NCBI RefSeq assembly: GCF_000682695.1
Contig: NZ_AWFG01000030.1
Location: 124,001 to 188,000, forward strand
Length of the DNA: 64,000 nt
Reading direction: 5' to 3'
Source of the DNA: Hyphomonas chukchiensis
GTDB taxonomy: Bacteria > Pseudomonadota > Alphaproteobacteria > Caulobacterales > Hyphomonadaceae
Made by a program: the position numbers and the translations under genes. Below are positions 1 to 64,000 of this stretch, piece after piece (positions within the stretch are counted from its first letter, which is position 1; the number at the start of each line of letters is the position of its first letter). The notes beneath the pieces were generated by a model. The model saw nothing but the letters and a program-made list of their open reading frames with translations. It had not been told where the DNA came from and searched no databases.

Positions 1-1
1 C

Positions 2-871
2 GCGATGGCGGTGGCGCAGGAACCGGCACCTGTATCAGATGAAGAGATGCAGGCCGCGTATCAGCAACATGTTGAAGACATATTGGCGAGCGTTTCGCCA
101 GAGCACGGCATCATTGCCCTGAAGGGCGCGCCGGTCTCGCTGGATGTTCCCGAGGATTTCGATTTCTACGATAGTGCGGAAAGTCAGACGATCCTTGAAG
201 ATCTCTGGGGTAACCCGCCTGACAGCACCATTCTGGGGATGCTTTTCCCTGCGGGCGAGACGGCGGCTTCGTCCGTTTGGGGCGCGGTCCTGACCTATGA
301 GGCGACAGGCTATGTCTCAGATGAGGACGCTGCCTCACAGGATTACGACGCCCTGCTTGCCAGCATGCAAAAGCAGACGCGTGAGGCGAATCCCGAATAC
401 AAGCGACAGGGCTACCCGACCGTTGAACTCGTCGGCTGGGCCGTGCCGCCCAGCTATGACGCGCAAAGCCATGGTGTCTCGTGGGCCAAGGATCTCGTCT
501 TTGATGACAGTGAAACCCACACGCTTAATTATGACATGCGCCTCCTCGGACGGCGCGGTGTCCTGTCTGTTAATTTTGTTGCGCCCATTGATGCCGTTGG
601 AGAAGTGAAGGACGTCGCGCCGGATGTGCTGGATATTCCGCACTTCGATCCAGGCAGCACTTATGCGGACTATGTCGATGGCGACAAGAAAGCCGGGTAT
701 GGGGTCGCAGCACTTATTGCGGGCACTACCGGCGCTGTTGTCGCCAAGAAGCTCGGTTTGCTGGGCGTGGGGCTTTTAGTCCTCAAAAAAGGATGGATAA
801 TCGTCCTTGCCCTGCTTGGTGGTGTCGGCGGATGGTTCAAGCGCACGTTTGGTGGTGGCGCGCGCGACTAG
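2..871 (+). CDS. DUF2167 family membrane-anchored protein (5' partial)
   Basis: The reading frame is open to the left edge, and the first residues read like the end of a signal peptide (A-M-A-V-A before Q-E), so the true start probably lies outside the window. The exported domain contains the DUF2167-type pattern of a Trp/Gly-rich core (LVGWAVPPSYD, HTLNYDMRLLGRRGVLSVN). A C-terminal hydrophobic stretch (about residues 230-272 of the visible part) is followed by basic residues, as expected for a membrane anchor. The family has no established biochemical role. The family call rests on motif recall, not a search. Confidence 0.75.
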   Translation, partial: AMAVAQEPAPVSDEEMQAAYQQHVEDILASVSPEHGIIALKGAPVSLDVPEDFDFYDSAESQTILEDLWGNPPDSTILGMLFPAGETAASSVWGAVLTYEATGYVSDEDAASQDYDALLASMQKQTREANPEYKRQGYPTVELVGWAVPPSYDAQSHGVSWAKDLVFDDSETHTLNYDMRLLGRRGVLSVNFVAPIDAVGEVKDVAPDVLDIPHFDPGSTYADYVDGDKKAGYGVAALIAGTTGAVVAKKLGLLGVGLLVLKKGWIIVLALLGGVGGWFKRTFGGGARD

Positions 872-890
872 GGCAATATACACATTTGCC

Positions 891-1430
891 ATGCAGTTCA
901 TTCTTGGCATCCTCACCCTTCTTGTGGCCATCGGCGTCTGGTCGTGGCGCCTGCGCATGGCGCGGGATGGCGCGCGTGAGGCGGCAGACCTCGCCCGCAC
1001 AGCGGCAAACCTGCCCCGGCGCCTGGCATTCAAATACCGGGCGGGCCGCAACGGCCTCGACCTGATCGATGATCCCCGCGAGGCTGCGGCGATCATGATG
1101 ATGGAAATTGCGCGGGCGCGGGGCGGGCCGCTGACCGACCGCCAGAGCGATGTGATCTCCGAGGAGATGATTCGTCATTTCAAATTCTCGCTGGACGAGG
1201 CCCATGAACTCGTCGCGCATGCCGCCTGGGTCACCAACAAGGCGCCTCTGCCACAGGAAACGATGCGCCGGCTCAGCCAGAAGATCGTGGCCGACAAGTA
1301 TCTGGGGCCCAAGGAAGTGGTCGATCTTGATTCCATGCTTGTCGCCGTGTCCGAGGCGGAAGGCGCGCCGACACGGGACCAGCTCTCCCTGCTGCAGGTG
1401 TTCCGCGACAAGGCTGGCCTCAGGACATGA
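891..1430 (+). CDS. TerB-like helical protein with N-terminal membrane segment
   Basis: The 179-residue protein starts with a single hydrophobic segment (FILGILTLLVAIGVW) and a basic stretch. A soluble, mostly helical domain follows that contains the pattern DPREAAAIMMMEIARA and, later, LVAVSEAEG, like TerB-fold proteins. The ATG at 891 was chosen because it begins directly with the membrane segment; an upstream in-frame start at 807 would overlap the preceding gene. TerB domains are linked to stress and envelope functions, but nothing here supports a tellurite role. It may be cotranscribed with the DUF2167 gene, 19 bases upstream. Confidence 0.6.
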   Translation: MQFILGILTLLVAIGVWSWRLRMARDGAREAADLARTAANLPRRLAFKYRAGRNGLDLIDDPREAAAIMMMEIARARGGPLTDRQSDVISEEMIRHFKFSLDEAHELVAHAAWVTNKAPLPQETMRRLSQKIVADKYLGPKEVVDLDSMLVAVSEAEGAPTRDQLSLLQVFRDKAGLRT

Positions 1431-1478
1431 CCCGCCTGTCAGTTGCGCGATGCCTGACACGGTTGTAGGGGCAAAAAG

Positions 1479-2303
1479 ATGAGCCAGACCCTGCCTGCCG
1501 CCTATCGCGCCCGTGTCCGCAATGACAACTGGCACAATTATTCCGTGCTGCGCCACGGCGCCTTTGACGGCATGCTGGTCACGTCAAAGAATTCCGGCAC
1601 GCACTGGCTGAAATACATGCTGGCTATCGCCATTGCCGATACGCATGGCATCGAGCGCCCGAAATACTTCTCCGAGAATGCGGTGCGGCCCTATATCGGC
1701 TGGCCGAAGGACAAGCCGGTCTTCCCGCAGATCCCGCGCCTTGCCTTCAGCCATACGATCCCGCACCGGCTGGCCGACTGGGGCTGGGCGCGGCGCCTCG
1801 CCAGCCTGCCGCCCTATGTGCTGGCCGTGCGCCACCCGATGGCCATTCTCGCCAGCCACCATGCCAAATGGGAATATGACATCCAGGTCGACTGGATGAC
1901 CTATCTCGAGGGCGACCCGGCGGGCAAACAGTATCGCTGCGACATCTACTGGCTCGCCCGGTTCTGGAACCGCTGGGGCGACGTGCGCCATGACGCGCCG
2001 GGCCTGATCCTCAATGTCCATTACGAGGACACGCAAAAGGATGCCCGCGCCGTGCTGGAAGCGGTGGCCGATCACTGGTCGCTGGAACTGGCACCGGATG
2101 CGATCGACGCCGCGCTGGCGGCCGGCACGAAGTCCGAAATGGCGAAACATACCGACCCCGAAGCCGAGCCCAATGTGCTGCAGAACCGCAAGACCTCGCT
2201 GGAGGAACTGTTCACCGGACCGGCCATGGACCTCTACCGCAAACAGGTGCGCGCCCTGTTCCGGCACGATCTCGGCTACGACCTCTTCACGCCTCCGGCT
2301 TGA
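1479..2303 (+). CDS. Sulfotransferase family protein
   Basis: The 274-residue protein is predicted to transfer sulfate from PAPS to an unknown acceptor. Residues 35-46 (TSKNSGTHWLKY) match the 5'-phosphosulfate-binding loop of sulfotransferases. AVRHPMAILASHH matches the 3'-phosphate-binding Arg/Ser motif, and NVHYEDTQKD matches the downstream conserved block. Length suits a single-domain cytosolic-type sulfotransferase. There is no signal peptide. The gene ends 16 bases inside the convergent GST gene, so the two tails overlap. The substrate cannot be inferred from the neighbours. Confidence 0.8.
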   Translation: MSQTLPAAYRARVRNDNWHNYSVLRHGAFDGMLVTSKNSGTHWLKYMLAIAIADTHGIERPKYFSENAVRPYIGWPKDKPVFPQIPRLAFSHTIPHRLADWGWARRLASLPPYVLAVRHPMAILASHHAKWEYDIQVDWMTYLEGDPAGKQYRCDIYWLARFWNRWGDVRHDAPGLILNVHYEDTQKDARAVLEAVADHWSLELAPDAIDAALAAGTKSEMAKHTDPEAEPNVLQNRKTSLEELFTGPAMDLYRKQVRALFRHDLGYDLFTPPA

Positions 2304-2967
2304 GCGATCCGCTTGAACGACCATCGGGGCCATACTTGATCCACCAGGGCTCGGCCCTGGCCTGTTCTTCCAGTGTCAGGAATTTCGCATCCGTGAGCAC
2401 GGCGTCGGCATAGGCCTGCGCGGCGGGGCTGAGCGGCAGGCCATAGGTGCGGAAACGGGTCACAACGGGGGCGTAGAAGGCATCCGCCGCGCTCCATTGG
2501 CCGAACAGGAACGGGCCATCCTCGCCAAAGCGCATGCGCAGGTCGCACCAGAGCGCATCGACGCGGGCAATGTCGGCCGCGAGCGCGGGTGTCATCTCGG
2601 GCGTCGCTTCGCGGCCGCGAATGTCCATCGGGCAGTCCTTGCGCAAAGCCGGGAAGCCGGCATGCATTTCGGACGCGGCGGCGCGGGCAATGGCGCGGGC
2701 GGCAGCGTCTTCCGGCCAGACCTGGCCCGGTTCCGCCCATTCCGCGATCCATTCGGTGATCGCAAGGCTTTCCCACACGGTCTGCCCATCCCACAGCAGC
2801 AGGGGCACTTTCGCCGTCGGGCTGATCTCTTTCAGCTTGGCATTCGTGTCCGGGAAATCGAGCGGCACGATCACCTCTTCCACCGGCAGGCTGACATGGC
2901 GGGCGACCAGCAGCGGCCGGATCGACCAGCTGGAATAATTGAGGTTGCCGAGGACGAGCTGTCTCAT
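2287..2967 (-). CDS. Glutathione S-transferase family protein
   Basis: A 226-residue cytosolic GST. The N-terminal thioredoxin-like half has the Ser-rich active-site region NYSSWS near residues 10-15, the cis-Pro motif KVPLLL, and the ES pair in VWESLAITEW that binds the glutathione gamma-glutamyl group. The C-terminal helical half contains the usual FLFGQWSAADAFYAPV helix. Its start overlaps the stop of the upstream YciI-like gene as ATGA, indicating translational coupling. The substrate is unknown. Confidence 0.85.
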   Translation of the reverse strand: MRQLVLGNLNYSSWSIRPLLVARHVSLPVEEVIVPLDFPDTNAKLKEISPTAKVPLLLWDGQTVWESLAITEWIAEWAEPGQVWPEDAAARAIARAAASEMHAGFPALRKDCPMDIRGREATPEMTPALAADIARVDALWCDLRMRFGEDGPFLFGQWSAADAFYAPVVTRFRTYGLPLSPAAQAYADAVLTDAKFLTLEEQARAEPWWIKYGPDGRSSGSLKPEA

Positions 2968-3263
2968 GCGGGCTTGCCTTCGCCGATGGCCCAGCGGACC
3001 TCATTGATGCGAACCTCGCCGAAGACGCCGGCCTTGGAATAGGGGTCTGCCGCCGAGAAGGCCTTGGCGGCATCGAGACTGTCGGCCTGCAGCAGGAAGA
3101 CCGAGCCGATCATCGTCTCGCCATCGTCTGCCAGCAGCGGGCCGGCCATGCGCACGGCCGGGCCATTGCCTGCGACCCATTCCAGATGGGCACTGCGCGT
3201 TGCGGCCCGCAGCGCGGCGCCGCCGTCTTTCTTGTCGAGGCAGTGAAGGCAGAACAGCGGCAT
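2964..3263 (-). CDS. YciI family protein
   Basis: A 99-residue protein with the ferredoxin-like YciI fold pattern: a start MPLFCLHCLDK, then HLEWV, AGPLLADDGETMIGS and a C-terminal DPYSKAGVF. The start at 3263 is preferred over a longer in-frame start at 3296 because it gives the family's usual N-terminus and has a GGAG ribosome-binding site. YciI proteins are small, dimeric, possible hydrolases or lyases. It is coupled to the downstream GST gene by a 4-base overlap, so the pair probably acts in one detoxification or catabolic step. Confidence 0.85.
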   Translation of the reverse strand: MPLFCLHCLDKKDGGAALRAATRSAHLEWVAGNGPAVRMAGPLLADDGETMIGSVFLLQADSLDAAKAFSAADPYSKAGVFGEVRINEVRWAIGEGKPA

Positions 3264-3343
3264 GGGGGTCTCTCCGGGCAGGTTTGAGTGTCGCAACGCC
3301 TATGGCATACTGGACGTGCGCTGCCTACTCTCGGAGCCTTTGC

Positions 3344-3394
3344 GCGAATATTCGCTGAATGAATCATTGATCCTTCAGGATTTGATAGTATGGT
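3344..3394 (+). promoter_or_regulatory. tetR promoter with candidate TetR operators
   Basis: TTGATC (3367-3372) and TATGGT (3389-3394) form a -35/-10 pair with a 16-base spacer, 6 bases before the tetR ATG, so the message should be leaderless. A perfect 12-base palindrome, GCGAATATTCGC, lies at 3344-3355. The element TGAAT-GAA-TCATTGAT (3356-3371) overlaps the -35 box and recurs with the same geometry before the next gene (see 4031-4070). Autoregulation is inferred. Confidence 0.5.
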
Positions 3395-3400
3395 TTTCGC

Positions 3401-4006
3401 ATGAATGACACGACAGATACCCGCCAGCAGATCCTCGAAGCCGCCATGGAGCGCATCCATCACTATGGATACGGCAAGACGACCATGTCTGAAATTGCCC
3501 GCGACTGCAGCATGTCGGCGGGCAATATCTACCGCTTCTTTGCTTCCAAGATCGATATTGCCGAGGCCATGGCGCGCAAGTTCAACGCCAAGGTTTTCGA
3601 GGATTATGCGGCCATCGCCCGCAAGAAGACCTCGGCCTCAGCACGGCTGAGAGAGTTTTTCGAGATGAGTCTCGACCGCACGTTCAAGGCCATTGAAGAA
3701 GATGCGAAAATTCTCGAAGTCGCCAATGTGCTGAAACAGGAACGCCCGCTTTATTTCAACGAACAGCTGGCCCAGGAGCGCGTCTACCTGGTGCAGATCC
3801 TGAATGACGGCGCCCAGACAGGCGAGTTCCGCCCGCTCGACCGGCCGGAGGAAACCGCCGAATACATGCAGGCGGCGCTGATGAAATTCCGTTTCCCTCA
3901 GCTGTTTTCCGCCCTCTCCCTGCCGAAATTGCAGCGCGAGCTGGTCGGCGTTCTCGACCTTCTCCTGGCCGCGCTTTCCTGTGGCGCCAGCACACCGGAT
4001 AGATAA
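3401..4006 (+). CDS. TetR/AcrR family transcriptional regulator
   Basis: A 201-residue repressor. Residues 8-54 are a typical TetR DNA-binding domain, with TRQQILEAAMERI, the recognition region TTMSEIARDCSMSAGNIYRFF and then ASKIDIAEAM. The C-terminal ligand domain is helical and divergent, so the effector is unknown. The ATG at 3401 lies where transcription is expected to start (leaderless). The same promoter/operator pattern occurs upstream of the small membrane protein that follows, so that gene is a likely target. The divergent YciI/GST pair could also be controlled from the shared upstream region. Confidence 0.88.
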   Translation: MNDTTDTRQQILEAAMERIHHYGYGKTTMSEIARDCSMSAGNIYRFFASKIDIAEAMARKFNAKVFEDYAAIARKKTSASARLREFFEMSLDRTFKAIEEDAKILEVANVLKQERPLYFNEQLAQERVYLVQILNDGAQTGEFRPLDRPEETAEYMQAALMKFRFPQLFSALSLPKLQRELVGVLDLLLAALSCGASTPDR

Positions 4007-4030
4007 CAAATCCTAAACGCTGAATAAAAT

Positions 4031-4070
4031 TGAATTTGTTCATTGATTATTTTTCAGGGCCTGCTATATG
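4031..4070 (+). promoter_or_regulatory. Promoter and operator copy upstream of the small membrane ORF
   Basis: TTGATT (4043-4048), a 16-base spacer and TATATG (4065-4070) form a good sigma-70-type promoter. The upstream element TGAAT-TTGT-TCATTGAT (4031-4047) mirrors the one before tetR. As there, exactly 6 bases separate the -10 box from an ATG (4077). The matching geometry is seen directly; control by the TetR protein is inferred. Confidence 0.45.
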
Positions 4071-4076
4071 AGGGTC

Positions 4077-4235
4077 ATGGAAGACTATGGTGCCTTCCAG
4101 AAGACCTTAATGAGCGATCCAATGACCCTCTCGAAAACCGAAGCACGCCAGTCCCTCTACGCCCTGCTTGCAGCCATCCCGTTCGCCGCTGCCATCATGG
4201 CCGCAACGTTCGCCCTCGCTGAATTTGCAGTATAG
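4077..4235 (+). CDS. Small single-span membrane protein (52 aa)
   Basis: A short open frame reading MEDYGAFQKTLMSDP, then a hydrophobic Ala-rich segment (about residues 28-49) and stop. It resembles small inner-membrane proteins, with a hydrophilic N-terminus and a C-terminal span. The start at 4077 is chosen because a strong promoter sits exactly 6 bases upstream (leaderless); ATGs at 4068 and 4110 are alternatives. There is no recognised family. Coding status is supported only by the promoter geometry and the amphipathic-then-hydrophobic composition. Confidence 0.4.
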   Translation: MEDYGAFQKTLMSDPMTLSKTEARQSLYALLAAIPFAAAIMAATFALAEFAV

Positions 4236-4245
4236 TGGTGCCTGA

Positions 4246-5343
4246 TCAGGCCTTGGCACCCTTGAGCCCCGTGGCATAAGCCGGATCCAGCGTCGCCGAC
4301 GCTTCATCCAGCGGCCAGCGGGGTCTCGCCCCGGCGCCAAGGTCCCCGATCCCCTCGATCCCGCCAGCGGCCATCCGCTCGGCCCCGACAAGGGCGATCA
4401 TCGCGGCATTGTCCGTACAGTGCCGCAGCGGCGGCGCGAACAGCTCCCCGCCAAATGCCTTAGCTTCCGCTTCCAGCGCCGTGCGGATCGCCTTGTTTGA
4501 GGCCACCCCGCCCGCCAGCACGAAGCGCAGGCTTTCTCCCTCACCCGGATCAAACGCCTCGAGTGCCCGGCGCGCCTTGCCGGCCAGCACATCGCAGACG
4601 GCTGCCTGGAAACTGGCGCACAGGTCTGCGAGGCGTTCCTCCGTCAGCGGCGCTTCGGCGGCGGCGCGGGCGACGGCGGTCTTCAGGCCGGCAAAGCTCA
4701 TGTCGAGGCCGGGCCGGTTCATCAGCGGGCGGGGGAAATCAAACGCTTTCGGATTGCCGGTCTTCGCAAGCCGCTCCACCGCTGGCCCGCCCGGAAAGCC
4801 GAGACCCAGCAGTTTCGCCGTCTTGTCGAACGCTTCGCCCACGGCATCGTCAATGGTCGAGCCAAGCCGCTTGTACTGGCCAAGCCCGCGCACTTCGAGA
4901 AACTGGCAATGCCCGCCGGAGACGAGCAGCAGCAGGTAAGGAAACGCGCAGTCGCCGCCGAGCCGGGGGCTGAGGGCGTGGCCTTCCAGATGGTTGACCG
5001 CGATGAAGGGCTTGCCCGCCGCCTGCGCGATGGCCTTGCCGGTCATCATGCCCACCAGCACCCCGCCAATCAGGCCGGGGCCGGACGTCGCTGCCACGCC
5101 GTCGAGCGCGTCATAGCCGATGCCAGCCTCGCGCATCGCGGCAGCCACCGTCCTGTCCGCAATCTCCGCATGCGCCCGCGCCGCAATCTCCGGCACGACG
5201 CCCTGATAGGGCGCATGCTCTTCCAACTGCGTATGGATCACGTCCGAGAGCAGCGTCACTTTGCCGTCCTCAAGACGCAGGACCGCCGCCGCCGTCTCAT
5301 CGCAGGAGGATTCAATACCGAGGATTGTGAGGGCGTTGGTCAT
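4246..5343 (-). CDS. tsaD: tRNA N6-adenosine threonylcarbamoyltransferase TsaD
   Basis: A 365-residue enzyme that, with TsaB/TsaE, transfers the threonylcarbamoyl group to A37 of ANN-decoding tRNAs. The N-terminus [13 protein letters not shown] is the family signature, and His118 and His122 in NHLEGHALS are the metal ligands. GGPAVERLA and [10 protein letters not shown] are the ASKHA-fold nucleotide loops. The start at 5343 is preferred over 5409 because the family begins directly with this signature. It is essential in most bacteria. TsaB/TsaE are not in the window. Confidence 0.97.
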
Positions 5344-5416
5344 GCGCCGCATGTAGGCCCGGACGGGGAGATTGGGAAGGGCGGGGTCATGTATGCTGGT
5401 TCCACTCACGCCGCAG

Positions 5417-5474
5417 TCCCGGCGAACGCCGGGACCTCAGGCAATAGGAGAAAGACCCCGGCTTTCGCCAGGGA
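5417..5474. repeat. Two-hairpin intergenic repeat-like element
   Basis: Between tsaD and lepA, GTCCCGGCG (5417-5425) and CGCCGGGAC (5428-5436) form a perfect 9-bp stem with a 2-base gap. A second hairpin follows (CCCCGGC ... GCC-A-GGG, 5457-5474). The layout resembles dispersed REP/BIME-type intergenic elements of GC-rich alphaproteobacteria. No second copy was seen in the window, so the repeat status is inferred. Confidence 0.4.
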
Positions 5475-5494
5475 TGCGGAGGTGGAGGAGGGAA

Positions 5495-7300
5495 CTAGTC
5501 GTTATCCATCCGCAGGGCAGCCACAAAGGCTTCCTGCGGTATCTCGACCTTGCCGAACTGGCGCATGCGCTGCTTGCCCTTCTTCTGTTTTTCCAGAAGC
5601 TTTTTCTTGCGGGTGGCGTCGCCGCCATAGCATTTGGCGGTCACGTCCTTGCGCATGGCCGAGATGGTTTCGCGGGCCACGACGCGGCCACCGATGGCGG
5701 CCTGGATCGGGATCTTGAACATCTGGCGCGGGATCAGGTCCTTCAACCGTTCGCACATCTGGCGGCCCCGACTTTCGGCCCGGTCGCGGTGGACCAGCAT
5801 GGCGAGCGCGTCGACCGGCTCTTCATTGACGAGGATCTGCAGCTTCACGAGGTTCTCGGCGCGGTGGCCGACGATCTCGTAGTCGAAGCTGGCATAGCCG
5901 CGGCTGATGGATTTCAGGCGGTCATAGAAGTCGAACACGACTTCGTTGAGCGGCAGTTCGTATTTCACCATGGCCCGGCCCCCGACATAGGACAGCTCTT
6001 TCTGCACGCCGCGGCGGTCCTGACAGAGTTTCAGGATCGCGCCGAGATATTCGTCGGGCGTGTAGATGGTCGCATTGATCCACGGTTCGCGGATCTCGGC
6101 CACTTTCACCACGTCCGGCATGTCGGCCGGGTTGTGCAGCTCGATCTCGGTGCCGTCGGTCATCGTGATCTCGTAGACAACGCTTGGCGCGGTCGCGATC
6201 AGGTCGAGGTCGAACTCGCGGCTGAGGCGTTCCTGGATGATTTCGAGGTGCAAGAGGCCAAGGAAGCCACAGCGGAAACCCATGCCGAGCGCGGCGCTGG
6301 TTTCCATTTCCCACGTGAAGCTCGCATCATTGAGGCGCAGCTTGCCCATGGCGGCGCGCAGGTCGTCAAAGTCGCCTGCGTCCATCGGGAAGAGGCCGCA
6401 GAAGACGACCGGCTGGACTTCCTTATAGCCCGGCAGGGCCTTCTCGCACGGGCGCTTGTCTTCGGTGATCGTGTCGCCCACCGCCGTCTCGCCGACTTCC
6501 TTGATCGAGGCGACGAAATAGCCGACCTCGCCCGGGCCGAGCGCGTCGGTTTCGGTGAGCTTGGGATTGAACGTGCCGACCTTGTCGATCTCGTAGACGC
6601 CGCCGGTGCGCATCATACGGATGGATTGCTTCGGCTTCAGCACGCCGTCATGGATGCGCACGATGACGACGACACCGAGATAGGGGTCGTAATAGGCGTC
6701 AACGAGCGCCGCCTTGAGGGGCTTTGTGGCATCGCCGTCGCGCGGCGGCGGCAGGCGCTTGACGATGGCTTCCAGCACGTCGGGAATGCCAAGGCCGGTC
6801 TTGGCCGAGGTTTCGACCGCGTCGGAGGCATCAAGGCCGATGACATCCTCGATTTGGTCCTTCACGCGCTGCACGTCAGCGGCGGGCAGGTCGACCTTGT
6901 TGAGCACGGGCACGATCTCGTGGTTCTGGTCGATGGCCTGATAGACGTTAGCCAGCGTCTGCGCCTCGACGCCCTGAGAGGCGTCAACGATCAGCAGCGA
7001 GCCTTCGCAGGCGGCGAGGCAACGGCTGACTTCATAGGCAAAGTCGACATGGCCCGGCGTGTCCATCAGGTTCAGCGTATAGGTCTCGCCGTCATTCGCC
7101 GTGTAATCGAGCCGCACGGTCTGGGCCTTGATCGTGATGCCGCGTTCTTTCTCGATCTCCATCGTGTCGAGCACCTGGGCGCTCATTTCACGGTCGGTCA
7201 GGCCGCCGCAGGCCTGGATCAGGCGGTCAGCGAGCGTCGACTTGCCATGGTCGATATGGGCGATGATCGAGAAGTTACGGATTTTGTCGCGTGGGGTCAT
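5495..7300 (-). CDS. lepA: Elongation factor 4 (LepA), back-translocating GTPase
   Basis: A 601-residue translational GTPase. The G domain shows G1 [10 protein letters not shown]2 ERGIT, G3 DTPGHVDF and G4 NKVD. The C-terminal LepA-specific domain ends in [16 protein letters not shown]. The full length matches bacterial EF4. The start at 7300 ([11 protein letters not shown]) is preferred over an in-frame ATG 99 bases upstream, because the extension is not family-like. EF4 is membrane- or ribosome-associated and remobilises stalled ribosomes. Confidence 0.97.
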
Positions 7301-7458
7301 GCTGGCGCATATAGCGGCGCTTGGACCGCACGGGAAGTGGGCATGGACCGCCCCGGTCGCAGCGGGAACTGGCTTTTCGCCTTGAAGCTGCCACATCAAT
7401 CCCCCAAACAGATTAGGGCAAAGGTGTTAACAGGGGCGAATCGTGGGATTTAAGTCCA

Positions 7459-8349
7459 ATGAGCACTGATACGACTGGCCGGTCACCGTCTTCCCTGCAG
7501 GTTGTCCCTGGACAGGCTGAGCTGAAAGCCACCCAGATTCCTGACGAAGGCCAGCCGCCGGCCATGCCGCCCACGTCGAGCGAGCAGGCACAGATCCTTG
7601 AGCGCCAGTTCGCGCGCCGCATGGAGGCCGTCGACACCCGCTGGAGCCCGCGTCAGACCACGCTGCGCGACCAGCTGCACCACACAAACGAGATCTGGGA
7701 CGATATCCAGGCCAGCGAAGAGCGCCAGCCGCGCTATTCCTCGCCCTGGTTCTACTGGCCCTTCATGGTGGCGCTCGCCGTCGCCGAAGTGCCGATCAAC
7801 CGGTTCAGCTTCGAGCTGTTCTTTCAGGAGAGCCCGGCAGTCGCCCTGCTTGTCTCGTTCCTTGTCGGCGGCCTGCTGGTCACGCTGGCCCACAGGCTGG
7901 GCATGATGATGTGCCGGTTCGGCTATAACAAGAAGCGCAAGAACTGGTGGGGCGAGGTGCTGCAGATCGCGGCCGTCGTGCTGCTGATCGTGGCGCTGGC
8001 CTATGGCGTGTCGATCCTGCGGCAGGGCTATCTGGCCTTCATCACGCAGCCGGAAATGGGCTTCGGGCAGGCCCTCGAGAACCAGCAATATGGCGGCGCG
8101 GCGATCATGGCGCTCAAGGGCGGACTGGGCCTTGATGGCTGGATCTTCCTGCTGATCAACCTCGCGGTTGTCGCTGTCGGTGTCTCGGCCGCCTATTTCT
8201 GCCATGACCCGCATCCCGATTTCGAACGCGTCGATCGCAAGAAGCACAAGCTGGAGAAGCAGGCCGCCCGGATGCAGGCCAAGCGCGCTGACGAGGAAGC
8301 CGTCGAGAAGCGCCGCTTTGCCAACCAGATGCGCAGGCTCGGCGCCTGA
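7459..8349 (+). CDS. Uncharacterised multi-span membrane protein with cytosolic tails
   Basis: A 296-residue protein of no recognised family. A polar N-terminal tail of about 95 residues is followed by hydrophobic segments near residues 98-118, 123-143, 170-190 and 228-252. A strongly basic, helical C-terminal tail (FERVDRKKHKLEKQAARM, residues 255-296) looks like a coiled coil or nucleic-acid/lipid-facing helix. Its stop directly abuts the start of the next gene (8350), so the pair is very probably one operon with a vWA-like lipoprotein. Confidence 0.7.
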   Translation: MSTDTTGRSPSSLQVVPGQAELKATQIPDEGQPPAMPPTSSEQAQILERQFARRMEAVDTRWSPRQTTLRDQLHHTNEIWDDIQASEERQPRYSSPWFYWPFMVALAVAEVPINRFSFELFFQESPAVALLVSFLVGGLLVTLAHRLGMMMCRFGYNKKRKNWWGEVLQIAAVVLLIVALAYGVSILRQGYLAFITQPEMGFGQALENQQYGGAAIMALKGGLGLDGWIFLLINLAVVAVGVSAAYFCHDPHPDFERVDRKKHKLEKQAARMQAKRADEEAVEKRRFANQMRRLGA

Positions 8350-9120
8350 ATGCGGCGGGTGTTGCTGGCAGTTGCGCTTGTCCTTGCGGGCTGCTCCGGC
8401 TCGTCCGGCAGCGAGCCGGGCGCGCAGGCCGCTGGCTATTGCGCCTTCGGCAAGACATCCTCCCTGTTCCTGATCGACCAGACGACGCCCTATGACGACA
8501 CAGACCGCGCGGTGATTTCCGAGAGCATCGGCACGGTGGTCGACCAGCTTGGGCCCGGAGACCGCATCGTGCTGGCAACGATCGGCGAGCATTACACCCA
8601 GTCGGCCCGCCTGATTAATGCCTGCAAGCCCGGCTGCCCGGACGGGCAGGGCGCCCTCGATTCCATGATGGGCGGCTGCAGCAGCATGAAGGCGCTGGCC
8701 GACGAACGCCAGTTCATGGGCAGCCTCGCGCAGACATTGCGCCCCGCCGTACAAGGCTCGTCCTCCGCCGATCATTCGGCGATCATGTCGACCATCGCGC
8801 AATGGACGCAGGCGCCGCCCGGCGACCAGCCCTTCACCCATGTCTACATTTTCTCCGACATGCTGGAGAACAGTCAGGCCGTGCCGTGGACCGAGTTCCG
8901 CTCAATGGCGCCGGACGCCGCCCTGAAAGTGGCCGAGAAGTTCAATTACCTGCCCGCCGTGCGCGGCGCCGATGTCCGCATTGTCGGCTTTGGCCGCTCG
9001 CACAATCCCGGCCGTCCGCCGCTTGAGCCGGAACTGGACGCGCGCCTGCGGGAATTCTGGGCCGAATACTTCCGCGAAGGCGGCGCCTCGGTGACCTTCG
9101 AGGGCGCGATCCGGAACTGA
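8350..9120 (+). CDS. vWA-like periplasmic lipoprotein
   Basis: A 256-residue lipoprotein: signal peptide MRRVLLAVALVLAGC with lipobox LAGC. The mature domain has a Rossmann-like order resembling von Willebrand A domains, with SLFLIDQTTPYDDTD (a possible MIDAS-like Asp/Thr loop), GDRIVLATIGE, HVYIFSDMLENS and ADVRIVGFGR. Four Cys around residues 93-112 could form disulfides. No function is known. It abuts the upstream membrane protein without a gap, suggesting that the two act together in the envelope. Confidence 0.65.
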   Translation: MRRVLLAVALVLAGCSGSSGSEPGAQAAGYCAFGKTSSLFLIDQTTPYDDTDRAVISESIGTVVDQLGPGDRIVLATIGEHYTQSARLINACKPGCPDGQGALDSMMGGCSSMKALADERQFMGSLAQTLRPAVQGSSSADHSAIMSTIAQWTQAPPGDQPFTHVYIFSDMLENSQAVPWTEFRSMAPDAALKVAEKFNYLPAVRGADVRIVGFGRSHNPGRPPLEPELDARLREFWAEYFREGGASVTFEGAIRN

Positions 9121-9188
9121 TACGGAATTGGACGTAATGGCGCGGTGCGCTATGCCTGCTAAGGACAATGCATGCCGGAGGAGATCAC

Positions 9189-9626
9189 ATGCTGCTGCGC
9201 CCCCTATTCGTGCTTGCCCTTGCGGGCAGCGTGCTGGGCGCCTGTGCCCGGCTCCCGGCCCAGCCGGTGACCGAAATGGCCGATGGCATGCTCTATGCGG
9301 GTGTCGAACAGGATGGCAGCGCCGTGGCGATGCAGGTCGGTCAGACCCTGCGCATCGAGCTCGAAACCATTCCCACGGCCGGCTATGTCTGGGAGATCGT
9401 GGACAAGCCCGATTTCCTTGACCTTGTGGCCGAGAACACCCGCCCGACCCATCCGGAAGTCCAGAACCAGGAAGGCTTTACCGGCGGCAACCATTTCATG
9501 GCGTTTGACCTGAAGGCGACCGCGCCGGGCAAGGCGACGATCAATATGCTCAATCACCGGCCCTGGGAGGCCGGTGAAACGATCGGCACCTGGCGCATGG
9601 ACGTCACGGTCACACCAGCGCAATAA
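9189..9626 (+). CDS. Chagasin-like (I42) protease inhibitor, lipoprotein
   Basis: A 145-residue lipoprotein with lipobox LGAC. The mature domain contains the three loops typical of chagasin-family cysteine-protease inhibitors: IPTAGYVW (like NPTTGY-W), GGNHFMAF, and RPWE near the C-terminus. The start at 9189 is chosen because a strong GGAGGAG site precedes it. It probably guards the periplasm or surface against proteases, or controls an endogenous one. It ends 6 bases before the Rieske oxygenase gene. Confidence 0.82.
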   Translation: MLLRPLFVLALAGSVLGACARLPAQPVTEMADGMLYAGVEQDGSAVAMQVGQTLRIELETIPTAGYVWEIVDKPDFLDLVAENTRPTHPEVQNQEGFTGGNHFMAFDLKATAPGKATINMLNHRPWEAGETIGTWRMDVTVTPAQ

Positions 9627-9632
9627 GGGCCC

Positions 9633-10733
9633 ATGGCAGACACCCAGACCTCTCCGGCTCCACGCCTCGGCATCACGGATGACGGCTATCTCACCGATTG
9701 CTGGTATCTCGCCGCGCCCTCGTCTGAGCTGAAGCCGGGCAAGCAGCACCGCATCATGATGCTGGGCGAACCGGTTGTCGTGGGCCGCACGCCCGCAGGC
9801 GAGGCCTTTGCGCTGCGCGATATCTGCCCGCACCGGCTGGTGCCGCTCTCGGCGGGCAAGCAGCTGGAGACCGATGGCGAGTGGACGCTGCAATGCCCCT
9901 ATCATGGCTGGCGCTTCGGCACGGATGGCGGCTGCAAGCTGATGCCGAGCCTCACCGACGACAGCACCTACGATCCTTCAAAAGTGAAAGTGCGCCGCTA
10001 TCCGGTGCACGAGGCCAATGGCGCGGTCTTCATCTATATCGCCCATAACCCGCGCGTTGACGCGCCGCCCGCCGTGCCGCCGCCGGATTTCGGTCCGCTG
10101 CCGGACAAGCCCGGCTTTGTCATCCATGACGTGTTCAATGCCCACATGGACGATGCCGTCGTCGGCCTGATGGACCCTGCGCATGTGCCCTTCGTGCATA
10201 ATCAATGGTGGTGGCGCCCGCCGTCGGTTGGCCTGAAGCTGAAAGAGAAACAGTTCGTGCCTGCGCTGCGCGGCTGGGCGATTGACCGCCACCGGCCCTC
10301 GTCCAACTCGCTGCTCTATCGCTGGGTGTTCGGCGGCAATGTCGAAACCGAGATCATCTTCCAGCTGCCCGGCTTTCGCTGGGAGATCGTCTCGAACGAA
10401 ACCGCCCGCCTGCTGACGCTCACCTGCCTGACGCCGGAAGGCCCCAAACGCACACGGATCACCCAGTTCACCTGGTGGACAGGCGCGCCGCTCTTGCGCC
10501 TCGCGGTGCCCATCGCCAAACCGGCAGGCCGCAAGTTCCTGCGCCAGGATGGCGACATGGTCGACCTGCAGAATCAGGGCATGGCGCACCAGAAGGCGAT
10601 GCTCTGGATCGACGATATCGACGTGCAGGCCAAATGGTACCAGCGCCTCAAGCGCGAATGGGTCGAGGCCCGCTCCGAGGGCCGCGACTTCGCCAACCCC
10701 ATAGAGCCACGCGTGCTGAAATGGATGAGCTGA
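9633..10733 (+). CDS. Rieske [2Fe-2S] aromatic ring-hydroxylating oxygenase, alpha subunit
   Basis: A 366-residue non-heme iron oxygenase. Rieske cluster ligands are Cys65/His67 (CPHRL) and Cys88/His91 (CPYHGW). The catalytic domain has NAHMDDAVVGLMDPAHVPFVH, with the Asp and two His expected to bind mononuclear iron. The architecture matches vanillate/phenylpropionate-type single-component oxygenases. No ferredoxin reductase partner lies nearby. The substrate is unknown. The start follows the chagasin-like gene closely. Confidence 0.88.
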   Translation: MADTQTSPAPRLGITDDGYLTDCWYLAAPSSELKPGKQHRIMMLGEPVVVGRTPAGEAFALRDICPHRLVPLSAGKQLETDGEWTLQCPYHGWRFGTDGGCKLMPSLTDDSTYDPSKVKVRRYPVHEANGAVFIYIAHNPRVDAPPAVPPPDFGPLPDKPGFVIHDVFNAHMDDAVVGLMDPAHVPFVHNQWWWRPPSVGLKLKEKQFVPALRGWAIDRHRPSSNSLLYRWVFGGNVETEIIFQLPGFRWEIVSNETARLLTLTCLTPEGPKRTRITQFTWWTGAPLLRLAVPIAKPAGRKFLRQDGDMVDLQNQGMAHQKAMLWIDDIDVQAKWYQRLKREWVEARSEGRDFANPIEPRVLKWMS

Positions 10734-10860
10734 CCGCCCGGCCGGAACCAATCCTGCCATCCTCGCGTTTTACCCTCAGCCGCTCGGATAAGCGAAGCGG
10801 ACCCATTTGACAGCGCGATTTCCTGAACCACCGCGCGCGTCCTGACTTGAGGATACACCC

Positions 10861-11445
10861 ATGAAGACCCTGCTCCTGACGACGATTGCTGCCAGCGCGC
10901 TTTTCCTGGTGGCCTGTTCCGACAAGACCGAAACCGTCACCGAAACGCCTGCAGCGACGCCCGCCGAAACGGTCGAGACAATGCCAGGCGAGACAGAAGC
11001 AACCCCGGTTGAGCCGGTGGCCCTGCCAACGCTGGTCGATGTGCTGGGCTCCAGCCCTGATTTCTCGACCCTTGTCGCCGCCATTGGCGCGGCTGACCTG
11101 ACCGACACCCTCTCTGGCCCCGGCACCTATACAATCTTTGCGCCCACGAACGAGGCCTTCGCGGCGATGGACCCGGCCATGCTGGAAGACCTGATGAAGC
11201 CGGAAAACAAGGACAAGCTGGTCACCGTGCTCAGCTATCATGTCGTCCCCGGCAAGCTCAGCTCGTCCGACCTCGCCGGCAAGTCCGAGCCGCTGGCGTC
11301 CTTGAACAACAAGGACATGCTGGTCGATGGCACCGGCGATAACCTGATGGTCAACACGGCCACCGTGAAGATGGGCGATATCGAAGCCTCCAATGGCGTC
11401 ATCCACGTGATCGACACCGTCCTGCTGCCACGCTTCGAGGAATAG
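10861..11445 (+). CDS. Fasciclin (FAS1) domain lipoprotein
   Basis: A 194-residue lipoprotein: signal peptide with lipobox LVAC, a Thr/Glu/Pro-rich linker (residues 21-58), then one FAS1 domain with the H1 motif GPGTYTIFAPTNEAF, YHVVPG in the middle, and H2-type NGVIHVIDTVLLP at the end. FAS1 domains mediate adhesion or matrix contacts. The gene stands alone and is followed by an intrinsic terminator. Confidence 0.9.
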   Translation: MKTLLLTTIAASALFLVACSDKTETVTETPAATPAETVETMPGETEATPVEPVALPTLVDVLGSSPDFSTLVAAIGAADLTDTLSGPGTYTIFAPTNEAFAAMDPAMLEDLMKPENKDKLVTVLSYHVVPGKLSSSDLAGKSEPLASLNNKDMLVDGTGDNLMVNTATVKMGDIEASNGVIHVIDTVLLPRFEE

Positions 11446-11465
11446 GCTTTCCCGTCATGCCATTT

Positions 11466-11499
11466 GCGGCCGTGTCTCACCAAAGGCGCGGCCGTTTTT
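11466..11499 (+). terminator. Rho-independent terminator after the fasciclin gene
   Basis: CGGCCG (11467-11472) pairs with CGGCCG (11489-11494), extended by G-T pairs, followed directly by five T (11495-11499). Confidence 0.7.
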
Positions 11500-11569
11500 G
11501 TGCTGAAGCAGGAACAAATGGGGAAAATGCAAGCTGTCATTAACCTCGCTGCCTGATAGGGTAGGCGCC

Positions 11570-12073
11570 ATGACAGCGACGATTCGTATCCTCGGGATTG
11601 ATCCGGGCCTTCGCCATACTGGCTGGGGCGTGATCGAGCAGACCGGCGCCCGGCTGCAGCACGTGGCCCACGGCATCATCTCGGTTGATCCGAACCTGCC
11701 CATGTCGGAGCGGCTCGGCGGCATCTTCGAGGCGGTGGGCGAACTGGCGCGCCATCACGCGCCGCATGCCTCCGGCGTTGAGGAAACCATCGTCAACGCC
11801 AACCCCCGTTCGGCCCTGAAACTGGGCCAGGCGCGCGGCGCGGCCATGGCGGCGCTGGCCATGGCGGGCATCAGCGTGGCCGAGTTTGCCCCGCGCAAGA
11901 TCAAGCTTTCCGTGGTCGGCACGGGCACGGCCGACAAGACGCAGGTCATGTTCATGGTCAAACGCCTCTTGCCCCGCGCAGGCGAGATGAAGGAAGACGC
12001 CGCCGATGCGCTCGCCTGCGCCATCTGCGCCGCCCACCATATGCCTTTGGAGATGAAGCGGGGCGCAGCATGA
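11570..12073 (+). CDS. ruvC: Holliday junction resolvase RuvC
   Basis: A 167-residue endonuclease that cuts Holliday junctions moved by RuvAB. The acidic catalytic residues are visible: Asp in LGIDPGLRHTGWG (about residue 11), Glu in GVEETIVNANP (about 70) and the Asp pair in KEDAADALACAI (about 144-147). The length is normal. It is followed by a palindromic repeat element and then ruvA, so a ruvCAB locus is intact apart from that insertion and an extra gene between ruvA and ruvB. Confidence 0.97.
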   Translation: MTATIRILGIDPGLRHTGWGVIEQTGARLQHVAHGIISVDPNLPMSERLGGIFEAVGELARHHAPHASGVEETIVNANPRSALKLGQARGAAMAALAMAGISVAEFAPRKIKLSVVGTGTADKTQVMFMVKRLLPRAGEMKEDAADALACAICAAHHMPLEMKRGAA

Positions 12074-12102
12074 CCGTGAAGTTTGCATCGCCCGGCTCGC
12101 CC

Positions 12103-12157
12103 TTCGACTTCGCTCAGGGTGAGCCTGATATGAACGCTCATCCTGAGCTAAGTCGAA
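12103..12157. repeat. Palindromic repeat element between ruvC and ruvA
   Basis: A 22-base arm at 12103-12124 (beginning TTCGACTT) is the reverse complement of 12136-12157 at 20 of 22 positions, with an 11-base spacer. The motif (TTCGACTTCGCTCAGG and its complement) matches the type of dispersed palindromic element common in GC-rich Proteobacteria. It occupies the only gap in the ruv locus. Confidence 0.65.
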
Positions 12158-12182
12158 GGACGGGCGCGGGGAGCGCTGATCT

Positions 12183-12809
12183 ATGATTATCGGCCGTCTC
12201 ACCGGAACGATTGCGGCCATGGGCTTGGATCATGTGCTGATCGACGTGAACGGCGTCGGCTATGTCTGCCAGGCGGGCACGCGCCTCTTGGCGCGGGTGC
12301 ATGCGGGCGAGACGGCCGTCCTGCATGTCGAGACCAAGGTGACGGAAGCGGCGATCACGCTCTATGCCTTCGGAACGGACGAGGAACGGGCATGGTTTGT
12401 CCGCTTGCAGGACGTGCATGGGGTGGCGGGTAAGGCCGCAATGGCCATTCTTGACGCGCTGACGCCTGCCGAACTGATGGATGCCATCGCCCTCGGCGAC
12501 GCTCGCGTGCTGGAGCGCGCCAAGGGCGTCGGCAAGAAACTCGCCGAGCGGATCGTGCTCGATCTCTCCGGCAAGGCGCCACCCATGGGCCGGTTCGGGC
12601 GCTTCGACGCGGCAAGCGCCGCGGGCATGGCAACGGCGCCAGCTGCAGCCGCCACAACAGGCCCGCGGTCCGAGGCCATCTCGGCGCTGGTCAATCTCGG
12701 CTACACGCAAGGCGATGCCGCCCGTGCAGTTGCCGCAGCAGCTTCCACCACGGATGACAAGGAGGTCGGCCCGCTGGTAAAGGCGGCGCTGAAGGAACTG
12801 TCGCGATGA
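12183..12809 (+). CDS. ruvA: Holliday junction branch migration protein RuvA
   Basis: A 208-residue protein that binds the four-way junction and loads RuvB. The N-terminal OB fold reads [28 protein letters not shown] helix-hairpin-helix pair follows ([32 protein letters not shown]), then an Ala-rich linker and domain III ([17 protein letters not shown]) that contacts RuvB. It overlaps the next gene by ATGA. Confidence 0.97.
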
Positions 12810-13138
12810 GATACATCCAGAACCGCAAGACCTATCACGTTCCCGAGCAGGAACTGTTCTTCATTGCCGATCACCCGGAAAAGCCCGTCGGTACACGCGA
12901 GATCGACAATGTCATGATCGAGACATCGCGCAGCGGGCGCAATTCCATGGGCGTCATCAACCGCGATGTGCAGGGGTCCGGCTCCATCCTCGTCAACCTG
13001 ACGGACATTCTCGCCGCACGGGGCGAAGAGACGATGACGATCTGGCTGAAGAATGGCGATCGTCTGGAAGACGTGCCGATCTCGCAGCTGACGCTGAAGA
13101 CGCTTGTGCGCGAGTTCGGGAGCGGGGAGCCGGCATGA
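12806..13138 (+). CDS. Uncharacterised protein encoded between ruvA and ruvB
   Basis: A 110-residue soluble protein of no recognised family. It has no signal peptide or membrane span and looks like mixed alpha/beta: [12 protein letters not shown], then [18 protein letters not shown], a beta-like [17 protein letters not shown] and a terminal helix. It overlaps ruvA by 4 bases at its start and ruvB by 4 bases at its stop (both ATGA), so it is locked into the RuvAB translation unit. A role in junction processing is inferred only from this position. Confidence 0.7.
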
Positions 13139-14163
13139 GCCGAGAGGGCGAACTCTCCGATCCCAATGCGCAGGGCGGCGACGCGCTGGACCGCGCGCTG
13201 CGTCCGCAGACGTTCGACGATTATGTCGGCCAGCGCAAAGCCAAGTCGAACCTGAAAGTCTATGTCGACGCCGCGCGCGGGCGCAGCGAGGCGCTGGACC
13301 ATGTGCTGCTGTTCGGCCCGCCGGGCCTCGGCAAGACAACGCTGGCGCAGATCCTGGCGCGGGAAATGGGCGTCGGTTTCCGGGCGACATCAGGCCCGGT
13401 GATCGCCAAGGCGGGCGACCTCGCCGCGATCCTCACCAATCTTGAGCCGAACGATGTTCTCTTCATTGACGAGATCCACCGCCTGCCGGCTATCGTGGAG
13501 GAGATCCTCTACCCGGCGATGGAGGACTATGCCCTCGATATCGTGATCGGGGAGGGGCCTTCGGCGCGCTCGGTACGGCTGGACCTGTCACCCTTCACCT
13601 TGGTCGGCGCGACGACGCGGGCAGGCCTCCTGGCAACGCCGCTGCGCGACCGGTTCGGCATTCCGCTGAGGCTCGAATTCTACGAGCCGGAAGAGCTGGC
13701 GCGCATCGTCATGGCGGCGGCGCGCAAGCTGGGCGCGGCGATTACCGAAGATGGCGCGGTCGAAATTGCCAGCCGGGCGCGGGGCACGCCGCGCATCGCG
13801 CTGCGGCTCCTGCGACGCGTGCGTGACTTTGCCGAAGCCGAGGGCGCGAAGATCGATTCCGCCGCGGCGGGCCGCGCGCTGAAGCGGCTCGAGATCGACT
13901 CTGATGGCCTCGATGCGCTCGACCGTCGCTATCTGCATGCGCTGGTGAAGACCTATGCGGGCGGCCCCGTGGGCGTCGAGACGCTGGCGGCGGCGCTGTC
14001 AGAGGCGCGGGATGCCGTGGAAGACGTGATCGAGCCTTACCTCATGCAGAAAGGCTATGTCGCGCGCACGCCGCGCGGACGCACGGCGGCGCCGCTGGCC
14101 TATGAGCGGCTCGGCCTGCCCGTGCCGGGCGGTGTCCAGTCCGGCCTGTTCGGGGAGAAATAG
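13135..14163 (+). CDS. ruvB: Holliday junction branch migration helicase RuvB
   Basis: A 342-residue AAA+ motor. It shows [11 protein letters not shown] at the N-terminus, Walker [10 protein letters not shown] (residues 61-69), Walker B FIDEIHRL, sensor 1 GATTRAG and arginine finger region PLRDRFG. The C-terminal winged helix ends [15 protein letters not shown]. It is translationally coupled to the upstream unknown gene and ends directly against the convergent DUF983 gene. Confidence 0.97.
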
Positions 14164-14529
14164 TCAGTCCGTTCCCATCAGCTGCATGCGCCAGAGCAGG
14201 CCGATGAAGCCGCCCTTGATAGGCGGCAGCAGGAAGAGGACGGCGCCAATCGCGAACGCACCAAGCGCCAGGAGGCTGATCCAGAGCGGGGCGGGCGATT
14301 TCATCGACACAATGAACGAGAGCGGGGCCAGCAGGGGCCCGAGGATCAGCACGGTCAGCCAGGGAGGACCGTCCTCTGCCCGGATCAGGCCTGTCGGTTC
14401 GCCGCAATGGGAACAGGTTGGTTCCTGCCGCAAATAGCCCGAGAAGAGACGCCCCTTGCCGCAGGCCGGGCAGCGACCGCGCAGGCCGCGCAGGATGGGG
14501 GTCAGGCCGGGGTCTGAGGGTTGCGTCAT
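14164..14529 (-). CDS. DUF983 zinc-ribbon membrane protein
   Basis: A 121-residue protein. The N-terminal CPACGKG and CSHCGEP form a two-CxxC zinc ribbon (residues 20-43). Two hydrophobic segments follow (about 57-77 and 81-103). This is the DUF983 layout, often found near cytochrome oxidase assembly genes in alphaproteobacteria, though none lie here. It is convergent with ruvB with no gap. Confidence 0.82.
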   Translation of the reverse strand: MTQPSDPGLTPILRGLRGRCPACGKGRLFSGYLRQEPTCSHCGEPTGLIRAEDGPPWLTVLILGPLLAPLSFIVSMKSPAPLWISLLALGAFAIGAVLFLLPPIKGGFIGLLWRMQLMGTD

Positions 14530-14639
14530 ATGGGTCTCCGGCAGGATGTGTCCTGCTTTGCACGTCAGGCAGCCGCTGGCCAGTCAGGCTTGCAACCGAA
14601 TGCCTCATGACTGCGTATACGGCGCAGGAGACCCAATTC

Positions 14640-15191
14640 ATGATCAAGCATTTGCTCACCGCCTCACTCGCCAGCCTCGTCCTGAGCGCCTGTATCAGCC
14701 AGCCGGACTATCGCGCGCAGGAAACCGCGCCGCCGACCGTGCCGAATGTCGACTTGGATAAGTATGCCGGCCTCTGGTACGAGATTGCGCGTTATCCCAA
14801 CAGTTTCGAGAAGGATTGCGCCGGTGTCACGGCGGAATATGCCCGGCGCGAGGATGGCCGCATCAGCGTCACCAATACGTGCCACAAGGGCAGCCCGGAC
14901 GGGAAAGTGAAAGTGGCCGAAGGCGTCGCGCGGGTCGTTGAAGGCTCGGGCAATGCGCGGCTGAAGGTCAAGTTCGCGCCGTCATGGGTGCCGTTCGCCT
15001 GGGGCGATTACTGGATCCTGCATCTCGAGCCGAACTATTCGGCCGTGCTGGTCGGAGACCCGAGCGGAAAGTACCTCTGGATCCTCGCCCGCGACAAAGC
15101 GCTGGATGGCGACACGCTGGCGCGCATCAAGGCGCGCGCCGAAGCGCTGGGCTACAAGACCGACCCATTGGTGATGACCGATCAGGGATGA
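14640..15191 (+). CDS. blc: Lipocalin (Blc-like outer-membrane lipoprotein)
   Basis: A 183-residue lipoprotein: signal peptide with lipobox LSAC. The mature protein begins VDLDKYAGLWYEIARYPNSFE, matching the lipocalin G-x-W motif. The Blc-type features NTCHKG, WGDYWILHLEPNYSAVLVGDPSGKYLWIL and a terminal helix are all present. Start at 14640 is preferred over an upstream in-frame start at 14418 because it begins at the signal peptide. It probably binds lysophospholipids in the periplasm. Confidence 0.9.
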   Translation: MIKHLLTASLASLVLSACISQPDYRAQETAPPTVPNVDLDKYAGLWYEIARYPNSFEKDCAGVTAEYARREDGRISVTNTCHKGSPDGKVKVAEGVARVVEGSGNARLKVKFAPSWVPFAWGDYWILHLEPNYSAVLVGDPSGKYLWILARDKALDGDTLARIKARAEALGYKTDPLVMTDQG

Positions 15192-15209
15192 TCTGCTAAC
15201 GCGAATGGC

Positions 15210-15662
15210 ATGACCCTGCCTGTTCTCGACGACAAGAATTTCGATGCGGAGCGCCAGCACTGGATCAGTGTGCGCGTCTATTACGAAGACACCGATTTCA
15301 CCGGCATGGTCTACCACGCCAATTACCTGCGCTTCTTCGAGCGCGGGCGGTCGGATCATCTGCGCGATGCGGGCATCTCGCACCAGTCACTGCTCGACCG
15401 GCCGGACCCTGCTGCCTTCACGCTGACCAATGTGAACGTGGCCTACAAGCGGCCAGCCAAGGTGGACGACCTGCTGCATATCAGGACGCGTTACCTGGGC
15501 ATGGACGGGCCGCGAATCCGCTTTGAACAGGCCTGTCTGCGCGACGGCCAGATCATCGCGGAAGCCGAGATCACGGCCGTCATGATTCATGCCGACGGGC
15601 GTCTGCGGCGGCCGATCCGCGAAGTGGCGGACTATCTGGACGCATTTGTCTGGCGTCCATAG
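15210..15662 (+). CDS. ybgC: Tol-Pal-associated acyl-CoA thioesterase YbgC
   Basis: A 150-residue hotdog-fold thioesterase. VRVYYEDTDFTGMVYHANYLRFFERGR holds the catalytic Asp and the helix-capping residues of the YbgC family. In most proteobacteria this gene heads tolQRAB-pal. Here it is about 3.4 kb upstream of tolQ in the same direction, separated by a PadR regulator, an EEP protein and cardiolipin synthase. Confidence 0.92.
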   Translation: MTLPVLDDKNFDAERQHWISVRVYYEDTDFTGMVYHANYLRFFERGRSDHLRDAGISHQSLLDRPDPAAFTLTNVNVAYKRPAKVDDLLHIRTRYLGMDGPRIRFEQACLRDGQIIAEAEITAVMIHADGRLRRPIREVADYLDAFVWRP

Positions 15663-15738
15663 CGCTGTAATCATTTGCTTTATTGTCAGGTTTTGAATGT
15701 CGCAGGCTTTGCGGCATCTGATTTTTTGCGTCTGGCAC

Positions 15739-15786
15739 TTGCATTTAGATATATCGAAAACTATTTTTGATTTCGATATATCTAAA
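15739..15786 (+). promoter_or_regulatory. padR promoter with perfect 16-bp inverted-repeat operator
   Basis: TTGCAT (15739-15744), a 17-base spacer and TATTTT (15762-15767) form a sigma-70-type promoter. TTTAGATATATCGAAA (15744-15759) and its exact reverse complement TTTCGATATATCTAAA (15771-15786) flank the -10 box with an 11-base spacer. A protein bound there would block transcription, so autorepression by the PadR protein is the likely reading. Confidence 0.75.
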
Positions 15787-15796
15787 AGGAGTATCG

Positions 15797-16459
15797 ATGA
15801 GCAACACAGACCCCGAAGACAGAATGGTTCTGTCAGGCGAGCTTTTGGACAATGACGACATCTTTGGCAGCCACAGGCGCCGGGACAGAGGAGAGAACAT
15901 GTACGGACATCACAGACACGGCCGGCACGCACGCTGGCATATGAAAATGGCCATGGGCGGCCGGCACGGCCACGGCCGGGGCGGAATGGGGCGTCGCGGC
16001 GGACGCCCGCTGGGGCATGGCGACCTGCGCCTGCTGATCCTCAGCCTTATCAATGAGACGCCGCGCCATGGCTATGACCTGATCCAGGAAATCGAGACGC
16101 GCACCGGCGGCACCTACAAGCCGAGCCCCGGCGTGATCTATCCGGCGCTGGAAATCATCCAGGACCTCGGCCTTGCCGAGGTGCGCACGGAGGACGGCAA
16201 GAAGACCTTCCACATTACGGATGAAGGCAAGGCCGAACTGGAGCGCGAGGCCGCAACGGTCTCAGCCATCCATGAACGGCTGGCAGACCTCTTGCGCGCC
16301 GAGGCGGATGTCGATCCGACGGACGTGCGTACCGCGATGCACCGCCTCCGCCACGCCATCATCAAGACCGTGCGCCACAATATGGCCAATGAGGCGCGCC
16401 AACGGCGGATCGTCGAAATCCTGAATGCGGCGAAGGACGAGATCGACTCGCTCGACTAG
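15797..16459 (+). CDS. PadR-family regulator with His-rich metal-binding N-terminus (YqjI-like)
   Basis: A 220-residue protein. Residues 37-75 are packed with His, Gly, Met and Arg (for example YGHHRHGRHARWHMKM), like the metal-sensing tail of E. coli YqjI. The PadR winged-helix domain follows (LRLLILSLINETPRHGYDLI ... KPSPGVIYPALEIIQDLGL ... KKTFHITDEGKAELE), then a C-terminal helical dimerisation part. The start at 15797 has an AAAGGAG site. A perfect palindrome covers its promoter. Metal identity (Ni, Fe or Zn) cannot be told from sequence. Confidence 0.85.
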   Translation: MSNTDPEDRMVLSGELLDNDDIFGSHRRRDRGENMYGHHRHGRHARWHMKMAMGGRHGHGRGGMGRRGGRPLGHGDLRLLILSLINETPRHGYDLIQEIETRTGGTYKPSPGVIYPALEIIQDLGLAEVRTEDGKKTFHITDEGKAELEREAATVSAIHERLADLLRAEADVDPTDVRTAMHRLRHAIIKTVRHNMANEARQRRIVEILNAAKDEIDSLD

Positions 16460-16484
16460 GGGCGGTCAGCCGACGATACCAATG

Positions 16485-16518
16485 TGCGGGGCTCCGGAAG
16501 GAGCCCCGCATTTTATTT
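16485..16518 (+). terminator. Rho-independent terminator after padR
   Basis: GCGGGGCTCC (16486-16495) and GGAGCCCCGC (16500-16509) form a perfect 10-bp stem with a GGAA loop, followed by ATTTTATTT. Confidence 0.85.
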
Positions 16519-16526
16519 GGGAGAAT

Positions 16527-17264
16527 CTAGAAGCTGATTTCAGCCGACAGCGGCAGGTGGTCCGAGAGCTGGAGGGGCAGGCTGCGCCGCTCGTCGAGCC
16601 GGACCGCGTCGGAATAGATGATGTGATCGAGATCGCGGCTGGGGCGCCAGGACGGATAGGTCGGCATGGTCGGCTGATCGGCAATTTTCGCCCCGACGGT
16701 CCCGGCGAAGCTCTCCAGCTGAGTGGAACTGTTCGTACAGTTGAAGTCTCCGACGACCAGAAAGGCTTTCTTGTGGGGCAGGTGCTGGCCAATGGCTTCC
16801 AGCTGCATGGCCTGGTCATTGCGGCCGAGGCTCAGGTGCAGGTTGGCGACCGAAATCCCCCGTCCCACCTGCACATTGGCGATCAGGCAGCCGCGCCCCT
16901 TCACCCGGCCCGGCAGCTTGAAATCATGTATATGAGACAGTTCGTACCGACTGAGGATGGCATTTCCGTGCAGCGAGATGCCGGGAATGGTGCGGTTCTG
17001 CTGCTTGGCGACATGATTGTGGCCGGACAGCATGGCAATCCGCTCGGCCTGGCAGGTAAAGCCCGACCGCCGGCCCCCCAGATCGACCTCCTGCAGGCAG
17101 ACGACATCATGCTCGGACACGATTTCGGCAATTTTTTCCAGCGTGGATTGCTTGGCACTGGTATTGAACACCTGATGATGCGCGCGTGTGAGGTAATGGG
17201 AATACCGGGCGGTGCCGATGGCCGCCTGAATATTCCATGTCAGGATCCGGAGTGTCTGTGTCAT
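16527..17264 (-). CDS. Endonuclease/exonuclease/phosphatase (EEP) family protein
   Basis: A 245-residue protein with the complete EEP catalytic set: RILTWNIQ (Asn), VCLQEVDL (Glu), GISVANLHLSL, LVVGDFNCT (Asp/Asn) and QLSDHLPLSAEI (Asp/His). There is no signal peptide. Enzymes of this fold cut phosphodiesters in nucleic acids or phospholipids. It is divergently placed beside cardiolipin synthase, an arrangement that would fit lipid metabolism, but that is inference. Confidence 0.85.
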   Translation of the reverse strand: MTQTLRILTWNIQAAIGTARYSHYLTRAHHQVFNTSAKQSTLEKIAEIVSEHDVVCLQEVDLGGRRSGFTCQAERIAMLSGHNHVAKQQNRTIPGISLHGNAILSRYELSHIHDFKLPGRVKGRGCLIANVQVGRGISVANLHLSLGRNDQAMQLEAIGQHLPHKKAFLVVGDFNCTNSSTQLESFAGTVGAKIADQPTMPTYPSWRPSRDLDHIIYSDAVRLDERRSLPLQLSDHLPLSAEISF

Positions 17265-17334
17265 GGCCTTGATATGCAGTCTGGAACACGCGGTTCCATG
17301 CGGCGTTGGGCGCTAGAAACTGAAGGGGACGGCC

Positions 17335-18792
17335 TTGCTGCCAAGTTCATTGGTCTTTGCGCTCCATATCGTGATCGCGTTGGCGCTCACATTCCGCCTG
17401 CTATACCGCAAGCTGGCCGTCAGCACGACGCTGGGATGGATCATCATCCTGTTTGCCATTCCATATATAGGCATCTTTTTCTATTTTCTGTTCGGTGACC
17501 ACAGGATGGGCCGCAAACGGCTGCATCAGAGCGCCTGGGTGCGCAATTTTTACCAGAAGCGCTATGGCATTGATGACGACGGCGCCGCCGCCGATGCCCT
17601 GGATGTGTCAGATGCATTCCGCGCCATGAGCCAGAGCATCGGCGCCGATTCCGGTTTCCATGTGACACACAATAACCGCGTCGAGATGCTCGAAGATGCC
17701 GGCGAGATCCTCGACCGGCTGGTGGCCGATATCGATGCGGCCACGAACACCTGCTATCTCGAATTCTATATCGTCGAGCCCGAGGGTCGGGTGACGGCCG
17801 TGATGGAGGCGCTTGTCCGCGCCTCGAAGCGCGGGGTCGACTGCAACCTTCTGGCCGATCATTTCGGCAGCAAGGCACTCTTCCGGTCGAGCTGGCTGCA
17901 ACGGCTGAGGCAGGCGGGGGTGGATGTCGAGGCGTCGCTCCCCGTCGGCCTGATCAAGTCCCTCTCCCAGCGCACGGACCTGCGCAATCACCGCAAGCTG
18001 ATCGCGATCGACCAGACGATTGGCTATGTCGGCAGCTTCAACCTGGTCGACCCGCGCCTGTTCAAGCAAAACAAGGCGGTCGGTGAATGGGTCGACATCA
18101 TGTTCCGGCTCGAAGGCCATATCGTGGATTCCCTCGGTGTCGTGTTCAACGCCGATTACATTTTCGACACGGTCGGGCTCGATATTGACCGCAAGGCCCT
18201 GCGCGACCTGCCGACCGACCATCCGCGCGAGACCGCGCCGGGCAATGTGGCGCTGCAGCTCTTGCCCTCAGGCCCGGAAATCCATGACTCGCTGATCCAT
18301 GAATGGGTCGTCTCGGCCATCTTCGCGGCGCGCAAGCGTGTCTCGATCATCACGCCCTATTTCATCCCGGACGAGACGCTGACGCTGGCGCTGAAGGCGG
18401 CGCAGAAACGCGGCGTGGCCGTGGATATCATCGTGCCGGAGCGCATTGATTCCCGCATGGCGCAATATGCCAGCGAGTCGGTCTTCTCCGAGCTGCTGCG
18501 TGAGAACATCACGATCATGCGCTATCAGGACGGCCTGCTGCACACGAAGTGCGTGCTGATTGACGACACGGTCTCCATGGTCGGCACGGTGAACATGGAT
18601 ACGCGCAGTTTCTACCTGAACCTTGAGCTGACCCTGATCGCCTATGATCGGGGGCTGAACCGGGACATGGACGCCCTGCGCGCGCGCTATCTGGCCAATT
18701 GCACACCCCTGACGCTCGAAGAGTGGACAGCCCGGCCGCGATTCCGGCGACTTCAGGAGAATGTCCTGCGTCTGGCCGCCCCGCTCCTCTAG
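17335..18792 (+). CDS. cls: Cardiolipin synthase (phospholipase D family)
   Basis: A 485-residue enzyme that condenses phosphatidylglycerol into cardiolipin in the inner membrane. Two N-terminal membrane segments (about residues 6-22 and 33-52) precede two PLD motifs: NHRKLIAIDQTIGYVGSFN and HTKCVLIDDTVSMVGTVN. The start is a TTG at 17335, chosen because it preserves the first span and follows a GGGA site; no ATG lies upstream of the spans. The length matches the ClsA type. Confidence 0.92.
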   Translation: MLPSSLVFALHIVIALALTFRLLYRKLAVSTTLGWIIILFAIPYIGIFFYFLFGDHRMGRKRLHQSAWVRNFYQKRYGIDDDGAAADALDVSDAFRAMSQSIGADSGFHVTHNNRVEMLEDAGEILDRLVADIDAATNTCYLEFYIVEPEGRVTAVMEALVRASKRGVDCNLLADHFGSKALFRSSWLQRLRQAGVDVEASLPVGLIKSLSQRTDLRNHRKLIAIDQTIGYVGSFNLVDPRLFKQNKAVGEWVDIMFRLEGHIVDSLGVVFNADYIFDTVGLDIDRKALRDLPTDHPRETAPGNVALQLLPSGPEIHDSLIHEWVVSAIFAARKRVSIITPYFIPDETLTLALKAAQKRGVAVDIIVPERIDSRMAQYASESVFSELLRENITIMRYQDGLLHTKCVLIDDTVSMVGTVNMDTRSFYLNLELTLIAYDRGLNRDMDALRARYLANCTPLTLEEWTARPRFRRLQENVLRLAAPLL

Positions 18793-18847
18793 ATACAATT
18801 CGCAGGGGTTGCTGCAGTGCAGCGAAGCATGTCATCAGCACGAAAGC

Positions 18848-18934
18848 TTAACCAAATGCCCCTAGCGGTTAACCAACTGCGGAAAACGGTGCCCCTGCCG
18901 TGTTTCCGCCAGATTTGGTGGTGAAACAGGGGCA
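18848..18934 (+). promoter_or_regulatory. tolQ leader: CtrA-like half-sites and hairpin
   Basis: TTAACCAA occurs twice (18848-18855 and 18869-18876), 21 bases apart; it resembles the TTAACC half-site of CtrA, the alphaproteobacterial cell-cycle regulator. Downstream, 18891-18934 can fold into a long hairpin: GCCCC/GGGGC outside, TGTTT/AAACA in the middle and CCGCCA/TGGTGG around a GATT loop. No T-run follows. Both regulatory roles are inferred. Confidence 0.35.
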
Positions 18935-19015
18935 GACGCCGAGGCCTCGCGCCATCGGCACAGACTCATATGCAGTGCGCCTCCCGCACGCAGACTTCAA
19001 GGAGCAGGACATCTC

Positions 19016-19729
19016 ATGGAATCCGAAGCGATTGGCACGGCGGCCAGCAATACTGACTTCTCGCTGCTTTCTCTCGTGTTTGACGCCGACCCCGTGGTCA
19101 AGCTCGTGCTCCTTTTCCTTCTCGGTGCCTCGATCTGGTCCTGGATGGTGATTGTCGAGAAGCTGTTCTCGCTGGGCGGCGCACGCCGCAAGGCGCGGCA
19201 GTTCGAGGCCGCTTTCTGGGGCGGGCGTACGGAAGATTTCGACATGCGGCCCGGCCAGGTCGGCAGCGACGCGGCCGGCCGCGTCTTCGCTTCGGCCGCC
19301 CGTGAATGGTCCGACGCCAAGCGCGGCATGCCGGCGCCGGCTGAAGCGGCTGCACTGGTCAGCCGGGCAGAGCGCTCGATGCGGGCGACGGTCGATCGCG
19401 AGATCGGCAAGGCCGGCAAGGGGCTGGGCGTGCTGGCAACCATCGGGTCTGCCTCGCCCTTCATCGGCCTCTTCGGCACGGTCTGGGGCATCATGAACGC
19501 CTTCCTCAACATCGCCGCCCAACAGGACACGAGCCTCGGTACGGTGGCGGGCCCGATCGCGGAAGCCCTGTTTGCGACCGGCATGGGCCTCGTTGCGGCC
19601 ATTCCGGCGGTCATTTTCTACAACAAGTTCACGGGCGACCTCACCAGTTTCGGTGACCAGCTCGACACGTTCTCGCAGGATGTGCTCGTGCGCCTGTCGC
19701 GCCGCGCCTCTGACCCCGGGAGGGACTAA
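19016..19729 (+). CDS. tolQ: Tol-Pal system proton channel subunit TolQ
   Basis: A 237-residue inner-membrane protein. The spans lie at about residues 26-46, 142-162 and 176-196, including the conserved channel segments IGSASPFIGLFGTVWGIMNAF and GPIAEALFATGMGLVAAIPAVIFYN. With TolR it forms the proton-driven motor that powers TolA during outer-membrane constriction. The gene begins a tolQRAB cluster; tolR follows 3 bases later. Confidence 0.96.
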   Translation: MESEAIGTAASNTDFSLLSLVFDADPVVKLVLLFLLGASIWSWMVIVEKLFSLGGARRKARQFEAAFWGGRTEDFDMRPGQVGSDAAGRVFASAAREWSDAKRGMPAPAEAAALVSRAERSMRATVDREIGKAGKGLGVLATIGSASPFIGLFGTVWGIMNAFLNIAAQQDTSLGTVAGPIAEALFATGMGLVAAIPAVIFYNKFTGDLTSFGDQLDTFSQDVLVRLSRRASDPGRD

Positions 19730-19732
19730 GCC

Positions 19733-20170
19733 ATGGGGATGATCCTCGGATCAGGCGGCAAGGGCGGACGTCGCGGACGTCGCTCGCTGAACGCCGAAAT
19801 CAACGTCACGCCCTTCGTTGACGTCATGCTGGTTCTGCTGATCGTGTTCATGATCACGGCGCCCCTTCTGGTGCGCGGCGAAGATGTGGCCCTGCCGAAG
19901 ACGCGGTCGGGCCCGATCAAGACCGAGCCGAATGACGCGCCGCTGGCGATCACCGTCAAGGCCGACGGCACGATCTATGTTCAGAACACGGAAGTGAGCG
20001 TCGAGGAACTCGGCGCCAAGCTCGCGGCGATTATCGGCGAGGGCTATGAGCAGCAGATGTACCTGCGCGCCGATGCGGCCGTGCCCTATGGCCGGATCAT
20101 GGAAGTGACGTCCGAAGTGCGCGCAGCCGGTTATACGCGGCTCGCCTTCGTGACCGAACAGAAGAAATAG
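19733..20170 (+). CDS. tolR: Tol-Pal system protein TolR
   Basis: A 145-residue ExbD/TolR protein. A short basic N-terminus precedes NAEINVTPFVDVMLVLLIVFMITAPLL, which holds the essential membrane Asp (in FVDVML) that carries protons through TolQ. The periplasmic domain contains GTIYVQNTEVSVEEL and YLRADAAVPYGRIMEV, both family-typical. Between tolQ and tolA, with short spacers, in one operon. Confidence 0.96.
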   Translation: MGMILGSGGKGGRRGRRSLNAEINVTPFVDVMLVLLIVFMITAPLLVRGEDVALPKTRSGPIKTEPNDAPLAITVKADGTIYVQNTEVSVEELGAKLAAIIGEGYEQQMYLRADAAVPYGRIMEVTSEVRAAGYTRLAFVTEQKK

Positions 20171-20188
20171 CGGGACCTTTTCACACAA

Positions 20189-21148
20189 ATGATGCGCGGT
20201 TTCACCCTTTCGGCCCTTCTCCACGCGAGCGTTATCGCGCTGGCCGTGATGTCGTGGCCGACGCAGAAAACCGAGTGTGACAAGGCCATCGAGAAGCTGA
20301 AGCGGGATGAACCGGGCCTTGGACCGGTCGATATCCTGATGCGCCTGCCGGAATGTGCGGCCGCCATCGACGTGCCGATCGAGTTTCTCGACATTGGCCT
20401 CGTGACCAATGTGTCCGCCATTCCGAAGGCCGAAGTGCAGGAAGAGGCCGAGCCGGTGCCTGAAGAGGCGCCGGAGGAAGAGGCGACCCCGGACGATCAG
20501 CCGGACCTGACGGCCGACGAAGTGGATGCCAATGACACACGCGCTGAGGAACCGAGCGAGGATGACCTCGTTGTGGAAGATGAGAAGGCCGAGCCCGAGC
20601 CTGAACCGGAGCCCGTAAAGGAGCCGGAAAAGAAAAAGCCCGAGCCTAAAAAGGAAGAGAAGCTGGTCCAGAAGACAAAGCCCAAGTCAGAGACCGACGA
20701 CCTCGACTTCCTCAATGATTTCGAGGACGTGCTGAAGACCAAGGCGCAGAACGAGCGCAAGGCCCCGCCGGCGCAGGAGCCGCCCCGGATCGAGAAGCCG
20801 GTACTGGCCGATGCCCAGCAGCCCCGCAAGGGTGCAGGCGACCGGACGGGCAACACGGCTTCGCTTCAGGCTGCCGTACGCCGCCAGATCGGCTATTGCT
20901 GGAATGGTGTCGACGACCTGCCGAAGGAAGACCAGATCAATGTCGTGGTGCGGCTGGTGCTGGCGCGCGACGGTTCACTGGCGGAACCGGCCGATCTGGT
21001 AACGCCCAAGTCCCGCCCCATCGGGCGGGCCGGTATCCCCGTTGACCTGGCGCTGAGGGCCGTGCGCAAGTGCGCCCCGTACAAGCTGCCGGCCGATGAT
21101 TACGACCAGTGGAAAGAAATCGACGTGACAATCGGGCCTGAAAATTGA
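20189..21148 (+). CDS. tolA: Tol-Pal system bridging protein TolA
   Basis: A 319-residue protein: N-terminal span (FTLSALLHASVIALAVMSW), a long Glu/Pro/Lys-rich periplasm-crossing arm (about residues 85-205), and a C-terminal domain beginning LQAAVRRQIGYCWNG and ending with VRKCAPYKLP, whose Cys pair likely forms the TolA-III disulfide. The acidic, proline-rich arm replaces the Ala/Lys-rich helix of E. coli TolA. Its stop lies 32 bases before tolB. Confidence 0.92.
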   Translation: MMRGFTLSALLHASVIALAVMSWPTQKTECDKAIEKLKRDEPGLGPVDILMRLPECAAAIDVPIEFLDIGLVTNVSAIPKAEVQEEAEPVPEEAPEEEATPDDQPDLTADEVDANDTRAEEPSEDDLVVEDEKAEPEPEPEPVKEPEKKKPEPKKEEKLVQKTKPKSETDDLDFLNDFEDVLKTKAQNERKAPPAQEPPRIEKPVLADAQQPRKGAGDRTGNTASLQAAVRRQIGYCWNGVDDLPKEDQINVVVRLVLARDGSLAEPADLVTPKSRPIGRAGIPVDLALRAVRKCAPYKLPADDYDQWKEIDVTIGPEN

Positions 21149-21180
21149 CGGCCCATCCCATAATTCTAGGAGGCAAACGA

Positions 21181-22536
21181 ATGAAACGTATCCTGATGGC
21201 GCTGGCGACAGCGTTCCTGTTCGCCACAAGTTTCGCGCTTCCCTCTGCGGCGCAGCTTCAGGTCCGTGTGACCGACGGCAACTTCACCCCCACGCCGCTG
21301 GCGATTCCTGATTTCCAGATATCCGGCACCAATGCCGAACTGGCCAGGCAGATCAGCGACGTCGTGCGCGCCGACCTGACCTCGACCGGCCTGTTCGAGA
21401 TGCAGAACCCGGCCTCCTTCATCCAGAAGGATCTGTCGCTGGACGTGCAGCCGCGCTTTGCCGACTGGAAGATCATCAATACCGACGGCCTCGTGGTCGG
21501 ACAGTATGAGGAGCTTCCGGATGGCAAGATCGCCGTCTCTTTCCGCCTCTGGGACGTCTATGCCGGTGAAGTGATGCGTATCAATGGCCAGCCGGGTCGC
21601 CGCCTGACGACGACACCGGACAACTGGCGCCGCATCGCGCACAAGATTGCCGACTCCATCTATACGCGCCTGACCGGTGAAGACCCGTATTTCGATACGC
21701 GCATCGTTTACATCGCCGAGACCGGCCCGAAACTGGAGCGCGTCAAGCGCCTCGCCATCATGGATAGTGACGGCGCCAACCAGCAATACCTGACGCCCGG
21801 TCGCAACACGGTGCTGACACCGCGCTTCTCGCCGTCGGCGCAGGAAATCACCTACATGTCCTATGAGGGTGGCAAGCCGCGCGTCTATCTCTTCAATATC
21901 GAGACCGGCCGCCAGGAACTGCTCGGCAATTTCCCGGGCATGACCTTTGCGCCCCGTTTCTCGCGCGATGGCCAGAGCGTGCTGCTGACGCAGGCCCAGC
22001 GCGGCAATTCGGACATATATATAATGAACCTCCGTACGCGGGAATCGCGCCGCCTGACGGATCACCCGGCGATTGATACCTCGCCCTCCATGTCACCGGA
22101 CGGCGATGCGATCGTGTTCACGTCCGACCGTGGCGGCAGCCCGCAGCTATATATAATGAATGCCGATGGCAGCCCGCGCACCTGTCCGTCGGGCGGCCGT
22201 GATGCCGCCTGCCGCATCACCTTCGGCAAGGGCAGCTATTCCACCCCCGTCTGGAGCCCGCGCGGTGACCTTGTTGCCTTCACGAAACAATCGGGCGGCA
22301 AGTTCTATATCGGCGTGATCGGTGTGGACGGAAAAGGCGAGCGCCTGCTCACCGAAGCCTACCTGGACGAGGGTCCGGACTGGTCGCCAAACGGCCGTGT
22401 GATCGTGTATTTCCGCGAATCACGCCCCGGTGCCGGCCCGCAGCTCTGGTCGGTTGACCTTTCGGGACGCAACGAACAGCGCCTGAAAACTCAAACAGAC
22501 GCTTCAGACCCCGCCTGGTCACCGCTTCTGCAGTAA
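21181..22536 (+). CDS. tolB: Tol-Pal system beta-propeller protein TolB
   Basis: A 451-residue periplasmic protein with a signal peptide (ends SFALPSAAQ). The N-terminal domain is followed by a six-bladed propeller with repeated D-G-x-x motifs such as FSRDGQSVLL, MSPDGDAIVFTSDRGGSPQLYIM and WSPNGRVIVYF. The start at 21181 is chosen for its AGGAGG site; an in-frame start at 21145 overlaps tolA. TolB binds Pal and TolA at the outer membrane. Confidence 0.96.
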   Translation: MKRILMALATAFLFATSFALPSAAQLQVRVTDGNFTPTPLAIPDFQISGTNAELARQISDVVRADLTSTGLFEMQNPASFIQKDLSLDVQPRFADWKIINTDGLVVGQYEELPDGKIAVSFRLWDVYAGEVMRINGQPGRRLTTTPDNWRRIAHKIADSIYTRLTGEDPYFDTRIVYIAETGPKLERVKRLAIMDSDGANQQYLTPGRNTVLTPRFSPSAQEITYMSYEGGKPRVYLFNIETGRQELLGNFPGMTFAPRFSRDGQSVLLTQAQRGNSDIYIMNLRTRESRRLTDHPAIDTSPSMSPDGDAIVFTSDRGGSPQLYIMNADGSPRTCPSGGRDAACRITFGKGSYSTPVWSPRGDLVAFTKQSGGKFYIGVIGVDGKGERLLTEAYLDEGPDWSPNGRVIVYFRESRPGAGPQLWSVDLSGRNEQRLKTQTDASDPAWSPLLQ

Positions 22537-22552
22537 TAAAAGCAGTAAAAGT

Positions 22553-22572
22553 CCCCGGGAAAGGCCCCGGGG
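22553..22572 (+). terminator. GC-rich hairpin after tolB
   Basis: CCCCGGG (22553-22559) pairs with CCCGGGG (22566-22572) around a 6-base loop. The following CGTTGCTTT is only weakly T-rich, so this may be an attenuator or an mRNA-stabilising stem, not a full terminator. Confidence 0.45.
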
Positions 22573-22645
22573 GCGTTGCTTTCAGGAGACAGACGAATAA
22601 AATTGTGCGAAACGGGGCGTGGTTCAGTCATCGCCCGATTATTGC

Positions 22646-22672
22646 CTGATTTCGTAATCATATGGAAATCAG
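22646..22672. promoter_or_regulatory. Inverted repeat in the tolB-pal gap
   Basis: CTGATTTC (22646-22653) and GAAATCAG (22665-22672) are perfect inverted arms with an 11-base spacer, about 85 bases before pal. It could be an operator for a separate pal promoter; no protein can be assigned. Confidence 0.35.
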
Positions 22673-22757
22673 ACACGCGCTAGTCGTCGTCACGTTGACC
22701 AAACGCCCGCCGCAAGGCGCCTATATCGCTCTAAAGACATCCAGGGGAGTCTTAGCA

Positions 22758-23303
22758 ATGCAAACCTCACTGAAACTTACCGTTGCCGCCGCCGTATTGC
22801 TTTCGCTCGGCGCATGCGCATCGAAACCCAAGCCTGTCGCAGAAGAAACCGCGCCAGTCGAAGTCGTTGACACCACGCCTGCTCCAACTGAGACAGTCGA
22901 AGAAACCGTTGTTGCACCTACCGGCCCGCTGGCTGGTTCGCTTGACGACTTCCGCGTGAACGTCGGCGAGCGCGTCTATTATGACCTCGACGGCTACCGT
23001 CTCGATTCCGACGATCAGGAAATCCTGAAGCGTCAGGCCGCTTGGCTCGCTTCCTATCCGAAGGTCCGCATCCTTGTTGCAGGTAACTGCGATGAGCGCG
23101 GCACACGCGAATACAACCTTGCCCTTGGCGAGCGTCGCGCTTCGGTCGTGAAAGATTACCTCGTCAGCCTTGGCGTTGATCCTTCGCGCATCGACACGAT
23201 CTCCTACGGCAAGGAACGCCCAATCGCTGCCGGCAGCGACGAACAGTCCTGGGCCCTCAACCGTAACGGCTTCACGCAGATCGTTTCCGGCTCGACCAGC
23301 TAA
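22758..23303 (+). CDS. pal: Peptidoglycan-associated lipoprotein Pal
   Basis: A 181-residue outer-membrane lipoprotein: lipobox LGAC, a Thr/Glu/Pro linker, then an OmpA-type peptidoglycan-binding domain (VYYDLDGYRLDSDDQEIL, VAGNCDERGTREYNLALGERRA, ISYGKERP). It anchors the envelope and binds TolB. The start at 22758 fits the lipoprotein signal. A strong terminator follows, separating it from cpoB. Confidence 0.96.
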   Translation: MQTSLKLTVAAAVLLSLGACASKPKPVAEETAPVEVVDTTPAPTETVEETVVAPTGPLAGSLDDFRVNVGERVYYDLDGYRLDSDDQEILKRQAAWLASYPKVRILVAGNCDERGTREYNLALGERRASVVKDYLVSLGVDPSRIDTISYGKERPIAAGSDEQSWALNRNGFTQIVSGSTS

Positions 23304-23331
23304 TCCGGACTGCTGACTTTACGACAATTTG

Positions 23332-23366
23332 CAGCCGGGTGCCTTATTTTGGCCCCGGCTGTTTTT
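23332..23366 (+). terminator. Rho-independent terminator after pal
   Basis: CAGCCGGG (23332-23339) pairs perfectly with CCCGGCTG (23354-23361) and five T follow (23362-23366). Confidence 0.85.
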
Positions 23367-23404
23367 GTATTATGCCCATCTAAACGCGTGGAGAAATTGC
23401 ATTG

Positions 23405-24433
23405 ATGTTCAAAGCCCCGGCTGTAGCCTTCGCCTGTCTCATGCTTGCTGCCTCTCCGGCCGTGGCCCAGCGCAGCGCTCCCATCACGCAAGGCGTGACC
23501 AGTTCAGACCTCTCCAGCCAGGTCGCCACCGTGCGCCAGCAGAACGCGGAGCTGAAAGTTCAGGTCAATAACCTGCTCGGCGACATCATGACCCTCACGG
23601 GCCGCGTCGAGACAATGGAATTCAAGCTCTCGCAGGCCAATGACCTGAGTCAGAGCCTGCAGCGGGACAATGAATCCCTGTCCGACAGTCTCGGAGAGCT
23701 GCGCAAGCAGATGGACGCCCAGTCGCGCACGATTGCCGCGCTTGAAGCCCGCCTTGGCGGTGCAGACTACAGCGACCCGAGCGCCGACCCGGCCGCTGGC
23801 TATCCCGGCACGACGCAAGGCGGCGACTATCCGGCTGCATCGCCCGCTGCCCCCCGCGCGGGCGGTCTCGCTTCCGGCCCGACGCAGCTGATCTCGCCCA
23901 ATGCGGGCAGCACCCCTTCCGGCGTTGCCAACAGTGCTTCCGGTGTTCGCGAAGCCCCGACGCCAGTATCGAACAATCCATCCGAGGACGGTCTGAACCT
24001 GCCGTCCGGCTCGCTGGGCACGATTTCCGCCAGCGACCTGCCGGGCGAGGCGGGCCCGCTGTTTGCGGCGGCCAAGTCCAAGCTGATCCAGTTTGACTAT
24101 GCCGGCGCCGAAGCGGCTTTCCGCCTCTTCCTCGAAAAATTCGGCAATGACCCGCAGGCTGGTGAAGCCCATTACTGGCTGGGCGAAACGCTCTACCAGC
24201 AGAAGGCCTATGCCGACAGCGGCGCGGCCTACACGACGATGATCCGCTCTTTCCCGAACGACCCGCGCGCGCCGGATGCACTGGTCAAGCTCGCCCGTGC
24301 CATGCGGCTCGTGGGTGACAAGGAGAAGGCCTGCCTCGCGCTCGACACGCTGCCGAAACGCTATCCGAACGCATCGGGCGTGACGCGCGACCTGTCGGCC
24401 GTCGAACGGACCAAGTCCGGGTGCGACAACTAG
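23405..24433 (+). CDS. cpoB: Cell division coordinator CpoB (YbgF)
   Basis: A 342-residue periplasmic protein: signal peptide ending AVAQ, an N-terminal trimerising coiled coil (about residues 35-115, with VRQQNAELKVQVNNLL), a long Ser/Pro/Gly linker, and C-terminal TPR repeats (AGEAHYWLGETLYQQKAYADSG). CpoB links PBP1B activity to Tol constriction. The ATG at 23405 is preferred over the adjacent in-frame TTG. Its end overlaps tilS by 13 bases. Confidence 0.92.
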   Translation: MFKAPAVAFACLMLAASPAVAQRSAPITQGVTSSDLSSQVATVRQQNAELKVQVNNLLGDIMTLTGRVETMEFKLSQANDLSQSLQRDNESLSDSLGELRKQMDAQSRTIAALEARLGGADYSDPSADPAAGYPGTTQGGDYPAASPAAPRAGGLASGPTQLISPNAGSTPSGVANSASGVREAPTPVSNNPSEDGLNLPSGSLGTISASDLPGEAGPLFAAAKSKLIQFDYAGAEAAFRLFLEKFGNDPQAGEAHYWLGETLYQQKAYADSGAAYTTMIRSFPNDPRAPDALVKLARAMRLVGDKEKACLALDTLPKRYPNASGVTRDLSAVERTKSGCDN

Positions 24434-25467
24434 AGGGGCTCGCGCCCCGTCTCGCCGCCTTTGACCGGCTTTGCCATGATGCGCGCGGTCCTGTCGGGAT
24501 TGCCATTTCCGGCGGCAGCGATTCGCTCGCGCTCCTCTTCATCGCGCATGAATGGGCCCGTTCGCGCGGGCGCAAGCTGGCGGCGCTGACCTTTGACCAC
24601 AGGCTGCGCACGGCGGCAGCGGGGGAGGCGGCGCGGGTCGCAACGATCTGCCGGGACCTGCATATCCCGCATGAAACCCTGCGCTGGGACGATCCGGTCA
24701 ACCAGCAATCCTCGGCGCGGCGCGCGCGGCATGCTGCGCTGGCGCTGGCGCTGAAGGCGCAGGGCGGCACGCATTTGCTGACCGGGCACACGGCCAATGA
24801 CCAGGCAGAAACGTTCCTGATACGGGCCCGGCAGGGGTCCGGATGGTACGGTTTGGCGGGCATGCAGGCCCTTTCCATGTCCCCTGTCTGGCCGGAAGGG
24901 GAGGGCGTGCGCATTGCCAGGCCCGTCCTTTCGGAAAAGCGCGAAGACCTGCGCAGCCTGCTACATGAACGCGGGCAGGTCTGGATTGAGGACCCGAGCA
25001 ATGAAAACCTTGCCTATGAGCGCGTGCGCATGCGCCGACTGCTGGCGAGATCGCCTGAGACGGCCGAGCGGATCAGCCGCTGCATGAAGGAGCTGGCAGG
25101 CCTGCGCGCCGTGGAGGACCGGCGGCTCGGACGCTGGCTGTGCGATCATGTGCGGGTCAGCGCGGCAGGCGACGGGATCGAGGCGGATCTCGGCCTGCTG
25201 CCAATGGATGCTGCGGTGCGGGGGCTGGCGCTGCTGATCCAGGCCGTGACGGGGCGGGAGACGCCGCCGCGGCAGGAGAATACGGCCAATCTGGCCCAGC
25301 GCCTGAGGGCGGATCAGACCTTTGCGGGTGCGACACTTGGCGGGGCAAAGCTTGTCCGCAGGCAGGGGAGGGTCCACCTTATGCCTGAAGCGGGGCGCGA
25401 TGGCCCGGAAACACTAGTTTCGCGGCGTATTGATGGTTTACGAAGACTCTATGCAGCCCGCGCATGA
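24421..25467 (+). CDS. tilS: tRNA(Ile)-lysidine synthetase TilS
   Basis: A 348-residue enzyme that modifies C34 of the minor isoleucine tRNA to lysidine. The PP-loop ATP site is GIAISGGSDSLALL. The N-terminal domain also has ALTFDHRLR, HETLRWDD and LLTGHTANDQAETFL. The GTG start at 24421 lies within the end of cpoB, giving translational coupling. It is shorter than E. coli TilS, with a reduced C-terminal region, as is usual in alphaproteobacteria. Confidence 0.93.
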   Translation: MRQLEGLAPRLAAFDRLCHDARGPVGIAISGGSDSLALLFIAHEWARSRGRKLAALTFDHRLRTAAAGEAARVATICRDLHIPHETLRWDDPVNQQSSARRARHAALALALKAQGGTHLLTGHTANDQAETFLIRARQGSGWYGLAGMQALSMSPVWPEGEGVRIARPVLSEKREDLRSLLHERGQVWIEDPSNENLAYERVRMRRLLARSPETAERISRCMKELAGLRAVEDRRLGRWLCDHVRVSAAGDGIEADLGLLPMDAAVRGLALLIQAVTGRETPPRQENTANLAQRLRADQTFAGATLGGAKLVRRQGRVHLMPEAGRDGPETLVSRRIDGLRRLYAARA

Positions 25468-25560
25468 CAATTGCTGTCTGTTAAGCCGAAAGGAGTCGTT
25501 TTTGTGTAATGCTGCTCCTATGTTAAAGATCAATGATCCCTACAAACGGAAAGACCTGAC

Positions 25561-27483
25561 ATGAACGTGCGAAATCTTGCCATCTGGGGGGCGATTGCCC
25601 TGCTTGTTATCGGCATGGCCGTTGCCATGGGCGGATCTTCCGAAGCCGACAGCGCCAAGAAGGCGAAACTGTCGGAAATCTACGCGCTGATCGATTCCGG
25701 CCAGGTGGCCGAGGCGACGCTGGGCGACCAGCAGATCGTCGTGACCACGACCGACAATCGCAAGCTGGTCAGCGAACTGCGCGGCCTCGACATGGAAACG
25801 CAGGGCGTGCTGGTCAAAGAAGGCGTGCCCTTCTCGGTTGATGCCGATAGCGGCCGCAACAATTTCGCCTCGCTGATCTTCTCGATCCTGCCCATCCTGC
25901 TGATCGTCGGCTTTGTCTTCTTCATGATGCGCCAGATGCAGGGTGGCGGCGGACGCGGTGCGATGAGCTTCGGCAAGTCGCGGGCCCGGCTGCTGACCGA
26001 AAAGCATGGCCGCGTCACGTTTGACGATGTGGCCGGTGTCGACGAAGCCAAGGAAGAGCTGCAGGAGATCGTCGAGTTCCTGCAGGACCCTTCGAAATTC
26101 CAGCGCCTCGGCGGCAAGATCCCGAAAGGCGCGCTGCTCGTCGGCCCTCCCGGTACAGGTAAGACGCTTCTGGCCCGCGCGGTTGCCGGTGAAGCCGGTG
26201 TGCCCTTCTTCACGATTTCCGGTTCGGACTTTGTCGAAATGTTCGTCGGCGTCGGCGCGAGCCGCGTGCGTGACATGTTCGAGCAGGCGAAGCGCTCTGC
26301 CCCGTGCATCATCTTCATTGACGAGATCGACGCTGTCGGCCGTTCGCGTGGCGCAGGCCTCGGCGGCGGCAATGACGAGCGTGAGCAGACGCTGAACCAG
26401 CTGCTCGTCGAGATGGACGGCTTCGAAGCCAATGAAGGCATCATCCTCGTCGCGGCCACCAACCGGCCTGACGTGCTGGACCCGGCGCTGCTGCGTCCCG
26501 GCCGTTTCGACCGCCAGATCACGGTCGGCAACCCGGACATTATCGGCCGCGAGAAAATCCTGCGCGTCCACATGCGCAATGTGCCGCTGGCCAAGGATGT
26601 CGACTCCAAGACGATCGCGCGCGGTACGCCCGGCTTCTCGGGTGCTGACCTTGCCAACCTCGTCAACGAGGCGGCCCTTCTGGCGGCCCGTCGCGGCAAG
26701 CGTGTTGTTGCCATGGCCGAGTTCGAGGATGCGAAAGACAAGGTCCTGATGGGCCCTGAGCGCCGCTCGATGGTCATGTCCGAAAAGGAAAAAGAGCTGA
26801 CGGCCTGGCATGAAGCCGGTCACGCCATCGTGGCCATGATCGTGCCGTCGGCCGATCCGGTCCACAAGGCGACGATCATTCCTCGCGGACGTGCGCTCGG
26901 CATGGTCATGCAGCTGCCGGAAGACGACAAGCTGTCCATGTCCAAGATCGAGATGACCAGCCGTCTCGCCATCATGATGGGCGGCCGCGTGGCCGAGGAA
27001 CTGAAATTCGGCCATGACAATGTCACTGCCGGTGCCGCCTCGGACATCCAGCAGGCCACCCGTCTCGCACGGGCCATGGTCACGCGCTGGGGCTTTGCCG
27101 ACAATATCGGTCCGGTGGACTATGGGTCCGACCAGGGCGACGTGTTCCTTGGCCAGCAGCTGATGCAGTCTTCGCATGTGTCGGAAGACACCTCGCGCAA
27201 GATCGAGGAAGAAGTCCGCAAGCTGATCCAGACCGGCATGGACGAAGCCCGCCGCATCATGACCGACAGCCGCGACAAGTGGGAAGCCATCGCTGAAGGC
27301 CTGCTCGAATACGAGACCCTGTCGGGCGAGGAGATTGCCGAACTGCTGAAAGGCAACAAGCCGACACGGCCAGACCTGTCGGACGATGATTCCGGCCCGG
27401 CCCCGGCTGTCCCGGTCATCGGCAAGCGCCGCAAGCCCAAGGGCGATGCCGGCCTTGGCGATACTGAGCCGAACCCGGCCTGA
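25561..27483 (+). CDS. ftsH: ATP-dependent zinc metalloprotease FtsH
   Basis: A 640-residue membrane-bound AAA+ protease. There are two N-terminal spans (residues 5-23 and about 101-123), a periplasmic segment between them, Walker A GPPGTGKT (about residues 195-202), Walker [12 protein letters not shown], the second region of homology [18 protein letters not shown], and the zinc site HEAGH (about 417). It degrades membrane proteins, heat-shock sigma factor and LpxC in other bacteria. tilS upstream and ftsH is a common alphaproteobacterial order next to tol-pal. Confidence 0.97.
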
Positions 27484-27508
27484 GGCCTGGCAGAGATTAG
27501 GAATTGTA

Positions 27509-27545
27509 ATGGGGCGTAGCCAGTCTAGGCTGCGCCCCATGCTTT
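27509..27545 (+). terminator. Terminator hairpin after ftsH
   Basis: ATGGGGCG (27509-27516) pairs with CGCCCCAT (27533-27540), and AGCC with GGCT inside, giving a long stem with a 6-base loop. GCTTTTG follows. Both candidate start codons of the next gene (27509 and 27539) lie in the stem. Confidence 0.6.
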
Positions 27546-28105
27546 TGCGCTCATGTCTTGGCGGCCTTGCCGCGCTTTCCGTTTCGTCCTGCATCCCGTC
27601 TCCCGAGGCGGAGTTCTGGGGGCGGGTCTCGTCGCTCTGTGGTGAGGCCTTTGAAGGGGAGATCGTCAGCGAGGACGCGGCCGACGATGACTGGCGCAGC
27701 CAGCGCATTGTCATGCATGTGCGCGACTGTTCGAAATCGGAGATACGCATTCCGCTGGCGGTAGGGGAGGACACCTCACGCACCTGGGTGCTGACACGCG
27801 GTAAGGATGGACTGGCCCTGCACCATGAGCACCGGCATGCCGATGGCAGCCTTGATGCGGTGACGGGCTATGGCGGCAAATCGGCGGATTATAGCAGCGG
27901 CTCGCGGCAGAATTTCCCGGCGGATGAAGCGACACAGGCCCTGTTCGATGAGGCAGGCATCCCGGAATCCAAGGCCAATATCTGGGCCATCGAGATGCGC
28001 CCCGCGCATACGCTGTTTGCCTATGAGCTGGAGCGGCCGGGGCGGTTCTTCCGGCTGGAATTCAATACGGGCCACCCCGTCACGCCGCTGGAGGCTGCCG
28101 ACTAG
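27539..28105 (+). CDS. Uncharacterised lipoprotein
   Basis: A 188-residue protein with a lipoprotein-type signal (LRSCLGGLAALSVSSC). The mature part contains EFWGRVSSLCGEAFEG, MHVRDCSKSEIRIPLAVGEDTSRTW and HHEHRHADGSLDAVTGYGG; the pattern is familiar from unnamed alphaproteobacterial proteins, but no named family is recognised. Two Cys could be disulfide-linked. Alternative start is ATG 27509. The 3' end overlaps the convergent DUF2721 gene by 4 bases. Confidence 0.7.
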   Translation: MLLRSCLGGLAALSVSSCIPSPEAEFWGRVSSLCGEAFEGEIVSEDAADDDWRSQRIVMHVRDCSKSEIRIPLAVGEDTSRTWVLTRGKDGLALHHEHRHADGSLDAVTGYGGKSADYSSGSRQNFPADEATQALFDEAGIPESKANIWAIEMRPAHTLFAYELERPGRFFRLEFNTGHPVTPLEAAD

Positions 28106-28599
28106 TCGAGAATGTTGGTTAGTCTTTTCTTCCGGCTGCCGCTGGCCCGCGCCGTGGTGATCAGGTGCGGGGCAACGCGCAGGGTGCGCGTGGCAATGGA
28201 AATCTCCATCAGGAAATAGACGAGGCCTGCGACCAGCACGCCCATGGAGGCGACGAAGAGTACGGCGACAAGGTTTGACACGTCCGTCCGGATCAGCTGG
28301 CCGGTAAACAGGATGACGATGACGAGACAGATCAGCAGGGCCGAGAGCGTGGAGAGCGTGACGGCGCGGTTGATGCGGATCATGCGCTTGTCGATGGCGG
28401 CGAGTTCCAGCACGTGGGCCTTGCGGGCCTCTTCGCCAAGATCGGCCAGGAAGCCTTCGACCTTGCGCCAGCGGTCAACAACGCGGCCAAGGCGGTTGGC
28501 CATGACATTGAGCAGGGCGCCGATACCTGCAAGCAGGAAGACCGGCGCGATGGCGAGCTGGATGATGTGGGAAATATCGGCAGGAACGGAAATGGGCAT
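28102..28599 (-). CDS. DUF2721 family membrane protein
   Basis: A 165-residue inner-membrane protein with three hydrophobic segments (about residues 10-30, 78-100 and 107-130). The central cytosolic stretch LNVMANRLGRVVDRWR is the family hallmark. No function is established. It stands alone on the minus strand, convergent with the preceding lipoprotein gene. Confidence 0.85.
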   Translation of the reverse strand: MPISVPADISHIIQLAIAPVFLLAGIGALLNVMANRLGRVVDRWRKVEGFLADLGEEARKAHVLELAAIDKRMIRINRAVTLSTLSALLICLVIVILFTGQLIRTDVSNLVAVLFVASMGVLVAGLVYFLMEISIATRTLRVAPHLITTARASGSRKKRLTNILD

Positions 28600-28652
28600 G
28601 GCATAAGGCTTCGCCCTGTCATGCGCTCACGTCAAGTATTGCGATGGTCTCG

Positions 28653-29264
28653 CTAGGCTTTTGCGCTGGGGCGGGCGGAAACGGCGTCATGCCAGCGCTT
28701 GAGGTGCACAAGGCTCTCGTCCGGGGGCACGCCGACAAGACCGGCGCCGAAATCATAGGTGGCGAGGGCGACGGCATCGGCGACGGTATAGGTGTCGCCT
28801 GCGATGAATTCATGGCTGGCCAGCTGATCATCGAAGAGCTTGTAGCCGATCGCGGTGCGGGCGCGGTTCTGCGCGGCGGCTTCGGGAATCTGGCGGATCA
28901 GTTTTGCCGTCAGCGCATGGCCATGGATCCAGACCATGCCGATCGGCACCATCAGGTTCAGCTCGACGCGGCGCAGCCACATGTCGACAATGGCCTTGCC
29001 CTTGGCGCCGGTGCCGAAGAGGGGCGGCGCGGGGTGCAGTTCCTCGAAATAGCGGCAGATGGAGACGCTTTCGGAAATGCAGCTGCCGTCATCGAGCTCC
29101 AGCACGGGCAGGCCGCCGACAGGGTTCTTGGCCAGGAAATCCGGTTGCCGGTTCTGGCGGGCCAGCATGTCCACCTGCTCCATGGGCACGTGGAGGCCCT
29201 TCTCGGCGAGATAGATGCGCACGCGGCGCGGATTCGGGGCACGGGTGCTGTCGTAAAGGATCAT
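28653..29264 (-). CDS. Glutathione S-transferase family protein
   Basis: A 203-residue cytosolic GST. The N-terminal domain has LYDSTRAPNPRRVRIYLAEKG, the cis-Pro motif GGLPVLEL and the ES pair in CISESVSICRYFEE. The C-terminal domain carries GDTYTVADAVALATYDF. It differs from the GST at 2287-2967 and is not its close paralog. No operon partner. Confidence 0.87.
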   Translation of the reverse strand: MILYDSTRAPNPRRVRIYLAEKGLHVPMEQVDMLARQNRQPDFLAKNPVGGLPVLELDDGSCISESVSICRYFEELHPAPPLFGTGAKGKAIVDMWLRRVELNLMVPIGMVWIHGHALTAKLIRQIPEAAAQNRARTAIGYKLFDDQLASHEFIAGDTYTVADAVALATYDFGAGLVGVPPDESLVHLKRWHDAVSARPSAKA

Positions 29265-29306
29265 GGGCGGGACTGTAGACCCGCGACGCGGGCCGGGGAA
29301 GGGGTG

Positions 29307-29786
29307 TCAGACCCAAAGCTGGGGCTGGGCGTCGATGACAGTCTCGGCGCAGTCATCGTCCCAGGGATAGAGGCCGTCGAGGTCGCCGGGCCAGACGAGC
29401 TGGATGACGCCGGGATGGCCGCGATTGCCGAGGCGCTGCCAGTACCAGTCGGCATAGGGCACATAGTCCGTGAACAGCTTGGCGTGGCCGGCTTTCTTGC
29501 CGACACAGTCATGGTCTTCGAGGAGGCCCTGCCAGTGCTGCTCGCCCTCGACCTTTCGGCCCGCCTTGATCTGGCGGAAGACTTCCCAGAGCATGCCGTG
29601 CATCACGTCGCGGTGGAGGCCGAAGATGATGAATTCCGGCGCGTTCAGCGTGTGGCTGAAGCCGATGGAATAGGTGAAGTTCGGTTTGGCCAGTTCCGGA
29701 TCGAACACGTGCAGGCTGTGCCAGCCATGCGTCTCGATGTTCGAGAGGATGCGGTGTTCGGCAGCGGTGAGGTCTGGCGCGTCCAT
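29307..29786 (-). CDS. DUF4262 domain protein
   Basis: A 159-residue cytosolic protein. The motif FTYSIGFSHTLNAPEFIIFGL (residues about 37-57) with GWHSLHVF before it marks the DUF4262 family. The C-terminal part contains DWYWQRLGNRGHPGVIQLVWP. The start at 29786 is preferred over a longer in-frame ATG at 29891, which would run into the next gene. Function is unknown. Confidence 0.83.
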   Translation of the reverse strand: MDAPDLTAAEHRILSNIETHGWHSLHVFDPELAKPNFTYSIGFSHTLNAPEFIIFGLHRDVMHGMLWEVFRQIKAGRKVEGEQHWQGLLEDHDCVGKKAGHAKLFTDYVPYADWYWQRLGNRGHPGVIQLVWPGDLDGLYPWDDDCAETVIDAQPQLWV

Positions 29787-29859
29787 GGGGGCATGACGGC
29801 GTGCGCCGGGCGCGGGGTCAAGCGCGGTAAGCCTACATGTCCGAGATTTAAGGCGGGGG

Positions 29860-30276
29860 CTATTTCGCGAACAGCTGGCCGATATCGGCAAAGGCCTTCA
29901 GCTCGATCGCATTGCCGGCGGGATCGTGGAAGAACATGGTGGCCTGTTCGCCGGGCTGGCCCTTGAAGCGCACATAGGGCGCGATCAGGAATTCCACTTT
30001 GCCTTCAAGGCGCTCGGCCATGGCCTGCCACTCGTCCATGGGGAGGACCAGGCCGAAATGGCGCACGGGCACGCCGTGGCCGTCAACGGCATTGGTGGTG
30101 GCGACGCGGCATTCTTCGGGCGCGAGATGGGTGACGATCTGGTGGCCGTGGAAATCGAAGTCGATCCAGTCCGGCGAACTGCGCCCCTCCGGGCAGCCGA
30201 GCAGGTCGCCATAGAAGGCGCGGGCGGCGGCGAGGTCGTCAACGGGGAAGGCGAGGTGGAACGGGGCGACGGGCAT
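29860..30276 (-). CDS. VOC (glyoxalase/dioxygenase superfamily) protein
   Basis: A 138-residue protein with two beta-alpha-beta-beta-beta modules: FHLAFPVDDLAAARAFYGDLLG at the start and a second half with VRHFGLVLPMDEWQAM and FFHDPAGNAIELKAF. His and Glu in these motifs would bind a metal. The start at 30276 gives the family's usual N-terminus. Substrate unknown; often annotated as a glyoxalase-like enzyme. Confidence 0.88.
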   Translation of the reverse strand: MPVAPFHLAFPVDDLAAARAFYGDLLGCPEGRSSPDWIDFDFHGHQIVTHLAPEECRVATTNAVDGHGVPVRHFGLVLPMDEWQAMAERLEGKVEFLIAPYVRFKGQPGEQATMFFHDPAGNAIELKAFADIGQLFAK

Positions 30277-30417
30277 TAGCGGCGGGCCTTCGGAATGGGA
30301 GGAGAGACTGGTCCCATTCTTAAGGCGGCGCAGGCGAAGCGCAACTGCCAGCACGTGCGGCCACAGGCCCTTGGGGCGTGCGGCGGGGAAGGCGTGAATT
30401 CGGAGGCTGGGGGAGGA

Positions 30418-30762
30418 CTAGGACGTATCGGGGCCGAGGGGCGCCGCTATCACGCACGGAAAAAGCACGAAAACTGCACGAAGGATGCTCGTAAACTGCA
30501 CGGACGCATCAGGGGCCTCGGGAAGGGCAAGCCGTTCCCATGCGAACTGTTGCGGGGCCTCGTAAACATAGCGGCCTTCCGGCGCCGGGGCGTCGGAGAT
30601 CGCGGTGATGTAGAGCTTGCCGGTGCGTTTGGAGACCGAGAAGAGCACGTCGCGCTTGTTGGCGCGGATCCAGCGCTCGAGGCCCCATAGCTGCAGCCAC
30701 AGATAGGGCCAGAGATAGAGGGGCACGGCAGCAAAGAGACGGGCGCGGGTTTCAGGGGTCAT
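30418..30762 (-). CDS. Uncharacterised small protein, possibly membrane-associated
   Basis: A 114-residue protein. Residues 8-28 (RLFAAVPLYLWPYLWLQLWGL) are hydrophobic and Trp-rich, followed by a basic/polar centre (RANKRDVLFSVSKRTGKLYIT). A second hydrophobic stretch is near the C-terminus (FTSILRAVFVLFPCVIAAPL). No family is recognised. The start at 30762 is the first that gives a plausible N-terminus; longer extensions read like GC-rich noise. Confidence 0.5.
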   Translation of the reverse strand: MTPETRARLFAAVPLYLWPYLWLQLWGLERWIRANKRDVLFSVSKRTGKLYITAISDAPAPEGRYVYEAPQQFAWERLALPEAPDASVQFTSILRAVFVLFPCVIAAPLGPDTS

Positions 30763-30944
30763 GGGGCGCAGTATAGGCGCAACCGAAGGGGGTGGGGAAA
30801 ACGGGCGCTCTCTCCCGCACGCAAGGCCATAGGCGGCAGCAGGTGCAGGGGGGCTTGTCCGCAGGAGAGCGCAGGCGTAAATGTGCAGCGCCGCCGACCG
30901 ATGCGATGGGCACAACCGGGCGGCGGAGCTTTCAAGCACATTCC

Positions 30945-31274
30945 ATGACCGACCCGGCCTATGACTGCGTGTCCTGCGGTGCCTGCTGTTTCAGCCGGCA
31001 TCCGCGCTACCTTGCCCTGTTGCCCTATGACGCCTCGCGCAGCCTGCCGGCGGACAGCCTTTTTGCCGAGGGCGGGCAGACCTATGTGAAGTTTGACTGC
31101 GGGCATTGCGTGCACCTGCAGTTGGGCGATGGAAAGGCCGTGTGCGGCGTTTATGAGGACCGGCCCGAAGCCTGCCGCGCCTTCCGGGCGGGCAGCTTCG
31201 AGTGCGGCAAGGCCCGCCGCGCGAATGGCATACTCGGGGCCAACGTGCGCACGCCCGAGGGCGAAGCGGCCTAG
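30945..31274 (+). CDS. YkgJ family cysteine-cluster protein
   Basis: A 109-residue protein with Cys motifs CVSCGACC at residues 8-15, FDCGHCVHL in the middle, and CGVYEDRPEACRAF later, the CxxCxxCC...Cxx(x)C pattern of the YkgJ / zinc- or iron-chelating family. It probably binds an Fe-S cluster or zinc; no reaction is known. It overlaps the convergent collar-domain gene by 4 bases. Confidence 0.88.
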   Translation: MTDPAYDCVSCGACCFSRHPRYLALLPYDASRSLPADSLFAEGGQTYVKFDCGHCVHLQLGDGKAVCGVYEDRPEACRAFRAGSFECGKARRANGILGANVRTPEGEAA

Positions 31275-31705
31275 TTCCGGGACGGATAAATGCCCTGCGT
31301 CACGACGCACTGCCTGAGGACGAGATAGGCCGGCGCGTTGCCCTGGTTTCCCTGCTGGTGGAGGGACGCAGAGCCGGCGCCGGGCGCGCCCTTCTGGCCT
31401 ATCGCAAAGTCGGCCGCGCCGGGGCCTTTTCCGGCGCTGACGATCGTGCGCCCCTGCAGGTCGGGCAGGGCAAAGGTCGTCCGGCCGTCGCCGCCATACT
31501 GGGTGCCGTAGAGCGAGAAGAGGGCCGTGTTCTCATTGATGGGCAGCAGGCGGCCATCGGCGTCCAGCGTGCCGCGCGGGCAGAAATTGAACCCCACGGT
31601 GATGATCTCGCCGAGATATTCGTCCGTGCCCGCGCTTGCGGCGGGCGCTGACCCCGCCAGGACCGCGCCGGTGAGCGCTGCCGTGAGTGCAAGTTTCCGA
31701 ATCAT
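31271..31705 (-). CDS. Secreted tail-collar domain protein
   Basis: A 144-residue exported protein: signal peptide ending PAASAG. The mature region has the phage tail-collar pattern YLGEIITVGFNFCPRGTLDADG, LLPINENTALFSLYGTQYGGDG and TTFALPDLQGR, as in the microcystin-dependent/MdpB-type proteins. A Gly/Ala-rich tail follows. A single such gene with no phage genes nearby suggests a host surface protein, not a prophage remnant. Confidence 0.85.
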   Translation of the reverse strand: MIRKLALTAALTGAVLAGSAPAASAGTDEYLGEIITVGFNFCPRGTLDADGRLLPINENTALFSLYGTQYGGDGRTTFALPDLQGRTIVSAGKGPGAADFAIGQKGAPGAGSASLHQQGNQGNAPAYLVLRQCVVTQGIYPSRN

Positions 31706-31781
31706 GCCGGGGCCTCCGCTTGTGGAGGGAGCAGCTTAGGGCGCGGAGCGGGAGGGACAAGGGCCTTCGGGAGGGCGCGGC

Positions 31782-32171
31782 CTAGTTCGTCTTCGCGTCC
31801 CGGGCGGGCGCCCCGGTTTTCGTGAAATTGCGGAAATAGCAGCGCTGGCCGTCCACATAGACAGAGCTGAACCGGTCGACATCGCCCATCGGGTCGGCGA
31901 CGAAGCCGATCGTGTTGGCAAAGCCGAGGCCGGTGCAGGGGCCCATCATCTCGGCCTTGTACCATTGGTTATCATGGCCCTCGATCAGCAGCGTGCGGTC
32001 GTCAACCGCGCGCCAGTTCTCGATGCCGCCAAGGTCTGCAAAGCGGATCACGGCGAGCTTTTCCGGCGCGGGATTGGCGGGCACGGGGTCTGCATGGGCA
32101 AAACGCCCGGCGATGGTGACGAGGCCCAGTAAGGGCAGGGCATAGGCGAGTTTGCGTGTATTCCTGAACAT
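31782..32171 (-). CDS. DUF6491 family secreted protein
   Basis: A 129-residue exported protein: basic N-terminus plus hydrophobic segment LAYALPLLGLVTIAG and a processing region ending FAHADP. The mature core IRFADLGGIENWRAVDDRTLLI and the Cys in MGPCTGLGFA fit DUF6491. No function is known. The family call rests on motif recall. Confidence 0.7.
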   Translation of the reverse strand: MFRNTRKLAYALPLLGLVTIAGRFAHADPVPANPAPEKLAVIRFADLGGIENWRAVDDRTLLIEGHDNQWYKAEMMGPCTGLGFANTIGFVADPMGDVDRFSSVYVDGQRCYFRNFTKTGAPARDAKTN

Positions 32172-32401
32172 CTGAATGTCTCCTTTTCGATCTGCAAGCG
32201 TCGTGGCTCGTTCGAAGCAGACAGCAGGGAGCGGGTCGTCAGCCCTTCATATGTGAGGAAGCGCGGGGGCCATTCCAACGCGCCGGGGCGGGGCGGCTGC
32301 CATTAAATTTCAGACATTTGCGCGGGCCATGCGCGCGCCGGGCGCTTGCCGGGGGCGGGGGATGGTGCGAGCCTTTGGAAAAGGGCGGGGAGGCCAAGGC
32401 G

Positions 32402-32773
32402 ATGACGGCGATATTCTTCTGGGCGGCGGCAGGCGTGGCGATGCTGACCGTGCTCATCCATGTCTTCCTGGGCGGGGCGAAATTCGTGCGGCCCTTCCTC
32501 GCGGTGGAGATGGATCCGGGCCTGAAATGGCTCGCCTACCTGATGTGGCACCTCGGCACAGTGTCGACCCTCTTCATCGCGCTCGGCTTTGCGGCCGGCG
32601 CGGTGCACCCGGAACATGCCGACTATGCCGCCATCGCGACGGCGGGCGCGGCGGGCTTTGTTTGCGTCGCGCTGTTCACGGCGGTGAAATCCGGCCTCTC
32701 GCCCCTCCGCTTCCCGGTCATCCCGATGTTCAGCCTCGTGACGGGGCTGGGGCTGGCGGGGCTGTTTGTTTGA
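32402..32773 (+). CDS. Small four-span membrane protein
   Basis: A 123-residue protein made mostly of hydrophobic helices (about residues 2-24, 43-65, 75-96 and 102-122), with short loops and a conserved-looking LIHVFLGGAKFVRPFL after helix 1. The start at 32402 follows a GAGG site. No named family is recognised; the size and topology resemble small uncharacterised inner-membrane proteins of alphaproteobacteria. Confidence 0.65.
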   Translation: MTAIFFWAAAGVAMLTVLIHVFLGGAKFVRPFLAVEMDPGLKWLAYLMWHLGTVSTLFIALGFAAGAVHPEHADYAAIATAGAAGFVCVALFTAVKSGLSPLRFPVIPMFSLVTGLGLAGLFV

Positions 32774-32850
32774 GGGGGAGGGCATTTGAAGACTGGACGC
32801 CGCTAGGAGAGGTAGGTTGTGCCGCTTTTAACCACAAGTGTGCCCATAAC

Positions 32851-34602
32851 CTACCGTGAAACAAACTCGTTTAATTCAGATAGTGTTTCCAACAAATCGT
32901 CTGCTAATATTCCCGCTCTTAACTCACCACAAATCGCGGCCAGAGATACGGAAGCGCCAAACTGAGTTTTCAATTCTACGAGAACTTTTGAAAGGACCTC
33001 CTTGCCCGGACAGAGCGCGATCTTTCCTTCAATAGACGCCCAATCCGTCTCGAAGGCATCTAGTGCTTCCGTAATCACTACTGTGTCGTCCTTTGCCGAT
33101 CGATTCTCTCGGGCAAATCTGGCCGCATTCGACGCGATTTGAGCGGACACGTAATTTCTGTGTCCTGCGGCTATCTTCGAGATGATTTGCTCGACTTCCT
33201 CAGCTTGAATGGCCCCAACTTTTCCCGGTTTGCGGTTGAGTTGCGTGTTTGTAGCCTTTGCGATTGCTCTTGGCTCCAAGAGGTAATTTTCAATTTCCTT
33301 TCGAGATAAAACAAAGCACTCAACGCCTGCTTCACTCATTCGCTTGATGAACGCGCTTGTTTCATCGCCGCAGCGGTAGTCCCGATCGAACATGCATTTT
33401 GTTTGGATGGATATTTCCAAAAGTTCCTTGAAAGCCCACACGGTATGCTCGGCTCGACGCCATTGAGAAAATCCGCCCAACTTAAAAATTGGGGATTTCT
33501 GTTCTATGGCTAGATATTCTAATCCATTAGCCTTCGCAATTCGCCTCAATATTCGAGCGTCATTTCCCTCGACGAAAATTACCTTTTTAACTTTAGATAT
33601 CTTGGCAAAATCAGCGTTTTCCGCCGAACCGATATAGTTTAGCATCAGGTCATAGTCGGCATCGTTCCTAATTCTTCTGCCTGTTGCATTCGAAGGATTA
33701 ATCACAACAATTTCGTGTGTGTCGGCTTCGTTTATTATTTCTGTTGCGTGTGTCGCAACGAAATACTGAGAGAATTGTTCTTTTATATCATGGTAGAGCC
33801 GATGCTGAAGGTCAGGGTGCAGATATATATCAGGCTCATCGATAACTAAAATTGAATCTGGCCCCCCTCGTATCATGTGGGTGTGGATTTGCAGCCAAAC
33901 TTGGAAGCCGAAACCTGCCCATTGTATTTCGCGGGTTATCCGCTTCTCCTCAAAAAACATCTTTACGGTAGGAGGTGACGTCGTATCCCACTCTGGGCGT
34001 TGAAGCTTGATCCCCGGCCAAGCTCGCTCAACCCGGATTTTAAATAGATCAAATGTTTCCTGATCCTCAGCTAACCAAATGTTTCTGAAGTTGCGAGCTG
34101 CTAGACGTGTTCCGCGGTTGCGTTGAACTGTCTCTGCACGAACAATAATTTCTTCCGCCTCAAGCGGGCTCAACGTCGGGACAACGATTAGTTCGACGGG
34201 GAAAGCGTCTCGAAACTTTTTCGAAGTCGACAATCTCTTGCCATTGTCGATAAAAAATCTAACCGTTCTCTCTGGGTGAAGCAGTAGTATTGCTTTCGCG
34301 CCGTTTGAGTGTTGAAAGATGATCGTCGCATCATCTTCGCCGTAGTCTGTTGTGATGTTTGCTAGGGTGAATGGTAGGCTGTTATCTGGGACGTTATAGC
34401 CTTCAAATGTCCCAAAATCGGATGAAATTAGTGTCGGGCTTCGCTGCCTAGCGTACCGCAAACTCACATTGAGTAAACGTAACGCGTCAAGGATAGATGA
34501 TTTTCCCGAGTTATTTGGTCCCACCAAGATGTTTCCATCTCGGGTCGACAGCGTGAAGCTGGAAAATCTCTTAAAATTTCTAAGGCTTATTGATTTTATC
34601 AT
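32851..34602 (-). CDS. OLD-family ATPase/TOPRIM nuclease
   Basis: A 583-residue protein. ABC-type ATPase: Walker A GPNNSGKSS (residues 28-36), Walker B ILVIDEPDIYLHP (251-263) and the H-loop His285 in ATHATEI. The C-terminal TOPRIM domain has Glu345 (FVEGNDARIL) and the Asp406/Asp408 pair (FDRDYR). OLD proteins are anti-phage or DNA-processing nucleases. The gene is visibly lower in GC than its neighbours and no helicase partner is adjacent, so a Gabija call is not supported. Substrate and role remain inferred. Confidence 0.85.
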   Translation of the reverse strand: MIKSISLRNFKRFSSFTLSTRDGNILVGPNNSGKSSILDALRLLNVSLRYARQRSPTLISSDFGTFEGYNVPDNSLPFTLANITTDYGEDDATIIFQHSNGAKAILLLHPERTVRFFIDNGKRLSTSKKFRDAFPVELIVVPTLSPLEAEEIIVRAETVQRNRGTRLAARNFRNIWLAEDQETFDLFKIRVERAWPGIKLQRPEWDTTSPPTVKMFFEEKRITREIQWAGFGFQVWLQIHTHMIRGGPDSILVIDEPDIYLHPDLQHRLYHDIKEQFSQYFVATHATEIINEADTHEIVVINPSNATGRRIRNDADYDLMLNYIGSAENADFAKISKVKKVIFVEGNDARILRRIAKANGLEYLAIEQKSPIFKLGGFSQWRRAEHTVWAFKELLEISIQTKCMFDRDYRCGDETSAFIKRMSEAGVECFVLSRKEIENYLLEPRAIAKATNTQLNRKPGKVGAIQAEEVEQIISKIAAGHRNYVSAQIASNAARFARENRSAKDDTVVITEALDAFETDWASIEGKIALCPGKEVLSKVLVELKTQFGASVSLAAICGELRAGILADDLLETLSELNEFVSR

Positions 34603-34621
34603 CGTGCTTCGGTTGCACGAT
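34601..34621. promoter_or_regulatory. Inverted repeat over the OLD-nuclease start codon
   Basis: ATCGTGC (34601-34607) and GCACGAT (34615-34621) are a perfect 7-base inverted repeat whose left arm includes part of the ATG. No Shine-Dalgarno is evident. It could be an operator or a start-codon hairpin. Confidence 0.35.
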
Positions 34622-34825
34622 TCTCAGCAAGTGGAAACGCCTGTCAGGCAATAGCCTCACCCTTGTACCTGACTTCGGAAAGTCCGGCCTTGAAGTCTTT
34701 TGATTTCCCTGGCCCACTAGCTCTTGCGGCCATTTTTTAAGCTAGGGGTGTTCGTTGTAGGACATCGCCTTTGCTTAGTAGCGAATTTAGGCGGCGATAG
34801 TCGTGACGCAGCATTCGTGTGCCCC

Positions 34826-36136
34826 CTAAACCATCTCCAGCAATCCGTTCCTGTACAGGGTTTGCAGGTGGAGGATGATGTCCTTGGGGGGCGGGGCGGT
34901 GGCGCTTTCGGGCCAGGCGATGACGTGCGGGAGGGTGAAGCCGGCGGTTTCGGTCGTCATGCGGCGGAGGATGGGCGCCAGCGTGGCGGGGAAGGTTAGC
35001 AGGCCATTGTCGCAGGGCAGGGTCAGCGTGTCGCCGGTTTCGATGAAGCGCAGGGGCGCGGCGCGGGCGACGCGGAAGCGGTCTTCCGCCGTGGCGCGGG
35101 GCAGGGGCTGGACGGGGTCTGGCGCCCAGCCCGTATAGGGGCCGGCGGTGAGGGCGTCGAGCCAGGGGCCGGCCATGGCCTGAGGGTTGTCGATGATGGC
35201 GCGCGCCTGCGTGTAAAACTCGTCCAGCCGGTCGCGCATATAGGCGGCGACTTCGGGGGGCATCCGGCCGTCAATGGCGCCGACCGTGGCGGGCGGGCCG
35301 CCGCGCCAGTGGCCGTTCGCACTGGCAAATTCCAGCAGCAGGGGGGCGAGCTGGTCGAACAGGTTGCGGGGGGCGAAGTAGACGTTGAGGGCGAGCGACA
35401 CGCCCACGCCGCGGGCCGAATGCCACGCCCCGGCGGGCAGGCAGAGCAGGTCGCCGGGGCTTAGCTCCACGGTGCGGAAGGTCATGTCGGCGGGGGGCGT
35501 GCCGGGGTCTGCGGCGGCGGAGACGATCTGGCCGTCCTTGTACGTGGCGTTGGCGTCGGGCCAGGGGCGCGCGGCTTCGGTGGAGAAGGTCCAGCGCTTG
35601 CGGCCGGCGATCTGGAGCGTGGTGGCGACGCGCCGGTCATAGTGCATGGGCAGGCCCGCGCCATCGGGCGAGACATAGCAGTTGACGCCCACCGTGCCGG
35701 AAAAGATGAGCTGGGCACGGAGGGCCTGCGCCCAGCGGGCGAGCGCGGGATCGGCCATGTGGATATTGGTGATGCAGATGGTGGCGCCGGCGGTCAGCAG
35801 CTCGGTGACCTGGGGGATCTGCGCCTCGAACATGGGGCGGCGGCTGCCATCGGCCTCGCCGCCCGCGAAGGAGGCCATGAGGTTGAAGCGCCGGTCCTGA
35901 AGGGTCTCGCCGCGCGCGAGGGCCTGTTTCAGCCGCGCCCAGCTGAAGATGTGGGCGAACTTGGCCTCGGGGCCTTCGACATTGAGCGACTGGCGGGCGA
36001 AATAGTCAGTGGCGAAGGCCTCGGGCGTGAGGGGGCTGAGCAGGGCCTCCAGCTCGCGGCCGGTGAGGGGCGCAGGCGCGGCGGCCGCGTCAGGCGCGCC
36101 GGGGCCGAGCAGGGCGTGGAAGTCTGTCTGGGTCAT
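34826..36136 (-). CDS. JmjC/cupin-like 2-oxoglutarate oxygenase (RoxA-type)
   Basis: A 436-residue protein. The core double-stranded beta helix has HYDRR (His-x-Asp iron ligands), GRKRWTF, ELSPGDLLCLPAGAWHSARG (second His) and SLALNVYF. This order matches JmjC/cupin ribosomal oxygenases such as YcfD/RoxA, but the substrate is unknown. The gene has normal high GC and separates the two AT-richer segments, so it belongs to the core genome. Confidence 0.8.
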   Translation of the reverse strand: MTQTDFHALLGPGAPDAAAAPAPLTGRELEALLSPLTPEAFATDYFARQSLNVEGPEAKFAHIFSWARLKQALARGETLQDRRFNLMASFAGGEADGSRRPMFEAQIPQVTELLTAGATICITNIHMADPALARWAQALRAQLIFSGTVGVNCYVSPDGAGLPMHYDRRVATTLQIAGRKRWTFSTEAARPWPDANATYKDGQIVSAAADPGTPPADMTFRTVELSPGDLLCLPAGAWHSARGVGVSLALNVYFAPRNLFDQLAPLLLEFASANGHWRGGPPATVGAIDGRMPPEVAAYMRDRLDEFYTQARAIIDNPQAMAGPWLDALTAGPYTGWAPDPVQPLPRATAEDRFRVARAAPLRFIETGDTLTLPCDNGLLTFPATLAPILRRMTTETAGFTLPHVIAWPESATAPPPKDIILHLQTLYRNGLLEMV

Positions 36137-36201
36137 GGGATATGCGCCGCCGCGATTACCTTACGTTGAGCCGAAGCCTAGACGTAAACGGAATTAGAGT
36201 G

Positions 36202-36419
36202 GGGCTCAAGGCGGGGGGCGTGTGGGGGCGGCAAGTGGCCTTTGCTAGTTGGGAGGCCGCCTTCATTGAGACCCGGTTCGACCCGGCCCTAAAAGCCCTG
36301 CGCCAACGCTTCGAAGCGGCCGGAAAGCCGTTCAAGGTCCCATCATCGCCGTCGCCCGCATCCTGCTCACACACCTCAACGCCATCGTCAGGGAGCAGCG
36401 AAACTACTTGCCGCGATAA
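36202..36419 (+). pseudogene. IS110-family transposase C-terminal remnant, frameshifted
   Basis: Positions 36202-36340 read RQVAFASWEAAFIETR then FDPALKALRQRFEAAGKPFKV, like the IS110 (transposase_20) C-terminus. At about 36340 one base appears to be lost. Reading on in the next frame gives IIAVARILLTHLNAIVRE, ending NYLPR and a stop (36417-36419), exactly the continuation expected. Only about 70 codons survive; no N-terminal DEDD domain is present. Confidence 0.8.
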
Positions 36420-36509
36420 CAGTTGCTACGCTTGCTATCATGATAGTGGGATTAGCGCTGAGGGTGGTGCGAGCGGATGCCCCGAAGTTAATCAAAAGTT
36501 TTCGCGCGA

Positions 36510-37586
36510 TTAGTCTTCCCAGTCTTCTTCGAACGCCCCAGGTGGAGGCGACGTGCCATAGAATGCCTGACGATGAAGATGGATGTTGACTCTTGCTGCG
36601 ACATTTTTCTGAGGCGTATTGATTCCGAGTTCTTGGCTAATTGTGGTGTTTTGAATCATCTCTTCACCCCATATTCCCAAATTACCGTCCCAATACGGAG
36701 AACGCAATATGGCCTCGGCGGCGTCTTCGAAACTCCACTCATCCTCCTTATTGCGCGCAATGTACCACGACTGTTCGCCCGGGTAATCGATTCGATCCAG
36801 TGGGCGACTGGCAAAGCCACCGGGCTCTCTAGGTCTAGTGCTAGCCCAGTCTCCATAGATAATTCGGGCTCGATTTGAATTCCTTGAAACTTGATCAAGC
36901 AAAACCCGATTGGAGAACTCAATCCGAGTGGGCGTGTCAGAGCTAAAGCTAGAAAACATTTTTGGTATAGACGTACACGAAATAATTATAGGTATTTGGG
37001 CGTCGATCTTCGTTGAAATTTCAGAAATTACACCTGTAAACCAGACCGCCAATTGTAGCGGATCTCTCGTCCAGCCGCCCTCAATGAGAATAGCGAAGTC
37101 CGCTGTGCCTGATGAAGCGAAAGCATCCATTATATCCACAAAATTCTCAGGAAAGCGATCACGGACAATTCTCAACAAGTAAGGACGATTGAGGGCTTGC
37201 ACCCTTTGAATTTGCTGTTGGATTTCGTCTTGGCTTTGCCCACGGGTCTGAATTGTGGGCATAACATTTGGATATTGAGAAACAAATTCAATCCAGTTTT
37301 TGAAGCAATCTTGCGGCTCGAATAGAACGGCCAGCTCTTGCTGAGCCGTAGCTTCCAGATTCGTAAATTGGTAGTCGCGATCAAGGTCAAGAAAGTACAT
37401 CCTGTTTGGGAATGCCCTTTCGATCCTATCAATGGTTCGGCTGAGCGAGTTAGAATTAGCCCACGGTGCCAATAGAAAGCATGGAGTTATGAGATTCTTT
37501 GACGCTCCCAGTGAGAACTCGAGTCCGTTCATCTCACTAGCGCGAACCGCCAATGTCGGAACATATAAACTATTCTCTAGAGCCAT
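36510..37586 (-). CDS. 'Beta protein' family member (third gene of an AT-rich module)
   Basis: A 358-residue protein. The start NSLYVPTLAVRASEMNGLEF and the later blocks MYFLDLDRDYQ, VMPTIQTRG, FAILIEGGWTRDP and IIYGDWAST fit the Beta-protein family named after a phage T4 protein (TIM-barrel-like). The C-terminal part has WYIARNKEDEWSFEDAAEAI and YWDGNLGIWGEEMI. It lies 8 bases after the ImmA/IrrE gene. Lower GC than its surroundings suggests transfer. Function is unknown; the family call is moderately sure. Confidence 0.65.
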   Translation of the reverse strand: MALENSLYVPTLAVRASEMNGLEFSLGASKNLITPCFLLAPWANSNSLSRTIDRIERAFPNRMYFLDLDRDYQFTNLEATAQQELAVLFEPQDCFKNWIEFVSQYPNVMPTIQTRGQSQDEIQQQIQRVQALNRPYLLRIVRDRFPENFVDIMDAFASSGTADFAILIEGGWTRDPLQLAVWFTGVISEISTKIDAQIPIIISCTSIPKMFSSFSSDTPTRIEFSNRVLLDQVSRNSNRARIIYGDWASTRPREPGGFASRPLDRIDYPGEQSWYIARNKEDEWSFEDAAEAILRSPYWDGNLGIWGEEMIQNTTISQELGINTPQKNVAARVNIHLHRQAFYGTSPPPGAFEEDWED

Positions 37587-37594
37587 ATTTCACC

Positions 37595-38110
37595 CTAAGC
37601 GAGAACCAGATTCGACAATCGAATTTCCATCGCAGATTTAGATACTTGAAAACTTGCCGCCATACTTTCGATTGTAGCCTCAGCAACTATCCCCTTAAAG
37701 CGATCTTTAAGAACTTTCTCCACAATGCATGCGGGCATCACAAGATCTGCGGCCAATCGATTGGCTTCAAACTCTATACGTTCTGGAGCCCCCGACCTGT
37801 AAAGTACGTTGTCGGTGATGCCGCCCGGCGAGTTCTCTATGACCGAACGATGGAGCAAAAAATGCGCCATTTCATGAGCCAGCGTAAACCTCTGTCGTTC
37901 TCTGGCCTCGTTTCGGTTAATCCGAATATGGAATCCGCCATCTTCGCTAGTTATCTGGCCTGACACGCCTGTAGGGAGATTGGTCAGCTTTACGGACGAC
38001 ACACCCAATGCATCGGCCATGGCGCCGAGTTTGACCGGGATTTCAGATGTGAAATCATTAACGATCTGGCGCTCGTCATGGCTGAGTCTTGAAAATTCTA
38101 CCGATGTCAT
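37595..38110 (-). CDS. ImmA/IrrE family metallo-endopeptidase
   Basis: A 171-residue protein. His79-Glu80-Met-Ala-His83 is the zinc site, and FEANRLAADLVMP with Glu116 supplies the third ligand and the usual helix. A C-terminal MAASFQVSKSAMEIRL is the family's helix. There is no fused N-terminal HTH. ImmA/IrrE proteases cleave repressors in mobile elements and stress systems. A strong AGAGGG site precedes the start. It is the middle gene of a tight three-gene operon. Confidence 0.88.
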   Translation of the reverse strand: MTSVEFSRLSHDERQIVNDFTSEIPVKLGAMADALGVSSVKLTNLPTGVSGQITSEDGGFHIRINRNEARERQRFTLAHEMAHFLLHRSVIENSPGGITDNVLYRSGAPERIEFEANRLAADLVMPACIVEKVLKDRFKGIVAEATIESMAASFQVSKSAMEIRLSNLVLA

Positions 38111-38119
38111 ATTTCCCTC

Positions 38120-38575
38120 TCAACGTTCATTGTTATCAGTTGGGTCGAATCCTGCTTCTAATTCTTCCATATTTCTCATGCTGCGTGATCTGAAGGCAAC
38201 TTCGTCAATTCGCGCAGTAATCGCTTCATCGGAAAGCGCTTCGTCCACCCGCTTTTGTGCCGCTTCTTCAGCTTTCTCTCGTAGCTCGCGAAATGTGTAG
38301 AAAGCTACGAAACCGATCAGAATGGCTAAGGCGCCAAGAATTACGGTCACTGCCGTAAGCAAAACGCTCACGAATGACAAATAAGTAGGTAAGCTAAGCT
38401 CGGGCTCTCGGTCTGTTCCTGCAACGCCATCAACAATATCGACCACGCCCAATTGGAATAGGAGGAAACAGACCACTGCGCCTCCAATAAACACTGCCAA
38501 ATAGCCTGCGACTTTCAACTTCGCCGCTCCGTAGTCGTATTGAGGAAATATATGTTCACTAAACGTTCCTGGCAA
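38120..38575 (-). CDS. Membrane protein with cytosolic coiled coil (first gene of an AT-rich module)
   Basis: A 151-residue protein. Two hydrophobic segments (about residues 21-45 and 66-93) are followed by a charged helix FRELREKAEEAAQKRVDEALS and an acidic tail. The start is a TTG at 38575 with a poor ribosome-binding site; a later GTG would truncate the first span. No family is recognised. It precedes the ImmA/IrrE gene by 9 bases, so the three genes form one operon, and it could be a membrane sensor or effector. Confidence 0.65.
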   Translation of the reverse strand: MPGTFSEHIFPQYDYGAAKLKVAGYLAVFIGGAVVCFLLFQLGVVDIVDGVAGTDREPELSLPTYLSFVSVLLTAVTVILGALAILIGFVAFYTFRELREKAEEAAQKRVDEALSDEAITARIDEVAFRSRSMRNMEELEAGFDPTDNNER

Positions 38576-38656
38576 GGTTCTTTATTTTGAATTAGCCCGC
38601 CAATTCGGTTAAGCAAACATTAATCAACATTTATAAGCGGGCTGGAGCTTACCCTG

Positions 38657-40967
<2,311 letters not shown>

Positions 40968-40971
<4 letters not shown>

Positions 40972-41354
40972 GACGGAAACCCTTTCGGGACGGCGGGCGA
41001 GAGGCCGAGTTCCTTCTGGAGTTTCTTTGTGAGGCCGGCGGCGACGAGCAGGTAGCTGTCGCGGAGATAGGTGAGGAGTTCGGCGTCGGACATGGTCTCG
41101 GCACTGGTGCGCTGGATCCATTTCATGCCGCGCGAGGCCATGTAGGGCGCGCCGCGGCAGCCGGGCTGATCCTTCAAGATGTGGAAGGCAATGGGCGTGA
41201 CCTTGAAGGAGACCTCGGCGATCTCGCCGTCGGCATCATTGGCAATGGCGTAGACCTTGCCGCCGATCTTCCAGACATGCGCGTCGCCCCACTGGCGGAC
41301 ATAGGTCGAGTGGGAGAGGGATTGGCAATGCGCTGTGAACTCGTCGAGCGTCAA
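40968..41354 (-). CDS. MmcQ/YjbR family protein, first gene of the thiC operon
   Basis: A 128-residue DNA-binding-type protein of the MmcQ/YjbR fold. LDEFTAHCQSL at the N-terminus, WKIGGKVYAIAND, and SRGMKWIQ with ELLTYLRDSYLLV at the C-terminus fit. The start is a TTG at 41354 behind a GGAGGA site, just after the riboswitch. It heads a translationally coupled operon with DUF1801 and thiC. YjbR-fold proteins bind DNA in some cases, but none is known in thiamine synthesis. Confidence 0.87.
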
Positions 41355-41366
41355 GTCTGTCCTCCG

Positions 41367-41440
41367 TCCCTCGCGCCGGTATGAGCCGGATCAGGTTCAA
41401 AGGGTAACTCTCAGCCCGCGACCATCGCGGACACCCCTCG
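41367..41440 (-). ncRNA. TPP riboswitch (THI-box)
   Basis: On the minus strand the conserved THI-box pieces occur in order: GGGGTGTCC, GGCTGAGAGTTACCC, GAACCTGATCCGGCTC, ATACCGGCGCGAGGGA. The P1-P5 sequence signature is complete. It lies 12 bases before the MmcQ start and after a good promoter, so it should repress the mmcQ-DUF1801-thiC operon when thiamine pyrophosphate is plentiful. Confidence 0.95.
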
Positions 41441-41449
41441 GATACGGTG

Positions 41450-41477
41450 ACAATAGGATTTATTGCGGCATTTGCAA
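41450..41477 (-). promoter_or_regulatory. Promoter of the thiC riboswitch operon
   Basis: On the minus strand TTGCAA (41472-41477), 16 bases, TATTGT (41450-41455) form a sigma-70-type promoter whose start should fall at the first bases of the riboswitch. Confidence 0.6.
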
Positions 41478-41491
41478 AGGGGAAGAGGACT

Positions 41492-41522
41492 GCCGCTGGC
41501 GAGGCTGTATCCCGCCAGCGGC
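41492..41522 (-). terminator. Strong hairpin between the SDR gene and the thiC operon
   Basis: GCCGCTGGCG (41492-41501) pairs perfectly with CGCCAGCGGC (41513-41522) around an 11-base loop, just after the SDR stop codon. No clear T-run follows in the minus direction, so terminator status is uncertain. Confidence 0.45.
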
Positions 41523-41538
41523 TGAAGGCGTACCGGGC

Positions 41539-42297
41539 TCAGCCCTGATAGCTGTCGTTCAGCATCTTGAAGGTCTGGTCGAAGCGGCCTTCGCGTTCGG
41601 CGCTCCGCAGCATTTTGGCGCGTTCGACGGCGACTTCATCGGGTGTGTCCTCGATGCTGAAGCTTTCCATTGTCTCGGCGATGAAATCCTTCAGGGGCAT
41701 GTAGACTTCGCGGGTGGACTGGCCGGGGGTCAGGTCGGTCCGCACGCCGGGCGGGGCAAGTTCGATCATCTCGACATTCGTATCCTGCAGGAGGTAGCGC
41801 AGCGATTGCGTCCAGGCGTGCATGGCGGCCTTGGAGGCGCTGTAGGCAGGCGTATGCGCCAGCGGCACGAAGGCGAGGCCCGAGGTGACGTTGACGACGC
41901 GGGCGACGGGCTGGGCGCGCAGGTGGGTTATCAGGGCCGCGGTCAGGCGCATCGGGCCGAGGACATTCGTGGTGATCGTGTTCTCGGTGATCGTGAGGTC
42001 GACCGGATCGGCCAGCCAGTCTTCCTTGGCCATGATACCGGCATTGTTGAACAGCGTGTTCAGGGCAGGGAAGTCTTTCACCAGCTCTGCGGCGAAGCGG
42101 GCAATGTCTTCGGCATTGGTCACATCCAGCGTGCGGGCGTGCATGCCGTCGCGATCCTTGATGGTCTCATTGAGGCTGGCAGATGTGCGGCCGGCGACGA
42201 TGACCGTGTTGCCGAGGGCGTGGAGTTCGCGGGCAAGCTCGCGGCCAATGCCGGACCCGCCGCCTGTTATCAGGATCGTGTTGCCTGTGGTTTTCAT
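41539..42297 (-). CDS. Short-chain dehydrogenase/reductase (SDR), DltE-like
   Basis: A 252-residue NAD(P)-dependent oxidoreductase. The N-terminal ILITGGGSGIGRELAREL is the cofactor loop. NNAGIM, the catalytic Ser in VVNVTSG and the YSASK active site are all present. The C-terminal part APPGVRTDLTP is typical of classical SDRs called DltE. It is divergent from an HxlR regulator gene, the usual arrangement for regulator and target. Confidence 0.92.
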   Translation of the reverse strand: MKTTGNTILITGGGSGIGRELARELHALGNTVIVAGRTSASLNETIKDRDGMHARTLDVTNAEDIARFAAELVKDFPALNTLFNNAGIMAKEDWLADPVDLTITENTITTNVLGPMRLTAALITHLRAQPVARVVNVTSGLAFVPLAHTPAYSASKAAMHAWTQSLRYLLQDTNVEMIELAPPGVRTDLTPGQSTREVYMPLKDFIAETMESFSIEDTPDEVAVERAKMLRSAEREGRFDQTFKMLNDSYQG

Positions 42298-42351
42298 CGC
42301 ATGTCTCCTTGTGTTCAGCGGTGTTGAGCTGAAGATAGGCGTGTGCTCTCT

Positions 42352-42359
42352 TTACGTAA
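42352..42359. promoter_or_regulatory. Palindrome in the SDR/HxlR intergenic region
   Basis: TTACGTAA (within CTTTACGTAAG) sits between the divergent SDR and HxlR genes, and a related ACTTACC lies about 30 bases downstream. It is a candidate HxlR operator controlling both genes. Confidence 0.35.
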
Positions 42360-42405
42360 GAAGGCACCTGAAAGAATTATACTTACCAAAAAGAGAGTAT
42401 GCGCC

Positions 42406-42831
42406 ATGGCTGGCATTTCATCATTCACACGGGAGCAGATTGCCGAGGCCGAGCATCATCTCGATACGCCCTCGCCGGAAACGGACCCCAAGGTCGACCG
42501 GCTGGTCAACGAGCTGATCGGGCGCGTGGCCGACAAGTGGACCATGCTGATCCTGGAAGAGCTGAACGAAAAGGGCGTGATGCGCTTTTCCGAGATCGGG
42601 CGCGCCATCGAGGGGATCAGCCAGAAGATGCTGACGCAGACCCTGCGCCTGATGGAACGCGACGGACTGGTGACGCGGACGGTCTATCCGGTTGTGCCGC
42701 CCAAGGTGGAGTATCGGCTGACGGCACTGGGCGAGAGCCTCGGCGCGGCCTTTTGCGGCGTCTGGGTGTGGGCCGAGCGCTACCTTGAGGAGATCGAGGC
42801 GTCGCGTGAGGCTTTTGACACGCGGGATTAG
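42406..42831 (+). CDS. HxlR family transcriptional regulator
   Basis: A 141-residue winged-helix regulator. The HxlR domain covers about residues 40-125, with VADKWTMLILEELNEKGVMRFSEIGRAIEGISQKML, LTQTLRLMERDGLVTR and VEYRLTALGESL. The start at 42406 has an AGAG site. It is divergent from the SDR gene it probably controls through the palindromic intergenic region. HxlR proteins often sense quinones or aldehydes via Cys; the only Cys here is near the C-terminus. Confidence 0.92.
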   Translation: MAGISSFTREQIAEAEHHLDTPSPETDPKVDRLVNELIGRVADKWTMLILEELNEKGVMRFSEIGRAIEGISQKMLTQTLRLMERDGLVTRTVYPVVPPKVEYRLTALGESLGAAFCGVWVWAERYLEEIEASREAFDTRD

Positions 42832-42840
42832 GCGCGGCCT

Positions 42841-43836
42841 CTATTCCATTGATCCGTTCAGCCGCTTGGGCATGTTTTGCCACATCGCCGCTTCGTCATA
42901 TTTCTTGTCAGAGGCGTTGACCACGCCGGGGGCCGTGTCGAAAAAGCTTGAGAGATAAGGTTGCATCTTATCGACCAGCGGGCGGGCCTTTGCGTCGAGT
43001 TCGATCTTCTTCTGCTGCTTTATGGCGTCGCTGAAGATCGGGTCTGCAATGGCGGGGATGGACCAGTAATAGCCGCCATTGCCGGAGTTCATGCTCTCCA
43101 TGAAATTATGCTTCCAGCCGGTCAGGTAATCGATTTCCTGGCCGTAGAGGCGGATGAAATAGAAATCGAGATCGCGCCTGTGGTCGGGGCAGGCCTCGCG
43201 CAGGGCAGTGAGGCGTGTTTCGGCGAGGCTGAAGAGCGGTTCGCCATATTTGTGTTTCACCGACATGTTCCAAAGGGCCGCTTCGCTTTCGAGGCGGAAG
43301 GCGGCGTGATCGGAATAGGGGCAGATGCCGAGTGGCTCGCCCGATACGGCCGGGTGAATACGGCCTGATCCGGCCATGGCGGCGAGATAGGGGAGCGCCG
43401 TTCCTGTCAGCACCGCAGAGGCCGTATTGTAACCGTAATACTTGGCTTCGCTGCCATCGGCCTGTTTGAGTACGATGGTTTCCTGGTCGGAGCGCCAAGC
43501 ATAATCATTCTGCCTGATCGCGGTCAGCATGAGCGTGACATAGCGTTCCAGCACGTCCAGATCGCGCGTGGTGTTCACGGCAGCGCTCATCAGCGTGGCG
43601 GCAATCGCCTGGGCGTCGGGCCGGTCGGGGCAGGTCGCGATCGCCCATTCAGCCAAGGCGACAATCGGAACGGGATCGCTCTGCGTGCCCTGCCGGATGG
43701 CGGTTTCCATGTCGTAGAGGCGTTGCTCTGCGTCGGCCGGGCAGGCGCTGTCGGGCGCGGCATGCGCGGAGGGGAGGCAGGTCGCAAGGGCAGCGAGGCC
43801 GAGCGAGAAGAGTGTGCGGGCAAAGGGGAGGGGCAT
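42841..43836 (-). CDS. Secreted protein, tandem paralog 1
   Basis: A 331-residue exported protein: signal peptide ending PSAHAAP. The mature region has CPADAEQRLYDMETAIRQG, then a middle block with LERYVTLMLTAIRQNDYAWR and a tail with RLTALREAC and FYFIRLYGQEID. It is clearly related to the gene at 43871-44731 (matching blocks AWR, IHP/VHPMFTGAP-like and RLTALREAC/RLRALREAC). No named family is recognised. Start at 43836 avoids overlap with the paralog. Confidence 0.65.
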   Translation of the reverse strand: MPLPFARTLFSLGLAALATCLPSAHAAPDSACPADAEQRLYDMETAIRQGTQSDPVPIVALAEWAIATCPDRPDAQAIAATLMSAAVNTTRDLDVLERYVTLMLTAIRQNDYAWRSDQETIVLKQADGSEAKYYGYNTASAVLTGTALPYLAAMAGSGRIHPAVSGEPLGICPYSDHAAFRLESEAALWNMSVKHKYGEPLFSLAETRLTALREACPDHRRDLDFYFIRLYGQEIDYLTGWKHNFMESMNSGNGGYYWSIPAIADPIFSDAIKQQKKIELDAKARPLVDKMQPYLSSFFDTAPGVVNASDKKYDEAAMWQNMPKRLNGSME

Positions 43837-43870
43837 GAGAGATTCCGTATTGGCGGCGGGACGTGCGCGA

Positions 43871-44731
43871 TCAGTTGTCATCGACAAGAGCTTTCATGGC
43901 CGCAATGTCGACCGGCACGGTGAGTTTCCAGTCTGCGAGGGGCGGTTCAAGCCCGGCATAGGTCATGAAGTCTTCGAGTTCGGTCAGGGCATGCCCCGCC
44001 AGTTCGACAGCCTTTTCATCATGGGTCATCGTTTGCTGCTCTGTGGCGGCATGCGCATAAAGCTCACCGAGTTCGTAAGTCAGCCGGGGGCGCAAGAAAT
44101 CGCAGGCTTCGCGTAAGGCCCGCAGGCGATTGGTCGCAAAGGTGACCTCCCCGTCCCAGCGGTTCTCAGCCGCATCGCGAAGGGCCTTCGCTTCTTTCAG
44201 CGCGCGATCCTCTGCACTTGGCGGGAAAGGGCACTCTGCGAGCGGCGCGCCCGTGAACATCGGGTGGACGGTCCCGGCATCTGCTAGCGTCAGCAATTGG
44301 GGCAGGATCGACTTGTAATAATAGTCGGTGACCGCGCTGTAGGTATCGACCTGGCTCGCGCTGCCATCGGGGAGGGTAATCGTCACGCTCGGAATCTCGA
44401 CTCGCCAGGCGCGGCCATTGTTGATCACGGCTTCATAGGCCTTGGAGAGGGCAACCAGCTGGGATTCACCTGGCGGGAATGCTTTTGCCACCGCATCAAG
44501 CAGCGGAACGGCGAGGCCATTCACGTCAGTCCGGTCGGCGCAGCGGTCGACCGCTGCCGCGGCGTACTGAAATACTTTGACCGTATCGTGTTCGAGGCCG
44601 CTCTTAACCTGGTAGCCGAGATTATAGAGGTTCTGCTCGGTCCGGGGCGGGCAGGCGGCGCCTTCTTCGGCGCTGGCCGGGGCATGTGTGACAAGTGCGA
44701 ACAGGGCGGCAGCAAGGGCGAAACGAAGCAT
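43871..44731 (-). CDS. Secreted protein, tandem paralog 2
   Basis: A 286-residue exported protein: signal peptide ending PASAEE. It shares with the preceding gene CPPRTEQNLYNLGYQVKSG (compare CPADAEQRLYDMETAIRQG), INNGRAWR, AGTVHPMFTGAPLAECPF and NRLRALREAC. Conserved Cys suggest disulfides in the periplasm. No domain is named. The pair arose by tandem duplication; the arrangement and orientation suggest one operon of two. Confidence 0.65.
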   Translation of the reverse strand: MLRFALAAALFALVTHAPASAEEGAACPPRTEQNLYNLGYQVKSGLEHDTVKVFQYAAAAVDRCADRTDVNGLAVPLLDAVAKAFPPGESQLVALSKAYEAVINNGRAWRVEIPSVTITLPDGSASQVDTYSAVTDYYYKSILPQLLTLADAGTVHPMFTGAPLAECPFPPSAEDRALKEAKALRDAAENRWDGEVTFATNRLRALREACDFLRPRLTYELGELYAHAATEQQTMTHDEKAVELAGHALTELEDFMTYAGLEPPLADWKLTVPVDIAAMKALVDDN

Positions 44732-44817
44732 GGGTCATGGCTCTCCTTGTCGCCTTCCTAGCGAAGGGGCAGGGCTACGTCATGACCCCTGGAGGGGATG
44801 GCGCGCCGTGCGCAGCC

Positions 44818-45174
44818 TTAGTTCTTCAGGGCCTGCTCCGTGCCGCTGGTCCAGCCGACGAGGATGTCGGCGCCGGTGTCGATGACGGGGCGCTTGATCA
44901 GGGTGGGGTGCTCGATGAGGAGCGCGGCGGCGCCGTCGCCGAGCGCCTGCGCCTGCTGGTCGGTGGTAAGGCTGCGCCATGTGGTGGAGCGGCGGTTGAC
45001 GAGGGCCTCGGCGCCCACGGCTTTCAGCCAGGCGGGCACGCGGTCGGGCAGGTCTGCCTCGGCGCGGATATCGACGAAGGCGACCTCATGGTCAGCGGCG
45101 GTCAGCGCCTGCATGGCCTTCTTGCACGTGTCGCAATTCTTCAGGCCGTAAAGCGTCAGGGGCGGATTGGACAT
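44818..45174 (-). CDS. ArsC/Spx/YffB family protein
   Basis: A 118-residue thioredoxin-fold protein. The redox motif is Cys14-x-x-Cys17 (LKNCDTCKKAM), followed by VAFVDIRAEADLPDRVPAWL, NRRSTTWRSL and HPTLIKRPVI, the ArsC-family core of the YffB type. It may reduce arsenate or, like YffB, act on other thiol substrates; there is no arsenic-resistance gene nearby. The start at 45174 drops an unlikely upstream extension. Confidence 0.9.
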   Translation of the reverse strand: MSNPPLTLYGLKNCDTCKKAMQALTAADHEVAFVDIRAEADLPDRVPAWLKAVGAEALVNRRSTTWRSLTTDQQAQALGDGAAALLIEHPTLIKRPVIDTGADILVGWTSGTEQALKN

Positions 45175-45274
45175 GTGGCGCGTCTTTCTGTGCATATTTG
45201 AGGGACGAAAAGAGGTGAATTCCGGAAGCAATGCAAGGGTGAGGGCGTGGGGCATCATGCGGCGCCCGCTGCGA

Positions 45275-45676
45275 TCAGCGCCCGCCGGCAGCCGCAGCCA
45301 TGGCGCCCGCTTTCATGATGGCCAGGGTCTTGAAACTGCTGCTGGCATCAGTGAATTCGTTCGAGACGATTTTTCCGTCGGGGTTGAGCCTGACGCGCCC
45401 CTTGACCCAATACGCGGCGCCATCCGATCCGGTAAAGGAAAGCGTGCCCTCGCCTTGATGGCCGTCATCGGCGGCGAAACATGTGTTCAGCTCGAATTGC
45501 TTGTTGCTTTTCATCCAGACGACGGCGCTCGATTCCGCCTCAAGCCGGGATTCCAGCGCGCTTTTGATCGTTGATGCGTTCCGGTCGCTGCATGGAGCTT
45601 CGCCCGCCGCCTGAAGCGACATGGCAAGGACGCCAAGCAGCAGCGCCATGTTTTTCGTGAAGTGTGTGATCGTCAT
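45275..45676 (-). CDS. Uncharacterised secreted protein
   Basis: A 133-residue protein with a signal-like N-terminus (FTKNMALLLGVLAMSLQAAG). The mature region includes APCSDRNASTIKSALESRL, SNKQFELNTCFAADDGHQG, KGRVRLNPDGKIVSNEF and an Ala-rich C-terminus. Two Cys may be paired. No family is recognised. It is adjacent to the membrane protein at 45683-46063, 6 bases downstream of it on the same strand, suggesting cotranscription. Confidence 0.6.
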   Translation of the reverse strand: MTITHFTKNMALLLGVLAMSLQAAGEAPCSDRNASTIKSALESRLEAESSAVVWMKSNKQFELNTCFAADDGHQGEGTLSFTGSDGAAYWVKGRVRLNPDGKIVSNEFTDASSSFKTLAIMKAGAMAAAAGGR

Positions 45677-45682
45677 GGGGCC

Positions 45683-46063
45683 CTATATGGTGCCGAGGAC
45701 GGTGATCACCAAACCAAAGGCCATGGTGACGAGGCCGAAGCCGCGCACATGGTCGTCCTCCGGCATCATCCAGCGGCCCAGCGCGAAGATCAGCTTTGGC
45801 CAGGCGAGGAGGAGCAGGCTTTCCACCACCATGATGGCGGCGATGAACGTGCTGATGCCCTGCGTCACGGTGCTGAAACCGTCGGTGAAGGCGAGCACGC
45901 CCGCGCCGAGGAAGAACATGAAGGCGCCGGTGACGTAAGCCACTTCCGGGCTGTTCTCGAAGGCGGCGAGGAGGCGGCCCGCGCGGGCAGGCTCAATCAC
46001 CATGCCGGCCCCGGCGGCGAGGGCATAGATTCCAAAGATGACGCAAACCGTGTCGGCAATCAT
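45683..46063 (-). CDS. Small four-span membrane protein
   Basis: A 126-residue protein with four hydrophobic segments (about residues 4-26, 41-61, 68-90 and 107-125). Short loops carry PARAGRLLAAF and GRWMMPEDDHVRGFG. No named family is recognised; the pattern resembles small DoxX/DUF-type membrane proteins. It is followed by the secreted protein gene at 45275-45676. Confidence 0.65.
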   Translation of the reverse strand: MIADTVCVIFGIYALAAGAGMVIEPARAGRLLAAFENSPEVAYVTGAFMFFLGAGVLAFTDGFSTVTQGISTFIAAIMVVESLLLLAWPKLIFALGRWMMPEDDHVRGFGLVTMAFGLVITVLGTI

Positions 46064-46122
46064 GGCGCAGGCTCCTGCTATGGCGCCAGCGTAGCATAGG
46101 TCTGGCGCAGGGCCGAATTGTG

Positions 46123-46899
46123 TCAGGGCGCGTCGGTGACGACGGCGACGATGGGGCCGAGGTCGAGGCCGGGTTCGTCGCGCTGGAGGTCGGCCGCGTA
46201 GAGGCGCGAGACGACGCCGTCGAGGTAGAGCGCATTGGGCGTGCCGAGCTGGTCGCGGAAGAGGCGGGCGAAGCTGTGGAAGTTCACGGGCGTGTCGCTG
46301 ATGGCAAAGTAGAGCGTCTTTCCATCGGCGCTGAGGCCGACGCCATTGCGGCGCTTCCGGCTGGGGCCGTTCTCGTTGAAGTCCGGATGCAGCTTGCCAC
46401 CCAGCACCAGCATCGGCCCGGACTGGGAGGCATAGCGCGGCGGGGCCTCGGCGAATTGCGCGGCATAGGCAGTGGTTTCTGTAACGCCTGCGGCGCCGTC
46501 GTCGATCCAGAAGACGCCATTCGGCAGCATGCCGAAATTGCCGGGCCCGGCGGATTTGACCAGCGGTGCCTGCTGGACGCCGTCCTCGACATAGAGGCCG
46601 ACGGCGCGGCGGTCTTCATGATACATGCCGCCATTCATGGCGAAGGCGAGGGCGTATCCATCTGACTGGAGGGCATCGCGCAGCCGGTCGAACTGGGCAT
46701 AGGGCGCGCCGTCCGGATGGGTGAGGAAGAGGCGGATGTCGGTTGTGGCGACGTCATAGGCGCAGACCGTATAGGGCGCGGCATCGAACGTGACCGGGTT
46801 GCAGGCATGCGCGGGCGGTGGCTTGCAGGCGGCAAGCAGGGTCAGCGCGAGGGCGCCAAGGAGGATTCCGAGGGGATTGCGGGGGTATTCATGGACCAT
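46123..46899 (-). CDS. Phosphodiester glycosidase family lipoprotein (NAGPA-like)
   Basis: A 258-residue lipoprotein: lipobox LAAC at residues 22-25. The mature domain matches the DUF2233/phosphodiester glycosidase family: YAQFDRLRDAL, LAFAMNGGMYHED, RYASQSGPMLVLGGKL, RRNGVGLSADGK and ALYLDGVVSRLY. Enzymes of this family remove GlcNAc from phosphodiesters or act on cell-wall sugars. The substrate is unknown. Confidence 0.87.
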   Translation of the reverse strand: MVHEYPRNPLGILLGALALTLLAACKPPPAHACNPVTFDAAPYTVCAYDVATTDIRLFLTHPDGAPYAQFDRLRDALQSDGYALAFAMNGGMYHEDRRAVGLYVEDGVQQAPLVKSAGPGNFGMLPNGVFWIDDGAAGVTETTAYAAQFAEAPPRYASQSGPMLVLGGKLHPDFNENGPSRKRRNGVGLSADGKTLYFAISDTPVNFHSFARLFRDQLGTPNALYLDGVVSRLYAADLQRDEPGLDLGPIVAVVTDAP

Positions 46900-47058
46900 T
46901 CCGGGACGCTAGCGGGCGTTCATGGCAAATTCCAGACAGGCAAAGCGCAGAATCTGTGGGGCACCTGGTTACGGGGAAGGGTCGCGCTGGCGGGCGGGGT
47001 GGGCTAGGCTGCGGCCAGCCCCGCCCCAATGGTGCGGCCCTGCCAGAAGGAGGCCGCC

Positions 47059-47238
47059 ATGACCGAGAAATTCGAACGCCACCGCCAGCCATGGACACCG
47101 GACGAGGTGCAGAAACTGCACACGCTGGCCAAGAAGGGCATGGGGCTCAAAGCCATCAGCAAGGCGATGACGCGCAGCGAGGAATCGATCCACACGCGGG
47201 CGAAGCTCGACAAGCTGAAGATTGCGAAACTGCGCTAG
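47059..47238 (+). CDS. Small Myb/SANT-like helix-turn-helix protein
   Basis: A 59-residue protein. RQPWTPDEVQKLHTLAKKGMG then AISKAMTRSEESIHTRAKL forms a three-helix homeodomain-like HTH, resembling the N-terminal part of GcrA-type or SANT/Myb-like small alphaproteobacterial proteins. A strong AAGGAGG site lies 7 bases upstream. It may be a DNA-binding regulator; targets are unknown. Confidence 0.75.
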   Translation: MTEKFERHRQPWTPDEVQKLHTLAKKGMGLKAISKAMTRSEESIHTRAKLDKLKIAKLR

Positions 47239-47285
47239 GCGGGGGCGGATTGACGGCGACCTTCGGAAATGGTCGCAATGATCGC

Positions 47286-48557
47286 ATGAGACGGATCCTC
47301 GGAGTCATTGTTGCTGTCGTGGTTGCGCTAGGGCTTTGGGCCGCACTGGTGGCTGTGGGGGCGCGGGAGGGCTGGTGGCGGCCGAGTGTGGCGGCGCGGG
47401 GAGATGCGGTTGCCTTCCTCGCTTGGGCCGAGGGCCGGTATGCGGCGGAGTCCGAGGGAAATATCGCTATCGCCTTGCTTGAGGGCGGGCAGGCGTCGGA
47501 CAGCTGGTTTGCCTCGCATGGGCGGCCGGTGGACGCGGAGTCCCTGTTTCAGGTCGCGTCGCTGAGCAAATGGCTGACGGCGTGGGGCGTGATGACGCTG
47601 GTTGAGGACGGGCGCGTTGACCTTGATGCGCCGGTCTCGCGCTATCTGACACGCTGGCAATTGCCGGAGGGCGCGTTCGACAATGATCAGGTGACGGTGC
47701 GGCGCCTGCTCAGCCACAGCGCGGGCCTGACGGACGGGCTCGGCTTTCTCGGCTTCGGGCCGGAGGCGGACTTGCCGTCGATTGTGGATGAACTGAGCGA
47801 CCCGCTGGACGCCTATCCCGGCCGGAGCGGGGTGGTGCGCGTCGGGGCGCGCGCGGACGGGACATGGCGCTATTCGGGCGGCGGGTATCTCATCCTGCAG
47901 CTGGTCATCGAAGAGGTGTCGGGCGAGGCGTTCAATGATTACATGCGCCGCGCCGTGTTTGCGCCGCTGGGGATGAGTGCGTCAACATTTGTTGATCCCG
48001 ATACGGAGCATCTTGCGGAGATATTTGCGGCGGATGGATCAGAGGCGGTGCATTACAGGTTCACCGCCACGGGGGCGGCGTCGCTCTATACATCGGCGGC
48101 AGACATGACGCGCTTTCTGGAGGCGCAGGTGGCCGCGCCCGGCGCGGCGCCGGGGCGCGGCGTGCTGAGCGCGGAGACGCTCGAAGCGATGCGTGCGCCT
48201 GAAGCCTATGTCTATGGCCTGCCCGTCTGGGGCCTTGGCGAATCCCTCTATGCGCCGAACGGGGCGGGGGGCTTTGTCATCGGCCATGATGGCAGCAACT
48301 TCCCGGCCATCAACACGACCGCGCGCCTCGTCCCGGCAACGGGCAATGGCCTGATCGTGCTGTCGTCGGGCAATGCCACGCTGGCCAGCGAGATCGGCGG
48401 CGAATGGCTTCACTGGCAGACGGGCAAGGTGGGGCTTGATACGATCGTGCTGTTTGACCTGCGCCGTATCCTGATCGTGTTTGCGTCAGGGGCGCTGGTG
48501 ATTATCGCGGGCGGTGTTGCGTTCGTATGGTTCGGGCGGCGGCGCGTGAGGGCGTGA
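47286..48557 (+). CDS. Serine hydrolase, beta-lactamase/PBP-like
   Basis: A 423-residue protein of the class C beta-lactamase/esterase fold. An N-terminal membrane anchor (residues 4-26) precedes SxxK at Ser92-Lys95 (ASLSKWL). The YSGGGY block is the Tyr motif and HDGSNFP the His-Gly-type third motif. A C-terminal span (about 388-412) suggests membrane retention. It may be a D-aminopeptidase, esterase or peptidoglycan hydrolase. The start at 47286 avoids an upstream in-frame extension through the preceding gene. Confidence 0.85.
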   Translation: MRRILGVIVAVVVALGLWAALVAVGAREGWWRPSVAARGDAVAFLAWAEGRYAAESEGNIAIALLEGGQASDSWFASHGRPVDAESLFQVASLSKWLTAWGVMTLVEDGRVDLDAPVSRYLTRWQLPEGAFDNDQVTVRRLLSHSAGLTDGLGFLGFGPEADLPSIVDELSDPLDAYPGRSGVVRVGARADGTWRYSGGGYLILQLVIEEVSGEAFNDYMRRAVFAPLGMSASTFVDPDTEHLAEIFAADGSEAVHYRFTATGAASLYTSAADMTRFLEAQVAAPGAAPGRGVLSAETLEAMRAPEAYVYGLPVWGLGESLYAPNGAGGFVIGHDGSNFPAINTTARLVPATGNGLIVLSSGNATLASEIGGEWLHWQTGKVGLDTIVLFDLRRILIVFASGALVIIAGGVAFVWFGRRRVRA

Positions 48558-49727
48558 TCAAGCCTCTGGCGAGGCGGCGGCTTCCAGGGCTTCGCGGCGT
48601 TTTTCGGCGGCGGATTTCTTGACGCTTTCGGAGCGGAGCTGGCCGCAGGCGGCGTCGATGTCGCGGCCGCGCGGGGTGCGGATGGGGGAGGCGTAGCCGG
48701 CCCGGTTCACGATCTCGGCGAAGGCCTCGATGGTTTCCCAGTCGGAGCATTCATAGGGGCTGCCCGGCCAGGGGTTGAACGGGATCAGGTTGATCTTGGC
48801 GGGCACGCCCTTCAGCAGACGGACAAGGTCGCGCGCTTCGGCCTGCGTGTCGTTGATGCCTTTCAGCATGACATATTCGAACGTGACGCGGCGCGAGTTG
48901 CCGCTGCCCGGATAGGCGCGGATCGCCTCGAACAGCATTTGCAGGTCGTACTTGCGGTTGATCGGCACGAGCTCGTTGCGCAGGGCGTCATTGGTGGCGT
49001 GCAGCGAGATGGCGAGCATGGCATTGGTGCGTTCGCCCAGCTCGGGAATCTTCGGGGCAACGCCGGCGGTGGAGACCGTAATGCGGCGCCGGCCGATGGA
49101 AATGCCGTCGCCGTCAGAGATCGTGTCGATGGCGGCAGCGACGTTATCCAGATTATAGAGCGGCTCGCCCATGCCCATGAAGACGATATTGGTCAGGTTG
49201 CGCGCCTCGATGGAGGAGGGCCATTCATTGAGGGCGTCGCGGGCAATCATGACCTGCGCGGTGATTTCCTGCGCGGTGAGATTGCGCACGAGGGCTTGCG
49301 TGCCGGTATGGCAGAAGGTGCAGTTCAGCGTGCACCCGACCTGTGAGGAGACGCAGAGCGCTCCGCCATCCATGCCGACGCTGGGAATGTAGACGCTCTC
49401 GCCTTCGACGCCCGGGGCAAAGCGCGCCAGCCATTTTTGGGTGCCATCCTTCGAGACCTGATGATCGGCGATCTCGGGCCGGTCCAGCGTGAAGCGCGCG
49501 GCGAGTTCAGCGCGCAGCTCCTTGCCGATATCGGTCATGCCCTCGAAGCTGGTGGCGCCGAAATACTGGCTCCAGCGGGAGATCTGCTTGGCCCGCATGG
49601 AGGCCTTCTTGGGGTCGAGCCCCATGGCCTCAAGCTCTGCCTTCAGCGCAGGCAGGGGCATTCCGGCCAGGGAACGGGAACCCTGAGGTTGGTCAGGCTT
49701 GCGAGAGAGATCGAGTGTGATTGTCAT
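48558..49727 (-). CDS. rlmN: 23S rRNA / tRNA adenine-C2 methyltransferase RlmN
   Basis: A 389-residue radical-SAM enzyme. The cluster motif is Cys132-x3-Cys136-x2-Cys139 (CTLNCTFC). The C-terminal DIDAACGQL carries the catalytic Cys that is methylated during turnover. It methylates A2503 of 23S rRNA and A37 of some tRNAs. It ends directly against the convergent serine-hydrolase gene. Confidence 0.97.
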
Positions 49728-49910
49728 GAAATCGCGCTATAGCATGGGCTGACCGGCGCAGAAACCGTCGGCGGCAGGGCATTATGGACGGAAGTTAATG
49801 TGGCAGCCTTTAATTTGCCACACGCGCAACCGAAAGCCCGGTCCACGCGTATTGAACGCTTATCAACGGGGCTGAGTTAAAAAACCCTGCCCGCAATTTG
49901 GAGGATCTCC

Positions 49911-50546
49911 ATGAGACATCTCATTCTTGGCGCAGTCGCGCTCGCCCTTATCCCTACAGCCTGTGAAACCGGCCCAAGCAACCGCGTGCTTATAGGTTCC
50001 GGCGCTGGCGCCATTGCAGGTGCAGGCCTTGGCACGCTGGCAGGCGGTGATGACGGCCGCAACGCCGCCATCGGCGCTGTTGTCGGCGCGATCGCTGGCG
50101 GCGCAGCTGGCGCGTACATGGACAAGCAGGAGCGCGAACTGCGCGCTGCAACGGCCGGTACCGGCATCGAAGTGGCCCGTAATGGCGACCAGATTGCCCT
50201 GACCATGCCATCGAACGTGACGTTCAACGTGAACAGCGCAGAAATCCTGCCGGGCTTCTACCAGTCGCTCAACGACGTTTCGAACACGATCGTCAACTAT
50301 CCTTCGACGGCTGTCGACATTGTTGGCCATGCCAGCTCCGATGGTGACGATGCCTATAACCAGGCCCTGTCCGAGCGCCGCGCCAATTCGGTGAAATCCT
50401 ACCTGATCAACAAGGGCGTGACCCCGGTTCGCCTTCAGGCCTATGGCATGGGTGAAACCCAGCCGATCGCCGACAACTCGACCGAAGCTGGCCGCCGTGC
50501 CAACCGTCGCGTCGAGATCATCCTGACGCCGATCACCGAAAGCTGA
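49911..50546 (+). CDS. OmpA family lipoprotein (YiaD-like)
   Basis: A 211-residue lipoprotein: signal and lipobox PTAC, then a Gly-zipper hydrophobic region (GAGAIAGAGLGTLAGG, residues 32-67), and a C-terminal OmpA-type peptidoglycan-binding domain with VTFNVNSAEILPGF, VDIVGHASSDGDDAYNQALSERRA and GRRANRRVEI. It probably links the outer membrane to peptidoglycan. A strong terminator follows, so it forms its own unit. Confidence 0.93.
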   Translation: MRHLILGAVALALIPTACETGPSNRVLIGSGAGAIAGAGLGTLAGGDDGRNAAIGAVVGAIAGGAAGAYMDKQERELRAATAGTGIEVARNGDQIALTMPSNVTFNVNSAEILPGFYQSLNDVSNTIVNYPSTAVDIVGHASSDGDDAYNQALSERRANSVKSYLINKGVTPVRLQAYGMGETQPIADNSTEAGRRANRRVEIILTPITES

Positions 50547-50575
50547 TTGGCGGCCTGAACAGGCCAGCCATGCAG

Positions 50576-50615
50576 AACGCCCGTCAGCTTCGCGCTGGCG
50601 GGCGTTTTCTTTTTT
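50576..50615 (+). terminator. Rho-independent terminator after the OmpA-like gene
   Basis: AACGCCCGTCAGC (50576-50588) pairs with GCTGGCGGGCGTT (50594-50606) with one G-U pair and a 5-base loop, followed by TTCTTTTTT. Confidence 0.9.
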
Positions 50616-50658
50616 GGCCCATGAGCCCAAATTCGCGCTGGCCAAGGCAGGGCGAAAC

Positions 50659-51303
50659 ATGAAACGTGGCGCGATGCTGGCACCTGCCACCCCTCCGGAA
50701 CCCGGCCCTCGGCTGGGGCGGCCCTCGGCCTATCGCGGTTTCGGCTCCGAAATCGTCCATCATTTGTGCGGGCTCTACCTGCGCCTTGCGGGCTGGCGAT
50801 TGCTGGATGACTGGCCTGTGGACCCGAAAATGGTGATCCTGGCCGCGCCGCACACATCCAACTGGGATGGCGTCAACATGCTGGCGGTGGCGGGCTGGTA
50901 TCGCGTGAAGCTCAGCTATATGGGCAAGAAATCGCTGACGACGGGGCCGTTTGGCTGGCTGGTGAAGCGGACGGGTTGCATTCCCATCGAGCGGGGCCAG
51001 TCGACCGACATTGTCGGCCAGATGCGGGCGGCCTTTGCCTCAGCCGACAGCCTGTTCCTGGCCGTCGCGCCGGAAGGCACGCGCAAGCGCAATACCGAAT
51101 GGAAGAGCGGCTATTACCATATCGCGCATTCGGCCGGCGTTCCGCTGCTGATGTCGGTGCTGGATTATGGCACGCGCACGGTACGCCTGGCCGGGCCGCT
51201 GCAGACGAGCGGCGACTTTGCGGCAGACCTGCCGGCTATCCTCGCGCCCTACAGCACTGCAAAGGGCCTCAATGCCGACCAGTTCGCCCTGCCGGATGCG
51301 TGA
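50659..51303 (+). CDS. 1-acyl-sn-glycerol-3-phosphate acyltransferase family protein
   Basis: A 214-residue PlsC-type acyltransferase. The catalytic HxxxxD box is His-T-S-N-W-Asp (HTSNWDG), and APEGTRKR is the downstream substrate-binding block; between them GPFGWLVKRTGCIPIERG is also conserved. It may be associated with the membrane but has no clear span. The start at 50659 follows an AGGG site; an upstream ATG at 50614 lies in the terminator region of the previous gene. It ends directly against the convergent IalB-like gene. Confidence 0.88.
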   Translation: MKRGAMLAPATPPEPGPRLGRPSAYRGFGSEIVHHLCGLYLRLAGWRLLDDWPVDPKMVILAAPHTSNWDGVNMLAVAGWYRVKLSYMGKKSLTTGPFGWLVKRTGCIPIERGQSTDIVGQMRAAFASADSLFLAVAPEGTRKRNTEWKSGYYHIAHSAGVPLLMSVLDYGTRTVRLAGPLQTSGDFAADLPAILAPYSTAKGLNADQFALPDA

Positions 51304-51819
51304 CTAGCGGCACATGGCGGCGGCCTTGTCGATGGCGGCAGCCGAGCCCTTCAGCGAGAAGTGATAGGCGACCTGCGTATTGCGCTCGGACACGGCTTCG
51401 ACTCGCAATTCGGAGCCCTTCTTGAGGGCGTCGACGATGCGCTTGTCGTCGGCATCGCTGGCGAAAGCCTCCTGCCCGACAGAGAAAAGCGACCATGAGG
51501 AACGTCCCACGCTGGCTTTCCCGCCGGAACTTTCGCGCAGTTTGAAGCCGACCTTGAGGCTTGGCTGGTTGCGCGCACGGCCGGACTTCCAGTTCGTGAC
51601 ATAGTACCAGACTTCACCATGATCGGCCGAGGCGGGCGCCTTGTCCGTGGCGGGCGTCGCGGCATAACACACTGTTTCGCCACCATTTGTGTCGCTGAAA
51701 ACGGACCAGTCATTGTACCGGCCGATGGCCGTCGGCTGGGCCCAGGCGTTCGGGATCATTGTACCTGCCAGGAGCGTGAAAATCGCAATCAGTTTGCGTC
51801 GCCTAATAAAATATTGCAT
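51304..51819 (-). CDS. Invasion-associated locus B (IalB)-like protein
   Basis: A 171-residue exported protein: signal peptide ending NAWAQ. The mature domain has YNDWSVFSDTNGGETVCYAATPATDKAP, a Cys-containing first block, and EVWYYVTNW and AYHFSLKGS later. This is the IalB pattern widespread in alphaproteobacteria, where it is a periplasmic or surface protein. The start at 51819 follows the signal peptide; an upstream in-frame ATG is less likely. It is divergent from the sigma factor. Confidence 0.85.
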   Translation of the reverse strand: MQYFIRRRKLIAIFTLLAGTMIPNAWAQPTAIGRYNDWSVFSDTNGGETVCYAATPATDKAPASADHGEVWYYVTNWKSGRARNQPSLKVGFKLRESSGGKASVGRSSWSLFSVGQEAFASDADDKRIVDALKKGSELRVEAVSERNTQVAYHFSLKGSAAAIDKAAAMCR

Positions 51820-51993
51820 GTTGTATACATAACCCTTCTGGCACACTTAAGGTTTATTCTTATGGCATCAGAGTTAAGGCCAAACTACGACGGTTTCGAG
51901 CTGCTTCCCACAGGGCCTGTTTCGGGTTTGCAAGGTTGCGTGCAATCGGGCACGAGTCGATACTATCCGGCTGTTGGAACAAAGAGACTCAAA

Positions 51994-52575
51994 GTGAATG
52001 ATGCCTCTGACCGAAAGGTCGACCTGGAGCAGCGCGAGCGTCATGCTGATTGCATGGTCAAGATTGCGTCTGACCAATGCCGGGAGTCATTTGCCGAGCT
52101 GTTTGCCTTCTATGCGCCCCGCCTGAAAAGCTACATGCAGCGCCTCGGGGCCGCGGAATCGGAAGCCGAGGAACTGGTGCAGGAAGTGATGGTCACTGTC
52201 TGGCGCAAGGCAGGCCTGTATGATCGCCAGCAGGCCTCCGTCTCGACATGGATCTTTCGCGTGGCCCGCAATCGCCGCATCGACGCGCAACGCCGCACGA
52301 CCCGGCCGGAGCTGGAGCCGGACGAGCCGATGCTTCAGCCCGCTGCCGCCGAACAGCCCGATGCCGCCGTGGCCCGTGGCCAGATGGAGGAAAAGGTGCG
52401 TGCCGCCATGGCCAACCTGCCCGAGGAACAGCTGGTCTTGTTGCAGGCAGCCTTTTATGATGGTCTCTCACATTCAGAGATCGCAGAGGCCTATGGCATT
52501 CCACTGGGCACAGTCAAAAGCCGTATACGTCTTGCCTTTGCCAAGATGCGGGGGGGCCTTGATGACGCCGAATAG
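51994..52575 (+). CDS. ECF sigma factor (RpoE/ECF11-like, ChrR-controlled)
   Basis: A 193-residue sigma-70 region 2/4 protein. Region 2 is visible in FAELFAFYAPRLKSYMQRLG, EELVQEVMVTVWRKA and VSTWIFRVARNRRIDAQRR. Region 4 reads LPEEQLVLLQAAFYDGLSHSEIAEAYGIPLGTVKSRI. The partner ChrR-type anti-sigma follows 30 bases later. The GTG at 51994 was chosen because the preceding extension (an ATG at 51862 is the alternative) has non-coding-like codon use. It probably responds to singlet oxygen or a related stress. Confidence 0.85.
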   Translation: MNDASDRKVDLEQRERHADCMVKIASDQCRESFAELFAFYAPRLKSYMQRLGAAESEAEELVQEVMVTVWRKAGLYDRQQASVSTWIFRVARNRRIDAQRRTTRPELEPDEPMLQPAAAEQPDAAVARGQMEEKVRAAMANLPEEQLVLLQAAFYDGLSHSEIAEAYGIPLGTVKSRIRLAFAKMRGGLDDAE

Positions 52576-52605
52576 ATTGTCCCTCCTGGCGCACGGAGCT
52601 GCCTG

Positions 52606-53262
52606 ATGACCGAGACAGGGTCCCACTATAGCGAACTCTATGCGGCCTATGCGGCCGGCACGCTTGATCCAGGCTTCGCGCTGCTGGTCGAGACGCAAGG
52701 CGCGTTGCGCCGGGATGTGCGCGATGCCGTGGCGATCAGCGAAGCGGCCGCTGGTGTATTTCTGGAAGCGGAAGAGGGCGTGCCGATGGCGGCGGGCGCG
52801 CTGGACCGTGTCTTTGCGGCCATTGATGCGGCCGGGACGGCCGACATTTCGCGCGCCGACGCTGCGACAACAGAGATCAATGAAATAGAGCGCTTGCCGG
52901 AGCCGGTGGCGAAGCTTGCGCGCGAGGCCCATGCGCGGAGCGGCTGGAAACGGCCGGCGCGGGGCATCAGCCGGCTGGACCTAAATATTGGCAGCGACGC
53001 GCAGGTGGAACTCTACCGCATCCAGCCCGGCGCCGCTGTGCCCCGGCACACGCATGGCGCGAAGGAATACACGCTTGTCCTGGCTGGCGGCTACAGCGAT
53101 GCCACGGGCAGCTATGGGCCTGGCGACCTCGCCGTGAAGGGCCCCGAGGACACGCACCTGCCCGTCGGCGACGAGGGAGAGGTCTGCTATGCGCTGATCA
53201 TCCATGGCGGCCTGCGCCTGACGGGTGCAATGGGAATCGTGCAGCGCCTGCTGGGGCTCTGA
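52606..53262 (+). CDS. ChrR-type anti-sigma factor with cupin domain, N-terminal zinc ligands mostly lost
   Basis: A 218-residue protein downstream of the ECF sigma gene. The C-terminal cupin keeps the metal ligands: His148 and His150 (RHTHG), Glu154 and His184 (THLP), each 7 residues after its R. sphaeroides equivalent. The N-terminal anti-sigma domain (YAAYAAGTL) should carry a zinc His plus a HxxxCxxC motif, but positions 31, 35 and 38 are Gln, Arg and Val; only His7 remains. It may bind sigma by a zinc-free fold. Confidence 0.88.
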   Translation: MTETGSHYSELYAAYAAGTLDPGFALLVETQGALRRDVRDAVAISEAAAGVFLEAEEGVPMAAGALDRVFAAIDAAGTADISRADAATTEINEIERLPEPVAKLAREAHARSGWKRPARGISRLDLNIGSDAQVELYRIQPGAAVPRHTHGAKEYTLVLAGGYSDATGSYGPGDLAVKGPEDTHLPVGDEGEVCYALIIHGGLRLTGAMGIVQRLLGL

Positions 53263-53775
53263 TCAGCCGCGCCCGTGATCGGCGGGCCTGCCGTCGCCGC
53301 CAAGGCCTCCCGGCATAATCGGCCGGGGTGCGTAACCGCCCATCGAGAGGTGGCGGTCATACATGACAAGCGCGCCTGCCAGGCTGACATTGATGCAGAA
53401 CTTGGTCGGGATTTTCACGACATGGGCGCAGCGGGCGAGGATTTCGTCCGACAGGTTGCCCTTTTCGGGGCCGAGAATGTAGGCGGCCTGCGGCGGGTGG
53501 CGGAAGGTCGGCAGCATGACGGCGTCATCGGTCAGTTCAATGCCGACGAGCTGGCAGCCGCGGGGCATCTGCATCTCGTCGACCGAGTCCCATTGGTAAT
53601 AGGGGATCTGGCCCGCCGATTTCGATGTGTCGGCCTGATAGGCGTCGCGCAGGCGATGCTCGGCATCGATCGAGAACACGTAGCTCGCGCCGAAGGCATT
53701 GGCCGTGCGCATCAGGGCGCCGAGATTCATCGGTTTCGAGATGCGTTCCGAGCCGATCGAGAAATAACCGCGCAT
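53263..53775 (-). CDS. SpoU/TrmH family RNA 2'-O-methyltransferase
   Basis: A 170-residue SPOUT methyltransferase. NLGALMRTANAFGASYVF is motif 1 with the conserved Asn and Arg. ILGPEKGNLSDEI and IPTKFCINVSLAGALVMYDRHL form motifs 2 and 3 of the SAM-binding trefoil knot. The single domain lacks an extra RNA-binding region, so the tRNA or rRNA target cannot be read off. It is coupled to the following genes on the minus strand with a 1-base gap. Confidence 0.88.
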   Translation of the reverse strand: MRGYFSIGSERISKPMNLGALMRTANAFGASYVFSIDAEHRLRDAYQADTSKSAGQIPYYQWDSVDEMQMPRGCQLVGIELTDDAVMLPTFRHPPQAAYILGPEKGNLSDEILARCAHVVKIPTKFCINVSLAGALVMYDRHLSMGGYAPRPIMPGGLGGDGRPADHGRG

Positions 53776-53776
53776 G

Positions 53777-54094
53777 TCAGATCACTCCAAGGGCAACCCG
53801 TCCGATGATCAGGAGCAGCAGGATCAGGACGGGGGCAATGAGGGATGCGCGCCGGGCAAGGCGCAGGTGGGAGAGGGGATTGGGGTAGGTCTTGGCCAGG
53901 TGGATGGCGGCCTCGCTGGCCTGGGCAGGGCTCGCCGCCTCGACCACGGCGAGGCGGTATTCGACGGCCGTTGGCAGGCCACCAAACTTTGCGGCGAGTG
54001 CGCGGCGCAGCGCGACCGAAATGATCATCCGCATCTGTGCGGCCAGGGCAAAGGCGAAAACGGCCAGTCCCAACAATATCCAGAAAACAATCAT
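53777..54094 (-). CDS. Small two-span membrane protein
   Basis: A 105-residue protein with hydrophobic segments at about residues 2-19 and 83-104 and a basic middle with LRRALAAKFGGLPTAVEYRL. The start is the ATG at 54094, overlapping the stop of the upstream isoaspartyl-peptidase gene (ATGA). No family is recognised. It is the middle gene of a three-gene minus-strand cluster with a TrmH-type methyltransferase. Confidence 0.6.
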   Translation of the reverse strand: MIVFWILLGLAVFAFALAAQMRMIISVALRRALAAKFGGLPTAVEYRLAVVEAASPAQASEAAIHLAKTYPNPLSHLRLARRASLIAPVLILLLLIIGRVALGVI

Positions 54095-54975
54095 CACAGG
54101 AAAGTCGCGACCTCGAACCGGCCATTGGAATCGGCCATGGCGCGCTTCATGCCGCCGGAATTGAAGAAGGCCGCCATCTCGCCATCGGCCGAGACGCCGA
54201 TCATGCCGCCTTCGCCGCCGAGGCGTTTGACGTCGTCCAGCGCGCCCTGCACGGCAGGCACAAGCGTGTCGCCGCCATAGCGGATGCGGGCCGAGACGTC
54301 TGCGGCGGCATTGGCGCGGATGAAATATTCGCCGAGGCCCGTGCAGGAAATTGCGCAGCGCTCGTCGGCCCAGGTGCCGGCGCCGATGACCGGCGTATCG
54401 CCGAGGCGGCCGGGCGTCTTGTTCATGACACCGGCGGTGGATGTGGCGGCGGCCATGTCGCCGTAGCTATCAAGCGCGACGGCGCCGACGGTGCCGATTT
54501 CAGGGGCACCGACCTGACGGGTGCGCTCATCCACGGGGGCATAATAGGCGCCGGGATCCTTGACCGCGGCAAGACCGGCGGCATCGGCAAGGTGGCGGGC
54601 ACTTTCGCCCACGATGAGGACATTCGGTGTCCGGTCCATGACCATGCGGGCGGCAGCGATGGGGCTGCGCACGCCCTGCAGCGCGCCGACAGCGCCGGCA
54701 TTGCGCGTGCGGCCGTCCATGATGGCGGCGTCGAGTTCATAATCGCCGTTCAGGTTTGGCGCGGCGCCCTTGCCGGCAAGGTAGAGGCCGGAGGCCTCCA
54801 TCGCAGCGACCATGGCCTCAACCACGTCCACGGCGGCCTCGCCATCGGCGAGACGCTTGCCGCCATCCTTCAGCAGGGAGGCAAGGTGTTTTTCCTGCGC
54901 AGAGTAATCCTGGCCGAAAATCGGCCCGGCACCGCCATGCAGGACGAGCGCCCATTTGGTCGTCATGTCGGACAT
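54094..54975 (-). CDS. Isoaspartyl peptidase / L-asparaginase (Ntn hydrolase)
   Basis: A 293-residue type of Thr-nucleophile amidohydrolase. The autocleavage site is in [11 protein letters not shown] (nucleophile Thr), preceded by an alpha segment with ALVLHGGAG and [15 protein letters not shown]. The beta segment has [15 protein letters not shown] and [16 protein letters not shown]. It hydrolyses isoaspartyl dipeptides or asparagine. The start overlaps nothing upstream; its stop overlaps the membrane-protein gene. Confidence 0.93.
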
Positions 54976-55056
54976 CTCCCTTACGTCACACTTGGATTAT
55001 GCCAGCCACACCGCTACCGTCTGGCAACAGAAACAACAAGGTAAGGAAGCCAGAAC

Positions 55057-56049
55057 ATGAAGGCTGTACTGTCGAAAGAAGTGGGTGGCCCCGAAAAACT
55101 CGTGATCGAGGATGTGGCAATGCCGGAAGCTGGCAAGAACCAGGTCCTGATCGAGGTGAAGGCCTGCGGCGTGAACTTTCCCGATGTGCTGATCATCCAG
55201 GACATGTACCAGTTCAAGCCACCGCGCCCGTTCAGCCCCGGCGGCGAGATTGCCGGCGTGGTCAAGGCGGTCGGCGAGGGCGTGACCCATGTGAAAGCGG
55301 GTGACCGCGTGCTGGCTTCATGCGGAAATGGCGGCATGGCCGAATATGTCGTCGCCTCGGCGCACGGTACGATGGCCATTCCGGACGGCATGCCGTTCGA
55401 GGAAGCGGCTGCTTTCCTGATGACCTATGGCACCAGCTATTATGCCCTGAAGGACCGGGCCGACCCGAAAAAGGGCGAGAGCCTGCTTGTGCTGGGCGCG
55501 GCTGGCGGCGTCGGCATTGCAGCGGTCGAGCTTGGCAAGGCCATGGGCCTGACCGTGATCGCCGCCTGCTCGACGCAGGAAAAGGTGGATTTCTGCCTCT
55601 CCAAGGGCGCCGACAAGGGCATCGTCTATCCCACCGGCGATCTTGACCGCGCGCAGCAGAAACAGCTCTCCGACGATATCAAGGAAGCGGGCGGCGGCGG
55701 CGTGGACATCATCTATGACGCGGTCGGCGGCGACTATGCCGAGCCAAGCGTGCGGGCGATGAACTGGGAAGGGCGTTATCTCGTGATCGGCTTCCCGGCC
55801 GGTATCCCGAAAATCCCGCTGAACCTGACCCTGCTGAAAAGCTGCGACATTCGCGGCGTGTTCTGGGGTGCTGCCGTGGCCCGCGATCCGAAAGCCCATG
55901 CGCAGAACTGCGCCGAGATGTTCAAGCTTTATGCCGACGGCAAGATCCGCCCGCACGTCTCGAACACCTATCCGCTCGAAAAATCGGCTGACGCGATCCG
56001 CGAGCTGATGGACCGCAAGGCGATGGGCAAGGTCGTGGTAACCATGTAA
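55057..56049 (+). CDS. NADPH:quinone oxidoreductase family protein (zinc-free MDR)
   Basis: A 330-residue medium-chain reductase. The N-terminal GroES-like domain has GVNFPDVLIIQDMYQ and GGEIAGVVKAVGEGV, and the Rossmann domain LLVLGAAGGVGIAAVEL binds NADPH. The usual zinc ligands of alcohol dehydrogenases are absent, so it is of the quinone/enoyl-reductase class. The following DUF1801 gene starts at the next base after its stop. Confidence 0.92.
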   Translation: MKAVLSKEVGGPEKLVIEDVAMPEAGKNQVLIEVKACGVNFPDVLIIQDMYQFKPPRPFSPGGEIAGVVKAVGEGVTHVKAGDRVLASCGNGGMAEYVVASAHGTMAIPDGMPFEEAAAFLMTYGTSYYALKDRADPKKGESLLVLGAAGGVGIAAVELGKAMGLTVIAACSTQEKVDFCLSKGADKGIVYPTGDLDRAQQKQLSDDIKEAGGGGVDIIYDAVGGDYAEPSVRAMNWEGRYLVIGFPAGIPKIPLNLTLLKSCDIRGVFWGAAVARDPKAHAQNCAEMFKLYADGKIRPHVSNTYPLEKSADAIRELMDRKAMGKVVVTM

Positions 56050-56451
56050 ATGGCCAAATCTCCTGCGCAGACGCCTGACGGGTTCATGGAAGCATTGGAC
56101 CACCCACGGAAGGCGGAGGCGCAGGCTTTGCGCGATATCGTCAGGGCTTCAGGCCCCCACCTCGTCGAATCGCTGAAATGGAATGCGCCGAGCTATGCAC
56201 TCGGCGCTGACCATCTCCTGACCTTCAATTTCGCCGACAAGAAAAGCGTGCGGCTGATCTTCCATTGCGGCACGCGCCGCAAGGAGACCGTCGGCGCGCC
56301 GCCCTTCATGGAGGATACGACAGACCTTCTGGAATGGGCGTCTGACATTCGCGCCATAGCCACTTTCCGCAATGCGGACGACCTGGTGCATGCCGGGCCC
56401 CTGCTGCCCGGCCTTATCGGCGAGTGGATCACGGCCTCACGGGCGGGCTAG
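56050..56451 (+). CDS. DUF1801 family protein
   Basis: A 133-residue protein, the second DUF1801 member in the window. FMEALDHPRKAEAQALRDIV and SLKWNAPSYAL (compare LKWGEPAYL in the thiC operon) mark the family, with VRLIFHCGTRRKE in the core. Its start follows the MDR reductase stop with no gap, so the two are one transcription unit. Function unknown. Confidence 0.85.
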   Translation: MAKSPAQTPDGFMEALDHPRKAEAQALRDIVRASGPHLVESLKWNAPSYALGADHLLTFNFADKKSVRLIFHCGTRRKETVGAPPFMEDTTDLLEWASDIRAIATFRNADDLVHAGPLLPGLIGEWITASRAG

Positions 56452-56507
56452 AACCTGGCGACTGCTGGAGATTTGGAACGGATGGGTGTGGCCCGCATAG
56501 TCCATAT

Positions 56508-56801
56508 ATGATTCAGTCCTCACCACCTCCGCCAGATACAAACGACAACAAGCGTGCCACAGACCGCCAGCGGACGCTAAAAGCGGGCCGCATCGAGGTG
56601 AATGGACACGCAAGCACGTTCGATGTCACCATCCGCGACATGTCAGAGAAAGGCGCACGCCTCATTCTAAAGGCTGTCTGGATTGCGCCTGAACAATTCG
56701 ACCTGCTGGTGCTGAACCCGAACACGGGCAAGAGTGACCGCCATGCTTGTCGGAGGGCCTGGCAGAAGGGCACACTTATCGGAGTCCGCTTTACGGACTG
56801 A
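56508..56801 (+). CDS. PilZ domain protein, tandem copy 1
   Basis: A 97-residue single PilZ domain. DRQRTLKAGRI matches the N-terminal Arg motif, DMSEKGARL the (D/N)xSxxG motif, and LLVLNPNTGK with GVRFTD the remaining strands. It resembles the next gene closely. PilZ domains bind cyclic di-GMP, but the Arg motif here is not the textbook RxxxR, so binding is uncertain. Confidence 0.82.
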   Translation: MIQSSPPPPDTNDNKRATDRQRTLKAGRIEVNGHASTFDVTIRDMSEKGARLILKAVWIAPEQFDLLVLNPNTGKSDRHACRRAWQKGTLIGVRFTD

Positions 56802-56850
56802 GGTGCGTATCGCGCTTGATCCGGTTCGAATTTAGTGTCGTATATTAATT

Positions 56851-57150
56851 ATGATACAAAAAAGCGTCTCCAACGATGATGTGAAACCGCGCGCACCTCG
56901 TCAGAGGACGCTGAAATCCGGACGTATTGCCATCAACGAGATGACCAGCACGTTCGAAGTGCTGATCCGCGATATGTCGGACACTGGCGCGCGGCTGGTC
57001 ATGTCGGATGTCTACCTTTTGCCGAAACATTTCGAGCTTATCGTCCTCAACCCGAATACGGGGCGACCATCGCATACGCCGTGTGAGCTGGTTTGGCAGA
57101 AGGCCCTGATCGTTGGCGTGAAATTCGTCCGCGGTGAGGTAGCGGCCTGA
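56851..57150 (+). CDS. PilZ domain protein, tandem copy 2
   Basis: A 99-residue single PilZ domain. RQRTLKSGRIAIN, RDMSDTGARLVM and LIVLNPNTGRP mirror the previous gene (RQRTLKAGRIEVN, RDMSEKGARLIL, LLVLNPNTGK), so the two are recent tandem duplicates. A bidirectional terminator separates it from dnaK. No signalling enzyme lies near. Confidence 0.83.
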   Translation: MIQKSVSNDDVKPRAPRQRTLKSGRIAINEMTSTFEVLIRDMSDTGARLVMSDVYLLPKHFELIVLNPNTGRPSHTPCELVWQKALIVGVKFVRGEVAA

Positions 57151-57172
57151 ACCGAGCCTGACGAGCCCACAT

Positions 57173-57206
57173 AAAAAACCCGCCGGATCGCTCCGGCGGG
57201 TTTCGT
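57173..57206. terminator. Bidirectional terminator between pilZ and dnaK
   Basis: AAACCCGCCGGA (57176-57187) pairs with TCCGGCGGGTTT (57192-57203) around a TCGC loop. T-runs lie on both outer sides (TTTC on plus; TTTTTT on minus), fitting a terminator for pilZ and for the convergent dnaK. Confidence 0.88.
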
Positions 57207-57228
57207 CATTCTGGGAGGAATGTCTGGT

Positions 57229-59133
57229 TTAGCTGTTCTTGCCGTCAACTTCTTCGAAGTCGGCATCGACCACGTCGTCGCTATCGCCAGCCGAGTCAGC
57301 AGCCGCATCGGCGTGAGCTTCGCTTTCCTGCTGGTTGGCATAGATCGCTTCGCCGAGCTTCATGGCTGCCGTCATCAGGGCCTGATGCTTGGCCTGGATA
57401 TCGCCGACATTGTCGCCTTCACGGGCGGTTTTCAGCTCTTCGACAGCTTTCTCGATCTCGGCTTTGACGTCAGCCGAGACCTTGTCCGCATGCTCGGCCA
57501 CCTGCTTTTCAGTCTGGTGGATCAGGGCTTCGGAATTGTTCTTGGCTTCGACCAGTTCGCGGCGGGCCTTGTCAGCGCCGGCATTGGCTTCGGCGTCGGC
57601 CATCATTTTCTTGATGTCCTCGTCCGTCAGGCCGCCATCCGCCTGGATGGTGATCTGCTGTTCCTTGCCGGTGGCCTTGTCCTTGGCGGACACGGACACG
57701 ATGCCGTTGGCGTCGATGTCGAACGTCACCTCGATCTGCGGCAGGCCGCGCGGGGCAGGCGGGATGCCTTCGAGGTTGAACTGGCCGAGCTGCTTGTTGT
57801 CAGCGGCCATTTCGCGTTCACCCTGGGCAACCTTGATGGTCACGGCCGACTGGTTGTCGTCAGCGGTCGAGAAGACCTGGCTTTTCTTGGTCGGGATCGT
57901 CGTGTTGCGGTCGATAAGACGGGTGAACACGCCGCCCAGCGTTTCGATGCCGAGCGAAAGCGGGGTCACGTCGAGCAGGACCACGTCTTTCACGTCGCCT
58001 TGCAGCACGCCGCCCTGGATCGCCGCGCCGAGCGCCACGACTTCATCCGGGTTCACGCCCTTGTGCGGCTCGCGGTTGAAGAACTTCTTCACCGCTTCCT
58101 GCACGGCCGGCATACGCGTCATGCCGCCAACGAGAACGACTTCGTCAATGTCGGCTGCAGTCTTGCCAGCGTCTTTCAGGGCTTTCTGGCACGGGTCGAT
58201 CGTGCGCTTGACGAGGTCTTCGACAAGGCTTTCGAGCTTGGCGCGTGTCAGCTTGATGTTGAGGTGTTTCGGGCCTGTGGCATCGGCCGTGATGAAGGGA
58301 AGGTTCACTTCGTACTGGCTGGCAGACGAAAGTTCCTTCTTGGCCTTCTCGGCTTCTTCCTTGAGACGCTGAAGGGCCAGCTTGTCGGCCTTGAGGTCGA
58401 TGCCCTGCTCTTTCTTGAACTCGGTGGCGAGGAAGTCGACGATGCGAAGGTCGAAGTCTTCACCGCCAAGGAACGTGTCGCCATTGGTCGACAGCACTTC
58501 AAACACGCCATCACCGATTTCGAGGATCGAGACGTCGAACGTACCACCACCAAGGTCGTAGACGGCGATGGTCTTGTTGTCGCCCTTGTCGAGGCCGTAG
58601 GCCAGCGCAGCAGCGGTTGGCTCGTTGATGATGCGCAGCACTTCGAGGCCGGCAATCTTGCCTGCGTCTTTCGTGGCCTGGCGCTGGGCGTCGTTGAAGT
58701 AGGCAGGCACCGTGATCACGGCCTGCGTGACAGGCGTGCCGAGATAGTCCTCAGCCGTTTCCTTCATCTTGGTGAGAATGAAGGCAGAGATTTCTTGCGG
58801 GGAATAGTCCTGGTCGCGGCCTTTGACCCACGCGTCACCTGCCTTGCCCTCGACGATGCCGAAGGGGGACATGGCCTTGTCCTTCTGGGCGGTCGGGTCG
58901 TTATAGGTGCGGCCGATCAGGCGCTTGATGGCGTAATAGGTGAAGTCGGGGTTGGTGACGGCCTGGCGTTTGGCGGGCTGGCCGATCAGGCGCTCGCCGC
59001 TTTCCGTAAAGGCGACAACGGAGGGCGTGGTACGCGCGCCTTCAGCGTTTTCGATGACTTTCGCGGTGCCACCTTCCATGACGGCGACGCAGGAGTTCGT
59101 GGTCCCAAGGTCAATACCGATAATCTTGCTCAT
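57229..59133 (-). CDS. dnaK: Molecular chaperone DnaK (Hsp70)
   Basis: A 634-residue Hsp70. [19 protein letters not shown] begins the ATPase domain, and [15 protein letters not shown] and [14 protein letters not shown] are the phosphate loops. [17 protein letters not shown] starts the substrate domain, and the tail ends in [16 protein letters not shown]. The gene lies by itself: no dnaJ follows, and grpE/hrcA are about 3.2 kb upstream on the same strand. Confidence 0.98.
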
Positions 59134-59479
59134 AGTTCAGGTCTCTCTTCAGTTAGCCGCCACGGGCCGTGTTTGGGTTCGGTCTGCTCAGCAGCCCCGG
59201 AAGCCAGTGGCTCTCAAGGGTTCATATGAGGTGGCGAGCGCGGAGTTTAAAGCCGTTCGCCTGTTCAGGTGCGATATGGTGAGCAACGATCCACGCTCAA
59301 GGGGTAATGCGGCGCTTTTACACGCGGTTTAACCTGTATCAACACCCCCGGGCAGGCGCCGTGGGCGGGGATTACCGATTTGACACGCGCGGGTAGGAAA
59401 CTCTGAGGGCCTATATGGTTGTCTGAATGGTCCGGGGAACCCATCTCCTGCATGTAAAATCAGCAGGAAAGACGCCGCC
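59134..59479. other. dnaK/aldo-keto reductase divergent intergenic region
   Basis: The 346-base gap between dnaK and the divergent aldo-keto reductase gene holds no supported gene. It includes a candidate heat-shock promoter for dnaK (59274-59301). Confidence 0.6.
59274..59301 (-). promoter_or_regulatory. Candidate RpoH-type promoter of dnaK
   Basis: On the minus strand CTTGAG (59296-59301) and CCATAT (59274-59279) lie 16 bases apart, about 140 bases before the dnaK ATG. It resembles the alphaproteobacterial heat-shock sigma consensus only loosely. Confidence 0.3.
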
Positions 59480-60571
59480 ATGATCTATTCGAAACTCGGA
59501 CGTACGGGACTTGTCGTCTCGCGCATTTGCCTCGGCACAATGACATTCGGCGGCGAAGGCGGCATCTGGAAGTTCATTGGCAAGCAGCAGCAGGACGAGG
59601 CCGACGCGCTGGTGCGCACGGCGTTTGATGCCGGTGTGAATTTCTTCGATACGGCGAATGTCTATTCCGCCGGCGTCTCCGAACGCATGCTCGGCCAGGC
59701 GATCCGCAACAATAACCTGCCGCGCGACGAGATTGTCGTCGCCACGAAAGTGTTCGGCCGGGTGTCCATGGTGGTGCCGGAAGACGCCTCGGAGGCTGAA
59801 AAGGCCGAGGCCGAGCGCCGCGAAAACAAGGCGCGCAATATTTCCGGCCTGTCGCGCAAGCATATCATGGACAGCGTGGATGCGAGCCTTGAGCGGCTCG
59901 GGCTCGACTATATCGATCTCTATCAGGTCCACGGCACCGATCCGCTGACACCCATCGAAGAGACGGTCGAAGCGCTGGACCTGCTCGTGCGCCACAACAA
60001 GGTGCGCTATGTCGGCCTCTGCAACATGCCAGCCTGGCTGATCATGAAGGCGATTGCCTATGCCCGCGAGAAGGGGCTGCACCGGTTCGAGAGCTGCCAG
60101 ATGTATTATTCCATCGCCGGGCGCGACCTGGAGCGCGAAGTCGTGCCGCTGGCGAAGGATCAGGATCTCGCCATTCTGCCGTGGAGCCCGCTGGCCGGTG
60201 GTTTTCTCTCCGGCAAGTTCAGCCGCGATGGCGGCGGTCCGAACGATGCCCGCCGCACGGTGTTCGACTTCCCGCCCGTCGACAAGGACAAGGGCTTTGA
60301 CATTATCGACGTGATGCGCCCCATGGCGGAGTCGCGCGGCGTCAGCGTGGCGCAGGTCTCGCTCGCATGGCTCTTGCACCAGAAACACGTTACCAGTGTC
60401 ATCATCGGCGCACGCACGGCCGAGCAGCTGACAGACAATCTTGCGAGTATCGATGTGAAATTTACGGCAGAAGAACTGGCGAAGCTCGACGAGATATCGG
60501 CCCTGACACCGGAATATCCGGGCTGGATGGTCGACCGGCAGGGCAATGACCGCCGCAGCCAGGTTTCTTAG
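59480..60571 (+). CDS. Aldo/keto reductase
   Basis: A 363-residue NAD(P)H-dependent reductase. LGTMTFGGEGG at the start; FDTANVYSAGVSE holds the catalytic Asp and Tyr, VVATKVFG the Lys and YQVHGTDP the His. The C-terminal part has SVIIGARTAEQLTDNL for cofactor binding. Slightly longer than typical members, with an extra loop of about 25 residues (DASEAEKAEAERRENKARN). A PP2C-like gene follows 4 bases later. Confidence 0.93.
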   Translation: MIYSKLGRTGLVVSRICLGTMTFGGEGGIWKFIGKQQQDEADALVRTAFDAGVNFFDTANVYSAGVSERMLGQAIRNNNLPRDEIVVATKVFGRVSMVVPEDASEAEKAEAERRENKARNISGLSRKHIMDSVDASLERLGLDYIDLYQVHGTDPLTPIEETVEALDLLVRHNKVRYVGLCNMPAWLIMKAIAYAREKGLHRFESCQMYYSIAGRDLEREVVPLAKDQDLAILPWSPLAGGFLSGKFSRDGGGPNDARRTVFDFPPVDKDKGFDIIDVMRPMAESRGVSVAQVSLAWLLHQKHVTSVIIGARTAEQLTDNLASIDVKFTAEELAKLDEISALTPEYPGWMVDRQGNDRRSQVS

Positions 60572-60575
60572 CGGT

Positions 60576-61400
60576 ATGCAGCTTACAATCCTCGACACCG
60601 TCAACGACCCCGGCACGTCGGGCAAGACCGGTGACGACCGGGTCGGGTTCGATGCATCGGCTGGCACCGCCTGGGTATTGGACGGGGCCACCGATGTGAC
60701 GGATCTCCGGCCGTTCAACCGGGCCGAAAGCGGCGCCGCCTGGGTCGCGCAAGCCCTGAGTGACCGGCTGATCATCGCGCCGCACGACGGCGAGACGGTT
60801 GAGGCCTATTTCGAACATGTCCTGTCGGATGTGCGCCAACGCGCCGTGAAGGAAACGCGCCTGCCGCTCGACAGCCTGCCGGGCGAGGCACTGCCCATCG
60901 CTTCCGGCATGTGGATGCGCCTTGAGGGCGACACAGCCACGTTCGCCTGGCTGGGTGACTGCATGGGCTTCCATCAGCGGGGCGCTGTGGTCACCGTGAT
61001 CGGCTCGCCGGACAAGGCAGATGACGAGACGGATGTGGCGCGAACGCTGCTGGCGGGCACGCCTGAGGCGAAGATGGCCCATTTGCAGGCGGCCCGGCGC
61101 CAATCGAATGAACAGGCCACGGGCTTCGGCCTTGATCCGCGCGCGGCGGCGAACCTGCAGACGCAGGTGATGACGCTGCAGGCGGGCGACCGGATTTGCC
61201 TGATGAGTGATGGCCTCTACCGGCTTGTCTCGCCTTACGCCACGCATACGCCGGACACATTCATGGCGCTTGTCGCAGAGGATGGGCTCGGCGCGGCGAT
61301 CACGACCCTTCGGGCATTCGAGAGCACGCCGGACCGCGACATGCCCCGCCTGAAGGCGCGCGATGATTCCAGCGGTGTCTATGTTGAGATCAAGGCGTAA
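60576..61400 (+). CDS. PP2C-like serine/threonine phosphatase family protein
   Basis: A 274-residue protein. VGFDASAGTAWVLDGATDV carries the DG motif of PP2C metal binding, WLGDCMGF the GD motif and LMSDGLYRL the third Asp. These match PP2C-type phosphatases that undo Ser/Thr phosphorylation. No kinase lies nearby. The start at 60576 avoids overlap with the aldo-keto reductase gene; an ATG at 60546 is possible. Confidence 0.8.
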   Translation: MQLTILDTVNDPGTSGKTGDDRVGFDASAGTAWVLDGATDVTDLRPFNRAESGAAWVAQALSDRLIIAPHDGETVEAYFEHVLSDVRQRAVKETRLPLDSLPGEALPIASGMWMRLEGDTATFAWLGDCMGFHQRGAVVTVIGSPDKADDETDVARTLLAGTPEAKMAHLQAARRQSNEQATGFGLDPRAAANLQTQVMTLQAGDRICLMSDGLYRLVSPYATHTPDTFMALVAEDGLGAAITTLRAFESTPDRDMPRLKARDDSSGVYVEIKA

Positions 61401-61494
61401 GACCCGACGGGGCTGGTCTCCAGCGCATGACACCGGCATAGTGAGCTGACTGTCCGCAAGATGGCAGGCCATAAAACCCCGGGGGACATTCCAC

Positions 61495-62337
61495 ATGATG
61501 CGCTATCTGACATTGCCCGCTTTCGCGCTTCTCGCTGCTTGCGCCACGCCGACCGCCGAAGTCGCCGCCGTGCCGACGCTGGAAAAACTCTGGGTCGCCG
61601 AGAATTTCGCGGCGCCCGAGAGCGTCGCGCTCGCGCCGGATGGCAATTATCTCGTGTCGAATGTCGGCATGGGTGAAGGCGGCGCCAAGGATGGTGACGG
61701 GTTCATTTCGAAAATCTCGCCCGATGGTCAATTGATCGAGCGCTACTGGGGCGCAAAGCTCAACGGGCCCAAAGGGATCGTGATCGCGGATGGCAAGCTG
61801 TACGTCTCTGACATTGACGCGGTGATGGTGTTCGACGTGGACAAGGGCGGGCTTGGCGAAAAGATACGGGTCGAAGGCGCCGCTTTCCTGAACGACATCA
61901 CGTCATGGCAGGGCGACATCTATGTTTCCGATTCCGGTACGGCCCGCATCTATCGCATTAGCGATGGCGCCGCCTCGCTCTGGCTGGAAGATGAGCGCCT
62001 GGCCGGCGTCAATGGCGTGCTGGGCGATGGCGACCGGATGCTTGTATCGACCATGAAAACGGGGTCGCTGCTAAGCGTGACGCCTGAAGGCGCAATCACC
62101 GAGATCGCCAGTGGCATGATCAATGGCGACGGCATCGGCATCGTGCCGGGCGGCGGCTATCTCGTCTCATCATGGAGCGGACAGATCCACTATGTCGGTG
62201 AGGACGGTGCCGTCTCCAAGCTGCTCGACACGAGCGAAGAAGGCATCCAGCAGAGCGACCTCACCGAATTCGGTGACGTGGTCATCGTCCCGAACTGGAC
62301 GCCGGGTACGGTGACTGCGTGGAAAGTGGTGCGCTAG
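61495..62337 (+). CDS. SMP-30/gluconolactonase-like beta-propeller lipoprotein
   Basis: A 280-residue lipoprotein: lipobox LAAC at residues 13-16. The propeller shows repeated blades with ESVALAPDGNYLVSNVG, GPKGIVIADGKLYVSDID, LNDITSWQGDIYVSDSG and NGVLGDGDRMLVS. SMP-30/lactonase-type enzymes have a metal-binding Glu/Asn/Asp set, and NDITSW-like blocks fit. It ends 6 bases before the convergent grpE stop. Confidence 0.85.
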   Translation: MMRYLTLPAFALLAACATPTAEVAAVPTLEKLWVAENFAAPESVALAPDGNYLVSNVGMGEGGAKDGDGFISKISPDGQLIERYWGAKLNGPKGIVIADGKLYVSDIDAVMVFDVDKGGLGEKIRVEGAAFLNDITSWQGDIYVSDSGTARIYRISDGAASLWLEDERLAGVNGVLGDGDRMLVSTMKTGSLLSVTPEGAITEIASGMINGDGIGIVPGGGYLVSSWSGQIHYVGEDGAVSKLLDTSEEGIQQSDLTEFGDVVIVPNWTPGTVTAWKVVR

Positions 62338-62343
62338 TAGGGC

Positions 62344-62976
62344 CTAGTTAGCCCCGCCGGCGCTGACGGCCACCATCGCAGCCCGCAGAGTGCGCTCACC
62401 GATTTTCCAGCCGGGCTGGAAGACCGACGCGATCGTGCCGGACGGCTGGTCTGACGGGATTTGCGCCACGGCCTGGTGCAGGTTCGGGTCGAACACGGCG
62501 CCGGGGGCGGCGTCGATGGGCTTCACGCCATGGCGGCCGAGCGCGGTCTCCAGTTCCTTGGCGGTCATCTCGATGCCGCTGAGCAGGTTATTGCCGGCAT
62601 CGGAAAGGTTCGCGCGGTCTTCATCGGGCAGGGCGGCAAGGGCACGCGCGAGATTGTCCGACACGCTGAGCAGGTCACCGGCGAAACGCTCGATGGCATA
62701 GACGCGGGCTTCAGAAATCTGGCGCTCGGCGCGCTTGCGCGTATTGTCGAGGTCGGCGAGCGTGCGCAGCAGCTGTTCGCGCAGCTCGTCCTTCTCGATT
62801 TTCAGGCGCATGGCTTCCTGTTCCGGGGACATTTCGGAATCGGCTTCGGCTTCCATTGTCTCGGCGGCCTGCGCGCGCGCATTTTTCAGCATCGCATCGG
62901 CGGCCGCCTTGAGGTCAGCCTTTGATGCGTTTGGATCGATGTCGGCGGTCTCGCCGTTCTTGGTCTCGTCGCTCAT
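62344..62976 (-). CDS. grpE: Nucleotide exchange factor GrpE
   Basis: A 210-residue DnaK cofactor. An acidic N-terminus precedes a long coiled coil (about residues 40-110, with EQEAMRLKIEKDELREQLL and RTLADLDNTRKRAERQ), then the beta domain that contacts DnaK (FDPNLHQAVAQIPSD, TIASVFQPGWKIGERTLRAAMVAVS). The start ATG at 62976 overlaps the hrcA stop (ATGA), giving a coupled hrcA-grpE pair. Confidence 0.97.
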   Translation of the reverse strand: MSDETKNGETADIDPNASKADLKAAADAMLKNARAQAAETMEAEADSEMSPEQEAMRLKIEKDELREQLLRTLADLDNTRKRAERQISEARVYAIERFAGDLLSVSDNLARALAALPDEDRANLSDAGNNLLSGIEMTAKELETALGRHGVKPIDAAPGAVFDPNLHQAVAQIPSDQPSGTIASVFQPGWKIGERTLRAAMVAVSAGGAN

Positions 62977-64000
62977 CACTTCCCATCCTTCGTGCGCCGG
63001 GCGGCGAGGATTTCGCCGATCACCTTCGCGGTATAATCCACCATCGGTATCACGCGGGCATAATTCAGCCTTGTGGGGCCGATGACGCCCAGCGCGCCGA
63101 TGACATGTTTTGCGCCTCCCATATAGGGGGCAACGATGACACTTGAACCCGAAAGCGGAAAAAGCTGGTTCTCTGCGCCAATAAACAGGCGAACCCCGTC
63201 GGCCTCGCGTGTCGTATCGAGGATATCGAGCAGGGACTGCTGCCGTTCAAGCTCGTTGAACAGCTGGCGCACACGGTCGAGGTCCCCTGCAGCCTTGGCA
63301 TCCTCCAGCAGGTTGGCGCGTCCGCGTATGATCAGCGACCGGCCACGGCCCGGCGAGTCCCCGCTCCATTGGGCGAGGCCTTCCTCCACGAGCGATGACG
63401 CAGCCGCATCGAGCGCGGCGCGGTGCGAGCGGATTTCCGCGCGCACATCCACGGCCGCCTCGGCCAGTGTGCGGCCCTTGAGGCGCGTCGAGAGATAGTT
63501 TCCGGCCTCGATCAGCGTCGTCGCGGGCAGGCCTTCGGGCACGCGCACGAGCCGGTTTTCAACATCGCCATCCTCGGTCACCAGCACGCAGAGCGCATCG
63601 CGGCCCGCCAGCGGCACGAATTCAACATGGCGCACAGGCGTATCGCGGGTGGGGGAGGCGACGAGGCCCGCCCCGCCGGTGAGGCCGGAAAGAATGCCCG
63701 AGGCCTCGCCCAGAACGGCTTCAAGGTCGCTGCCTGCGCTGCGCAGTCGGTCCTCGATCTCGCGCTTGTCGGCGCCGGAGGGTTCGCCGATCTCGAGAAA
63801 GCCATCGACGAAGAGGCGCAGGCCCCTGTGGGTGGGCGCGCGCCCGGCGGAAATATGAGGCGCATCGAGCAGGCCAAGGTCCGTCAGGTCGGCCATGACA
63901 TTGCGGATCGAGGCCGGGGAAAGGGCAATGCCGCCCTTGGAAAGCGTGCGTGAGCCGACCGGTTCGCCGGTCGACAGGTAGCCCTCGACAATCTCCTTGA
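62976..64000 (-). CDS. hrcA: Heat-inducible transcription repressor HrcA (5' partial)
   Basis: The visible 341 codons run off the right edge, so the N-terminus is missing. Near the edge the helix-turn-helix region reads IVEGYLSTGEPVGSRTL and ALSPASIRNVMADL. Downstream domain features are SGILSGLTGGAG, LVRVPEGLP and LFPLSGSSVIVAPYMGG, typical of HrcA. It represses heat-shock genes through CIRCE sites; none was found in the window. It is translationally coupled to grpE. Confidence 0.93.
   Translation of the reverse strand, partial: KEIVEGYLSTGEPVGSRTLSKGGIALSPASIRNVMADLTDLGLLDAPHISAGRAPTHRGLRLFVDGFLEIGEPSGADKREIEDRLRSAGSDLEAVLGEASGILSGLTGGAGLVASPTRDTPVRHVEFVPLAGRDALCVLVTEDGDVENRLVRVPEGLPATTLIEAGNYLSTRLKGRTLAEAAVDVRAEIRSHRAALDAAASSLVEEGLAQWSGDSPGRGRSLIIRGRANLLEDAKAAGDLDRVRQLFNELERQQSLLDILDTTREADGVRLFIGAENQLFPLSGSSVIVAPYMGGAKHVIGALGVIGPTRLNYARVIPMVDYTAKVIGEILAARRTKDGK

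Follow-up and report, generated by a model that had tools for sequence, protein, structure and literature searches.

What kind of nuclease is encoded by an isolated gene in AT-rich DNA of Hyphomonas chukchiensis, does it act alone, and how did it come to lie where it does? The gene occupies positions 32851-34602 of the window, the whole stretch of 64,000 nucleotides analysed here. A sequence-only reading had described its product as a lone OLD-family nuclease and had placed it at a possible hot spot for defence genes.

Gene, catalytic residues and composition

The minus strand of 32851-34602 contains an intact open reading frame of 583 amino acid residues; the plus strand of the same segment has 28 stop codons. 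On the evidence of reading frame, Pfam, PADLOC, alignment and tree, the product is a single-chain ATPase-TOPRIM protein of an AriAB-like family. The coordinates and the description as a lone ATPase-TOPRIM gene given in the sequence-only reading stand, and the strand, which was missing there, is minus. Residues 1-290 match the Pfam families AAA_15 and AAA_21 and form an ABC-type ATPase.

The catalytic residues, all coded on the minus strand, were compared in an alignment of 47 family members. The Walker A motif GPNNSGKS (residues 28-35, positions 34498-34521) has G28, G33, K34 and S35 invariant in 47 of 47 rows, and the Walker B acidic pair D255 E256 (33835-33840) is kept in all 47. H285 is invariant as well. 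The TOPRIM catalytic glutamate E345 (33568-33570), present in 47 of 47, is paired by hhalign with the glutamate of VEG/IED in the AriB references. In the TOPRIM DxD motif (DRD, residues 406-408, positions 33379-33387) D406 is found in 47 and D408 in 45 of the 47 members, and in the AriB-type motif EIEN (residues 436-439, positions 33286-33297) E438 is found in 47 and N439 in 43. The invariant set consists of G28, G33, K34, S35, D255, E256, H285, E345, D406 and E438. The full ATPase and TOPRIM catalytic sets that had been read from the sequence are confirmed by this conservation.

The gene has a GC content of 0.459 and a GC3 of 0.47, compared with 0.623 GC for the window. The low value is not due to chance, because the lowest-GC stretch of 1,752 nt outside the 32-39 kb segment of the window still reaches 0.583. 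GC3 is 0.75-0.91 in the JmjC gene, thiC and TM151 (all described below) and in the open reading frames 25561-27483 (ftsH by eye) and 24421-25467 (tilS by eye). None of the other 41 genus genomes carries the gene; five of them match it over short pieces of the ATPase only. Its composition is foreign, and recent acquisition, which had been suggested from the lower GC, is supported.

Comparison of the TOPRIM half with AriB and OLD proteins

It is important to compare the C-terminal half of the protein with the two kinds of nuclease to which it could be related, AriB of the PARIS system and OLD. The best PADLOC profile of the whole protein is AriAB, the fused form of PARIS (98.8 bits), and the C-terminal 272 residues are reached by three PADLOC profiles, headed by AriAB and AriB. 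When the 47-row family was aligned by hhalign with seven AriB sequences, the result was 95.3% over 105 columns and ran through the IEN motif; with 12 OLD sequences it was 59.9% over 72 columns.

The fold search with the whole model covers the ATPase part only, and the C-terminal part was therefore folded alone (pLDDT 91.8). In VIA-align this model matched AriB 8ux9_A with Z 12.1 (205 residues, rmsd 4.5) and AriB 8v46_D with Z 10.3 (rmsd 7.7), OLD C-termini with Z 8.2-8.4 and TsOLD with Z 7.9. With Foldseek alone, OLD fragments ranked first (E 0.005), and no AriB stood among the best 50 matches listed. The ATPase half is structurally nearer to PtuA (Z about 22) than to AriA (Z 17.7).

The IEN motif is detected by regular expression in 36 of the 47 family members, the alignment giving its glutamate in every row. 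Inspection by eye places it at the equivalent position in four of the seven AriB references; both AriAB references are without it, and it was not found in the TOPRIM half of the 12 OLD references. The Pfam domain DUF4435 is not recognized in the window protein at E<=0.1 and matches three of 46 members (best 5.1e-5); the two-gene PARIS detection rule of Rousset et al. asks for DUF4435 (PF14491) above 27 bits, a value that the window protein does not reach. OLD-like_TOPRIM (PF20469) is found neither in the window protein at E<=0.1 nor in its C-terminal half at E<=1, and weakly matches ten of the 46 members (best 2.3e-4). The Old and GajA profiles match 46 of 46.

Judged by profile, modelled structure and motif, the predicted TOPRIM half resembles the PARIS nuclease AriB more than it does OLD or GajA. 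The ATPase-TOPRIM plan of the first reading holds; its plain OLD label is too coarse and is not supported as it was worded. The protein shares with PARIS (AriA and AriB, or fused AriAB; the "class 4 OLD") an ABC ATPase, an AriB-type TOPRIM domain with a helical extension and the IEN motif. However, it differs in the missing DUF4435 match, in an ATPase closer to PtuA and in a clade separate from the nine PARIS rows of the tree. Fused single-gene forms of PARIS are described in the consulted parts of PMC9122126 and PMC10568477. The 583-residue protein probably works like PARIS in one chain, judging by this likeness, and is not filed here as a PARIS member.

Absence of a partner gene

The ATPase-TOPRIM plan is also that of Gabija GajA (class 2) and of retron OLD (class 3), but the gene has neither the adjacent UvrD-type helicase GajB of the former nor the adjacent reverse transcriptase or non-coding RNA of the latter. 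A Pfam scan of the immediate neighbours and ten further nearby open reading frames revealed no helicase and no reverse transcriptase. Rfam gave no retron RNA at 29-42 kb of the window, the only match being a TPP riboswitch. Across the 47 family loci no neighbouring gene is present in more than three within 4.5 kb, the flanks being shorter at some loci. The lack of a recurrent neighbour indicates that the functional unit is one gene, in agreement with the earlier statement that no GajB-type helicase, reverse transcriptase or other partner stands beside it.

Distribution and phylogeny of the family

In the class the protein is rare: two of 385 genomes have it, one of them the genome studied here. 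A profile scan of species genomes gave at least 243 confirmed relatives, of which 80 were kept. Among the matches listed they come from Proteobacteria, Paenibacillus, Bacteroidetes, Chloroflexi, Micromonospora, a euryarchaeote and others. The 46-row alignment contains 43 of the 80, two loci from viral contigs and the window protein, the omitted loci being partial, broken or weak; the 47-row set used for neighbours, hhalign, tree and residue counts has one more locus (L042). The 45 aligned relatives are 28-43% identical to the window protein. For comparison, fused AriAB occurs in one of 249 genomes of the phylum at E<=1e-40 and AriB in eight of 249 at E<=1e-8.

Placement among the OLD classes had been proposed as a check, and in the tree the 47-row family forms a single clade with support 100. 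It is separate from the 12 OLD references, which included no named class 1 type sequence, and from the nine PARIS rows, which lie on their own side (support 91); this is a quick tree with long deep branches. The family adjoins a looser group of weaker relatives. A distant relative on a Nostoc plasmid (L030:5001-6878), an ATPase gene flanked by pglX and pglZ in a BREX locus, groups beside it. The family is possibly the same clade as one of the uncharacterised OLD clades U1-U11 of PMC12796447.

Phage and plasmid origins were considered and rejected. Among 50,697 phage records none matches the window protein, and viral contigs yielded none in a first scan and two relatives in a second. Twelve plasmid records match, but only two over at least 80% of the query, both from Cupriavidus and with 32-33% identity.

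The variable interval between thiC and TM151

The surroundings of the gene are bounded by the 3' end of the core gene thiC (38657-40537, minus strand) and, on the opposite side, by a conserved protein of 151 residues, here labelled TM151 (32318-32773, plus strand), as shown by comparison with relatives. A TPP riboswitch (41350-41448, minus strand, Rfam) lies upstream of the thiC gene row. The gene itself is in site A (32786-34821), a piece of inserted AT-rich DNA. Next to it is a native-looking JmjC_2/cupin gene (34826-36136, minus strand; GC3 0.91), which is present in five of the 42 genus genomes and separates the two AT-rich sites.

Site B, the second AT-rich cluster that had been noticed within about 4 kb, consists of three genes on the minus strand: a Beta_protein (PF14350, 36510-37586), an ImmA/IrrE peptidase (PF06114, PADLOC capP-like, 37595-38110) and a small protein with hydrophobic stretches by eye and no match in the Pfam scan (38120-38575). 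In PADLOC the row 36510-38575 resembles parts B and C of PD-Lambda-2 weakly, and the "beta" and capP models more strongly. It is possibly a defence system of its own. The IS110 remnant suspected at 36142-36513 was not confirmed: this open reading frame has no Pfam match at E<=0.01, its 47-residue piece has no plasmid match, and its DNA is present once in the genome and is not a repeat. The segment 32700-38760 shows neither a clear target-site duplication nor a long terminal repeat, and its short repeats look like chance.

The sister species (genome G007) has flanks 91-95% identical in DNA with different contents. The slot equivalent to the one between positions 32785 and 34822 contains unrelated DNA with a protein kinase open reading frame (GC 0.44), and the slot behind thiC codes for an AbiU2-type HEPN protein in place of the Beta_protein and ImmA. 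The distance from thiC to TM151 is 634-639 bp in four relatives (GC 0.59-0.68), 5,143 bp in the sister species and 5,886 bp here. These distances place all three, the 583-residue gene, the JmjC gene and the second cluster, within one variable interval. Fixation in all relatives had been named as the finding that would speak against a variable site, and the comparison found the gene in none of the other 41 genomes.

In 25 of 35 genomes a 500-bp bin with GC of 0.51 or less occurs within 2.5 kb on the 3' side of thiC, compared with 0 of 35 on the 5' side; the sign test (6e-8) is only a guide, since the genomes are related. The 35 are those with at least 1 kb beyond thiC. Seven were left out: four without a thiC match at the cut-off, G009 and G014 with too little sequence, and G017, which is split and also has an AT-rich open reading frame. 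G003 is represented by a second contig, on which the piece of thiC is short.

The 43 AT-rich open reading frames from 26 genomes are nearly all different, with one protein common to three genomes, one common to two and one pair weakly alike. Of 20 cargo proteins scanned, 14 have a Pfam match and six have none. The kinds matched (HEPN, PIN, FRG, AIPR, Fic, Zeta, macro) are mostly common in defence or toxin-antitoxin modules, and PADLOC on ten cargo proteins, nine of them among these 20, matched three to candidate systems. AAA proteins and unknowns are also present in the AT-rich cargo (e.g. L145-L177). That the thiC-TM151 interval is a defence hot spot of the genus is strongly supported, more firmly than the first suggestion had put it. 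Fixed flanks with changing defence cargo are likewise known from the P2/P4 loci, the E. coli defence islands and the Listeria immigration control region; the present hot spot differs in its location at the 3' end of thiC. No title on a thiC hot spot or on this protein family was met in the literature searched, i.e. titles and abstract openings with partial journal coverage.

Possible route of the cargo

Eight of 36 genomes (G013, G008, G039, G001, G019, G040, G034 and G007) carry, about 0.45-1.2 kb beyond thiC and past the inserted DNA, a further partial copy of its 3' end, 68-249 nt long and 71-93% identical. The middle of thiC, used as a control, has no second copy; the window has none of the 3' end. 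Identity among G001, G019 and G039 is 97-99% in the 600 nt that follow thiC, compared with 93-95% in thiC and 91-92% in the 2 kb upstream. This is the pattern expected if units at the thiC 3' end move between species.

One cargo gene (L148:6449-6916, L150:6423-6890, L152:8987-9454) is 99-100% identical in three species whose thiC genes differ by 5-7%, which indicates recent transfer; its assignment to the SF0329 family comes from a scan of the L148 copy only. Beside the cargo of the sister species lies repeat-like GC-rich sequence (L013:6300-6700 and 9400-9850), with similar short peptides in several frames by eye, which may be a repeat element.

Proposed function

The reading that we prefer, and regard as rather probable, is that of a horizontally acquired, self-contained ATPase-TOPRIM defence protein with an AriB-like nuclease, located in the variable thiC-TM151 interval. 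Residues 1 to about 330, the ABC-type ATPase, would most likely serve as an oligomeric sensor and restraint, and the residues from about 340 would make up the AriB-like TOPRIM nuclease and the helical extension that belongs to it. We infer the defence role, the oligomer, the trigger, the substrate and the abortive outcome. On the model of PARIS, a phage product may alter the state of the ATPase and so release the nuclease. RNA, with tRNA as the first candidate, or DNA would then be cleaved and the infected cell stopped. DNA nicking or digestion would be the alternative action of the TOPRIM part. As far as the portions consulted go, AriB cuts tRNA (PMC12409363) and P2 Old is reported to cut host tRNA (cited in PMC13261556); tRNA is the first-guess substrate because both are reported as tRNA cutters.

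The protein might instead be an ordinary class 1 OLD which, like TsOLD, combines ATPase and TOPRIM in one gene and acts on DNA as an exonuclease or nickase; we consider this possible but unlikely. Class 1 OLD (P2 Old, TsOLD 6p74, YbjD) has in common with it the single gene, the order of ATPase and TOPRIM and like catalytic acids. OLD C-terminal structures match the model too, a part of the family is weakly recognized by OLD-like_TOPRIM and all of it by the Old and GajA profiles, and the class is defined by gene context in the part of the review PMC10568477 available. However, AriB is the better match in profile, structure and motif, PF20469 is unmatched in the window protein and in its C-terminal half, the structural scores remain at Z 7.9-8.4, IEN is absent from the 12 references and the tree sets the family apart from them. 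The same portion of that review does not decide whether AriAB proteins fused in a single gene form a separate class or act like class 1 OLD.

Three other explanations concern the role of the gene in its host. Its presence in only one of 42 genus genomes, with a low GC not yet ameliorated, would suit a passenger or decaying cargo without current function, but the full-length frame and the intact state of every catalytic residue make this improbable. That sites A and B are one system, in which the protein works with the Beta_protein and ImmA, could be proposed from their separation of about 4 kb, similar GC and shared strand. Against this, the sites are separated by the high-GC JmjC gene, other loci of the family show no recurrent neighbour and the cargo at both sites is unrelated in the sister species too, so that such cooperation is highly improbable. 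For a housekeeping role, either in the cell cycle or in repair, there is a precedent in archaeal Cran1, an OLD relative in the consulted part of PMC12796447, but the sporadic distribution, absent from the other 41 genus genomes and present in two of 385 in the class including its own, makes it just as hard to accept.

Beyond the preferred reading of a self-contained defence protein, a wider proposal can be made, although it is speculative and we hold it to be doubtful as a whole. The clade may be a distinct and so far undescribed class of immune ATPase-TOPRIM proteins, each encoded by a single gene, in many phyla and at least one archaeon, with an AriB-type RNase and partner-free phage sensing, here carried with cassettes that target the thiC 3' end by a mechanism leaving partial second copies.

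The thiC interval is a genus-wide source of defence candidates, the six scanned cargo proteins without a Pfam match among them. The family, of which 46 full-length relatives are aligned here, offers a compact system for testing whether a lone ATPase-TOPRIM protein protects and whether it cuts tRNA or DNA.
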